IMG/VR virus record: IMGVR_UViG_3300025467_000025
Span: 1 to 49,820 of that record
DNA length: 49,820 nt
Source: a virus
Reading direction: 5' to 3' (one strand)
Within the stretch, counting starts at the first letter, position 1. Each line of letters begins with the position of its first letter. Under the pieces are notes generated by a model. That model did not search any database. It saw only the letters and a list, made by a program, of their open reading frames with translations, and was not told the DNA's origin. A program made the position numbers and the translations under genes. This document shows, piece after piece, positions 1-49,820 of this stretch.

Positions 1-430
1 TCCTTGTCCTTAGCAGTCTTCTTAACTGGAACTTCTTTGTGCTTTACCTTAGGTAACTTAACACCGCGCTTCTTTAATTCAGAATCAGCTCTTTTAACAT
101 CATCGTCTTCGTCATCATCGTCCCATGATTCATCTAATCCAGCCTTATCCTTCTTTTTCATAGCAGCAACAAAATCGGCTAACTTCTTATCTGGATTTGA
201 TTTCTTAAACTTTTCGTAATTTGATTTGAATTTAGGATGCTTAGGATCGCTTAATTGATAAGGACCAGAACCTTCATCTAATTCTTCTTCCTTGTCCTTA
301 GCAGTTTTCTTAACTGGAACTTCTTTGTGCTTTACCTTAGGTAACTTAACACCGCGCTTCTTTAATTCCGAATCAGCTCGCTTTACATCTGGATCTTCGT
401 CGTCATCGTCGTCCCATCCTTCGTAAATGC
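1..430. repeat. 288-bp in-frame tandem repeat inside a CDS
   Basis: The sequence from position 1 recurs almost unchanged from position 289, a period of 288 nt or 96 codons. The first ~90 nt of the two units differ at only a few sites. A shorter, diverged third copy of the acidic/basic part lies near 515-612. The repeat sits in the coding frame of the minus-strand gene and encodes alternating Asp-rich and Lys-rich segments. Confidence 0.85.
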
Positions 431-1124
431 CTTGACCGTAAGTTTCATCTAAGTCATCTTCTTTCTTAGATTTCTTTGCCAACTTGCTCATATCCTTATC
501 TGGATCAGCCTTAGTCTTTGGTAATTTAACTTTACGCTTTCTTAATTCGTCGTCTGCTCTTTTAACATCTGCATCTTCGTCATCATCGTCCCATGATTCG
601 TCTAATCCGGCTGCTTTACGACGACTTCCGATAACTTCGTCCTTTTCAGATTCGATCTTACCGTCCTTATCCCAATCTTTCTTAGCCTTAGGACTCTTCT
701 TGCCTTCTTCTAATTTTTGAAGTTGTGCAATCTTTAACTGTGCAATCTTCTCTCTCGCTTCGCTCAACTTTAGTTTAAGTTCTTCTTTTTCACTTTCGTT
801 GAACATGTCAGAATTTTCTAATTGCTTGCCATATTCGCTAAATTTCATTTCGTATTCGAGATAGTGATAAACTGATGCAATATAATCAGCAGCCTTAGTA
901 ATCTTTGCTTGTACCCAACCTTCTAGTTGTGCATTATCATCTAATTTCTTGAATAATTTTACTGCATAGTTAGCCATCTTATAAAGATCTGCTCTAGCCA
1001 TTGCGCCTTCGTGATCTTCTTCGCCTTGTGGAATAAAATCTTGTGTTGGTTCGACATGTGGATGAGACGGTGGTGTCTCTAAACCTGCATGGATGTCGAA
1101 TTCGTTAATTTGTTTCTTGCTCAT
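1..1124 (-). CDS. Acidic repeat virion-type protein, 3' end outside window
   Basis: The frame is open from an ATG at 1124 to the left edge (at least 374 codons), so the C-terminus is missing. The N-terminal ~130 residues contain a stretch (about residues 40-95) rich in Tyr, Lys and Leu, including LEGWVQAKITKAADYI, which I remember from uncharacterised proteins of marine T4-like phages. The rest is highly charged: three copies of an ESWDDDDED-like acidic patch, each followed by a KRAD-ELKKR-VKLPK basic segment. The last two copies are a 288-nt in-frame tandem duplication. A GATAAATA late element lies 23 nt upstream. The neighbours are head-type genes, so a structural, scaffold or internal head role is plausible but not shown. 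No enzymatic motif is visible. Confidence 0.75.
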   Translation of the reverse strand, partial: MSKKQINEFDIHAGLETPPSHPHVEPTQDFIPQGEEDHEGAMARADLYKMANYAVKLFKKLDDNAQLEGWVQAKITKAADYIASVYHYLEYEMKFSEYGKQLENSDMFNESEKEELKLKLSEAREKIAQLKIAQLQKLEEGKKSPKAKKDWDKDGKIESEKDEVIGSRRKAAGLDESWDDDDEDADVKRADDELRKRKVKLPKTKADPDKDMSKLAKKSKKEDDLDETYGQGIYEGWDDDDDEDPDVKRADSELKKRGVKLPKVKHKEVPVKKTAKDKEEELDEGSGPYQLSDPKHPKFKSNYEKFKKSNPDKKLADFVAAMKKKDKAGLDESWDDDDEDDDVKRADSELKKRGVKLPKVKHKEVPVKKTAKDK

Positions 1125-1147
1125 GAGTGAACTCCGGTCTTATAGTA

Positions 1148-1155
1148 TATTTATC
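1148..1155 (-). promoter_or_regulatory. T4-like late promoter element GATAAATA
   Basis: GATAAATA on the minus strand lies 23 nt upstream of the ATG at 1124. It matches the T4 late consensus TATAAATA at 7 of 8 positions. The stop codon TAA of the preceding gene (1151-1153) lies inside the element. The same octamer precedes several other virion genes here. Confidence 0.65.
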
Positions 1156-1405
1156 GTTTTAGCGGCGCACCGAATATATTAGACTTCATATCTAATGCAT
1201 TGCTCGCGGTTCCTGCTGATGTTTTTGGTTGTACAACTTTTGGTTGTGGCGGTGCTTTAGTTCCACTTTTTCCAGGACTGCCGATGTATGATTTTTTACC
1301 ACGTGCTTTGCCTGGACTTAATTGTGGTGCATCAACTGTGCCGATATTTGCAGACATAGTTGCACCTGCGGTAGCAGTTTCGCCTAATAATTCGTTAATC
1401 TTCAT
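1151..1405 (-). CDS. Small head-type protein with putative capsid-targeting leader
   Basis: An 84-residue basic protein, rich in Gly, Ala, Pro and Lys, with no recognised domain. It starts MKINELLGE, which resembles the T4 capsid-targeting peptide MKTYQEFIAE; LGE would fit the (L/I)xE cleavage rule of the T4 prohead protease gp21. The start lies 11 nt inside the end of the preceding gene, with a GGAGA ribosome site 5 nt before the ATG, so the two genes are probably translationally coupled. Remaining residues look disordered. Function unknown; an internal head protein or head accessory protein is the best guess from leader and position. Confidence 0.7.
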   Translation of the reverse strand: MKINELLGETATAGATMSANIGTVDAPQLSPGKARGKKSYIGSPGKSGTKAPPQPKVVQPKTSAGTASNALDMKSNIFGAPLKR

Positions 1406-2672
1406 CTGATTCTCCAGGGTCAGTCTGACCTTGTTGTGCTTTTAATTTTTTTAATGATGCTCGCGGTTGTTTATCAGTTGGATTTGCTTTTTTGTATGCC
1501 TCCAATTCGTGATAATCTTCTTCGTATTGTATGGCCTTTTCTTCAGCATAGTCACGTAACTGAGGTAATTTAAGATCAGTCAGCATACGATCAACTGCGA
1601 CAAATTTAATTTTTGCATCTCTTTTTGGATCGTCTCGTGTAATCATTTGAACACCGGCTCTAAAACATGCACCGATAAATGACTTTGCAACAACTTCTTT
1701 AGTCTCCGGTGATAGATACTTATTCATTAATTGCATGGTGCCGACAAATGATTTCTGTAATTGTAAATCTTGGACAGTTGGTTGATGACCGAAGAATAAT
1801 ACAAACTGTTGAGAAAGATCTTGAATATAATTTCTTTCTTTTGATGGCACCTCGATCATTACAGGGATGCCATTCTTATACATCGGTTGCCCAGTAGACG
1901 GATCGGGATACGGAGCAAGTTTTGTACTAACTCCTCCACCTTGTGAACTCGAAACAGCAAACGATAATTTATTCATTCGAATAGGTTCGTCGCCAATGAC
2001 ATATCCTCTTTTTGCACCTCTACCTTCGAGTTTAGCAAAATATACTTCAGTTTTAGAAACACTTGATAATGCTTGATAGATATATTTGTGGAATACACCT
2101 TTAATTCCAGCATTGATATCCTCCCATTCTGAACTATGACTAAACTTGTACCATGCATCAGGTTCGTTAGTTTCCGGATCGTATCGGCCAAATTCAAAAT
2201 CAATTTGAATTTTGACAGGTGGTTCGTCTAATTGAAATAACGCATTATATTGTTCGTTACCTTTGCTAAATCCTAAGAACGTAGAATTGCCAATTCTTTT
2301 GTTTACTAAATTGGTTAAGAATTCATTAATTTGCGGTTCTAGTTGTTTGTTGCATTGTGTATCAATGTCACCTACTTTTGGTTTTTTGGCTAGGTATACT
2401 TCATCTGAAATTTCTGGTAAATTAAAAAATGATAATGAACTACCACCAAGGAATTGTCTACTTTGCAATAACTGCGGAGACCATAGTGGCTGTTTATACT
2501 GCGCACTAAACGATTGATTTATATTATGTAATAATTTATCTAAAATTCCCACCATATAAGTACGATTATGTACTTTGAGATCGATCTCATCTGCTGCATG
2601 TTGACCGATGTGAAGATTTCCTCCTTCGTATAGTTTTAGTGATAGATTATTAAATAATTCTCTTAGTAGCAT
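1395..2672 (-). CDS. Nucleotidyltransferase-fold-like phage protein with head-type leader
   Basis: 425 residues. The start MLLRELF is followed by LKLYE-GG, again like a leader ending in an (L/I)xE site. Residues 75-161 carry the signature order of a DNA polymerase beta-type nucleotidyltransferase: LGGSS (75-79), GDIDTQ (101-106) supplying the paired acids, and QIDFEF (156-161) supplying a possible third acid. The C-terminal ~70 residues are charged and end in an acidic, likely disordered tail. I recall similar 400-450 aa proteins in marine T4-like phages, uncharacterised. The stop overlaps the next gene by 11 nt. The fold assignment rests on motifs only; substrate is unknown. Confidence 0.8.
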   Translation of the reverse strand: MLLRELFNNLSLKLYEGGNLHIGQHAADEIDLKVHNRTYMVGILDKLLHNINQSFSAQYKQPLWSPQLLQSRQFLGGSSLSFFNLPEISDEVYLAKKPKVGDIDTQCNKQLEPQINEFLTNLVNKRIGNSTFLGFSKGNEQYNALFQLDEPPVKIQIDFEFGRYDPETNEPDAWYKFSHSSEWEDINAGIKGVFHKYIYQALSSVSKTEVYFAKLEGRGAKRGYVIGDEPIRMNKLSFAVSSSQGGGVSTKLAPYPDPSTGQPMYKNGIPVMIEVPSKERNYIQDLSQQFVLFFGHQPTVQDLQLQKSFVGTMQLMNKYLSPETKEVVAKSFIGACFRAGVQMITRDDPKRDAKIKFVAVDRMLTDLKLPQLRDYAEEKAIQYEEDYHELEAYKKANPTDKQPRASLKKLKAQQGQTDPGESDED

Positions 2673-2674
2673 TA

Positions 2675-2935
2675 TTATCTCTTATCGCCGTACCATAATT
2701 CAAACCATGCCGGAGTTCCTGGTTGTACATTATTTTCTCGTTGGTATCGTCCTTTATCACATTCTATTTTAGGAAAAGCATTTTTTGATCTGTATTCGTC
2801 TAATCTTACTTGTGCGCCCAACCCATCCATTACTTGAACAGCAATTAGTTCGTGGACAGGATCGTCAGGTGCAATATAACAATCTTCGTTGGAAGTTGTT
2901 GGGATATTTTGCGATGTGATTCGATACTGTTTCAT
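2675..2935 (-). CDS. Conserved-type small hypothetical protein
   Basis: An 86-residue soluble protein ending GTPAWFELWYGDKR, with no motif I recognise. It begins on a TAATG overlap with the stop of the upstream gene and ends 2 nt before the ATG of the 425-residue gene. Its place inside the head-type operon argues for a real gene, perhaps a small structural or accessory component. No signal peptide or membrane segment is visible. Confidence 0.7.
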   Translation of the reverse strand: MKQYRITSQNIPTTSNEDCYIAPDDPVHELIAVQVMDGLGAQVRLDEYRSKNAFPKIECDKGRYQRENNVQPGTPAWFELWYGDKR

Positions 2936-3321
2936 TAGATACCGTATTTGTTCTTTTTAATTTTTGCAACTGGTGATGTTTTATTAGTGTTATCTAATTC
3001 AGTGCTTCGATTGCTACCTAATTTTTTAACAGGGCCCGCTCCGACCATTTTAGAAGCAGAATTAATCATTTCTAATTCTTCATCAGTATAAGTGGATAAT
3101 AATGGATCACCTGCAAATGCACCTGCTGCTTGTGTTGGATATTCTGGTGCACCGGCTAACGCAAGCCCGAAACGGTACTGTAGATATGAACTACCGTTCG
3201 ATTTGTTCATACTAATACCGGGCATACTAATGGCACCTTTAAATGCTGCAACTTGATCTTTTGGCATTTTGTTAGGATTTGCCGGGGTATCACTTTCTAA
3301 AATAATTTCGTGAATTTTCAT
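2935..3321 (-). CDS. Head-type protein with putative capsid-targeting leader
   Basis: 128 residues starting MKIHEIILESD; ILE fits an (L/I)xE prohead-protease site after residue 9. The central part (YLQYRFGLALAGAPEY and TDEELEMINSASKMVG) resembles a family of small proteins from marine T4-like phages that I recall only as hypothetical. The C-terminus is Lys/Asn-rich. The gene is tightly packed: its stop forms TAATG with the next start and the upstream gene ends 9 nt before. A small virion component is likely; no biochemical role can be read from the sequence. Confidence 0.75.
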   Translation of the reverse strand: MKIHEIILESDTPANPNKMPKDQVAAFKGAISMPGISMNKSNGSSYLQYRFGLALAGAPEYPTQAAGAFAGDPLLSTYTDEELEMINSASKMVGAGPVKKLGSNRSTELDNTNKTSPVAKIKKNKYGI

Positions 3322-3330
3322 AATGATTCC

Positions 3331-3690
3331 TTAGTTATATTTGTCGTCGCGAATGTGTTCATTAAACTCTTCGTGTAATTTTTCACAAACTTTTTTGGTT
3401 AACTTTTCGTCTAACTCTTCAGGAAGTTCTCGGATTGGAAATTGCGTTAAGTAATTCTTATAGCATTCTAAAGTTGCTTTTCGAAAAATTTCCGGACTAA
3501 ATGTTTCATTCTTTTGATTTTTCTTCAAACACATTGCGATGACTGGATATACATGTCTACGATAACTTTCGTCGTCGTTGTGCATGAAGTATACTAAATC
3601 TTCGGCTAAATCGAATTTTAATTCCGGTTTGCCATTCTTATATTCGATAAAACCGTCTATTTTATTTTCAAACAAATCTTGTATGCGCAT
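3331..3690 (-). CDS. Hypothetical protein with head-type leader
   Basis: 119 residues, acidic and helical, starting MRIQDLFENK. The leader matches the pattern seen in the three following genes, with LFE as a possible (L/I)xE site. The remainder has no recognised domain. It is the first gene of the head-type operon: upstream lie a GATAAATA late element (3738-3745) and a terminator that separates it from the ClpA transcript. The RBS is poor. Confidence 0.7.
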   Translation of the reverse strand: MRIQDLFENKIDGFIEYKNGKPELKFDLAEDLVYFMHNDDESYRRHVYPVIAMCLKKNQKNETFSPEIFRKATLECYKNYLTQFPIRELPEELDEKLTKKVCEKLHEEFNEHIRDDKYN

Positions 3691-3720
3691 AATTTAAAAC
3701 CTTGATATTACAGTCGCAAG

Positions 3721-3750
3721 AAAAATTGCGGATATGTTATTTATCCGCAA
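3721..3750 (-). terminator. Rho-independent terminator with embedded late promoter
   Basis: On the minus strand a perfect 9-bp stem (3742-3750 paired with 3726-3734) with a 7-nt loop is followed by five Ts (3725-3721). It lies just after the stop at 3764 and should end the dnaJ-clpA transcript. The loop and upstream arm contain the late element GATAAATA (3738-3745). Confidence 0.8.
3738..3745 (-). promoter_or_regulatory. T4-like late promoter element inside a terminator
   Basis: GATAAATA on the minus strand, 47 nt upstream of the ATG at 3690. It would start RNA near 3731-3732, inside the downstream arm of the hairpin, so the new transcript could not fold the terminator. Confidence 0.6.
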
Positions 3751-3763
3751 TATCAAGATTAAA

Positions 3764-4384
3764 TTATGGATTGATTATTTTTTCAACTTGCTTAACACCG
3801 GCTCCGAGATGTATCTTTGCCATAGTTAAGTTTTTTTCGCCGGTTACATAAAAGTAAATATGTTGAGAATAATTCATGTGCTGTAGCGTCCGAAGTGATC
3901 TCGGCGGAACACGTAAATTTGTGTTATCTTGTGCCCAGTTAATAAATCCTTCGTAATCGGTATTACGATTGATTTGAGCATGAACTTTGTAATCATACGG
4001 CAAGGTTGATACAACTGATCCTACTGTTAATTCTACTTTTGGAAAATGAATTTCTCGTACGGCATTTCCGCCTACCTTCTTAAGCCAACCAATGTGGTTA
4101 GGTTTGTTAACATATATAGAAAGATAACATTTCTCTACTCGAACGGTAAAATCTTCGATACCACGTAGTGTGTCAATTATGTTTAGTAACAGCTCGTAAT
4201 CTTGTGGTCGAGTTGCCCGGTTCTTAGTACCATAGTAATCGTAATCATCTCTACTAGAAATTATTCGATCAACTGAGTTATCTAAATTTCCTCCTCGAAG
4301 GTAATGAGCCCCTTGGACCACCAGCATAATTTTATGCTGGTATTTGCCCAAGTACAATTTCTTCATTTCCTTATACTGGATCAT
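3764..4384 (-). CDS. Hypothetical protein coupled to clpA
   Basis: 206 residues, mixed alpha/beta by composition, with no motif I recognise and no membrane segment. The ATG at 4384 lies 14 nt inside the end of clpA; an alternative start six codons later (4366) would remove the overlap but has AAGGA only 1 nt away. It is the last gene before the terminator at 3721-3750. Its coupling to the ClpA-type gene makes an accessory role, such as an adaptor, worth testing, but that is position only. Confidence 0.65.
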   Translation of the reverse strand: MIQYKEMKKLYLGKYQHKIMLVVQGAHYLRGGNLDNSVDRIISSRDDYDYYGTKNRATRPQDYELLLNIIDTLRGIEDFTVRVEKCYLSIYVNKPNHIGWLKKVGGNAVREIHFPKVELTVGSVVSTLPYDYKVHAQINRNTDYEGFINWAQDNTNLRVPPRSLRTLQHMNYSQHIYFYVTGEKNLTMAKIHLGAGVKQVEKIINP

Positions 4385-6632
4385 TTACAATCTCAGTAGT
4401 AAGCAACGGGATCTTAGATACCTTTGGCTTTGCAACAAGAGTAATTGCATCATCTACGATTGTGATTGATACTTGACCGCCGTTCTTAAGATCACCAAAC
4501 AACATCATTTTAGCAAGATCTCTTTTAATTTCTTTGTCAATGACTCGTTGTAACGGCCTTGCACCCATTTTGTCATCAAACCCTTTTTCGATAAGCCAAT
4601 TAACTGCTTCCTTATTGATCTTAATCTTAATGCCCTTCTCCTTAATCATTCCTTGTAATTCGTCGATAAACTTATGAACAATTTTAATAGAAGTAGTTTT
4701 ATCGAGTCTATTAAATGTTACGATGCCATCGAGTCTATTGCGAAACTCCGGAGTGAAGAACTTCTTAAGATCACCGTCACTGTAATCTTTTTGTTGTGTT
4801 CCAAATCCGATTGCATTTTTTTCAGCAGCCTGCGCACCTGCATTTGTAGTAAGAATAAGGATAACATTTCGACAATCGGCTTTCTTACCATTAGATCCGG
4901 TTACAAATCCATTATCCATTAACTGCAACAGAACAGTTGTAACATCTGGGTGCGCTTTTTCAACTTCATCGAGCAATAGCACAGCATTTGGGTGTTCTTG
5001 AATCTGTGTAATAAGTTGCCCTGCATTCTCTTCAAAGCCTACATACCCCGGTGGACTACCGATCAACTTACTAACACTATGCTGTTCCTGGTATTCGCTC
5101 ATATCAAAGCGAATTAGTTTTACCCCAAGGTGCTTTGCAAGTGATTTTGCAGTCTCAGTTTTACCGCAGCCAGTTGGGCCCATGAATACAAATGATCCAA
5201 CTGGCTTGTTTTCGGATTTAAGTCCTGCCTGTGCAACAATAATCTTGTCAACAACTTCTTCGATTGCAAGATCCTGACCGTAAACATCGGCTTCGAGCCC
5301 TTGTTGCAATTTTGACAAGCACACACTTTCGGTTTCCATTACTTGCTCTTCAGGAAGATTTACCATCTTGCTAAGTTCGAACTGAATTTCGTGTTCACCG
5401 ATGACTCTATCTTCGGCAATCTTTAGATGGAATCGAGAACATGCACAGTCAATAAGATCGATTGCCTTATCTGGAAGTTTCTTATCTGCCTGATATTTAA
5501 CTGACAACTTAATTGCAGCCTGGAGTGCATCATCCTTGATTTTAACATTGTGATGTTGTTCATAATACTTTTTAATGCCTTTAAGAATCTGCAATGTTAC
5601 TTCTTGTGTAGGTTCGTCGATAGTAATACGTTGGAATCGACGCATTAACGCACGGTCCTTTTCGAAATGTTTGCGATATTCTTCCCAGGTAGTAGATGCA
5701 ATAACCTTGATGTTTCCCTTACTAAGTGCAGGTTTCATCATATTAGCAAGGTCGTTTGCACTATTACCTCCTGAACCTGCACCGTTCATCATGTGTGCTT
5801 CGTCGATGAACAATACTGCTTGCCCTTTCTTTTGTAGTGCCTTGAGTACTTGTTTAAACCTTTCTTCAAAATCGCCTCGGTATTTACTACCTGCAAGCAT
5901 TGCGCTAATGTCGAGGTTATAAACGGTGTAATCTTTAAGGAATGCCGGGACTGCGCCTTTAACAATATTATATGCAAGCCCCTCAGCAATAGCAGTCTTA
6001 CCTACTCCAGGATCGCCTACAAGAATTACGTTGTTTTTACTGCGGCGTCCAAGTGCAAGTGCAATATTTTCAAGTTCGTCAACTCGACCGATAACGGGAT
6101 CAACTTTACCCTTATTAACTTGTTCGTTAAGATTTGTGGTATACGCATTTAGTGCTTTATTACTTCCTGTATCTGGTTGATCCATTTCTTCCTCTTCGTC
6201 GACTGAATTGTTAAGATAATCGGCAAACTTGTCTTTATCGATTTCTGCCTGTTGTGTGTAATAGAATGCCCATGACTTCTTTTCACTCAACATTGCGAGG
6301 AAAACATCGGTAGGTTCAATTTTTTGACGACCATTAAACAGCACTTGCGTAAATGCTCGATTAAGAACACGTTCTACAGTTTGTGTCTTCTTTGGTTTTA
6401 CGACAACTTCTTGTGTAGTGATATCTTTACACTTAGTAGTTAAGTAATCTGAAATATTACTTTTAAAGTTAGTGGGATTCGCTCCATACCCTGCGATACA
6501 TTTAGAAAATGCATCTTCTTCGAGCATAGCATATAAAATATGTTCAACAGTGAGATATTCGTGATGCAATTTCTTAGCAGTTTCGACAGCTCGTTCAAAA
6601 ACTGCCTGTAGGTTATCACTTGGTTCAACCAT
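4371..6632 (-). CDS. clpA: ClpA-type AAA+ unfoldase
   Basis: 753 residues, about the length of bacterial ClpA (~758). An N-terminal Clp-N-type helical domain (~1-145) is followed by two AAA+ modules: Walker A GDPGVGKT (206-213) and Walker B VLFIDEAH (273-280) in the first, GPTGCGKT (485-492) and VLLLDEVEKAH (551-561) in the second. Pore loops KYRG (250-253) and GYVGF (529-533) are present, as is the D2 C-terminal GARPLQR motif. IGFG (608-611) sits where ClpA/ClpX have the IGL/IGF loop that docks ClpP, so it could use the host peptidase; no clpP is seen here. The RBS is AGAGGA 7 nt before the ATG. A TTGACT-N17-TATTAT promoter lies at 6666-6694. Confidence 0.95.
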   Translation of the reverse strand: MVEPSDNLQAVFERAVETAKKLHHEYLTVEHILYAMLEEDAFSKCIAGYGANPTNFKSNISDYLTTKCKDITTQEVVVKPKKTQTVERVLNRAFTQVLFNGRQKIEPTDVFLAMLSEKKSWAFYYTQQAEIDKDKFADYLNNSVDEEEEMDQPDTGSNKALNAYTTNLNEQVNKGKVDPVIGRVDELENIALALGRRSKNNVILVGDPGVGKTAIAEGLAYNIVKGAVPAFLKDYTVYNLDISAMLAGSKYRGDFEERFKQVLKALQKKGQAVLFIDEAHMMNGAGSGGNSANDLANMMKPALSKGNIKVIASTTWEEYRKHFEKDRALMRRFQRITIDEPTQEVTLQILKGIKKYYEQHHNVKIKDDALQAAIKLSVKYQADKKLPDKAIDLIDCACSRFHLKIAEDRVIGEHEIQFELSKMVNLPEEQVMETESVCLSKLQQGLEADVYGQDLAIEEVVDKIIVAQAGLKSENKPVGSFVFMGPTGCGKTETAKSLAKHLGVKLIRFDMSEYQEQHSVSKLIGSPPGYVGFEENAGQLITQIQEHPNAVLLLDEVEKAHPDVTTVLLQLMDNGFVTGSNGKKADCRNVILILTTNAGAQAAEKNAIGFGTQQKDYSDGDLKKFFTPEFRNRLDGIVTFNRLDKTTSIKIVHKFIDELQGMIKEKGIKIKINKEAVNWLIEKGFDDKMGARPLQRVIDKEIKRDLAKMMLFGDLKNGGQVSITIVDDAITLVAKPKVSKIPLLTTEIVNDPV

Positions 6633-6665
6633 TATGTTTTCCTCTAAAAATGTTTATGATGTTTG

Positions 6666-6694
6666 ATAATAGCATATGTAATGGGTGTAGTCAA
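6666..6694 (-). promoter_or_regulatory. Sigma70-type promoter for clpA
   Basis: On the minus strand TTGACT (6694-6689), 17 nt, TATTAT (6671-6666). The TGA stop of dnaJ (6693-6691) lies inside the -35 hexamer. It would give clpA its own transcript in addition to read-through from the promoter before dnaJ. Confidence 0.65.
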
Positions 6695-7548
6695 TCAGAT
6701 CCAGTGATCTCCTTGTTAATATGTCGTAGTTTTGATACAATTGCCGGATTGGTGATTGCCGGAGTTTTAATATTAATGATGATCACAAACCGTCCTTTGT
6801 GCCCAGTATGGGGATTAGTAAATCCTTTACCTTGACTTGCGAATTCAGTTCCGGTTTCAACTCCTGCACGAACATCCAATTCCATTTTTTGTCCAGTAAT
6901 TAATTGCAGTTTCTTTTTACACCCGATCATGGCTTCGATTGGGTTGATATCAAGTGTAGTATACAGGTCGTCTCCGTGTCTAGTAAATCGATTATCAGGT
7001 GCTACTAATATTGTAACATTTAGATTTCCTCGAGGTGCAGCAGGATTAGAATCGTCTCCGAGCCCTTGGTAGCGTATAGTTGCTCCATTTTCAACACCGG
7101 CAGGTACATTAATTACTACAGTCTGTGGCTTACCGCTAGGAAGGTTGTATGCCGCTTCTAATTGTTTTCCCTGATATGATTCAAGAAGTGTTATTTGGCA
7201 TTGAATGTTCAAATCTCGATTTCGTTGCATATGAGGATGCTGTCTCCCGAACACATCGTGGAAGTGGGCACTAAATGGACCCCCGTTTCCAAAAATGTCA
7301 TGGAAGTGAGCACCAAACGGACTTCCGCCTCCAAAGTGCATTTGCGGTCCGCCCATCCGCAGCTGGTCGTATTCGGCTTTCTTTTGCGGATCGTTTAATG
7401 TATCGTATGCCGCTGAAATGTCTTTAAATTTAGTTTGATCACCGCCTCTATCCGGGTGATGTTTCATAGCAAGACTTCTATAAGCCTTTTTAATTTCGTC
7501 AGGAGAAGCATTTTCGCTAACTCCGAGTGTTTCATAGTAATTCTGCAT
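6691..7548 (-). CDS. DnaJ/CbpA-type co-chaperone
   Basis: 285 residues. An N-terminal J domain (~3-68) contains the HPD motif at residues 31-33 that stimulates DnaK ATPase. A Gly/Phe/His-rich linker (~70-105) follows, then the two-part DnaJ C-terminal substrate-binding region (~110-275; VNVPAGVENGATIRYQGLG is typical). The cysteine-rich zinc finger of DnaJ is absent, so this is a class II (CbpA-like) Hsp40. It is likely to recruit host DnaK. It lies directly upstream of clpA and has a perfect consensus promoter at 7592-7620. RBS GAGGG precedes the ATG. Confidence 0.93.
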   Translation of the reverse strand: MQNYYETLGVSENASPDEIKKAYRSLAMKHHPDRGGDQTKFKDISAAYDTLNDPQKKAEYDQLRMGGPQMHFGGGSPFGAHFHDIFGNGGPFSAHFHDVFGRQHPHMQRNRDLNIQCQITLLESYQGKQLEAAYNLPSGKPQTVVINVPAGVENGATIRYQGLGDDSNPAAPRGNLNVTILVAPDNRFTRHGDDLYTTLDINPIEAMIGCKKKLQLITGQKMELDVRAGVETGTEFASQGKGFTNPHTGHKGRFVIIINIKTPAITNPAIVSKLRHINKEITGSD

Positions 7549-7563
7549 ATTGGCCCTCTACTC

Positions 7564-7617
7564 AAAAAAACAGGTCAAGTAATATAGTATAATTATACTA
7601 CATTAACCTTGACCTGT
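7564..7617 (-). terminator. Terminator ending the lysis operon, with embedded promoter
   Basis: On the minus strand a 10-bp stem (7617-7608 paired with 7579-7570) is followed by a run of Ts (7570-7564). The loop contains a 16-bp perfect palindrome (7585-7600). It follows the stop at 7634 and would end the lysis-gene transcript before dnaJ. Confidence 0.8.
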
Positions 7618-7620
7618 CAA
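7592..7620 (-). promoter_or_regulatory. Perfect consensus sigma70 promoter for dnaJ-clpA
   Basis: TTGACA (7620-7615), exactly 17 nt, TATAAT (7597-7592) on the minus strand, about 44 nt upstream of the dnaJ ATG. The -35 overlaps the upstream arm of the terminator and the -10 lies in its loop, so RNA starting near 7585 lacks the upstream arm and escapes termination. Confidence 0.85.
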
Positions 7621-7633
7621 ATCTTTGATTGTC

Positions 7634-7885
7634 TTACTTCTTTGCAGGTACTTTAGTGCCTTCAAACTTGTGATGCATCTTCATGTTCTTGCATTTTTCT
7701 TTGCCATTGATTACAACACAAACTTTCTTAACTTCGCCTTCCTTAAAGTCTTCAGCTGCCTTTGGTGCTTCTTTTGCTGCTTCCTTAGATGCTTCTGCCT
7801 TTGCCGGTGCCTTGTCATGTTCACATGCGCTTGCTACGCTTACTGTTAAGAATCCGGTTAAAAAGATTGCTAATAAATGTTTCAT
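7634..7885 (-). CDS. Small secreted Ala/Lys-rich protein
   Basis: 83 residues. The N-terminus MKHLLAIFLTGFLTVSVASA is a signal peptide, with ASA before Cys21 fitting signal peptidase I; the lipobox match is poor, so periplasmic is more likely than lipoprotein. An Ala/Lys/Glu low-complexity linker follows, then a C-terminal segment with Cys56 and Cys64 (VCVVINGKEKCKN). It resembles small host-type periplasmic proteins rather than a known phage family, so capture from a host is possible. It is the last gene of the lysis operon, 8 nt after the holin gene. Confidence 0.8.
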   Translation of the reverse strand: MKHLLAIFLTGFLTVSVASACEHDKAPAKAEASKEAAKEAPKAAEDFKEGEVKKVCVVINGKEKCKNMKMHHKFEGTKVPAKK

Positions 7886-7893
7886 AATTACTC

Positions 7894-8349
7894 CTATAGT
7901 GGTTCGTCAACTTGTGGTGCAGGACCTGGACCAAACGCTGTGCTAACAACTGGAGCAGGTGCAACTGGTGCTACTGGTGCTGGTTGTGCATATACTGGTG
8001 CTGGTGCTACCGGAGCAGGTTGTGCATACACTGGCGCAGGTGCTACCGGAGCAGGCGCAATCGGTGCTGCTGGCGCCGCAGGAGGAGTTGGTGTTGCTGC
8101 ACCGTTAATCTTCTCTTGTGTACGACCATATGCTGAAATGCCTAATACTGCACCCATTGATAAGTGATATAATCCGCCGCCTTGTAATGTGATTGCTTGC
8201 CACATATCAACGTGTTGTCCCGGGTTTAAAAATTGTAAAACATTGTAAGTTACTGGACCAATGATAAAATCGAACAAACATGTTGCCATGTAAGTCCATC
8301 CCATCATAGGACGCCACTTGTCTGTAATTGTACTGTTTTGATCTGCCAT
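7894..8349 (-). CDS. Holin (3-TM type)
   Basis: 151 residues. Residues ~12-75 contain hydrophobic segments (GWTYMATCLFDFIIGPVTY and a second near YHLSMGAVLGISAYG) with the WRPMMGW start typical of holins of T4-like marine phages. The C-terminal ~65 residues are an Ala/Pro/Val repeat (APVYAQPAPV repeated), probably an extended tail, followed by an acidic end. It would form membrane holes that release the endolysin. It lies four genes after the endolysin in the same operon. Confidence 0.8.
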   Translation of the reverse strand: MADQNSTITDKWRPMMGWTYMATCLFDFIIGPVTYNVLQFLNPGQHVDMWQAITLQGGGLYHLSMGAVLGISAYGRTQEKINGAATPTPPAAPAAPIAPAPVAPAPVYAQPAPVAPAPVYAQPAPVAPVAPAPVVSTAFGPGPAPQVDEPL

Positions 8350-8367
8350 AATTCGCTCCTTATGTTA

Positions 8368-8640
8368 TTATATTGCTTTTGCTGCAATTGCCGCTAAAGT
8401 AATTGCTGCGTTTACTATTGTATTTAATTGTTTTTGTTCTGCTAAATCGGACGCACCTTCTACGATTCTTGTTTGTGTTTCTAAATCTTGAAGAAGTTCG
8501 CCGTATTCATCCGCACTTAAACTGCCGTTTGCAAAATTTTCTGTTAAAGACTTTGCATTACGGGCAATGCTTTGTAATTTTGGATCGGATGCATTTTCGT
8601 ATGCGCTCAATCCATATAAGATATCGTTAGTTGTACTCAT
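8368..8640 (-). CDS. Small protein with hydrophobic C-terminus in lysis operon
   Basis: 90 residues, soluble helical N-terminus and a short hydrophobic Ala/Ile-rich C-terminus (NAAITLAAIAAKAI) that could insert in or touch a membrane. The start MSTTNDILYGLSAYENASDP recalls uncharacterised small proteins of marine T4-like phages. It overlaps the preceding lipoprotein gene by ATGA (8637-8640). A holin partner or regulator is possible from context; it is not a recognised antiholin. Confidence 0.7.
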   Translation of the reverse strand: MSTTNDILYGLSAYENASDPKLQSIARNAKSLTENFANGSLSADEYGELLQDLETQTRIVEGASDLAEQKQLNTIVNAAITLAAIAAKAI

Positions 8641-9038
8641 CGAGGTTTATCTCCTATAACTTCTTGAATTGTATTTGCCGATTCTTCTATAGTAGAAAGT
8701 TTCGTCTTACAATACGTTTCACTAATCTTTTTAGGATCAGCATATCTATTATGCAATCCAATTAACTCCTTATAGATTTCAGATGAAAGAACAGTTGCTT
8801 TTTCGTTATGTGGAATTTGAGCTGTATAATTTTTAAACTCTGTTCCCTTAACAAACAAGTATTCTGTCACATGATTCATCTTCTCTCTATCGTTACAGTT
8901 TTGAACATTTGCTTCAGCAGCCGATTTGATTTGATTGATTAATTGATATTCGTTCGAATCAAATTTAGCCATGAAGTAAGCATCTACTACTGCACATCCT
9001 GAAAGAGGAAGTAATAACATAAGCATTAAAAATCTCAT
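8637..9038 (-). CDS. Lipoprotein in lysis cassette
   Basis: 133 residues with a lipoprotein signal: MRFLMLMLLLPLSGC, lipobox LSGC, mature Cys15. The mature part is helical and charged, with Cys48 and another Cys near residue 110. It overlaps the o-spanin-like gene upstream by ATGA (9035-9038) and the next gene by ATGA. Two lipoproteins in a row are unusual for a spanin cassette. It might be a third envelope-disruption component or a superinfection-exclusion lipoprotein; neither can be decided from sequence. Confidence 0.75.
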   Translation of the reverse strand: MRFLMLMLLLPLSGCAVVDAYFMAKFDSNEYQLINQIKSAAEANVQNCNDREKMNHVTEYLFVKGTEFKNYTAQIPHNEKATVLSSEIYKELIGLHNRYADPKKISETYCKTKLSTIEESANTIQEVIGDKPR

Positions 9039-9334
9039 TTTATATCCTCAAAAATATCATGTTGTACTTTATACCATTCTTGCCATGCTTGATATTTTAT
9101 AGAAAGCTCATGATACTTCCCATAATTATCGTTAGCATTTTGAAGCAAATCGCTAAGATCCTTATCATTTTGATCTAGAGGTTTTAACTCCGGAGCCGGT
9201 TGCATTAGTACTGGTGGGGCTTCCGGGAATTTCATGTACAACGGAACGGTTGTAGAGCATCCTTGCAACATCAGGTAACTTGCACTCAGCATTAATAACG
9301 GCTTTATGTTTTTCGATTGCCTTTTTGTTTTCAT
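9035..9334 (-). CDS. Outer-membrane spanin (Rz1-like lipoprotein)
   Basis: 99 residues. Lipobox LQGC places the lipidated Cys at residue 26; a Pro-rich stretch follows (FPEAPPVLMQPAPELKP), as in Rz1 proteins, then a helical segment to the end. The gene starts inside the Rz-like gene in another frame (170-nt overlap, 9165-9334) and runs beyond it. Rz1 proteins span the periplasm with Rz and fuse inner and outer membranes at lysis. Overlap architecture, lipobox and proline richness agree. Confidence 0.85.
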   Translation of the reverse strand: MKTKRQSKNIKPLLMLSASYLMLQGCSTTVPLYMKFPEAPPVLMQPAPELKPLDQNDKDLSDLLQNANDNYGKYHELSIKYQAWQEWYKVQHDIFEDIK

Positions 9335-9665
9335 GGACCTTTTCCTTTACTACTTTAACCCTTTCTATTACCTGTGTTTCGATTCTAACAGTTTCTTGTT
9401 TAGATTTTTCTTCGGCGATTTTTAATTGCGCTTGAACACTAGCAATTCGTTGTTGCCATTCCTCTTCGGTGTGCAACAACCCTTTATAGTATGAACCGGC
9501 GATTAATAACACCACTGAAACAAGTTTAATGGTAGGTCTGTACGGTATTAGGATAGGAATAAAAAAGCAGAAATATGCAACGACGAATCCTGCAATGCCT
9601 GCTAATAATATTGCATCAACTATCAAATATAGATAATTGCTAGCAAAGAATTGTATTAAAAACAT
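9165..9665 (-). CDS. Inner-membrane spanin (Rz-like)
   Basis: 166 residues. The N-terminal 60 residues are hydrophobic, with two or three membrane segments (longer than the single anchor of lambda Rz), followed by a long charged coiled-coil region (~65-125: EEEWQQRIASVQAQLKIAEE and onward) and a C-terminal region with a Cys. This is the layout of an i-spanin with an extended membrane anchor. It begins 2 nt after the endolysin stop and contains the start of the lipoprotein o-spanin gene in another frame. Confidence 0.8.
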   Translation of the reverse strand: MFLIQFFASNYLYLIVDAILLAGIAGFVVAYFCFFIPILIPYRPTIKLVSVVLLIAGSYYKGLLHTEEEWQQRIASVQAQLKIAEEKSKQETVRIETQVIERVKVVKEKVHENKKAIEKHKAVINAECKLPDVARMLYNRSVVHEIPGSPTSTNATGSGVKTSRSK

Positions 9666-9667
9666 TT

Positions 9668-10300
9668 TTATCCTTGTAATACGTGGACTGCATGAGCATA
9701 GTGTTTCTTACGATCTTCAAGACCGATAGTACCACCATTAATTCTCTTAGTCATTGTAAGTACATCGCCGCTATCTGCATATTGGTTAAGATTATTTGAT
9801 TCCCAGAACCAACAAGCTGATTGAACAGCGCCTTCGAATGTGGAAAGATATTCTGCAACATCTTCTACTTCGACCCCCATACTTGCTGCAAACCAAGAAT
9901 AGTTTTCTTTACCAGTTAATTGAATTAAGCCACGACCACAATAACGGAACCCGTCGCCACTTGCTTCGTCGCCATTTCCCATACGATTAGCATAAACTTT
10001 GTTTGCAATCTTTTCAGGTTGTCCTGCATATTGTGCTGCTAATGCATCAGTTGGGAAATACTTAGGAAATACTTTTCTTAATGTTACCGCACGATAATTT
10101 AGATTTTCTTTCAATGCCTTAAAACCGCCCGATTCGTGTGCGCATTGTGCTAAGAATGCAGCAACTCGAGGTGCAGTATTAATTTCATAATTAGGAAGAA
10201 TATTAGAAAGTGCCTCATACCAATTATCGAGATATGGATTACCTGGAATAATCTTTGCTAATTTTTCTTTTGTAAAGTTAAACTTAAAACCTTCGCTCAT
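9668..10300 (-). CDS. GH19 chitinase-like endolysin
   Basis: 210 residues covering a single glycoside hydrolase 19 domain, without signal peptide. The catalytic-region signature HESGGF (55-60; Glu56) and ENLNY (65-69; Glu65) supply the two acids; GDGFRYCGRGLIQLTG (115-130) is the family's conserved substrate-cleft segment. In phages this family cleaves peptidoglycan between N-acetylmuramate and N-acetylglucosamine. Lack of a signal peptide implies holin-dependent export. It heads the lysis cassette and starts on a TAATG overlap with the upstream gene. Confidence 0.93.
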   Translation of the reverse strand: MSEGFKFNFTKEKLAKIIPGNPYLDNWYEALSNILPNYEINTAPRVAAFLAQCAHESGGFKALKENLNYRAVTLRKVFPKYFPTDALAAQYAGQPEKIANKVYANRMGNGDEASGDGFRYCGRGLIQLTGKENYSWFAASMGVEVEDVAEYLSTFEGAVQSACWFWESNNLNQYADSGDVLTMTKRINGGTIGLEDRKKHYAHAVHVLQG

Positions 10301-11028
10301 TATTTTTTCTCCAATGCTACGGCCCAGCCGTTATTTTCGAATACAAAAGCGTTGCCTATTTTAGTAATATTATAATTACCGATTGACTTAGTTAGATATA
10401 ACACTTCGGCAATATCCTTGTGTTCTAACATAATTGGTCCGCGAAGTGTATCATATACTTCGCGTTTTGGCCCGCTACTAATAATTTCAAATGTTAACGG
10501 ATCTGCATACAAGCGTTTAAATGTAATAGATTCATTTGCAACACTAATATTGTCGGATGAGCTATTAACAAAGAAATTACTATAGCTATTTATGCTATGT
10601 TTCTCAGCTGCTAGCCTGTACCCTTCGGAATTAGTTGGAATTGCTGCTTCGAGATTTTCGGTCGATGCGTCAACACTTTTAAAACTTTTAAAATATCTAA
10701 AACGAAAATCGTCAATCCCGGTAATTTTTTCCATACCGTTTAATATTTCGCGGATTTGTTTTGCAGCATGTCGCGTTCTTTCGATTTCGAAATACACTTT
10801 ATATGTGCCATCGTCAGTTTCTCCTGGACTAACATCGGCGTCGAGTACATAATCGTACCCCATTTCGATGAAATGTTCAAGATCTTTTGCTGGTTCTTCT
10901 TGTGTTACAGTAAAACTTACTGTGATAATATCGTCTTCGTCCCCAATTTTACTTTTATAAGAATCGATTTCAAAAACTTTTCTTACAAAATGTCTTAGGT
11001 CATTTGCTCTTAAACTTTCGATAATCAT
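10300..11028 (-). CDS. Conserved T4-like phage protein, probably virion-associated
   Basis: The start is taken at 11028 (MIIESLRANDLRHFV), one base after the TAA of the preceding gene; an upstream in-frame ATG at 11055 would add nine residues overlapping that gene. About 242 residues, acidic N-terminal half with EHFIEMGYDYVLDADVS and DFRFRYFKSFK, which I recall from uncharacterised proteins of marine T4-like phages. No membrane segment or catalytic motif is visible. It lies between a Pro/Gly-rich virion-type protein and the endolysin, so tail, baseplate or lysis roles all remain possible. Confidence 0.75.
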   Translation of the reverse strand: MIIESLRANDLRHFVRKVFEIDSYKSKIGDEDDIITVSFTVTQEEPAKDLEHFIEMGYDYVLDADVSPGETDDGTYKVYFEIERTRHAAKQIREILNGMEKITGIDDFRFRYFKSFKSVDASTENLEAAIPTNSEGYRLAAEKHSINSYSNFFVNSSSDNISVANESITFKRLYADPLTFEIISSGPKREVYDTLRGPIMLEHKDIAEVLYLTKSIGNYNITKIGNAFVFENNGWAVALEKK

Positions 11029-11029
11029 T

Positions 11030-11614
11030 TTAAATTGCCGGTGTTGATGCAGCACCTGCTGCCATTGGTTGAGGGGCTCCGCCCGGAGCCATTCCCGGAG
11101 CTCCGCCCGGAGCCCCGCCCGGAGCCATTTGAGCTGGCATTACAGGCGGCGCCGCTTCCTTCGGTGCAACTCCTTCTAGTTTTTCACCCTTTAACTTGTC
11201 CATGTACCCACGATATATGTCAAACGCGATCTTCTTAGGCATTTGAATTTCGACAATCCAAATTGGTTTATGGTCTAACTTACCTTTTTTTGTCCCTGGA
11301 CGAAAATCTTCAGGTGTACGAATTCTTCTTGGTTCGATAAGATGGCTCTTTTGATATTTTACTTTACATCCCAATTCCATCAGTCTTCGTGCTGCTTCCG
11401 GGTTTGGCATCTTAGTTTTTGGCCACATAAATCCTGCTGTGATCCAGTGTCGATCAACTTGCGGCCCGTATGCCAATTCTCCATCGATCCAGTGTTCGTA
11501 AGCATACATATCCATTTCGTCTAATACTCGTTCAAAATCTTTTAGGATTGCAAGACTTGTATTATTTTCGTAGATATCGTCAATATTTTTAATAAGATCT
11601 AATACATCGTACAT
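11030..11614 (-). CDS. Conserved phage protein with Pro/Gly/Ala-rich tail
   Basis: 194 residues. The first ~145 form a compact domain (YEHWIDGELAYGPQVDRHWI and KPIWIVEIQMPKKIAFDIY) that I associate with hypothetical proteins of marine T4-like phages; the last ~45 are a low-complexity tail of APGGAPGG-type repeats, likely flexible. A degenerate late element GCTAAATA (11646-11639) lies 24 nt upstream. It is the first gene of the minus-strand block that continues through the lysis cassette. No function can be assigned. Confidence 0.75.
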   Translation of the reverse strand: MYDVLDLIKNIDDIYENNTSLAILKDFERVLDEMDMYAYEHWIDGELAYGPQVDRHWITAGFMWPKTKMPNPEAARRLMELGCKVKYQKSHLIEPRRIRTPEDFRPGTKKGKLDHKPIWIVEIQMPKKIAFDIYRGYMDKLKGEKLEGVAPKEAAPPVMPAQMAPGGAPGGAPGMAPGGAPQPMAAGAASTPAI

Positions 11615-11772
11615 AGTAACTTCCAGTTTAACTATACTTATTTAGCTGGGTTAAAATGATAACGTAGCAGTTTTCTTTTATTTTAAACGATTAAATAAAT
11701 TGTAGGACCTCTGTAGTTATCGGGCGGTCACTACATGTCCTACTTTACTATTAGAGTAGGAGATTTAACTAC
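11615..11772 (+). promoter_or_regulatory. Structured phoH leader with alternative RNA pairings
   Basis: In the divergent region before phoH, 11702-11708 can pair with 11737-11743 around an inner helix (11713-11717 with 11730-11734). The same downstream arm (11738-11744) can instead pair with 11755-11761, which contains the AGGA of the ribosome site, with a 10-nt loop. The two pairings exclude each other, as in an RNA switch. No clear sigma70 promoter is seen on the plus strand. Confidence 0.45.
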
Positions 11773-12492
11773 ATGAGTAAAAGAGTGAAGAAGCGTTTCA
11801 CATCAGACGTTCAAGTAATCGATTTTCATCAAACATACCTTCCACCAAAGAAGTCTCGCGTTTCCCTAGTTCCGAGAGGAAATAATCAAAAAGAATATGT
11901 CAATAAATTAAAAGATGATGACAAAAGTATTCTATTTGCAATCGGACCAGCAGGAACAGGTAAAACAATGTTGGCAGTTTTATACGGAATTAAGTTATTC
12001 CAGGAAGGCAAGATCGATAAAATTGTAGTTACACGACCCGCCGTTTCTGTAGATGAAGATTTAGGATTCTTACCAGGTACCCTTAATGAAAAGATGGCGC
12101 CGTGGACAAGACCTATATTTGATGTATTTGCAGAATATTATCAAAAGAAAGACATCGATAAGATGTTAGAAGAAGGGGTTATTGAAATCAGTCCACTTGC
12201 ATATATGCGCGGACGTACATTTAAGAATTCTTATATTGTTGCGGACGAAATGCAAAATGCAACTATCAACCAAATGAAAATGTTATTAACACGGTTAGGT
12301 GAAAATAGCAAAATGGTTGTAACCGGCGATTTGGCCCAAGCAGACCGTTTAAATGATAACGGTTTGATTAACTTCTGTACCCTACTCGCAGAGAATACAG
12401 GATTAAGACATATTGATTTAGTCCAATTTGACGCGCGAGATATTGAAAGACATGATGCAGTAAAGGAGGTTCTCGCAATTTACGGAGACTAA
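11773..12492 (+). CDS. phoH: PhoH-like ATPase
   Basis: 239 residues. Walker A GPAGTGKT (58-65), Walker B IVADEMQN (155-162) and TGDLAQAD (184-191) are the hallmark motifs of the PhoH family, cytoplasmic P-loop ATPases related to superfamily 1 helicases. PhoH is one of the commonest accessory genes of marine phages; its biochemical role there is unsettled (RNA-linked ATPase/helicase activity is suspected). It stands alone on the plus strand between two minus blocks, with AGGAG 10 nt before the ATG, a structured leader, and a strong terminator immediately after. Confidence 0.95.
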   Translation: MSKRVKKRFTSDVQVIDFHQTYLPPKKSRVSLVPRGNNQKEYVNKLKDDDKSILFAIGPAGTGKTMLAVLYGIKLFQEGKIDKIVVTRPAVSVDEDLGFLPGTLNEKMAPWTRPIFDVFAEYYQKKDIDKMLEEGVIEISPLAYMRGRTFKNSYIVADEMQNATINQMKMLLTRLGENSKMVVTGDLAQADRLNDNGLINFCTLLAENTGLRHIDLVQFDARDIERHDAVKEVLAIYGD

Positions 12493-12497
12493 ACAAG

Positions 12498-12523
12498 AAA
12501 GGGCCCTAAGGGCCCTTTTTTTG
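12498..12523. terminator. Bidirectional terminator between phoH and HNH gene
   Basis: A 9-bp GC-rich stem (12498-12506 with 12510-12518) with a 3-nt loop and flanking T run on the plus strand and A run on the other side. It follows phoH by six bases. The stop codon of the convergent HNH gene (12506-12508) lies inside the hairpin, so it can serve both directions. Confidence 0.9.
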
Positions 12524-12901
12524 ATTATAAATCTTTTGAATAAATTCATGGAATAATTCTTCGTCCATGTCGGCTTTCATCTGATTAACAACACACCATA
12601 CTAATTGTACATTTCCCGGTATGTAATCTTTAGTACTATCGATTCGATCGATTGAACAACTTCGTGGATTCCACCATCGTTTTCCGCTGTGATATCCTCC
12701 ACGATCAAATTCAAGAGGTTCTCCTGTGAATACACATTTCCAACCTTGTTGTTGACCTAGACGAAATAGGTATTCTACGTCGATTTCAAATACTTTACCA
12801 TCTTTTCTATTCTTTGCACGTCTAAGATTATGACTTAAGAATCGTTTTTTCGGATCATCCCATTTTGCAACTTCTTTTTTAAATTTTCTAGGTTGTGACA
12901 T
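12506..12901 (-). CDS. HNH-type endonuclease-like protein
   Basis: 131 residues. CVFTGEPL (56-63) followed by CSIDRIDS (82-89), GYxxGNVQLV-like YIPGNVQLV (93-101) and NQMK (106-109) match a phage/bacterial HNH-like family in which Cys and His/Asp residues shape a beta-beta-alpha metal site. The N-terminal 40 residues are basic, likely DNA-binding. It is the last gene of the gp44-APS kinase-dCMP deaminase operon, 3 nt after the deaminase. It could be a free-standing homing nuclease or a resolvase-like enzyme; no intron is visible. Confidence 0.75.
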   Translation of the reverse strand: MSQPRKFKKEVAKWDDPKKRFLSHNLRRAKNRKDGKVFEIDVEYLFRLGQQQGWKCVFTGEPLEFDRGGYHSGKRWWNPRSCSIDRIDSTKDYIPGNVQLVWCVVNQMKADMDEELFHEFIQKIYNQKKGP

Positions 12902-12904
12902 ATA

Positions 12905-13402
12905 TTATTTCTCGAGTTGTTCTACCTTTACACCTGAGTTGTTGAGAAATACAATTCCATCATCACTCCGATAAGAGTTACGATAGATAACACCGGTAAT
13001 ACCAGACTGGTATATAAGTTTGGCACAATCAAGACATGGGCTGTGAGTAATAAACATAGTAGCGTTAGAACCTGATTCAGTGCTCTTAGCCAATTTCGCA
13101 ATCGCGTTCGATTCCGCATGAAGGACCTCTGGATTTGATTTTAAATTATAACGACCGCGTGTATCTTCAAACGGCCATCGGTGTTCGATATCTTCTACGT
13201 CTAACCATCCGCCTGCATCACAGCTCATATAAACTTTATGTTCGCAATTATTATTCCAACCGGCTGGCATTCCATTATATCCGATTGAAATAATACGATC
13301 ATCTTTTACAATAATTGCACCAACATGTAATCGTTCGGCATAACTCAGTTCCGCAAATATTTCTGCGGTTTTCATATAGGCTTCTTTAAATTTCTGTTTC
13401 AT
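12905..13402 (-). CDS. cd: dCMP deaminase
   Basis: 165 residues with the cytidine/deoxycytidylate deaminase zinc site: HAE (95-97, Glu97 the proton shuttle) and PCLDC (122-126). YNGMPAGWNN (42-51) is typical of dCMP deaminases. It converts dCMP to dUMP, feeding thymidylate synthesis for phage DNA; T4 gene cd does the same. An extra Cys/His-bearing insert (CEH, C61, H74) resembles the second zinc site of T4 deaminase. Overlaps the APS-kinase-like gene by ATGA (13399-13402). Confidence 0.93.
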   Translation of the reverse strand: MKQKFKEAYMKTAEIFAELSYAERLHVGAIIVKDDRIISIGYNGMPAGWNNNCEHKVYMSCDAGGWLDVEDIEHRWPFEDTRGRYNLKSNPEVLHAESNAIAKLAKSTESGSNATMFITHSPCLDCAKLIYQSGITGVIYRNSYRSDDGIVFLNNSGVKVEQLEK

Positions 13403-13815
13403 ACTACGTGATTAAAAACAATAGTTGCCCAGTATTTTGCATTTTTTGAATTCACATGTACGTCAACTTTATCCGGAAAAACAAACATCTTATTTGTGTC
13501 TTCAAATCTTCCTTCTGTAATTGTATCAACCCAAACTATATATCTAGGATCAAAATTATCACGCATTACTGGCAATGGTGCAACAAAATCACAAATGACA
13601 AAGTCTTCTGTGCGAACATTTGCTAAATCTCGCATACGTTCGCTTTGACGAATTCTTCCGGCTTCAGTAAAATCCCAATCATTGTATTCTCTTCGAATGT
13701 TATCGGCGTTGAGCCAGTGTACCGAATAGGTTGCTCGGGTTAAGATATTAACTAATTCTTGTGCTAAGGTAGTCTTACCAGCACCGGGCAATCCCATAAT
13801 TAATATTTTTTTCAT
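13399..13815 (-). CDS. Adenylylsulfate kinase-like P-loop protein
   Basis: 138 residues, shorter than bacterial CysC (~200). Walker A GLPGAGKT (8-15), NADNIRREYNDWDFTEAGR (36-54) and CDFVAPL (74-80) are APS-kinase hallmarks; WVDTI and FEDTN follow further on. CysC phosphorylates adenosine 5'-phosphosulfate. In phages such proteins are widespread and their substrate is not established. The gene overlaps both neighbours by ATGA, so it is tightly co-translated with gp44 and the deaminase. Confidence 0.85.
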   Translation of the reverse strand: MKKILIMGLPGAGKTTLAQELVNILTRATYSVHWLNADNIRREYNDWDFTEAGRIRQSERMRDLANVRTEDFVICDFVAPLPVMRDNFDPRYIVWVDTITEGRFEDTNKMFVFPDKVDVHVNSKNAKYWATIVFNHVV

Positions 13816-14732
13816 GGATTCAAGTGTGCTAATCTAATTAAAGTTGCTGCAAGGTTAATTTCTGGATCGATTACCAATGCGTGGTCTACAAGTCCTTGTT
13901 TAATAATAAGAATTGCTTTATCTTGAATAGTCTCGTCGCCAAAAATATCAACATGGTCATACAGCCAACGAAAGATTTCTCCCATTTCTTCGGGATCGGC
14001 TTGACTACAAATTAATTTACGAGCTTCTGAAATTTTACCAGCCTTAAACAATTCGACCATTTCGGTTCTATAGTCAGTACTAGAATCGATTGCATCTAAC
14101 TTACGCAATATCCCTGATTGACTATTTAATTGCAAATTATTAATGCACTTTCTTAAGTCGGGGTATACCGCTTTTACATAAGCATCGAGCGTATCTAAAT
14201 CAAATTCAACGTTTTCGTTAACAAGAATCGTTGCAACCCGAGCTGTGAATTCAACTTCGTCAGTTCTGTCTATATGCACTGATTGAAATCGACTGTGCAA
14301 TGGAGGCAAAATTCGATGCGGATAGTTACACGTCATTACAAATCTAACACTATGAGAATAGTCTTCCATTAGATATCGTAACGCAGGTTGTACAGACTGC
14401 TGATTCATGTAATCTGCTTCGTCAACAAATACAACTTTAAATGGACCGAACGGTCTAGTTGAACAAAACATTTCGACCTTATCGAGCCATTCGATTTTCC
14501 TACCTTCTTTACTACCGTTAGCATACATGATGTCTTCTTCTTGAACACCAATTTCTTCTAGCAATATTTTTGCTAATGTAGTTTTACCAACCCCCGCTTT
14601 TCCGCTGAGTAAAAGATGCGGGATAGTACCTTGTGCAATCCATTCGTCAATATCTTCTTTTAATTGCGGATCTTTAAGAACATATCCGTCCATTGTCTTA
14701 GGGCGATATTTGTCAACCCATAAATCTTTCAT
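13812..14732 (-). CDS. 44: Sliding-clamp loader ATPase subunit (T4 gp44-like)
   Basis: 306 residues (T4 gp44 is 319). Starts WVDKYRPKTM; Walker A GKAGVGKT (44-51), Walker B VFVDEAD (101-107), sensor TCNYPHRI (134-141) and arginine-finger SRF (147-149) are intact. It would load the gp45 clamp for the phage replisome; gp45 and gp62 are not in the window. RBS AAAGGAG lies 7 nt before the ATG. A perfect consensus promoter (14763-14791) precedes it. Confidence 0.95.
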   Translation of the reverse strand: MKDLWVDKYRPKTMDGYVLKDPQLKEDIDEWIAQGTIPHLLLSGKAGVGKTTLAKILLEEIGVQEEDIMYANGSKEGRKIEWLDKVEMFCSTRPFGPFKVVFVDEADYMNQQSVQPALRYLMEDYSHSVRFVMTCNYPHRILPPLHSRFQSVHIDRTDEVEFTARVATILVNENVEFDLDTLDAYVKAVYPDLRKCINNLQLNSQSGILRKLDAIDSSTDYRTEMVELFKAGKISEARKLICSQADPEEMGEIFRWLYDHVDIFGDETIQDKAILIIKQGLVDHALVIDPEINLAATLIRLAHLNP

Positions 14733-14762
14733 ACAATCTCCTTTGGCCTGTTAGTATTGTAA

Positions 14763-14791
14763 ATTATAGAGAAAAAAACAGGGCATGTCAA
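14763..14791 (-). promoter_or_regulatory. Perfect consensus sigma70 promoter for the gp44 operon
   Basis: TTGACA (14791-14786), exactly 17 nt, TATAAT (14768-14763) on the minus strand, about 31 nt before the gp44 ATG. The -35 hexamer lies in the loop of the terminator that ends the upstream transcript. Confidence 0.85.
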
Positions 14792-14802
14792 TCCCTGTTT
14801 TT
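14772..14802 (-). terminator. Terminator after the GroES-like gene, with embedded -35
   Basis: On the minus strand a 10-bp stem (14802-14793 with 14783-14774) with a 9-nt loop ends in seven Ts. It begins four bases after the stop of the GroES-like gene (14806). Confidence 0.8.
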
Positions 14803-14805
14803 ATA

Positions 14806-15174
14806 TTAGATAATAAAATCAGACAACCCGGGGCGGGTCTGCGTTGCAAATTCGCCAAACATGTCATCAGCCGGCTCATCGTCTGACACTACTAAAATAC
14901 CATTTGGATCGATCCTAAACAGTTCAATTTTATTTTCGTCATCGGTTTCGGAAATTTCGACACCTCGAGTCCATCTGCCATGTTCTACAAGTATCCATTG
15001 TCCGACTGATACAAGAGTTTGTAATGGTCCCACAGCATAAATCTTTGCCCACCGTGGCCGAACTCCTTCACTTGTTCCATTATCACTTCTTAATACGATT
15101 CCACTTGACGTAGTTCGTTCTCCAAAATTCATTTCAGTTACGAGAATGTGATCTTGAATTGCTGTTAATTTCAT
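14806..15174 (-). CDS. GroES-like co-chaperonin
   Basis: 122 residues. The pattern of a Cpn10 fold is visible: IQDHILVTEM at the start, a mobile-loop-like ERTTSSGIVL (19-28), AVGP (47-50), VSVGQWILVEHGRW (55-68). Similar proteins are annotated as GroES-like in marine T4-type phages. T4 gp31 replaces GroES so that host GroEL can fold the major capsid protein; a like role is likely here. The acidic C-terminal tail is longer than in bacterial GroES. Overlaps the upstream gene by ATGA and ends just before a terminator. Confidence 0.75.
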   Translation of the reverse strand: MKLTAIQDHILVTEMNFGERTTSSGIVLRSDNGTSEGVRPRWAKIYAVGPLQTLVSVGQWILVEHGRWTRGVEISETDDENKIELFRIDPNGILVVSDDEPADDMFGEFATQTRPGLSDFII

Positions 15175-15485
15175 TCATTTCCCTCTGGATCCATGTCTTC
15201 AACATTTTTACGAGTTTTAGCCGGTGTTGATTTTACTTCTACTTTTTCTTCCACTACAGGTGCGGGTCTAGTGCTTCGTTGATCTGGGACATTAGATGTT
15301 ACTGATACTTCTTCCCTTCTACGAATAACTTGTCCATTTGGGCCAAGTTCGTCACCCCTTGCGTTTACTCGCACGTTACCTACTGCAACTGTCATTTCAT
15401 TTTGCATGACAAGTTTATGCATGTCAACTTCTTTACCGTTGATTGCTGTTTTATATACTTGTCTTGATTGTTCCTTTAATGGCAT
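15171..15485 (-). CDS. Conserved phage hypothetical protein
   Basis: 104 residues. The N-terminal half (VYKTAINGKEVDMHKL, MTVAVGNVRVNARGDELGPN) belongs to a short conserved family I recall only as hypothetical in T4-like marine phages; the C-terminal half is charged and low-complexity. RBS AAAGGAGAA lies before the ATG. A degenerate late element GATAAGTA (15515-15508) lies 22 nt upstream and contains the stop codon of the preceding gene. It is coupled by ATGA to the GroES-like gene, which hints at a shared role in head assembly. Confidence 0.75.
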   Translation of the reverse strand: MPLKEQSRQVYKTAINGKEVDMHKLVMQNEMTVAVGNVRVNARGDELGPNGQVIRRREEVSVTSNVPDQRSTRPAPVVEEKVEVKSTPAKTRKNVEDMDPEGNE

Positions 15486-15510
15486 ACAATGTTCTCCTTT
15501 GATTGAATAC

Positions 15511-16011
15511 TTATCTCAAGAATTCTCGCCAGTCTAAATTATATTTTAGACTATCCACGCGATGTACTCCGATGAGATATAATACATAACTTGCAACACT
15601 AGACCCCCTACCTACTCCGTACACGATATTATTTTTACGTAATATGTCAACTAGATATTTTAGATAAAATAACAAGTCCATCATACCATGTTCTATAAAT
15701 GCTTCTAGCTCTTCACTTACACGGGTAGTTTGTTCTGCGGTTTCGCACATTCCGTATAACATTTCCATTAAGTTTGGATAATAGTCTTCAGGCATGAACC
15801 AATTCGTTTGACTTAATCTATCGAATTCTTCGATAGAAATATTTTCTGATAAGAAATCATTGAGTAAAAAATTAGAGATGTGTTCTAGTTGACGTATCTC
15901 TTTATCAGAGTCAACTGTAATGTCCGTGAGACAATCTACCTTACCTTGATAAAGTAGATTGAAAATATCTTGCGAGTTGTATATAGGATTGTTGTATTTG
16001 TCTAGGCGCAT
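15511..16011 (-). CDS. DnaE-like fragment (Pol III alpha motif, no catalytic Asp)
   Basis: 166 residues. The C-terminal ~40 residues (LRKNNIVYGVGRGSSVASYV, then LDWREFLR) match the GRGS region of bacterial DNA polymerase III alpha, where GRGS...FERFLNP precedes the catalytic PDxDxD motif. Here the ORF stops right after WREFLR, before any catalytic aspartate, so it cannot be a polymerase alone. Similar short proteins occur in T4-like marine phages as I recall. It lies between tail genes and the GroES-like operon. Its role is unknown. Confidence 0.75.
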   Translation of the reverse strand: MRLDKYNNPIYNSQDIFNLLYQGKVDCLTDITVDSDKEIRQLEHISNFLLNDFLSENISIEEFDRLSQTNWFMPEDYYPNLMEMLYGMCETAEQTTRVSEELEAFIEHGMMDLLFYLKYLVDILRKNNIVYGVGRGSSVASYVLYLIGVHRVDSLKYNLDWREFLR

Positions 16012-16020
16012 GCCTATATT

Positions 16021-16251
16021 TTAATTGACGTTTATAAGTTTGTCAAGATCTTTATTACGACTTTCCATCATCTTTTCCCATTCTTGTTGTCGTCTTATAG
16101 CTAATTCGGCTTTATACGTTTCTAATACTAAAGAAATTTGATGTTGAAGTTCGTATCCTGGTGCCATAAAGTACTTCTTCGACAGCTCATTAATTTTATT
16201 TTCGAGCTCTGAAGTTTTAAGATTGGCTAAATTTCCGACTAATGGATGCAT
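16021..16251 (-). CDS. Conserved small tail-operon protein
   Basis: The start at 16251 (MHPLVGNLANLKTSELENKI) forms TAATG with the stop of the tail gene; an upstream in-frame ATG at 16305 would overlap that gene by 54 nt and is less likely. 76 residues, helical, charged, no membrane segment. I recall similar proteins beside tail genes of marine T4-like phages, unnamed. Size, helicity and location suggest a tail assembly chaperone or minor component, but nothing in the sequence decides this. Confidence 0.75.
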   Translation of the reverse strand: MHPLVGNLANLKTSELENKINELSKKYFMAPGYELQHQISLVLETYKAELAIRRQQEWEKMMESRNKDLDKLINVN

Positions 16252-17603
16252 TAGAATTCTCCAAGATACCGAATATATACAGTTGCACCGGCATCGTACG
16301 ACCATGCTTCGATACCTTTAATGTTATCAGCCGTGCCAGCTGTTAGGGTTGCTTTAACTGTTGCGTCACTAGAAGATGTACTTCCAGTTACAGTAATTGT
16401 TGGAATTACGGTATTATATCCGTCGCCTGGATTTATAATAGTTATGCCAAAGATGCCCGATTTTACTGTTAATTGTGCGCCAGTACCTGATCCTGTAACA
16501 GCAGTAACATTTTTGACACCCGAAATCGGTAATACTAGCGGTCCGCCATTAGTTCTTACATTAACTGATCCAATCGGACCTGTAGAACCACCGCCGGTGA
16601 TAGAAGCAACAGTAAATGTAATTGCAGAATTGCTATTTAAAACTAAAATATCTCCGACAGCATATCCGTTGCCGGCATTTCCGCCCGAAGGAGTTGGACT
16701 AATAACTTTATAAGTTGCAACTAAAGTAGGTACAACAAACTGTAATACGGGATCACCGCCGGTAATAGTAATAGTTGCAGGAGTGATATAATCAGTTCCG
16801 GGCGTAATTACGGTTGCACTAAGTAATGATTCTCCGCCGACAGTAAATCCCGGATTAGCAATATTTGCAAGACTTAAAATAATACCGCCAATAGATGTTT
16901 CGTCGGTTAATACCACAGCATCTCCTGGAATACCTGCATTTGTAGATGCAGATACTGTAATCTGTAAATTATTGATGGTCTTTACATAATAAACTGAACC
17001 GCCAACTAATCCGCCGATCGATTTATTTAAAACAACTGCGGTGTTAACAGTTAATCCAGTTGCACTTGAAAGTGTTAATACATTTGTTCCTGATGATGCT
17101 TGCGATACTAAAATATTGCCGACTGGTGATGATGGAAAATTGATATCATACTTGATAGCACCAGAGTTTGCTGTTGCAAATGTAGGAACAAATACCCCGC
17201 CTAGATTGCTTTTAAAAAATGCACGAACTATACCGCACCCTGAAGCCGGCCAATGCTTAAATGTAAATGCAGTATTTTGGGTTAATGTAAATTGTTGAAC
17301 AGGACCGTTGTTTAAATCGATGTCGGCAGCAGATGTTGTAACAGTAGATGAATAAAACACTCCGTTAAATTGGCTGTAATATCCATTTGATAATGTGCTA
17401 CCGTTGAAATTATTGCTAACTGCAACATTATTTGCATCGGCACTAACAATTGCGTGTGATTGCAATGCAGTAATTTCTGATGCTGCGGTATTCAAACCTT
17501 CTTGAATAGCAGAAAAATTATCTCGAAATCCTTGGCTATTATTATCTTGTCCGGCAATCGGATATAAAATATCGATGTTGCTAGTATTAATTTGGCTTGT
17601 CAT
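16251..17603 (-). CDS. Tail-fibre/virion structural protein
   Basis: 450 residues. The N-terminus (NIDILYPIAGQDNNSQGFRD NFSAI) is a degenerate form of the leader module shared by other fibre genes in this operon. The rest is rich in Ser, Thr, Gly, Val with short beta repeats, including two similar G-x-GY segments (NPGDGYNT, GNGYAVGD) of the kind found in beta-structured phage fibres. A GATAAATA late element (17634-17641) lies 30 nt upstream inside the preceding gene. Overlaps that gene by ATGA (17600-17603). Confidence 0.85.
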   Translation of the reverse strand: MTSQINTSNIDILYPIAGQDNNSQGFRDNFSAIQEGLNTAASEITALQSHAIVSADANNVAVSNNFNGSTLSNGYYSQFNGVFYSSTVTTSAADIDLNNGPVQQFTLTQNTAFTFKHWPASGCGIVRAFFKSNLGGVFVPTFATANSGAIKYDINFPSSPVGNILVSQASSGTNVLTLSSATGLTVNTAVVLNKSIGGLVGGSVYYVKTINNLQITVSASTNAGIPGDAVVLTDETSIGGIILSLANIANPGFTVGGESLLSATVITPGTDYITPATITITGGDPVLQFVVPTLVATYKVISPTPSGGNAGNGYAVGDILVLNSNSAITFTVASITGGGSTGPIGSVNVRTNGGPLVLPISGVKNVTAVTGSGTGAQLTVKSGIFGITIINPGDGYNTVIPTITVTGSTSSSDATVKATLTAGTADNIKGIEAWSYDAGATVYIRYLGEF

Positions 17604-20164
17604 AGGGTAATCCTGTCGTTTCTAAATACAAGATATTTATCTGCTATAGATCCTTCTACAGCATCGATTGTATATCTGTCTATGGTGTAATCTAATAATG
17701 TGAAATCAAATCCACTATACTTAATGTTTAAAATAATTTTATCTGCGGTTCCTGGTTTACAATAACAAATCGGAACTGCTAGCTGAAAATCTAATTGTTG
17801 TTTTGATCCTAGTTGAATACTTCTCATCCATAGAGGTAAAAAGTTTCTTTCGGATAATCCAACACTTTTAAGTTTCTGTCTCCAATTTGTAATACTACTC
17901 GGATAATAAGTATTAATATTTGGATCTGAACTTATATAACCAGTGCGATCGATAGTGATCATTAACTCTGGTCGAACAGAATTTAGTGCAATATCAGATG
18001 GTATGATATTCCACATCGTTAACCCTTCGTCTACTGTAATTGGAGATGGGTCTTTTCCTAATTGTGTTAATTTGCTGGGTAAATGCTGTCCGTTAGGTTC
18101 TAATGGATCGATCATTTCCATATAAACAACTTCGTATACTGCATCGGTTGTTCCCGGATTATATGCAATAGCTTTCTTTATTCCGTTAAAATTAAATCTC
18201 TTTTTCTTATGATTCAAACCGATTGCGCTTATATATTTTGCAGCCTCTACAGTTTCGATTCCAGCGTAAATTAACATAGATAAACTTTTTTGAATTCCAA
18301 AGTTTATATCATTAGATCGATAAATGCTCAACGGAGAAAAAATGTTCGGATTGTTAATAAAGTCGTTCCATTTTGATCTTTGATCTAATTTTAAATATGG
18401 TTTGACTTTTATATTGCTATATGAAACGTCACTAGGTGTAGTAACAGTAATAGTAAATGTTCTAGAAGTAGCACCGTATCCAAATAAAATTGTTGCCGTG
18501 ACTGTGAATACAAAGTCACAATCGATTGTAGTAGTACTGTTATCTAAAAAGAAATCAAAATTAGTTATACCTGCTGTTGTCGGAGTACCAAATTGATTTA
18601 CTTTCCCTATAATTTCACCGTCAACATTTAAACTTAGACCTGGTGGTAATTGACCTGATGTTAGCGAATAAACCACAACACCGTTTGAAATAACTGATGA
18701 CGCTTGCACTTTTAATGTAGAAATATAATTAGCAGCAATATCTCCTAGGTACGGATCGGTGTTCCACGTAATTGCACTTTCGATCTCACCGATTACATTA
18801 ATAGTAAATACTCTCCACGATTTTGCAAGTTCCGATGTGGTTCCGCTTCTTCGTATAGCTACAATAGTAAATTTATATGATGCAGTAATAGCTGGTTGAT
18901 AAGGAACATATCCATATAATACGTTATCATTTTCGTCAAATTCCATTCCCGGAGGTAATTGGCTTAACGACCCTATAGTAAATCTAACTCCGGACGGAAC
19001 AGTTGCCTCTAATATACTATCTAATGTTACCCGATATTTTGAATCTTGCATAGGTTGAACAGCAATAATTTGATGAATCGTAGATGTTGCTCCGAAAAAT
19101 AACCCATCAAAGGTGAGATATTGACCGACAATTGGAGTGGATGATGCTTCGTAAAGTGTAAGATGAGTACCTCCGAGAACATTATCCGTTGATAACAACT
19201 GTAGGGTAGTTGCAATGATATCTGCATTTACTAATTCTTTACTACAAATAACATTAAGTGTATCATATAAGGTTACTGGAATGAGTACGTAATTATTTGC
19301 TCGTATAGTGCCTAAATTACCTGGTGTACTCCATACTGGTGCAGTTAGATATGTTGCGTCAGCTGTAAATAATCCTGAACCGTCGAGTAATGTATTATTG
19401 TCGGCTTTAAAATAATCGTCGCCGACTACAAAAATATCAAATTTTCTTGAAACAACATTGTCGCCATCGGTTACTGAGACAATAAATTCGTAATTTCTAT
19501 TAAGTTGTCTTGGAATGTTAATAGCTGCATTAAAATCATAAAACACACTATCAAAAATGTAACTATCATATCCGTTGGTTGAACGATATCCAAAATCAAA
19601 TGCGACATTATCGTACGGGCCAGTATCGTAACTACCGTCACCATCTTCTGGTTTGATTGACAATACCGGTTGTATGAATCCCACAAGACGTCCAGAATCA
19701 GTTAAAATCAAACCAGGTGGTAAGATGCCATCTTCATCGGCGATGAAAAAGGTTAACTTTTTTCCAGCAACTAGCGATAAATCATTAACAACTATTTGAA
19801 AATCAATATACGTATCTGCTAACGCAAATAATTGTTGGCTAGGTCCTAACGGTAATTCGCCCGCTGGAGTAATAAACACTGGAATTTCAGTATTGTTGAT
19901 AGAGATACTAAACGTTCTATCGGAAACATCTGTGCTATTGTCTGCGCGGATACAGAATGTAAATTTTGTTAATCTTGGAACAGTAAATGGTGTGCCGATA
20001 ATATGATCATTTTCGATTCGTAATCCCGGCGGTAGTTGACCTGATATCACTGAAAATGTAATACCAGCCGATGTTGATACCGGTAAAGGAATGTTAATAA
20101 CCGTTCTTTCTTCAAATTGTCCGAATGAATATCCGGATTTTATAGTCCATATGTCTAGCGCCAT
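17600..20164 (-). CDS. Tail structural protein with putative Ig-like domains
   Basis: 854 residues. At least four LPPG-L...G-hh-G signatures of He_PIG/cadherin-like Ig domains are visible: LPPGLRIENDHIIGTP (~43-58), LPPGLILTDSGRLVG (~148-162), LPPGMEFDENDNVLYG (~401-416) and LPPGLSLNVDGEIIG (~507-521). The C-terminal ~280 residues form a different, non-repetitive domain. Such proteins are common in T4-like marine phage tails and are thought to mediate weak carbohydrate binding. A GATAAATA late element lies 21 nt upstream. Followed by overlap ATGA with the 450-residue gene. Confidence 0.88.
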   Translation of the reverse strand: MALDIWTIKSGYSFGQFEERTVINIPLPVSTSAGITFSVISGQLPPGLRIENDHIIGTPFTVPRLTKFTFCIRADNSTDVSDRTFSISINNTEIPVFITPAGELPLGPSQQLFALADTYIDFQIVVNDLSLVAGKKLTFFIADEDGILPPGLILTDSGRLVGFIQPVLSIKPEDGDGSYDTGPYDNVAFDFGYRSTNGYDSYIFDSVFYDFNAAINIPRQLNRNYEFIVSVTDGDNVVSRKFDIFVVGDDYFKADNNTLLDGSGLFTADATYLTAPVWSTPGNLGTIRANNYVLIPVTLYDTLNVICSKELVNADIIATTLQLLSTDNVLGGTHLTLYEASSTPIVGQYLTFDGLFFGATSTIHQIIAVQPMQDSKYRVTLDSILEATVPSGVRFTIGSLSQLPPGMEFDENDNVLYGYVPYQPAITASYKFTIVAIRRSGTTSELAKSWRVFTINVIGEIESAITWNTDPYLGDIAANYISTLKVQASSVISNGVVVYSLTSGQLPPGLSLNVDGEIIGKVNQFGTPTTAGITNFDFFLDNSTTTIDCDFVFTVTATILFGYGATSRTFTITVTTPSDVSYSNIKVKPYLKLDQRSKWNDFINNPNIFSPLSIYRSNDINFGIQKSLSMLIYAGIETVEAAKYISAIGLNHKKKRFNFNGIKKAIAYNPGTTDAVYEVVYMEMIDPLEPNGQHLPSKLTQLGKDPSPITVDEGLTMWNIIPSDIALNSVRPELMITIDRTGYISSDPNINTYYPSSITNWRQKLKSVGLSERNFLPLWMRSIQLGSKQQLDFQLAVPICYCKPGTADKIILNIKYSGFDFTLLDYTIDRYTIDAVEGSIADKYLVFRNDRITL
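17634..17641 (-). promoter_or_regulatory. T4-like late promoter element GATAAATA
   Basis: Minus-strand octamer 30 nt upstream of the ATG at 17603, inside the 3' end of the 854-residue gene. Confidence 0.5.
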
Positions 20165-20185
20165 ACTTGCTCTCTTTTATAGCAG

Positions 20186-20193
20186 TATTTATC
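20186..20193 (-). promoter_or_regulatory. T4-like late promoter element GATAAATA
   Basis: Minus-strand octamer 21 nt upstream of the ATG at 20164, in the short gap between two tail genes. Confidence 0.6.
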
Positions 20194-20200
20194 GCTATTT

Positions 20201-20755
20201 TTAGTTTACGATGTTGCCGAAATTTAGATTATTGTTTGAATAGACTGGATCTGCAATGTATCCTAAATCTAAAACAGTACCTCTATCTCCGGAAACTTTA
20301 GATCCTGCTGGGGATAAAACACTTCCCATATCTACTATTAGCTGATTAGATTGTAAAATTAATTCTAATAATCCCGCAATAATCGGAATATTAATACCGA
20401 AAATTGAAGTTTGAACATCGCCTCCGTAAACATAATTTCCATTAAGATTCAATGTTCCAGCTAATGTAGGATTGAGATCGTTTTCTAGAGTAGTAGTGGT
20501 TTCTAGATTTACTGTATTTGCTGCACTCGTAATAGCAACAGTATTTCCTGTGCTAGTTAGGCTTTTAAATTCTAAATTTGCAACATTTCGATCTTTGAAA
20601 AGACCGACTCCGGATCCTAAATTAGCACCATTAGAAATATTAGTTTCGGTGTTTAATGCAGTAAAATTAGCATTAACTTTTTGAAAGGCAGTTCGTAAAT
20701 CGTCGCCAGTACCGTCGTTAGCATAATTTCCTAAATTTACTAGTTGTAATGTCAT
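20201..20755 (-). CDS. Short fibre-type protein with shared N-terminal module
   Basis: 184 residues. Starts LVNLGNYANDGTGDDLRTAF followed by QKVNANFTALN, the same module that opens the 2070- and 3853-residue proteins. The remainder is beta-type and Asn/Gly/Leu-rich, including DRGTVLDLGYIADPVYS near the end. It could be an adaptor carrying only the docking module plus a short shaft. Its ATG overlaps the GT25 stop (ATGA, 20752-20755). A weak late-element variant GGTAAATA lies at 20772-20779. Confidence 0.8.
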   Translation of the reverse strand: MTLQLVNLGNYANDGTGDDLRTAFQKVNANFTALNTETNISNGANLGSGVGLFKDRNVANLEFKSLTSTGNTVAITSAANTVNLETTTTLENDLNPTLAGTLNLNGNYVYGGDVQTSIFGINIPIIAGLLELILQSNQLIVDMGSVLSPAGSKVSGDRGTVLDLGYIADPVYSNNNLNFGNIVN

Positions 20756-21537
20756 GTTCGTTCCTTTTTAGTATTTACCGCTTTAGCAGTATTCAATTCT
20801 TTGTACTTTTTAGGGCTTACGTAAGTGGCATTTTGCATTGAATTAGCACCTTGCATAACCAGTCCTAAGTTATTAGTTGTGCTATATTTTTGCCATTCGG
20901 TTTCATCTTGCTCTATATAATGATCGTGCATACGAACCACCGTAGCAGTAGTTGAAACTATGTCAACAATATCTAATCCTAGGTGCGCTTCTGTACAGAC
21001 TACACCTCGTTGTTGTGCATGTTCTATGAGCTTGGCCGCACCTTGGGGTTTGACTATGTAACCGTAAGCACCAACATAATATCCGCCCGAACTGTGCCAC
21101 GAGTAGTCTGCGGGTCTGCGGGTATAACCTATGGAGTTAGATAAACTAGCTTCGACTTGATCGTTGTAACCCTCTTTAAACCACTGGTAGCAGTCTAATC
21201 TTAACACTTCATCAAAATGATCTAACACATCTTCGGGCAAGGGCCTAATGAATATACCATCGTGTTCTAAGATTATGATAGGTTCGTCGAATTCTAGACA
21301 TTTCTGCCACAGTTGAAAATGGCTAAGAAAACAGCCTTGGTGTCCTGGTTTATCAATTATAGTATAATTTAGAAACTTATCTATACCGTACTCTTCAAAT
21401 AATGGTCGACTATTATAACCTAGAACAGCAGGATGTAGTTCTAATGTAATACCATACTGTTCAGCAGACGTTCGTGCCTCAGCAAATATCTGCCGAGCAA
21501 GCTCACTAGCTTCTAACACTATGGCATAGGCTTGCAT
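20752..21537 (-). CDS. Glycosyltransferase family 25-like
   Basis: 261 residues. GCFLSHFQLWQKCLE (68-82) and IIILEHDGIFI (87-97) are the diagnostic GT25 segments (G-x-x-x-SH and a DxD-like ED/EHD acid pair); YYVGAYGYIVKPQGAAKLI fits the later conserved region. GT25 enzymes transfer galactose or glucose in LPS biosynthesis or to proteins. It lies inside the fibre operon, 1 nt after the 729-residue fibre gene stop and coupled by ATGA to the next fibre gene, so co-expression with fibres is certain in arrangement. Acceptor is unknown: phage fibre or host LPS. Confidence 0.85.
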   Translation of the reverse strand: MQAYAIVLEASELARQIFAEARTSAEQYGITLELHPAVLGYNSRPLFEEYGIDKFLNYTIIDKPGHQGCFLSHFQLWQKCLEFDEPIIILEHDGIFIRPLPEDVLDHFDEVLRLDCYQWFKEGYNDQVEASLSNSIGYTRRPADYSWHSSGGYYVGAYGYIVKPQGAAKLIEHAQQRGVVCTEAHLGLDIVDIVSTTATVVRMHDHYIEQDETEWQKYSTTNNLGLVMQGANSMQNATYVSPKKYKELNTAKAVNTKKERT

Positions 21538-21538
21538 A

Positions 21539-23728
21539 TTACCAAGTTCCGCCTGTTAAAGCTACACGCTTCCAAATATCCGTAGTACCATCATAAGCAT
21601 TTGTGCAATAGAACATATAGTTACTGTTAAATGCTACCATTCCTAGATAATCGCCAGATGATCCTTTACTGCTATTGGGTGGATGTGCAAGAATCTGTAG
21701 TCGCGGAGATTGAAGTGAAACGCTAGCAGTATTACTACTACCTATGTAAACCTGTCCGCCAGTATCACCGTAACCAATATAGATGCTTGGAGCATCTAGA
21801 TTTATTGTGGTAGATCCTATTAGGTGTAGATATTGCCCCCATTCTCCGCCAGTAATCGCTCCTGGAACAGTTAAAGTACCGTTAGCACCAAATGTAAATG
21901 ATTTTGTTTGGTACCCGGGCGGGCTACTCATTACATACCCTTCTGTTTTAATAACAATATCTTCGTCACGGTTTGCAACTATATTTCCCGGCAAGGTTAA
22001 ATCACCGTCGGTGCCGAACGTCCAAGAACTAGGACTACCATCGTAAACTGAAGACTGCAATACTAAAGGCACGCCAGGCGCTGCTGCAAATGTTGTTGAT
22101 CCTAATCCTATGGTTGTGCCGAATATTTTCGAAGTGTCAGGGAATGTTAAACTTTGATCCGAACCAAATGTCCAAGATGGTGTTAATCCATTATTACCAT
22201 TATTCCCTGTACCTTTTAATGATATACTAAAATTGGCACTATAATTGTTGTCATCTATTGATTGCAATCTAGCACCCGGAACGCCGTTACCTTCATCAGT
22301 GTAAGTAAAGAAATCAATAGCACTTCCAGTACCTCCGCCTCCCGCAGTATTGATTAACGCTAATTGTGTTTCAACTTGTCCCGACGGTCCTGTATTATTT
22401 AAATTTAGGGCTGCCGGAGTTACATTGCCTATACTACTGCTTCCACTATACGTCGGGCTAGGTAAAATTCCAGTCCATGCGGTAGTTTGCGTAGTGTTGT
22501 CATTAAATTTAATTCCGCCGATATATAAATTACCAGCTGTGGTAATCTTAGCGGCTAGTGTTCCGCCACCGTAAAATTTGAATCCTAGACTATCGTTATT
22601 CGCTTGATCCACATTAAACCAAATATGGCTACCTTCGTAACCTATAGCATAGTTATATTGCGTTCCTTCATTACCAAAGTCGTATAATCTAATAGCATCA
22701 GTAGTTCCATTAATGTTAGGAACACCTAATTTACCTTGCGGGAATATTATATTACCTGGTAAGGTTGTCTGTCCAAACCCGTCAAATCTCCATTGGTAAT
22801 CTCTGCTTTGTGTACTAATCCAAACTGAACTTTCACCACCAGATCCGTATCTCAGTGTTTGAATTTCAAAGTCACCCAATCTACTTGCAGGAGTATGTGT
22901 ATCATAGATAAACCTAGCAGGGGAAGTTCCTAGTTTACCTACTTCTATATAACCATCGTTTTCATCAATGAAAAGTCCATGGCTACCGTTTGTGCTTAAT
23001 CCTAGATATACAGCATCGGATTGTATGCTACCTGCGCTCAAGCTCAAATTATGTGTCCCCATGGGCGGAACTTCGTCATTTGTTGTAGTAATCGTTAGTG
23101 GATAGTTAGTTGGAAGAACCAGTTTTCCTGGAACCGGTAGACTTAGACTACCATCAACACCGAGTGTTAATACATTGCCACTAGCATTAAATTGAATATT
23201 ATAAAGGGACTGAACAATAGCATTTCCTTGATCGGCACTTTGAGGAAGATTAAATGTTCCATCTGGTCCAAAAATCCATAGAGCAGCACCTGCTTGAGAG
23301 GTAACATTGCCTTCGGTGTTTACTAATAATAAATCAAATAATCCGCCATTACCTTGCCCGGGAATGACAATTTTATTGTCACTATCGTCGCTTGGATTAA
23401 TAATAATGTTTTGTCCTTGAGCGGTATGAATAACATTATTCACAAATCTAATAACACCAGTATCGGCACCGGACCCGCTAACAGTTTGCCAACTAACAGT
23501 ACCTTGACCATTTGTAATTAATGCTTGTCCAGATTGTCCGTCGTGTGCTGGTAGAGTATACATGCCATCGAATGTAATAGTTCCATTTTGATTTACTACA
23601 ATACTACCATTGTTTAATTGGGCGATAATACTTTTACCGATCCATTTTGTACCATCAAATGTATATGTTACACCGTTTGGTGCAACATATGTTTCGCTGT
23701 CTACTGGATTATTTGGAAAATTTAACAT
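21539..23728 (-). CDS. Tail-fibre protein
   Basis: 729 residues. Opens FPNNPVDSETYVAPNGVTYT followed by FDGTKWIGKS, a motif common at the start of phage fibre proteins. The body repeats S-hh-LPG-h-h/L-hhP-type units (SLPVPGKLVLP, LTLPGNIV, LTVPGAIT) consistent with triple-beta shaft. The end (MVAFNSNYMFYCTNAYDGTT, then DIWKRVALTGGTW) is a fibre C-terminal type I recall from marine T4-like phages. Separated from the 2070-residue gene by only 13 nt; RBS AAGGAG precedes the ATG. Confidence 0.9.
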   Translation of the reverse strand: MLNFPNNPVDSETYVAPNGVTYTFDGTKWIGKSIIAQLNNGSIVVNQNGTITFDGMYTLPAHDGQSGQALITNGQGTVSWQTVSGSGADTGVIRFVNNVIHTAQGQNIIINPSDDSDNKIVIPGQGNGGLFDLLLVNTEGNVTSQAGAALWIFGPDGTFNLPQSADQGNAIVQSLYNIQFNASGNVLTLGVDGSLSLPVPGKLVLPTNYPLTITTTNDEVPPMGTHNLSLSAGSIQSDAVYLGLSTNGSHGLFIDENDGYIEVGKLGTSPARFIYDTHTPASRLGDFEIQTLRYGSGGESSVWISTQSRDYQWRFDGFGQTTLPGNIIFPQGKLGVPNINGTTDAIRLYDFGNEGTQYNYAIGYEGSHIWFNVDQANNDSLGFKFYGGGTLAAKITTAGNLYIGGIKFNDNTTQTTAWTGILPSPTYSGSSSIGNVTPAALNLNNTGPSGQVETQLALINTAGGGGTGSAIDFFTYTDEGNGVPGARLQSIDDNNYSANFSISLKGTGNNGNNGLTPSWTFGSDQSLTFPDTSKIFGTTIGLGSTTFAAAPGVPLVLQSSVYDGSPSSWTFGTDGDLTLPGNIVANRDEDIVIKTEGYVMSSPPGYQTKSFTFGANGTLTVPGAITGGEWGQYLHLIGSTTINLDAPSIYIGYGDTGGQVYIGSSNTASVSLQSPRLQILAHPPNSSKGSSGDYLGMVAFNSNYMFYCTNAYDGTTDIWKRVALTGGTW

Positions 23729-23741
23729 TTTAATTTACTCC

Positions 23742-26700
23742 TTATGCCCAAGTACCAACTGAAGTATCAGCACCTGCTGCACTTATTGGGTAAATTTCCA
23801 TTATTGCACCTGCCTGGATATAAGAGCTAGATCCTGGAGTCGATGTACTTAATCCAAAATATGGAATCAGGGTTCCTCCAGTTGTACAATCGAGATTCCC
23901 ATCGATAATGATGCTATAATACTGCGAACCTGATGTAGTATTTGCAATCGTAACACCTGTAGCAAATCCAGAAGTAATATGGTTACTCATTTGATATGTT
24001 TGTGTAGGAGTAGTCTGTGATGAGTTGCCGCATGGGTTAACCCAATAAGTATTTTGAGCTAATACTGCTGTTCCTCCAACTGCAAATTGAGGAGCACTTG
24101 TTAACCTACTGCTATTTGAAAGATATACAGTATATAATATACGGTAATAGTATCTTAATCCACTGCTTATAGTAACTCCCTTACCAAGTAAACTCTGAAC
24201 AGATGCTTGGTTAGTTAATGTATGATTAGCATTTAAAACAAACACTTGTGGATTTTTTACAATGCCGCGTTCTGCATTGTTCGAAGTAAAGTATAAAACC
24301 TTGCCATCAAATTCTGCTGCGCCTTCTACTGCGGTACTTAGATTTGTTCCTGTTTGGAATGTTAATGGAGCAACACTTGCTGTACCTGCTGCTAAAGTTA
24401 ATGAGCCCGGCATTGTTACAGCACTCGGTAAACTTAATGTTACTGCACCCGTGCTTGCCGAAACAGCGATTTGATTTGCTGTACCAGTTAAACTTGTTAC
24501 CGCAGTTTGTATTGGAGTAAATCCTAATGCTGATGTAACTTGGCTTGATGTTAATGTTCCACCGTACGTACCTGTAATAGTTGAAGCAGTACCGCTTACA
24601 TTACCTGTAACATTACCTGTTAGCGCACCTGTGAATGTTGTGGCACTTACACTTGTTAATCCAGCTAATGTAGTAGAAGTTCCGCCTAATGAAATTGATG
24701 TAGTACCAATTGTTACTGAACTATTTGTTAATTTGTTATTAGCAATACTTCCAGCTAACATTGTATTAGTAACAGTTCCGGTGTCAGACGAAGTAATAAT
24801 GCCAGTTACTGCACCAGTTAATGAGCTATTGATACTTGTAACCCCGGTATTAGTAATAGTAACTGCACCGGTTCCTGAACTTACATTAATACCAGTTCCT
24901 GCAACCGCACTTGTAACACCGGCATTTGTTAATGTAATAGTTCCGCCTAAAGAAACAGTTCCTCCACCACTCATTCCGGTGCCTGCTGTAACTGTAACTG
25001 AACTATTTGTTAATTTGTTATTAGCAATACTTCCGGCTAACATAGTGTTAGTAACAGTTCCAGTATCGGTTGTATAAACACCGTTAGTTACTGTACCTGC
25101 ATTACCTGTAATAGAACCTGTAATAGTTGAACTGAATGTCTTAGTACCTGCAATAGTTTGTGTGCCACTTAATAGCATAACTGCTGTGTTATCTACTGCA
25201 ATCGTAATAGCACCTGAACCATTGTAACTTGTACCAGTTAATCCTGTGCCAATTGTTAATGTGTATGGATTAGCGGCTGTAATTGTAATATCCGCTGAAC
25301 CATTAAATGCTATACCGTTGATGTTACGACTAGTTGCTAATATAGTTGCAGTTCCAGCATTACCATCGATACTAACTCCCGAAAGACTTAACGCCCCGCT
25401 AGCTCTATTAAATGGTACACTAGTTGATCCTAAGTATACGCTCGAGTAAACAGTAGGCGCACCGGATAATTTGCTGTATGATAAGCTAGTTAACCAAGTT
25501 GGATCTGCATACGAACTAGATGTGTAAACACCGTTAGTCACTGTACCTGCATTACCACTTACATTGCCTGTAACATTACCTACAAATGCAGTCGATGTGA
25601 CACTAGTTAAACCTGCAATAGTTGTTACGGTATTACCTAATGTTATGTCAGTGGATCCGATTGTAACTTTGCTATTTGCAAGCATTGTGTTAGTTACTGA
25701 ACCTGTTGTTAATACGCTAGTAACATCGGATGTTTGTAATGTAATTGCTCCGGTTCTAGTATTGAAACTAGTAACATTTGCACCTGACGGGATTCGTTGC
25801 CATACAGTTCCACTATAAATGACAAAGTCACCAACATTAAATGTAATATTTCCATGACCGAAATTATGAGTACCTGCGGTAGTTACAACATATTCGTAAC
25901 CTTGAGTACCTGTTCCGTCAGCTAGACTTGGACTATTTGCAGTTGCATCCCATGTACCTTGGTAATTAACACCACCTAATAAACTTGGAGGAATTTGGCT
26001 TGTTGTTAAATAACCGCCAGTTAATGTAGCAATGTTAGTTACTGCACCTGCTTGTCCATTTACACTTAGTACGCCAGTGTTGTTTAATGTTACTGATCCA
26101 CCTAGTGCTAACGACCCGCCACCACTTAATCCAGTGCCGGCAGTAATAGTCATGGTAGCACCGGTAATTTTACTTGATGCTAAATCAGTGATCCAAGATG
26201 GATTTGAATATAAATTGGTTGTATAAACACCATTAGTTACTGTGGCTGCGTTTCCTGTAATCGATCCGCTGATTGGATTACTTACTGTTAAGTTTGTTAA
26301 TGTTCCTACTGTTTGTAAATTTGAATTAATTACAGTTGAATTTAATGTAGTTCCGGTTAATGTTCCTGCCGCTGCGGTTACTGTTCCACTTGCACCTAAA
26401 TTAACTTGTGTACCATTTATCGTTACATATGGATTTGCTATTTTATTATTAGAAATACTTCCAGCTAACATTGCATTAGTAACAGAGCCGGTATCAGTTG
26501 TATAAACGCCGTTAGTTACTGTACCTGCATTACCTGTAATAGAACCTGTAATTGTATTTGTAACAGTTAAGTTAGTTAATGTTCCTACACTTGTTAAACT
26601 TGAATTAACAATACTTGAATTTAGTGTAGTTCCAGTTAAAGTATTTGCACTTGCTGTTACAGTACCGGATCCACCTAAGTTTATAGTAGTTCCATTAATT

Positions 26701-29700
26701 GTTATGCCAGTGTTTAATAGTTTATCATTGCTAATATTTCCAGCTAGCATTGTGTTAGTAACAGTTCCAGTGTCGGATGTATAAACAAGTGTAGTTGGTT
26801 TGTTGCTAATACTGCCCCAAGTTAACTGACTAGTAGTTGCATAGTTTGCATCATTAGTAAACGATGAAACTGCGGTAGGAGCACCCGTAATTTTTGTATA
26901 TGCTAAACTAGCAATCCAGTTTGGATTACTGTAAGATCCGGTTGTATATACACCGTTTGTTACAGTAGTTGCATTGTCTGCAGATGTAGCATTTGCAACA
27001 TATCCAGTAATTTTAGAACCTGCTAATGATGCGAGCCAATTTGGATTATTGTATGTTCCCGAAGTATACACACCATTAGTAACTGTACCAGCATTACCAC
27101 TTACATTGCCAGTAACATTACCAGTTAAGTTTCCTGTTACATTACCAGTTAATGTGCCATGTAAAGTTGCAGCGGTTACATCACCAACGACATTTAAACC
27201 TGTGTCACTTAATGTAGCGCGAATGTTGCTTAGGAGCGTACCGCCGGTGTGGAACGCGATAGTTTTTGTTGCAGTTGCAGTACCGATTGTTAAATTGCCG
27301 TCGCTGTTATATAAGTATGCATCATTTGCACCACTAACAGTCCATCCAACGCTAGTTCCGTTATAGGTACTACTATTAATACCCATATCTATAAAATGAG
27401 TTCCGTCTGTTCCTAAATCATTTTCTGCTACAAAATCTGATGATGCATTTGTTCCATTGCTGTGATTTTGTTGTACTAATTGAACATAAGAATTTACATT
27501 AGCATCGATTTGTAAATCTGAATTAGGATAATCTATACCTTCGTATGCTGTGCCTAAATGTGCTGTTCCTGCAACTCGTATGTTACCACTTAATGTAGCA
27601 TTGGTTGCTGTTAATTGTTGGGTGTTAATTCCCGAACCATCTGTATCCCACCAATCGTTAGATAAACTGTAAAGAATTGAACGAGCAAAACTTCCTGTTC
27701 CTAATATAATACCACCACCATCTATTTGACTCGACAATGTAGCATTACTTGCTAGATAAAGGATCTTACCATTAATACTTGCACTAGTATTGATAGTTTG
27801 TGTTCCATTAACTGTTAAGTTGTTTACTGTTAAATTATTAAAAGTTGGATTAGAGGATGTATCGATATTCTGTGGTAAACTTAATGTTAAATTCTTACCA
27901 CCTGCATCTGTTACATAAACTTGCGCTTGTGTACCATAGACATTTTGCACACCGGTTGCATTTAATGTAATGGCACCGGTAGTAGTATTTTGTTGTAATC
28001 CAGTTCCTGCGGTAATCGAAGTAACAATATTTCCAGTGATTTGTCCGGAAGTAATTGATCCAGTCCACGCGCTAGTTTGTCTTGTACTATCTGGGAATGT
28101 AATACCTCCAGTACCGCCACTTGTTGTTGCTAAGAATTTAATTCCGCTAGTATCAAATGTAAGTGTATTTGATTGTATTGTGTTTGTTCCGGTCGGAGTC
28201 AATGAAAATACTACCTTACTACCTTTAGCAGTATCAGTATAATTTTCTGTCGCTTGAATATCTATACGACCTATACCTAATGTGTTAAATCCAGTTGCTC
28301 CGTAACCATTACCGGCTAGTCTTATCATCACATCGCCGCTTTGTGTAGCAGTAGGGGTATCGAGTGTACCTCGTGCCATTCTTCCTGCAAGCACATTGTA
28401 TGCACCGGTACCAAAACTATCAGATACTAATCTACATGGATTTCCATCCTGATTGATCCAATGTGTCATTGTTCCTGCATTATTCAACGGAACTGTGTTA
28501 ACTAATGCTGATGTACCAAATACAGTTAATGGACTAGCGTTTGGTCCGAAGTCTGTAGATAAGACGTTAAGATTACCGCTGTTAATTTGTGTGCTTCTAT
28601 TGATAACAAACTTACCAGTAGCGCCAGTTGTTCCCAGTAATAAATCTTGTGAAGTATCTACTAGCCCAATTTTATTATTAGAGAATAAGAAGTTACCAAC
28701 TTGTAATCCAGCACCACCTTCAACATATAAATTACCATCGCGAGCACCGATTGCTAAGTCTACTCCTAATGTTTCGTCAAGTACATAAAGCGTACCGGTA
28801 CCTAACCATAATTCTTTAAATCGTTGTGCCGGGCTACCTAATCTCCAAATGTTAGTAGTATATGGTAGGATGTCACTATGCGGAACAATGTTACCACTTG
28901 CTCCCGCATTTAATGTGATATCGGTATTGTCTAGTGTTTTGATACTTAATCCCGCATTAACAATTTGTCGAGCGGTTGTTATTATTGTTCCGCTTGCAGG
29001 TTCTGTAGTTCCGAAATCTGTATTAACAATCACATAAGTTGCATATGTATTTGATCCAACAAATACAACAGTACTGTTTACGGGAATACCTGCACCAGCA
29101 ATGATATCATTAATTTGTAATATAGGAGAAGGAGTAGTTGTAAATGAATATACCGTCCACGGTGCCGAGATACCATTAGTAATACCATATGCCCCAGTTG
29201 TTAATGGAGTAGTTGAACTGTGAGCTATAACTTCTGCAAGTACTAAATTAGCAATATTTGCAATAATTGTACTAGTACCGGAAATTAATGTACCAACTGG
29301 AATCTTAATACTATTAGTTGATAACGAGCCAGTTCCGTTGGGTAAAATAACAATATCACCATTAACATCGTGTCCGGTAATAGTTTGGTCACTTATTGTT
29401 AAGTTTCCTAATTGATTGATACTTGCACTTACTGTTCCATCGCCCGAAATAACTAAGCCAGTGCCGATTTTAATACCACCTAATACACTCGACGAAGCAA
29501 TTGGTAATGTATAAGCGTTCAATGCCGATAATCGTCCATCACCGTCGATAGTTAAATTGTTTCCTACAATAATTCCGCCTAATTCACTCGGACCAGCTTT
29601 AGGTAAAGTATATTCTAATTCTGGAGCAGCATCAACCCATGTCGAATCAAACCAAACATACAGTCTGCCCGAAACAGGATCGTACCATAATTCACCGGTT

Positions 29701-29954
29701 GTTGGACTTGTTGGAGCAGTTGTTGAAGTATTAATTAATGAAGTACCTTCGGGAATAGTTATTGTATTCCAGAATAAATTAGTACCATCATTAGTAAGGT
29801 ATTCTCCGATATGTCCAGTTGGTGTTGGAATTACTCCTTGTAGGTTTCCATACAGTTCTTGAAAATTAGCATTTATTTTTATAAATGCGGTTCGTAATGG
29901 ATCTCCGCTTCGATCATTTGCTGTTTGTCCAATATTGATTAATTGCTTCGTCAT
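23742..29954 (-). CDS. Very long tail-fibre/adhesin with repeats
   Basis: 2070 residues. The N-terminal module (LINIGQTANDRSGDPLRTAF, KINANFQELYG) matches the other fibres. The centre is built from imperfect repeats: at least six copies of TVTNGVYT, with GNVTGNxTGN strings and NxKLxNSxVT units. The C-terminal ~250 residues differ: AAEFDGKVLYFTSNNAERGI then a Cys-containing beta region, possibly the receptor-binding tip. Residue content is dominated by Gly, Thr, Asn, Ser, Val. No late element precedes it, so it probably depends on read-through from the promoter before the 3853-residue gene, only 2 nt upstream. Confidence 0.9.
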   Translation of the reverse strand: MTKQLINIGQTANDRSGDPLRTAFIKINANFQELYGNLQGVIPTPTGHIGEYLTNDGTNLFWNTITIPEGTSLINTSTTAPTSPTTGELWYDPVSGRLYVWFDSTWVDAAPELEYTLPKAGPSELGGIIVGNNLTIDGDGRLSALNAYTLPIASSSVLGGIKIGTGLVISGDGTVSASINQLGNLTISDQTITGHDVNGDIVILPNGTGSLSTNSIKIPVGTLISGTSTIIANIANLVLAEVIAHSSTTPLTTGAYGITNGISAPWTVYSFTTTPSPILQINDIIAGAGIPVNSTVVFVGSNTYATYVIVNTDFGTTEPASGTIITTARQIVNAGLSIKTLDNTDITLNAGASGNIVPHSDILPYTTNIWRLGSPAQRFKELWLGTGTLYVLDETLGVDLAIGARDGNLYVEGGAGLQVGNFLFSNNKIGLVDTSQDLLLGTTGATGKFVINRSTQINSGNLNVLSTDFGPNASPLTVFGTSALVNTVPLNNAGTMTHWINQDGNPCRLVSDSFGTGAYNVLAGRMARGTLDTPTATQSGDVMIRLAGNGYGATGFNTLGIGRIDIQATENYTDTAKGSKVVFSLTPTGTNTIQSNTLTFDTSGIKFLATTSGGTGGITFPDSTRQTSAWTGSITSGQITGNIVTSITAGTGLQQNTTTGAITLNATGVQNVYGTQAQVYVTDAGGKNLTLSLPQNIDTSSNPTFNNLTVNNLTVNGTQTINTSASINGKILYLASNATLSSQIDGGGIILGTGSFARSILYSLSNDWWDTDGSGINTQQLTATNATLSGNIRVAGTAHLGTAYEGIDYPNSDLQIDANVNSYVQLVQQNHSNGTNASSDFVAENDLGTDGTHFIDMGINSSTYNGTSVGWTVSGANDAYLYNSDGNLTIGTATATKTIAFHTGGTLLSNIRATLSDTGLNVVGDVTAATLHGTLTGNVTGNLTGNVTGNVSGNAGTVTNGVYTSGTYNNPNWLASLAGSKITGYVANATSADNATTVTNGVYTTGSYSNPNWIASLAYTKITGAPTAVSSFTNDANYATTSQLTWGSISNKPTTLVYTSDTGTVTNTMLAGNISNDKLLNTGITINGTTINLGGSGTVTASANTLTGTTLNSSIVNSSLTSVGTLTNLTVTNTITGSITGNAGTVTNGVYTTDTGSVTNAMLAGSISNNKIANPYVTINGTQVNLGASGTVTAAAGTLTGTTLNSTVINSNLQTVGTLTNLTVSNPISGSITGNAATVTNGVYTTNLYSNPSWITDLASSKITGATMTITAGTGLSGGGSLALGGSVTLNNTGVLSVNGQAGAVTNIATLTGGYLTTSQIPPSLLGGVNYQGTWDATANSPSLADGTGTQGYEYVVTTAGTHNFGHGNITFNVGDFVIYSGTVWQRIPSGANVTSFNTRTGAITLQTSDVTSVLTTGSVTNTMLANSKVTIGSTDITLGNTVTTIAGLTSVTSTAFVGNVTGNVSGNAGTVTNGVYTSSSYADPTWLTSLSYSKLSGAPTVYSSVYLGSTSVPFNRASGALSLSGVSIDGNAGTATILATSRNINGIAFNGSADITITAANPYTLTIGTGLTGTSYNGSGAITIAVDNTAVMLLSGTQTIAGTKTFSSTITGSITGNAGTVTNGVYTTDTGTVTNTMLAGSIANNKLTNSSVTVTAGTGMSGGGTVSLGGTITLTNAGVTSAVAGTGINVSSGTGAVTITNTGVTSINSSLTGAVTGIITSSDTGTVTNTMLAGSIANNKLTNSSVTIGTTSISLGGTSTTLAGLTSVSATTFTGALTGNVTGNVSGTASTITGTYGGTLTSSQVTSALGFTPIQTAVTSLTGTANQIAVSASTGAVTLSLPSAVTMPGSLTLAAGTASVAPLTFQTGTNLSTAVEGAAEFDGKVLYFTSNNAERGIVKNPQVFVLNANHTLTNQASVQSLLGKGVTISSGLRYYYRILYTVYLSNSSRLTSAPQFAVGGTAVLAQNTYWVNPCGNSSQTTPTQTYQMSNHITSGFATGVTIANTTSGSQYYSIIIDGNLDCTTGGTLIPYFGLSTSTPGSSSYIQAGAIMEIYPISAAGADTSVGTWA
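25068..27100. repeat. Coding repeats of the 2070-residue fibre
   Basis: Imperfect repeats encoding six copies of TVTNGVYT and adjacent GNVTGN strings. At DNA level, blocks such as the one around 25068-25104 recur near 26496-26530 and 27063-27094 with few changes. The repeats stay in frame and are part of the protein, not an RNA or CRISPR array. Confidence 0.8.
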
Positions 29955-29956
29955 TC

Positions 29957-41566
<11,610 letters not shown>

Positions 41567-41590
41567 TTATAATCTTAATGTAAATATATT

Positions 41591-41881
41591 GTGTTCATCG
41601 GTACTGAATTTATTATCACTTATCATGAAAGATTAAGTAAGTTAGGAAATATTCACACCTACAAAAGAAAGACAACGATAGTTAATTTAAGATGCGATTC
41701 GTGTGGAGAATTGTTTCAGAGAACTAAAGGATCAATGGATCATAATCGGCTGAACAACAATTTTTATCATGTGTGTAATAATTGTGATGCAAAGAGATTT
41801 GCACAAGAAAAAGGGGTTGAACAGCGACATATATGGGATATGCCAGTTTCAAGTCTTAAGAGAATTGGACACTATAAATAA
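41591..41881 (+). CDS. Small zinc-ribbon-like protein
   Basis: 96 residues. Two CxxC pairs, CDSCG (~35-39) and CNNCD (~62-66), 24 residues apart, indicate a zinc ribbon; GSMD and RFAQEKGVEQRHIWDMP are conserved in similar small proteins of T4-like marine phages that I recall as hypothetical. The start used is GTG at 41591, without a good ribosome site, so the true start is uncertain. The end (TATAAATAA) doubles as the late promoter of the next gene. It could bind nucleic acid or a protein partner; no role is established. Confidence 0.75.
   Translation: MFIGTEFIITYHERLSKLGNIHTYKRKTTIVNLRCDSCGELFQRTKGSMDHNRLNNNFYHVCNNCDAKRFAQEKGVEQRHIWDMPVSSLKRIGHYK
41873..41880 (+). promoter_or_regulatory. 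Perfect T4 late promoter element TATAAATA
   Basis: Plus-strand TATAAATA ending 21 nt before the ATG at 41902; the zinc-ribbon stop TAA (41879-41881) is part of it. Predicted RNA starts just before the AAAGGAG ribosome site. Confidence 0.75.
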
Positions 41882-41901
41882 CCTACAAAAGGAGAACAAA
41901 A

Positions 41902-42150
41902 ATGTTTGGATTTTTTAAGAAGCTCTTTGGTATTAAACCTGCAGAAGAGTCTGTTAGTAAAGTCGAAGTATCAGAGTCGGTTACGATTACCTTAGGAGAT
42001 TCTGATATTGTTGTTTCTAAACCAGCTGCACCTAAAAAGGCTAAGGTTACTAGAGAAAAGAAAGTTAGAGAAAAGCCTGCGCCAAAGGCAAAGAAGGTTG
42101 TTGAAAAACCTACTGCTAAGAAGCGTGGACGTCCTGCAAAGACAAAGTAA
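41902..42150 (+). CDS. Small basic protein with AT-hook
   Basis: 82 residues. An N-terminal segment MFGFFKKLFGIKP (amphipathic) is followed by an acidic/Ser-rich middle and a Lys/Ala/Pro-rich C-terminal half ending KKRGRPAKTK, an AT-hook core (RGRP), and like histone H1 tails. It should bind AT-rich DNA through the minor groove. It has a perfect late promoter element, a strong AAGGAG ribosome site and its own terminator, so it looks like an abundantly made late protein; packaging with DNA or host-nucleoid effects are possible. Confidence 0.85.
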   Translation: MFGFFKKLFGIKPAEESVSKVEVSESVTITLGDSDIVVSKPAAPKKAKVTREKKVREKPAPKAKKVVEKPTAKKRGRPAKTK

Positions 42151-42180
42151 AATAAAAGGGCTGTTTAGCCCTTTTATTAT
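42151..42180. terminator. Bidirectional terminator
   Basis: A 12-bp stem (42151-42162 with 42167-42178) with a 4-nt loop; A-rich on the left and T-rich on the right, so it can end the AT-hook gene and the convergent minus-strand gene whose stop is at 42177. Confidence 0.85.
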
Positions 42181-42401
42181 GATAGTTGATGTATTATAAA
42201 TTGATTTTTATCTGCGTAAATAGTACATGACAGCAATTGAGTATCGATTCTAAACCATGCTGTTCCAATATACGCCTTTTTAAACCATATTCGTTTATTA
42301 CTATACCAACATCTTCTCGGCCAGAAACAAAATGTTAGTTTTGCCGACCAATCTACATTCTTAATTTCAAAAGGAAAAAAGGTTGTTACATCGTAACCCA
42401 T
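42177..42401 (-). CDS. Conserved small phage hypothetical protein
   Basis: 74 residues, rich in Trp, Phe, Tyr and Cys (KLTFCFWPRRCW, FKKAYIGTAWFRID). I recall the FWPRRCW-type signature from small unnamed proteins of marine T4-like phages. An AAAGGAATG ribosome site precedes the ATG, which forms TAATG with the stop of the preceding 53-residue gene. No signal peptide is visible. Function unknown. Confidence 0.75.
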   Translation of the reverse strand: MGYDVTTFFPFEIKNVDWSAKLTFCFWPRRCWYSNKRIWFKKAYIGTAWFRIDTQLLSCTIYADKNQFIIHQLS

Positions 42402-42562
42402 TACATTCCTTTTAACATTAGTATTACCATTCCAGCAACGCTATTATCAGGAATAGCACGTGGTTCAATTAGATAGAGAATACCAATTGGTGTAGATACT
42501 ACAATTAAGAATAATACAACAAAGAATGTTAGAGATTTAATAACCTCTGCTATCACTTTCAT
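42401..42562 (-). CDS. 53-residue single-span membrane protein
   Basis: The frame from ATG 42562 to TAA 42401 encodes MKVIAEVIKSLTFFVVLFLI-VVSTPIGILYL, one clear transmembrane segment (residues ~9-31), then a short polar part ending LKGM. Its stop overlaps the start of the 74-residue gene (TAATG), and a TTGACT-N16-TATAAT promoter lies just upstream (42590-42617). Coupling and promoter support it as a real gene in spite of its size. Function unknown. Confidence 0.75.
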   Translation of the reverse strand: MKVIAEVIKSLTFFVVLFLIVVSTPIGILYLIEPRAIPDNSVAGMVILMLKGM

Positions 42563-42589
42563 AGAATATGTTTAGTAAGTTAAAATTGT

Positions 42590-42617
42590 ATTATAACATA
42601 CATAGAGTTAAAGTCAA
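42590..42617 (-). promoter_or_regulatory. Sigma70-type promoter for the 53-residue gene
   Basis: Minus-strand TTGACT (42617-42612), 16 nt, TATAAT (42595-42590), 27 nt before the ATG at 42562. Confidence 0.75.
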
Positions 42618-42662
42618 TATGTATTTTTGTATTCGACATTCATCAAAAGAATAAATAATAAC

Positions 42663-43298
42663 ATGAAATACTATGTATATAAATTATTAGATCCTCGTTC
42701 AAATCAACCTTTTTATATTGGCAAAGGTTCTGGTACTAGAGCATGGACTCACAACAATTTTAAAGATGGAAATAAAAATCCTTACAAAGATGAATATATT
42801 AAAGATTTACATCGACACGGATTAGAACCGATTGTTGATATTGTACAGTATTTTGATATAGAAAGTGATGCTTATGATTATGAAGAACACCTTACAGAAT
42901 CTATAGGTCTAAAAAATCTTACCAATATTGTAGTTGGAGCTCGCCCCCCGAGTCGGCAAGGATGGAAACCTTCAACATCTACTCTTGAAAAAAGAAGCAG
43001 AGGACTTAAAGGTATTCCGCGAACTGACGAATGGCGACATAATCTGTCATTATCAAAACAAGGCGATAATAATCCAATGTACGGAAAAAAGAAACCGTGT
43101 ACAAAAGAGAGAAAGCTCGCCATATTAGAAGGAAAAAATCGAGATAATTACGATTTGTATAAAACTGCTATCAAGTTAATGGATAATGGTAAATCAGCAG
43201 ATAATGTTAGTAAAGAGTTAGGAATCGGAAGAGGAGTGTGTTTCCGACTCAAGAATCGAACTCACGGGATTTTTCAAGCCTTTCCAGAACTCATATAA
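42663..43298 (+). CDS. GIY-YIG endonuclease with NUMOD-type DNA-binding region
   Basis: The start is set at 42663 (MKYYVYKLLDP), 12 codons after an upstream ATG, because the family begins here. 211 residues. VYKLLD (5-10) and FYIGKG (17-22) form the GIY-YIG core; RHG and E residues follow as in the nuclease fold. The middle (GLKGIPRTDEWRHNLSLSKQ, NNPMYGKK) carries NUMOD3-like repeats and the end (SADNVSKELGIGRG) a helix-turn-helix. This is the layout of a free-standing T4 Seg-type homing endonuclease. Its 3' end overlaps the 3' end of uvdE by 81 bp. Confidence 0.9.
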   Translation: MKYYVYKLLDPRSNQPFYIGKGSGTRAWTHNNFKDGNKNPYKDEYIKDLHRHGLEPIVDIVQYFDIESDAYDYEEHLTESIGLKNLTNIVVGARPPSRQGWKPSTSTLEKRSRGLKGIPRTDEWRHNLSLSKQGDNNPMYGKKKPCTKERKLAILEGKNRDNYDLYKTAIKLMDNGKSADNVSKELGIGRGVCFRLKNRTHGIFQAFPELI

Positions 43299-44291
43299 TG
43301 AGAAACTTGCAAGATTTTTTGCTTTCGCTTCGACCATTATATCTGCCCAATCTACATGCTGAAGTGCCCATTCGTTAGATTCACGGTTCCACATAAAATC
43401 AGAATGAGCTCGTAATTTTTGTTTATTGATTCCTAATTCTATCAACTTATCTCGATCAGGAAGACTAGATGGGTAGTGAGATGAAACTAATTCTTCACGA
43501 CTAACTGAATAATGACAAGTTGGCCTAACCCCACGCCAACTATCAATAACTCTTGCTACTCGATCATCGTTAAGACTAATATATTCTCCTTCGCGAACAA
43601 AGTGATGATGAATATCAAGCACAATAGGTACAAAATCGCTAAGGCTGAGACAATCGTCCAAACCATGTGAATTCTCCTCGTTTTCGATTGTTAAACAGTT
43701 TCTAGCCTCGGGACTAAGTTTTTTATATGCCTTACGAATACCGTCGGGGCCTTGTCTACCGGAGATATGAACGTTAATTTTAAAATCCTGGAATGTTTTA
43801 CCGTAGCCCATCCATCTAGCCATGTCTACATGATATTCGAATTCTTCTATAGAACGTTTGACAATATCATCATTGTCTGATGCCATAACACAAAACTGCC
43901 CAGGATGAAAAGACAAACGGACATTACAATTGCGGCTAATAACTCCAATTTCGTGAAAATGCCGAGCCGCGTACTCTTGTACATCTGGTTGATTATAGAA
44001 ATACTTAAAGTCATCGTGAGTATAGACAGGTAATAAGTCGCTGCTAATCCGCACCATTCGAAGATGTTCATCTAATTCTCCTACTCGCTGTACTAATTTG
44101 CGAGTTGCTTCGATGTTCTGTTTCATTAAGGACCATAATTTGTCCTCGGCAACCGAACGAGATTGCCTCTTAAGCCAGGCAACTGTGGTAGTACCTGTAT
44201 TATACTTTTTACAGTCGTCTGTGGGTTTAATTCCGTCGACCTGTCCGGCATGATCGATCCATTTACAAGCAAAGCCAATTTTGTTAGTCAT
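43218..44291 (-). CDS. uvsE: UV damage endonuclease (UvdE/UvsE-like)
   Basis: 357 residues. The TIM-barrel UvdE signatures are visible: IGFACKW at the start, VRISSDLLPVYTHD (~79-92), LSFHPGQFCVMASDN (~125-139), INVHISGR (~173-180), LTIENEE (~197-203) and VLDIHHHF (~220-227), which carry the metal-binding His/Glu/Asp. It nicks 5' of UV photoproducts to start repair. The C-terminal ~27 residues, rich in Ser, overlap the GIY-YIG gene and look unlike the family, so the tail may be acquired. Own promoter at 44298-44326. Confidence 0.92.
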   Translation of the reverse strand: MTNKIGFACKWIDHAGQVDGIKPTDDCKKYNTGTTTVAWLKRQSRSVAEDKLWSLMKQNIEATRKLVQRVGELDEHLRMVRISSDLLPVYTHDDFKYFYNQPDVQEYAARHFHEIGVISRNCNVRLSFHPGQFCVMASDNDDIVKRSIEEFEYHVDMARWMGYGKTFQDFKINVHISGRQGPDGIRKAYKKLSPEARNCLTIENEENSHGLDDCLSLSDFVPIVLDIHHHFVREGEYISLNDDRVARVIDSWRGVRPTCHYSVSREELVSSHYPSSLPDRDKLIELGINKQKLRAHSDFMWNRESNEWALQHVDWADIMVEAKAKNLASFSLYEFWKGLKNPVSSILESETHSSSDS

Positions 44292-44297
44292 GCGTAT

Positions 44298-44326
44298 ATT
44301 ATAGTGTAATTTTGTAATAATGTCAA
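44298..44326 (-). promoter_or_regulatory. Perfect consensus sigma70 promoter for uvdE
   Basis: Minus-strand TTGACA (44326-44321), 17 nt, TATAAT (44303-44298), only 6 nt before the uvdE ATG (44291), so the mRNA would be nearly leaderless. The stop codon TGA of queD lies inside the -35 hexamer. Confidence 0.8.
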
Positions 44327-44871
44327 CGGTAGTATACAGAACGGCTCTTAGGAGTTTCCCACCATTCTACGCTGTGAACTGTAACTCCGAGTTTCTTCAT
44401 TTTTTCTTCAACTAAATCGGCCATCCATTTACTAAGATTCTCACTAGTAGGAACAAAGTCAACAACCATAAATCCTTCAAACATTTCAAAGTCGTGTCCA
44501 TCTAGATCTTCATAAAACAGTGGATCGATATGCCATCCTGTGATATAGTTGGTATCTGGAACATATACTGGTATCAACGGCGTATCTTTTCCGACTAACC
44601 GGTTATACAGCGGATCATTGCGATCAATAATGAATTGATGATCAATATAGGTATTAACCCACTTTTTTAGCCATTCTAAATGCCTAAAGTCAGTGACCAT
44701 TCCGGTTTGATCGAGTTCGGATGCACAGAGATGTATTTGAATCTTACCTTCGTGTCCGTGTAAGTGTCTGCAAGCGCATTTGAGATCGGCTGCATATTCG
44801 CCGTTAAGTTGCTGAGTCCATACTCTATGTCCGTAGCAACATTCAATCGTTTTATCTATAATCCAAGTCAT
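44323..44871 (-). CDS. queD: QueD / 6-carboxytetrahydropterin synthase-like
   Basis: 182 residues, longer than E. coli QueD (121). Zinc ligands His15 and the HxH of RHLHGHEGK (35-43), catalytic-type Cys31-33 region, VTDFRHL (59-65), Asp-His in DHQF (77-80) and PTSENLSKW (141-149) are all present. QueD makes 6-carboxy-tetrahydropterin from dihydroneopterin triphosphate in the preQ0 pathway that feeds tRNA queuosine or 7-deazaguanine DNA modification; in phages it may supply the latter. A ~25-residue insert (~95-120) accounts for the extra length. Promoter at 44895-44922. Confidence 0.9.
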   Translation of the reverse strand: MTWIIDKTIECCYGHRVWTQQLNGEYAADLKCACRHLHGHEGKIQIHLCASELDQTGMVTDFRHLEWLKKWVNTYIDHQFIIDRNDPLYNRLVGKDTPLIPVYVPDTNYITGWHIDPLFYEDLDGHDFEMFEGFMVVDFVPTSENLSKWMADLVEEKMKKLGVTVHSVEWWETPKSRSVYYR

Positions 44872-44894
44872 AATTACCTCAATGATATGAGTTA

Positions 44895-44922
44895 ATTATA
44901 CAGGATTACTTACGTTTGTCAA
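44895..44922 (-). promoter_or_regulatory. Sigma70-type promoter for queD
   Basis: Minus-strand TTGACA (44922-44917), 16 nt, TATAAT (44900-44895), 23 nt before the queD ATG. The -35 lies in the last codons of the membrane-protein gene. Confidence 0.75.
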
Positions 44923-45262
44923 ATACTTGATTAGTTAAATCTCTTATTTCTACTCGAATTGTTTGCACATCATACAGAATGCTTTTAAGAAGGTCGTATT
45001 CAATGTGTTGGTATTTGAGAATAATACGAATAACACGCATTGTCCAATACCACCAATTAATAGAAATAATAATCATCAAACTAACAATCACCCACCAAAG
45101 TTTTTTTGATGTTAATGTTGAGAGCCAATCCCACCCAAAAATTAAAAAAATAAGTACGCAGAATACTACCGAACTAGCATATGACCATAGTCGTCGTTGA
45201 TTGCTAATACGATTTATATCTTTCTCGTGTTGAATTAATATATGATTAATTTCTTGATTCAT
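44906..45262 (-). CDS. Two-span membrane protein
   Basis: The start at 45262 (MNQEINHILIQHEKDINR) forms ATGA with the stop of the fibre gene; an upstream in-frame ATG at 45325 would overlap the fibre gene more and is less likely. 118 residues: a charged N-terminus, two transmembrane segments (~28-45 and ~55-72) and a helical, charged C-terminal region of about 45 residues. No family recognised. Coupling to a fibre gene is odd for a membrane protein; a role in infection or exclusion is possible. Confidence 0.7.
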   Translation of the reverse strand: MNQEINHILIQHEKDINRISNQRRLWSYASSVVFCVLIFLIFGWDWLSTLTSKKLWWVIVSLMIIISINWWYWTMRVIRIILKYQHIEYDLLKSILYDVQTIRVEIRDLTNQVFDKRK

Positions 45263-46755
45263 TGTTGAGAGATGGAACCGAATGGTGCCCATTGTCCTGG
45301 ACCACCGTTGGCAATGCAAACCCACCCAATATAACTACCAGGAATTGGGTTTTGATTCCAACAAATATCTCCTTTTACAAATGATCCTTGCAATGGCGCA
45401 GAATTACCGGTAACAAATTTCTTACCAGCGAATCGAATATTACTTGCAACATCTAACCCAACTGATGAATCAATACTTGATAATCCAATACCAACTTGTC
45501 CATATAAGTTAATAGTACGGTTGGTGTTTAATTTATTACCTAATGAAACATTTCCCGAATCAGTATAAAATGTAGTATCTAATCCTACAGAGATTGAGAA
45601 AGATTTACTAGTGTTAAGATTATTACCAACAATAGTTGTTGAGCTATTATCGTTCGATAGCGGTAAAGTAATACCAAACTGTGCATTAACCTTACCACCG
45701 AATGTTGCATCACCGCTAACTAATAATGAAGACAATGTTCCTAACTTAGAAAGATTTGAGCTAACAATTGATGCGCCTAGTTCAGTTTCAGATAAAACTG
45801 CCTTTCCGTTTACATAGTATGATTGGTTTGCATCGATATCGATAGATTCGGTACTAAACAATCGATCCGGATCCGGCATCATAACTAATCTAGTCGGAGT
45901 CGATGTTCCAGTCCATACCAATCCTAATCCATAAATTGACGATCCGCCATTTGGTTTAAATTCTAACGGGCTAAATCTATCAAGTCTAGTATCTGATAAA
46001 AGCGTAGTTACGTTAAGAGTACCATTAATTGTTACTACTGCTGAATTTGTTATTGCGTTACCGAATATAACTTCGCCGGTATTTTTTAAAGTAAATCTAG
46101 GTGTGTTATCACTAACGAACAACACATCACTATTAGTATAAGTTCCGATAGTAGCAGCACCGTAATTAGGAGCACCGATAATAAATTCGACATTATTTTC
46201 TGAAACACTTAACACGCCATTTGGTTGATCAGTGTTTAATCCTAATCGACTAGTTGCTTCATTGAAAAAGGCAAATTGTCCAAATGTTGCATCGCCCGAA
46301 ACTTCCAATGATTCTAATGTGCCTACTTGTGTTAAATTACTCTTGCTAACTTGAGTTCCTAAGAAGTCATATCCAATTACATCGATGTCACTAATTTTGT
46401 ATGTTTGTCCCGCTGCAAGATCTAAATCGCAGTTAGTCCATAAATGTTTCCCTGCTCGATACATTAAATTTGCAGAATCTGATTTCCACGTCCAACTAAA
46501 ACCTTTTCCGTTAAGATCTTGTTCGTTGTTAGCGTTCCAATTAGTAATAGTCTGTTGTGGACCGTTATTAGAAAGTAAATTATCTACTTTAAGTGTTCCA
46601 ACAGTAAGTGTTCCAACTACGTTAACATTGCTTCGAAGATTTGCATTTCCTAACACTTCTAGCGAACCTGCATGTGTTATAGCACCTTCTAAATTCTTAA
46701 GATTTAGTGTAGTAATGATGACTTTGTCGTTTTGGATATCGAATGGTTTACTCAT
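45259..46755 (-). CDS. Tail-fibre protein
   Basis: 498 residues. The body repeats L-x-x-LGTL-x-x-L-x-VSGDATFG units (TLESLEVSGDATFG ~150, TLSSLLVSGDATFG ~355) typical of phage fibre shafts, with beta-rich Gly/Asn segments. The end (GWVCIANGGPGQWAPFGSIS) is a fibre-tip-type ending with Trp and Gly. A GATAAATA late element lies 18 nt upstream. It is separate from the main fibre block, 3.7 kb away. Confidence 0.85.
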   Translation of the reverse strand: MSKPFDIQNDKVIITTLNLKNLEGAITHAGSLEVLGNANLRSNVNVVGTLTVGTLKVDNLLSNNGPQQTITNWNANNEQDLNGKGFSWTWKSDSANLMYRAGKHLWTNCDLDLAAGQTYKISDIDVIGYDFLGTQVSKSNLTQVGTLESLEVSGDATFGQFAFFNEATSRLGLNTDQPNGVLSVSENNVEFIIGAPNYGAATIGTYTNSDVLFVSDNTPRFTLKNTGEVIFGNAITNSAVVTINGTLNVTTLLSDTRLDRFSPLEFKPNGGSSIYGLGLVWTGTSTPTRLVMMPDPDRLFSTESIDIDANQSYYVNGKAVLSETELGASIVSSNLSKLGTLSSLLVSGDATFGGKVNAQFGITLPLSNDNSSTTIVGNNLNTSKSFSISVGLDTTFYTDSGNVSLGNKLNTNRTINLYGQVGIGLSSIDSSVGLDVASNIRFAGKKFVTGNSAPLQGSFVKGDICWNQNPIPGSYIGWVCIANGGPGQWAPFGSISQQ

Positions 46756-46773
46756 GGTGAATCTCTTTTTCAG

Positions 46774-46781
46774 TATTTATC
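46774..46781 (-). promoter_or_regulatory. T4-like late promoter element GATAAATA
   Basis: Minus-strand octamer 18 nt upstream of the fibre ATG at 46755, in the divergent gap 46756-46829. Confidence 0.6.
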
Positions 46782-46829
46782 AAAGTTCAATAACGAACAA
46801 GGCTAGCGCAATAAAGCATAAAATACAGT

Positions 46830-47558
46830 ATGATTTATAATGTCTGGCCCGGAACTTTTAATAACTATGGTATTCGTAACGGGGATATGATTGCCATAAT
46901 AAACTTTCTTCAATGGTTTAGAATTCAAGAAAACAACTCCGATATTAAATTACATATAAACCCGAATGTAATTGTTAATCAAGATTATTGTAGAACGTTT
47001 TATGATTTTTTAAAAAAACACACTGATTGCTTTTCTGATGAGGAAGGATTCCAAGATCTCCCATACCATGAGTTGATGTTATGGGATTTCAGAGACATCT
47101 GCGGTGATGTAGTTTCGATTAAGAACACAAAGGAAACTAAGAAGAAAATTGTAGTGTTTCCGATCTATGATGCAGACTATCATGTACATAGAAATTGGCC
47201 CGATAAACTATTAGATTCGATTTTAAGAGAATATTCGGAAAACTATCCAACCTATCAAAAATTAGTTTGTGCAAAGGATATTCCACAGACAGACATTAAT
47301 ATGCACGACTTTTCTCTTAGTATTGATTTTATGAGTAATATAAATCACATCATGGAAGCTGAGATTTTTATAGGCGGAAGTACAGGAGTTTCTCACTTTG
47401 CGGCAGCATTAGATCGAGGCCCGGACCTTGTATATTATTACAACGGACGAGAGATGATACACACTTTACCGTTTCATGTTCTCGAAGGTAAAGGCACACT
47501 AAAGAGATTTTGGCATAATTGTTATGAAACAACATACAAAGGCCAATTAGTTTTATAA
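46830..47558 (+). CDS. GT9-like glycosyltransferase/sugar-binding protein
   Basis: 242 residues. The C-terminal half carries IFIGGSTGVSHFAAALDRGP (~185-204), which fits the nucleotide-sugar binding segment of GT-B enzymes such as GT9 heptosyltransferases. The N-terminal half is a short alpha/beta region. It is smaller than typical GT9 (~330), so it could be a reduced or auxiliary form. Ribosome site is poor; first ATG used. It is first of three plus-strand genes with small gaps (9 nt to the next). Confidence 0.7.
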   Translation: MIYNVWPGTFNNYGIRNGDMIAIINFLQWFRIQENNSDIKLHINPNVIVNQDYCRTFYDFLKKHTDCFSDEEGFQDLPYHELMLWDFRDICGDVVSIKNTKETKKKIVVFPIYDADYHVHRNWPDKLLDSILREYSENYPTYQKLVCAKDIPQTDINMHDFSLSIDFMSNINHIMEAEIFIGGSTGVSHFAAALDRGPDLVYYYNGREMIHTLPFHVLEGKGTLKRFWHNCYETTYKGQLVL

Positions 47559-47567
47559 GGAATAAAA

Positions 47568-48980
47568 ATGGATCAGAATGATACGTACGGCGAAAATGAC
47601 CCGTTAGTTTTTGTGGTTAAACAATTAATTAAAGGTCAATTAGAGCCTCTAGCAGAGCAAGTTATTGATGCGTTTGCTTCGGCAGCAATTCATATAGAAG
47701 CAATTAACTGTATCGCTAAACTTTATTATGATGTAAGGAATTACGAAAAGGCAGAACTCTATTCATTAAAAACTTTAGAGATGTGTGAAACGGATGAACA
47801 ACGATATAATGTACGGTCGAACTTAGGTAAGATGTACAATAACTTTAATGACCCTGTTAAATCGCTAGTATATTCAGAGCAGAATTTAGCAGTAAATCCA
47901 AATAATCCAGATACGTTGTTGGAAATGGTGTTTTCATATTTTCTTAACGGACAAAAGGACCCTGCAGAACAAATACTCCGGGAACTAAAAGCCAACGAAC
48001 ATTTACTCGGAGAACGGCATCGAAATGTTGTGAATTTCAATTTAGGAACATATGACATGGAAGCTGGCCATTTTCTAAAAGGATTAGGCGGTTTCTTGAT
48101 CAATGTAAAGAAGTTAGATCTATGGTTTAACAATAAAGAAATCCCATTAAAGTATTGGAATGGTGGAGTGTTCCCCGGCAAAACTTTAATCATGTATATG
48201 TCCGGCGGAGGATTTGGTGATTCTTTTATTGCAATTTCCTATTGGCAAAAACTTAAAAAAGCTGGTTTTAATCCTATATATTGCACTGCAAGTCAAGACG
48301 TTGTGGACATTTTTAATCGGTGCGGATATACTTCAGTAACTCGGTGGGAAGATGTTGAAGACAAAGATGCATTATGGTGTTTTGCATTCGAAGTTCCTTT
48401 ATATCTAAACATGAAGCCCGAGGACATGATAACCGAGCATTACCTTTGGGCATCTGATCAAGCAAGAGAAAAATGGCAATGGGTTAAGGAATCTAAAAAA
48501 CTTAAAGTGGGTGTTAGGTTTATCGGTAATATGCGAAACAATCAATTATTGTATCGACATATTGAACTTGATAACATGATGAATTTCCTGCACGACACAT
48601 TTGAAGGTTATGATGTAGAATATTATTCATTACAAAAAGGTGACGGAGAAGAAGAAGCAAGAAAATGTCCCGAGTTAATCGATGTTGCATCCCAGATCAA
48701 TTCGTTTGATGATACACTTGCACTAATTGAAAACTTAGATATTGTTGTATCTACGTGTACTTCGGTGGTGCATTTAGCAGGTGCAGTAGGTACTAAGACT
48801 GTAGTGTTTGTTCCGATTGCTGCATATTTTACATATCTAACAAAGCCCGAGAACAGACCTCCATATACTAGCCTATGGTATGGAGATAACTTTAGATTCT
48901 TTAGGCAAGTAAGACCAAAAGTATGGGACGAACCGATGGCAGAAGCTAAAGCATTCATTCAGCAGGAGTTTCTATTGTGA
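47568..48980 (+). CDS. TPR protein fused to GT9/GT41-like glycosyltransferase
   Basis: 470 residues. An N-terminal TPR-like helical region (~15-150: YDVRNYEKAELYSLKTLEMC, then VKSLVYSEQNLAVNPNNPDT) is followed by a GT-B domain: SGGGFGDSFIAISYWQKLKK (~212-231) and the C-terminal TCTSVVHLAGAVGTKTVVFV (~406-425). This fusion resembles bacterial TPR-O-glycosyltransferases that modify proteins. RBS AAGGA precedes the ATG. It is followed by GTGA overlap with the next gene. Confidence 0.8.
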   Translation: MDQNDTYGENDPLVFVVKQLIKGQLEPLAEQVIDAFASAAIHIEAINCIAKLYYDVRNYEKAELYSLKTLEMCETDEQRYNVRSNLGKMYNNFNDPVKSLVYSEQNLAVNPNNPDTLLEMVFSYFLNGQKDPAEQILRELKANEHLLGERHRNVVNFNLGTYDMEAGHFLKGLGGFLINVKKLDLWFNNKEIPLKYWNGGVFPGKTLIMYMSGGGFGDSFIAISYWQKLKKAGFNPIYCTASQDVVDIFNRCGYTSVTRWEDVEDKDALWCFAFEVPLYLNMKPEDMITEHYLWASDQAREKWQWVKESKKLKVGVRFIGNMRNNQLLYRHIELDNMMNFLHDTFEGYDVEYYSLQKGDGEEEARKCPELIDVASQINSFDDTLALIENLDIVVSTCTSVVHLAGAVGTKTVVFVPIAAYFTYLTKPENRPPYTSLWYGDNFRFFRQVRPKVWDEPMAEAKAFIQQEFLL

Positions 48981-49684
48981 ATGACGGTTACACCTTTATA
49001 GTTTGTTCAACAATAAATGCATCAATTGGTGTTGTGGAAAACGAAAAACGATTCTATGAAACACTTGAAACATTAAATTCGATTAGAAGAAAGGTTGAAA
49101 ATGTACAAATAGTGTTTGTCGATAACTCTATTGATCCGTTAACCGATGAACAGAAGAGTCAATTAGAATCGTTTGCAGATTATTGTGAATATATGGAACC
49201 TAATCTTTTTACAGTTTTCACTAACGGTGTTGGATCTAAAGGATTAGGCGAAGCAATGTTAATGTTTTGTGCATTGACGAAACTTGAACAATTACCAATC
49301 GTGGGCAAGAGAATTTTCAAAATTGCTGCAAGGTACAGGTTAGCAGAAAGTTTTGACATTACAGAATATGATGATCCTAAATTTGAAGGGAAGTATGCGT
49401 TTAGAATTAATGACTGGGATGTGAGTGTTGACAATTTTGAGAATCACAGAGAAACAGTTACATATTTTGAAACTAGATTATTTTCTTTCTGTCCCACATT
49501 ATTTTATGATTATGCTTCGATTGTTAAGAATTGTTTTTTAACAATGATCAAAGAATTTGGCAAGCCTATGTGCAATTGGGAACGGTGCCATCATCTGTAT
49601 ATTCCCCATGATAATGCAGTGTCGATGAATCCGATCCATGTAGAAGGAGTTAACGCTGAAAATGGGATTTATCGGATCGAATAG
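48977..49684 (+). CDS. Glycosyltransferase-type protein, unassigned
   Basis: 235 residues, GTG start with AGGAG 9 nt upstream, overlapping the preceding stop (GTGA, 48977-48980). An N-terminal VENVQIVFVDNSID (~41-54) resembles a nucleotide-sugar binding strand of GT-A enzymes; no DxD triad is clear. The C-terminal part (CHHLYIPHDNAVSMNPIHVE) has clustered His and Asp that could bind metal. Similar proteins occur in marine phage glycosylation clusters as I recall. Sugar and acceptor are unknown. Confidence 0.65.
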   Translation: MNDGYTFIVCSTINASIGVVENEKRFYETLETLNSIRRKVENVQIVFVDNSIDPLTDEQKSQLESFADYCEYMEPNLFTVFTNGVGSKGLGEAMLMFCALTKLEQLPIVGKRIFKIAARYRLAESFDITEYDDPKFEGKYAFRINDWDVSVDNFENHRETVTYFETRLFSFCPTLFYDYASIVKNCFLTMIKEFGKPMCNWERCHHLYIPHDNAVSMNPIHVEGVNAENGIYRIE

Positions 49685-49820
49685 CACAAGTATACTTTTG
49701 GTAATGTTCTTTTAAATTTTCGGGCATAGGAATCCAATTAATGTAATCGTCTGATTTGCAAATTTCTATTGCAATATCGTAAAATGATCTTGGGTTCCCT
49801 GTTCCGATATCATATATGCC
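49650..49820 (-). CDS. HldD-like NAD-dependent epimerase, C-terminal end only
   Basis: The frame is open from the right edge to TAA at 49650-49652 (56 residues; 5' part outside). GIYDIGTGNPRSFYDIA, WIPMPENLKEHYQKYT is the C-terminal signature of ADP-L-glycero-D-manno-heptose-6-epimerase (HldD/RfaD), which makes the heptose donor for LPS. It converges with the plus-strand gene and overlaps its last 35 nt. Heptose supply would fit the neighbouring GT9-like genes. Confidence 0.75.
   Translation of the reverse strand, partial: GIYDIGTGNPRSFYDIAIEICKSDDYINWIPMPENLKEHYQKYTCAIRSDKSHFQR

Follow-up and report, generated by a model that had tools for sequence, protein, structure and literature searches.

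Phages are already known to package enzymes, to use capsid-targeting leaders and to inject multidomain proteins. In bacteriophage T4, the Alt protein and IPI-IPIII are produced with an N-terminal propeptide ending in L/I-x-E and are cut by gp21; they travel inside the head until they are ejected (PMC9026906). The gp21 protease cleaves after L/I-X-E; the IP leaders are 10-19 residues long and head-targeting, and T4-type head-packaged proteins bear an N-terminal propeptide of 7-65 residues with L/I-x-E at its end (consensus: PMC9026906). Alt is an ADP-ribosyltransferase, and neither Alt nor the IPs are described in that paper as a Pol-beta nucleotidyltransferase (NTase) or as a multi-enzyme polyprotein.

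Three other systems invite comparison. The polyvalent proteins of phages and conjugative elements (Iyer et al. 2017, PMC5512222) combine several enzyme domains, Pol-beta NTases, GNATs and metallopeptidases among them, and have been predicted to enter the host together with the DNA. Unlike the proteins considered here, they contain a plain Pol-beta NTase only in proteins of conjugative elements, and a metallopeptidase of their own is credited with their processing, whereas the relatives described below have T4-type prohead-protease sites between modules. The RlaP/phage RNA-repair sets combine a Pol-beta NTase with an ATP-dependent ligase, for which restoration of lost nucleotides before ligation was proposed, and the available part of that account does not mention packaging of RlaP (PMC7824862). 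Here the HxGH partner is additional, and membership of RlaP was rejected because the PF10127 model had no match in the NTase family or in 10 related genomes. Finally, African swine fever virus (ASFV) has a Pol-beta-type PolX and a ligase, both of which are among the fold matches reported here. The ASFV virion carries PolX and ligase. In contrast to the present case, ASFV is a eukaryotic DNA virus, its enzymes are DNA repair enzymes and there is no phage head-protease processing.

The locus analyzed here lies within a viral DNA stretch of 49 820 nucleotides (IMG/VR record IMGVR_UViG_3300025467_000025), the whole of which is termed the window; its source is a T4-like phage from freshwater. The best reading of the data as a whole, given a probability of roughly 0.5, is that the window encodes an active NTase that is packaged, trimmed and injected, and that mends nucleic-acid ends, probably those of tRNA, early in infection.

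Motifs and predicted fold of the NTase

The 425-residue product of the gene has phrog_19290, a family of unknown function, as its sole family match (E = 4e-24), and identical copies of the gene occur in three IMG/VR contigs (L004, L005 and L009). The gene and its motifs are as follows.

1395 to 2672, minus strand: predicted Pol-beta-fold NTase gene, 425 aa, phrog_19290 (motifs, PHROG match, model)
2439 to 2447, minus strand: GGS motif, residues 76-78, with G77 and S78 invariant (alignments)
2355 to 2372, minus strand: GDIDTQ, residues 101-106, with D102 and D104 as predicted metal ligands, on strand 102-108 (alignment, model)
2190 to 2207, minus strand: QIDFEF, residues 156-161, with D158 as predicted third catalytic acid, plus E160, on strand 154-162 (alignment, model)

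The original prediction, made from the DNA alone, had assigned an NTase-like enzyme to this reading frame and numbered the acids D102 and D104; the frame is real, and both motifs and numbering were confirmed. It had also assigned GGS, GDIDTQ and QIDFEF the order and spacing of Pol-beta-type NTases. The order holds but the spacing does not, as the gap from GS to DxD is usually 9-13 residues in the Pol-beta NTase superfamily and is 23 residues in the window NTase.

Relatives of the NTase are encoded in 178 stretches found by an IMG/VR scan and, by tblastn, in 22 phage isolates with identities of 24-27%, which are phages of Vibrio, Campylobacter (Firehammervirus) and Xanthomonas. A further relative, gp048 of Stenotrophomonas phage Moby, lacks a leader and carries the motifs GS..GDVDI..QIDLEL. 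Residues G77, S78, D102, D104, D158 and E160 were unchanged in an alignment of 48 diverse relatives, and the same six were invariant in 11 sequences that included Vibrio, Campylobacter and Xanthomonas phages at 25-26% identity, so the motifs are not the product of chance. Conservation of the acids in homologues had been set as a test of the original prediction, and all four proved invariant in the 48 relatives. The enzyme is likely to be catalytically competent. Alternatively, the protein could have a structural role inside the head and retain no more than the fold of an NTase, and it does adjoin other small leader-bearing proteins; however, all catalytic motifs are invariant down to 25% identity, and this explanation is considered very improbable.

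A Pfam search with the NTase returned nothing, and none of the 48 members matched a curated Pfam NTase model at E<=1; the family is too divergent for those models. A PDB sequence search gave no usable match. No relative turned up when bacterial and archaeal genomes were scanned for the family, and cellular context is therefore of no help in assigning a function.

An AlphaFold2 model based on the 48-sequence alignment had a mean pLDDT of 92.4 and a pTM of 0.89, with residues 1-17 as its sole long disordered stretch. Elements follow one another in the model as they do in the Pol-beta superfamily (helix, GS, helix, strand with DxD, helix, strands, strand with DxE). Foldseek comparison with the PDB matched the model to DNA Pol beta, Pol mu, ASFV PolX, poly(A) polymerases, Cid1 and TUTs, as well as to SpoT/alarmone synthetases and a few unrelated entries. 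These matches were weak, none having E < 1e-3 and the best credible one having E = 1.2e-2 with a probability of 0.97. Comparison with predicted viral structures gave two strong matches, both nameless. The fold, a second test set for the original prediction, was thus returned as a confident Pol-beta-type model whose credible PDB matches, though weak, came nearly all from that superfamily. A Pol-beta-superfamily fold is very probable on the strength of this model, which is read as confirming the superfamily while placing the protein in a divergent family; this family has an additional, large C-terminal half (about residues 200-400) that is kept in all relatives.

The leader peptide and its predicted cut site

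The N-terminal features of the NTase are listed below, with a slash marking the predicted cut here and in the sequences that follow.

2625 to 2672, minus strand: leader MLLRELFNNLSLKLYE, residues 1-16, predicted to be capsid-targeting, with a predicted gp21-type cut after E16 (LYE/GGN)
2616 to 2624, minus strand: conserved GGN, residues 17-19, predicted mature N terminus (leaderless relatives begin MGGN)

With 16 residues and the junction LYE/GGN, the window leader fits the description of a T4-type propeptide, and its end matches, by sequence, the site of the T4 gp21 prohead protease. In 54 of 54 distinct leader-bearing relatives [LIV]-x-E immediately precedes the conserved G[GS]N. Across these 54 sites P1 was always Glu, P3 was Leu (32), Ile (17) or Val (5), and P2 was any of twelve kinds of residue. 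The leader itself is 6-22 residues long, rising to 124-143 in relatives that have a further domain fused ahead, and the site stays constant. An invariant P1, a restricted P3, a free P2 and a variable leader length together point to selection on a cleavage site. Comparison gave strong support to the claim that the leader is capsid-targeting-like. Homologues of gp21 and gp23 are present in larger related genomes (see below).

In Vibrio phage pv27, Xanthomonas phage X1 and Stenotrophomonas phage Moby the NTase is leaderless and starts with MGGN, so that the predicted cut would yield an N terminus identical to the one these relatives encode from the start codon. Against the preferred reading, these leaderless forms mean that the NTase also works outside this packaging route. 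They also fit a different explanation, namely that the enzyme is cytoplasmic and unpackaged and that LxE before GGN is a coincidence of descent or the site of another protease. The pattern of the 54 sites speaks against this, as does the recurrence of cut sites at the next joint, between NTase and ligase (see below).

Virion data, head genes and neighboring genes

Homologues of gp21 and gp23 are present in seven larger related genomes, namely the four largest IMG/VR relatives, CP220, pv27 and X1. Neither was found in the records of the window phage (49.8 kb, and L005 at 116 kb), both of which may be fragments; the window carries further T4-type genes, such as that for a clamp loader (phrog_168). 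For phage IBB_35, whose NTase homologue is YP_009168520.1 (gene 1-57), the part of the source available reports a proteome of 38 virion proteins (PMC3322345). The homologue CP21_014 is unmentioned in the text of the CP21 paper. Of the 11 bands identified in a CP220 virion gel, none is given as the NTase gene product (PMC2853527). This last result would suit an unpackaged cytoplasmic enzyme, although minor proteins would escape an 11-band Coomassie gel, and on balance that explanation is rather improbable. Packaging and trimming of the NTase is, from the sequence comparison, the strongly favored reading.

Of the six leftmost genes in the window, four begin with leader-like peptides, as set out below.

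1 to 1124, minus strand: protein starting MSKKQINE/FDI, acidic and repetitive, a candidate internal head protein (leader-like start); 484 aa in L005, truncated here by the window edge
1151 to 1405, minus strand: 84-aa protein, leader MKINELLGE/TAT, candidate co-packaged (leader similarity)
2935 to 3321, minus strand: 128-aa protein, leader MKIHEIILE/SDT, candidate co-packaged (leader similarity)
3331 to 3690, minus strand: 119-aa protein, leader MRIQDLFE/NKI (leader similarity)

By eye, the 119-aa protein resembles a segment fused before LME/GGN of the NTase in L033 and L034. Elsewhere in the window, three proteins share the N-terminal motif IGxTxNDGTGDxxRxAFxKxNxNF and are, by sequence, likely to be paralogous tail or fiber proteins, and the phage encodes its own Clp-type ATPase, DnaJ-like and GroES-like proteins.

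20201-20755, 23742-29954 and 29957-41518, minus strand: IGxTxNDGTGD-motif proteins of 184, 2070 and 3853 aa
4371-6632, minus strand: Clp-type ATPase (phrog_4871)
6691-7548, minus strand: DnaJ-like protein (by sequence)
14806-15174, minus strand: small GroES-like protein (phrog_931, head morphogenesis)

Polyprotein architecture in relatives

The metagenomic loci number about 90, with some contigs counted twice, and about 85 of them encode the NTase as the opening module of a polyprotein of 926-1919 residues, in which it is followed by a minimal KxDG ligase, an HxGH adenylyltransferase and a variable tail. The key residues of the ligase (K44, D46, G47, E127, E274 and K286) and of the HxGH module (G327-H328-x-G330-H331) are invariant, and a model of the two modules together had a pLDDT of 86. 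Foldseek matched the HxGH module to PPAT, FAD synthetase and NMN adenylyltransferases, and the ligase module to Thermococcus DNA ligase, ASFV ligase and an archaeal RNA ligase; the modeled fold did not separate RNA from DNA ligases. In architecture, most relatives resemble the polyvalent proteins, whose single polypeptide carries a number of effector domains predicted to be delivered with the DNA; the window protein, a single enzyme, does not.

Where the NTase adjoins the ligase, [LIV]xE is present in 51 of 52 distinct proteins, usually before Ala, against a background of 37%, which is the frequency of [LIV]xE in windows of the same size within domains. Relative to shuffled expectation, LxE was enriched in linkers (69 observed vs 48 expected) and in tails (312 vs 190), and was depleted inside the polyprotein domains (366 vs 563). 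In one locus (L093) the NTase and the ligase-HxGH part are split into two adjacent genes.

Several additions to the polyprotein were observed. In L045:4877-7564 the tail contains an HD_4 domain (PF13328, 2e-17), of a type to which SpoT-like ppGpp hydrolases belong, and is a candidate packaged alarmone hydrolase. The polyprotein at L010:6001-9534 has at its C terminus (residues about 945-1172), also behind an LxE site, a second and different Pol-beta-like domain (SGSNAAYTYTDHSDVDVHLVV; phrog_36119, 1e-45). In L044:7593-8006, L066 and L080 a metallopeptidase-like HExxH segment (AHELTHALQ) is fused ahead of the NTase and followed by LxE/GGN. Lastly, the motif CWKGYxxxGTKxKxGxxVxNCV recurs at polyprotein C termini (e.g. 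L013 and L018), in a cyanophage protein (L122 gp147) and in L005:9008-9934, a neighboring gene of the window phage; it is possibly a packaging or DNA-binding tag.

The association with a ligase raises another explanation, in which the packaged NTase and ligase fill and seal ends or gaps in the entering phage genome, much as the PolX and ligase of ASFV might. The Foldseek matches to Pol beta, Pol mu, ASFV PolX, ASFV ligase and archaeal DNA ligases are consistent with this. However, RNA ligases were matched in the same search, the NTase has no recognizable DNA-binding domain, and the ligase module ends just past motif V without an OB domain, unlike ordinary DNA ligases; the separate ligase gene of X1 ends at the same point. 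Repair of phage DNA is considered unlikely.

Gene cassettes in isolated phages and the window phage

In X1 and Moby the NTase, a gene of no assigned function, the ligase and the HxGH enzyme are encoded by consecutive genes upstream of the baseplate hub gene. The gene between NTase and ligase is joined to the ligase in other phages, as represented by phrog_12709. By eye, a D...(E/S)xK pattern is present in the X1 and Moby intervening genes and in the pv27 gene adjoining its ligase, and the pattern suggests a nuclease fold.

L003:8008-9012, L121:3091-4035 and L001:10942-11736: gene between NTase and ligase, or related nuclease-like candidate

Phage pv27 encodes, at a distance of 1.3 kb from the NTase, a KTDG-HxGH fusion without detectable homology to the ligase module. 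The cassette of cyanophage S-H9-1 combines a ligase-like gene of KWDG type with an HxGH gene that is homologous, and no NTase was detectable in it.

In CP220 the leader and NTase are present, and no ligase module or other partner was detected. Likewise, no ligase or HxGH partner was found in the window phage records (49.8 kb and the 116-kb L005), which are possibly incomplete. The window gene stops within what is a linker in its relatives, ahead of the cut site and the ligase module.

1398 to 1475, minus strand: C-terminal tail of the NTase, about residues 400-425, matching the NTase-ligase linker of relatives

By sequence, the window phage is an exception among its close relatives in having the NTase alone. 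The solitary NTase of the window phage and CP220 could be taken to mean that the protein is an Alt-like effector, one that nucleotidylates a host protein or blocks host tRNAs in the manner of MenT toxins and so brings about host takeover or arrest at entry. It would be packaged as Alt is; Pol-beta NTases of transferred polyvalent proteins have been predicted to modify proteins (PMC5512222); and MenT NTases extend tRNA acceptor ends, according to the part of that source available (PMC11541572). Against this stand the large C-terminal half (residues about 200-400) kept in all members and the fact that, in most relatives and in independent phage lineages, the NTase is linked with a ligase and with an HxGH adenylyltransferase; this linkage argues for nucleic-acid end repair rather than Alt-like modification of proteins. 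An effector of this kind is thus not favored, with a probability somewhat above that of phage DNA repair.

Proposed role in infection

The reading preferred here, repair of nucleic-acid ends by an injected enzyme, would proceed as follows. The NTase, with its 16-residue capsid-targeting leader, would be made late in infection and carried by the leader into the prohead core. A T4 gp21-type protease would cleave after E16 to give a mature protein starting with GGN; in most relatives, cleavage in the head would divide the polyprotein into separate NTase, minimal ATP-ligase and HxGH adenylyltransferase. The NTase would then be ejected along with the DNA. In the new cell it would extend damaged 3' ends of nucleic acids, most likely of tRNAs cleaved by host defense nucleases, and the ligase, where present, would seal the extended ends. 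Because the enzymes would be delivered with the DNA, repair could begin ahead of phage gene expression.

End repair is proposed because phage Pol-beta NTases accompany RNA ligases, the precedent being RlaP in the part of that account available (PMC7824862). Action on nucleic-acid ends is given about an even chance, and action on RNA in particular is more tentative. Note that the HxGH enzyme has no obvious step in RNA repair, and RNA repair alone does not explain it; a cofactor-restoring role is possible, and the ligase module could act on DNA. A broader proposal, put forward with some reserve, is that T4-like phages of a widespread group package three nucleotidyl-transfer enzymes (Pol-beta NTase, covalent ligase and HxGH adenylyltransferase) in the head as a kit that a protease sets free, with optional hydrolases and acetyltransferases, and that this kit is injected for nucleic-acid repair or cofactor restoration from the first moment, and that the window phage kept the NTase alone.

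Novelty and implications

The original prediction had regarded as new a packaged NTase that would target host RNA or protein at entry, and this needs qualifying: the plain Pol-beta NTase type had been predicted only for conjugative elements, but Pol-beta-superfamily domains in transferred multidomain proteins had already been predicted (PMC5512222). No earlier description of a prohead-processed polyprotein of this kind was found in the open-licence literature. As far as the searches reach, two elements are new: T4-like phages have a Pol-beta NTase that bears such a leader, and a precursor of three enzymes has prohead-protease sites where its modules join.

If the proposal is correct, T4-like phages would deliver ready-made repair enzymes, beyond restriction inhibitors and ADP-ribosyltransferases, and their counter-defense against nucleases would be active ahead of phage transcription. 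The head-maturation protease would free several enzymes from one precursor, in the manner of RNA-virus polyproteins. PHROG 19290, whose function has so far been unknown, would gain a testable one, and the rule of [LIV]xE before a conserved domain start could be used to find injected effectors in uncharacterized T4-like phages.
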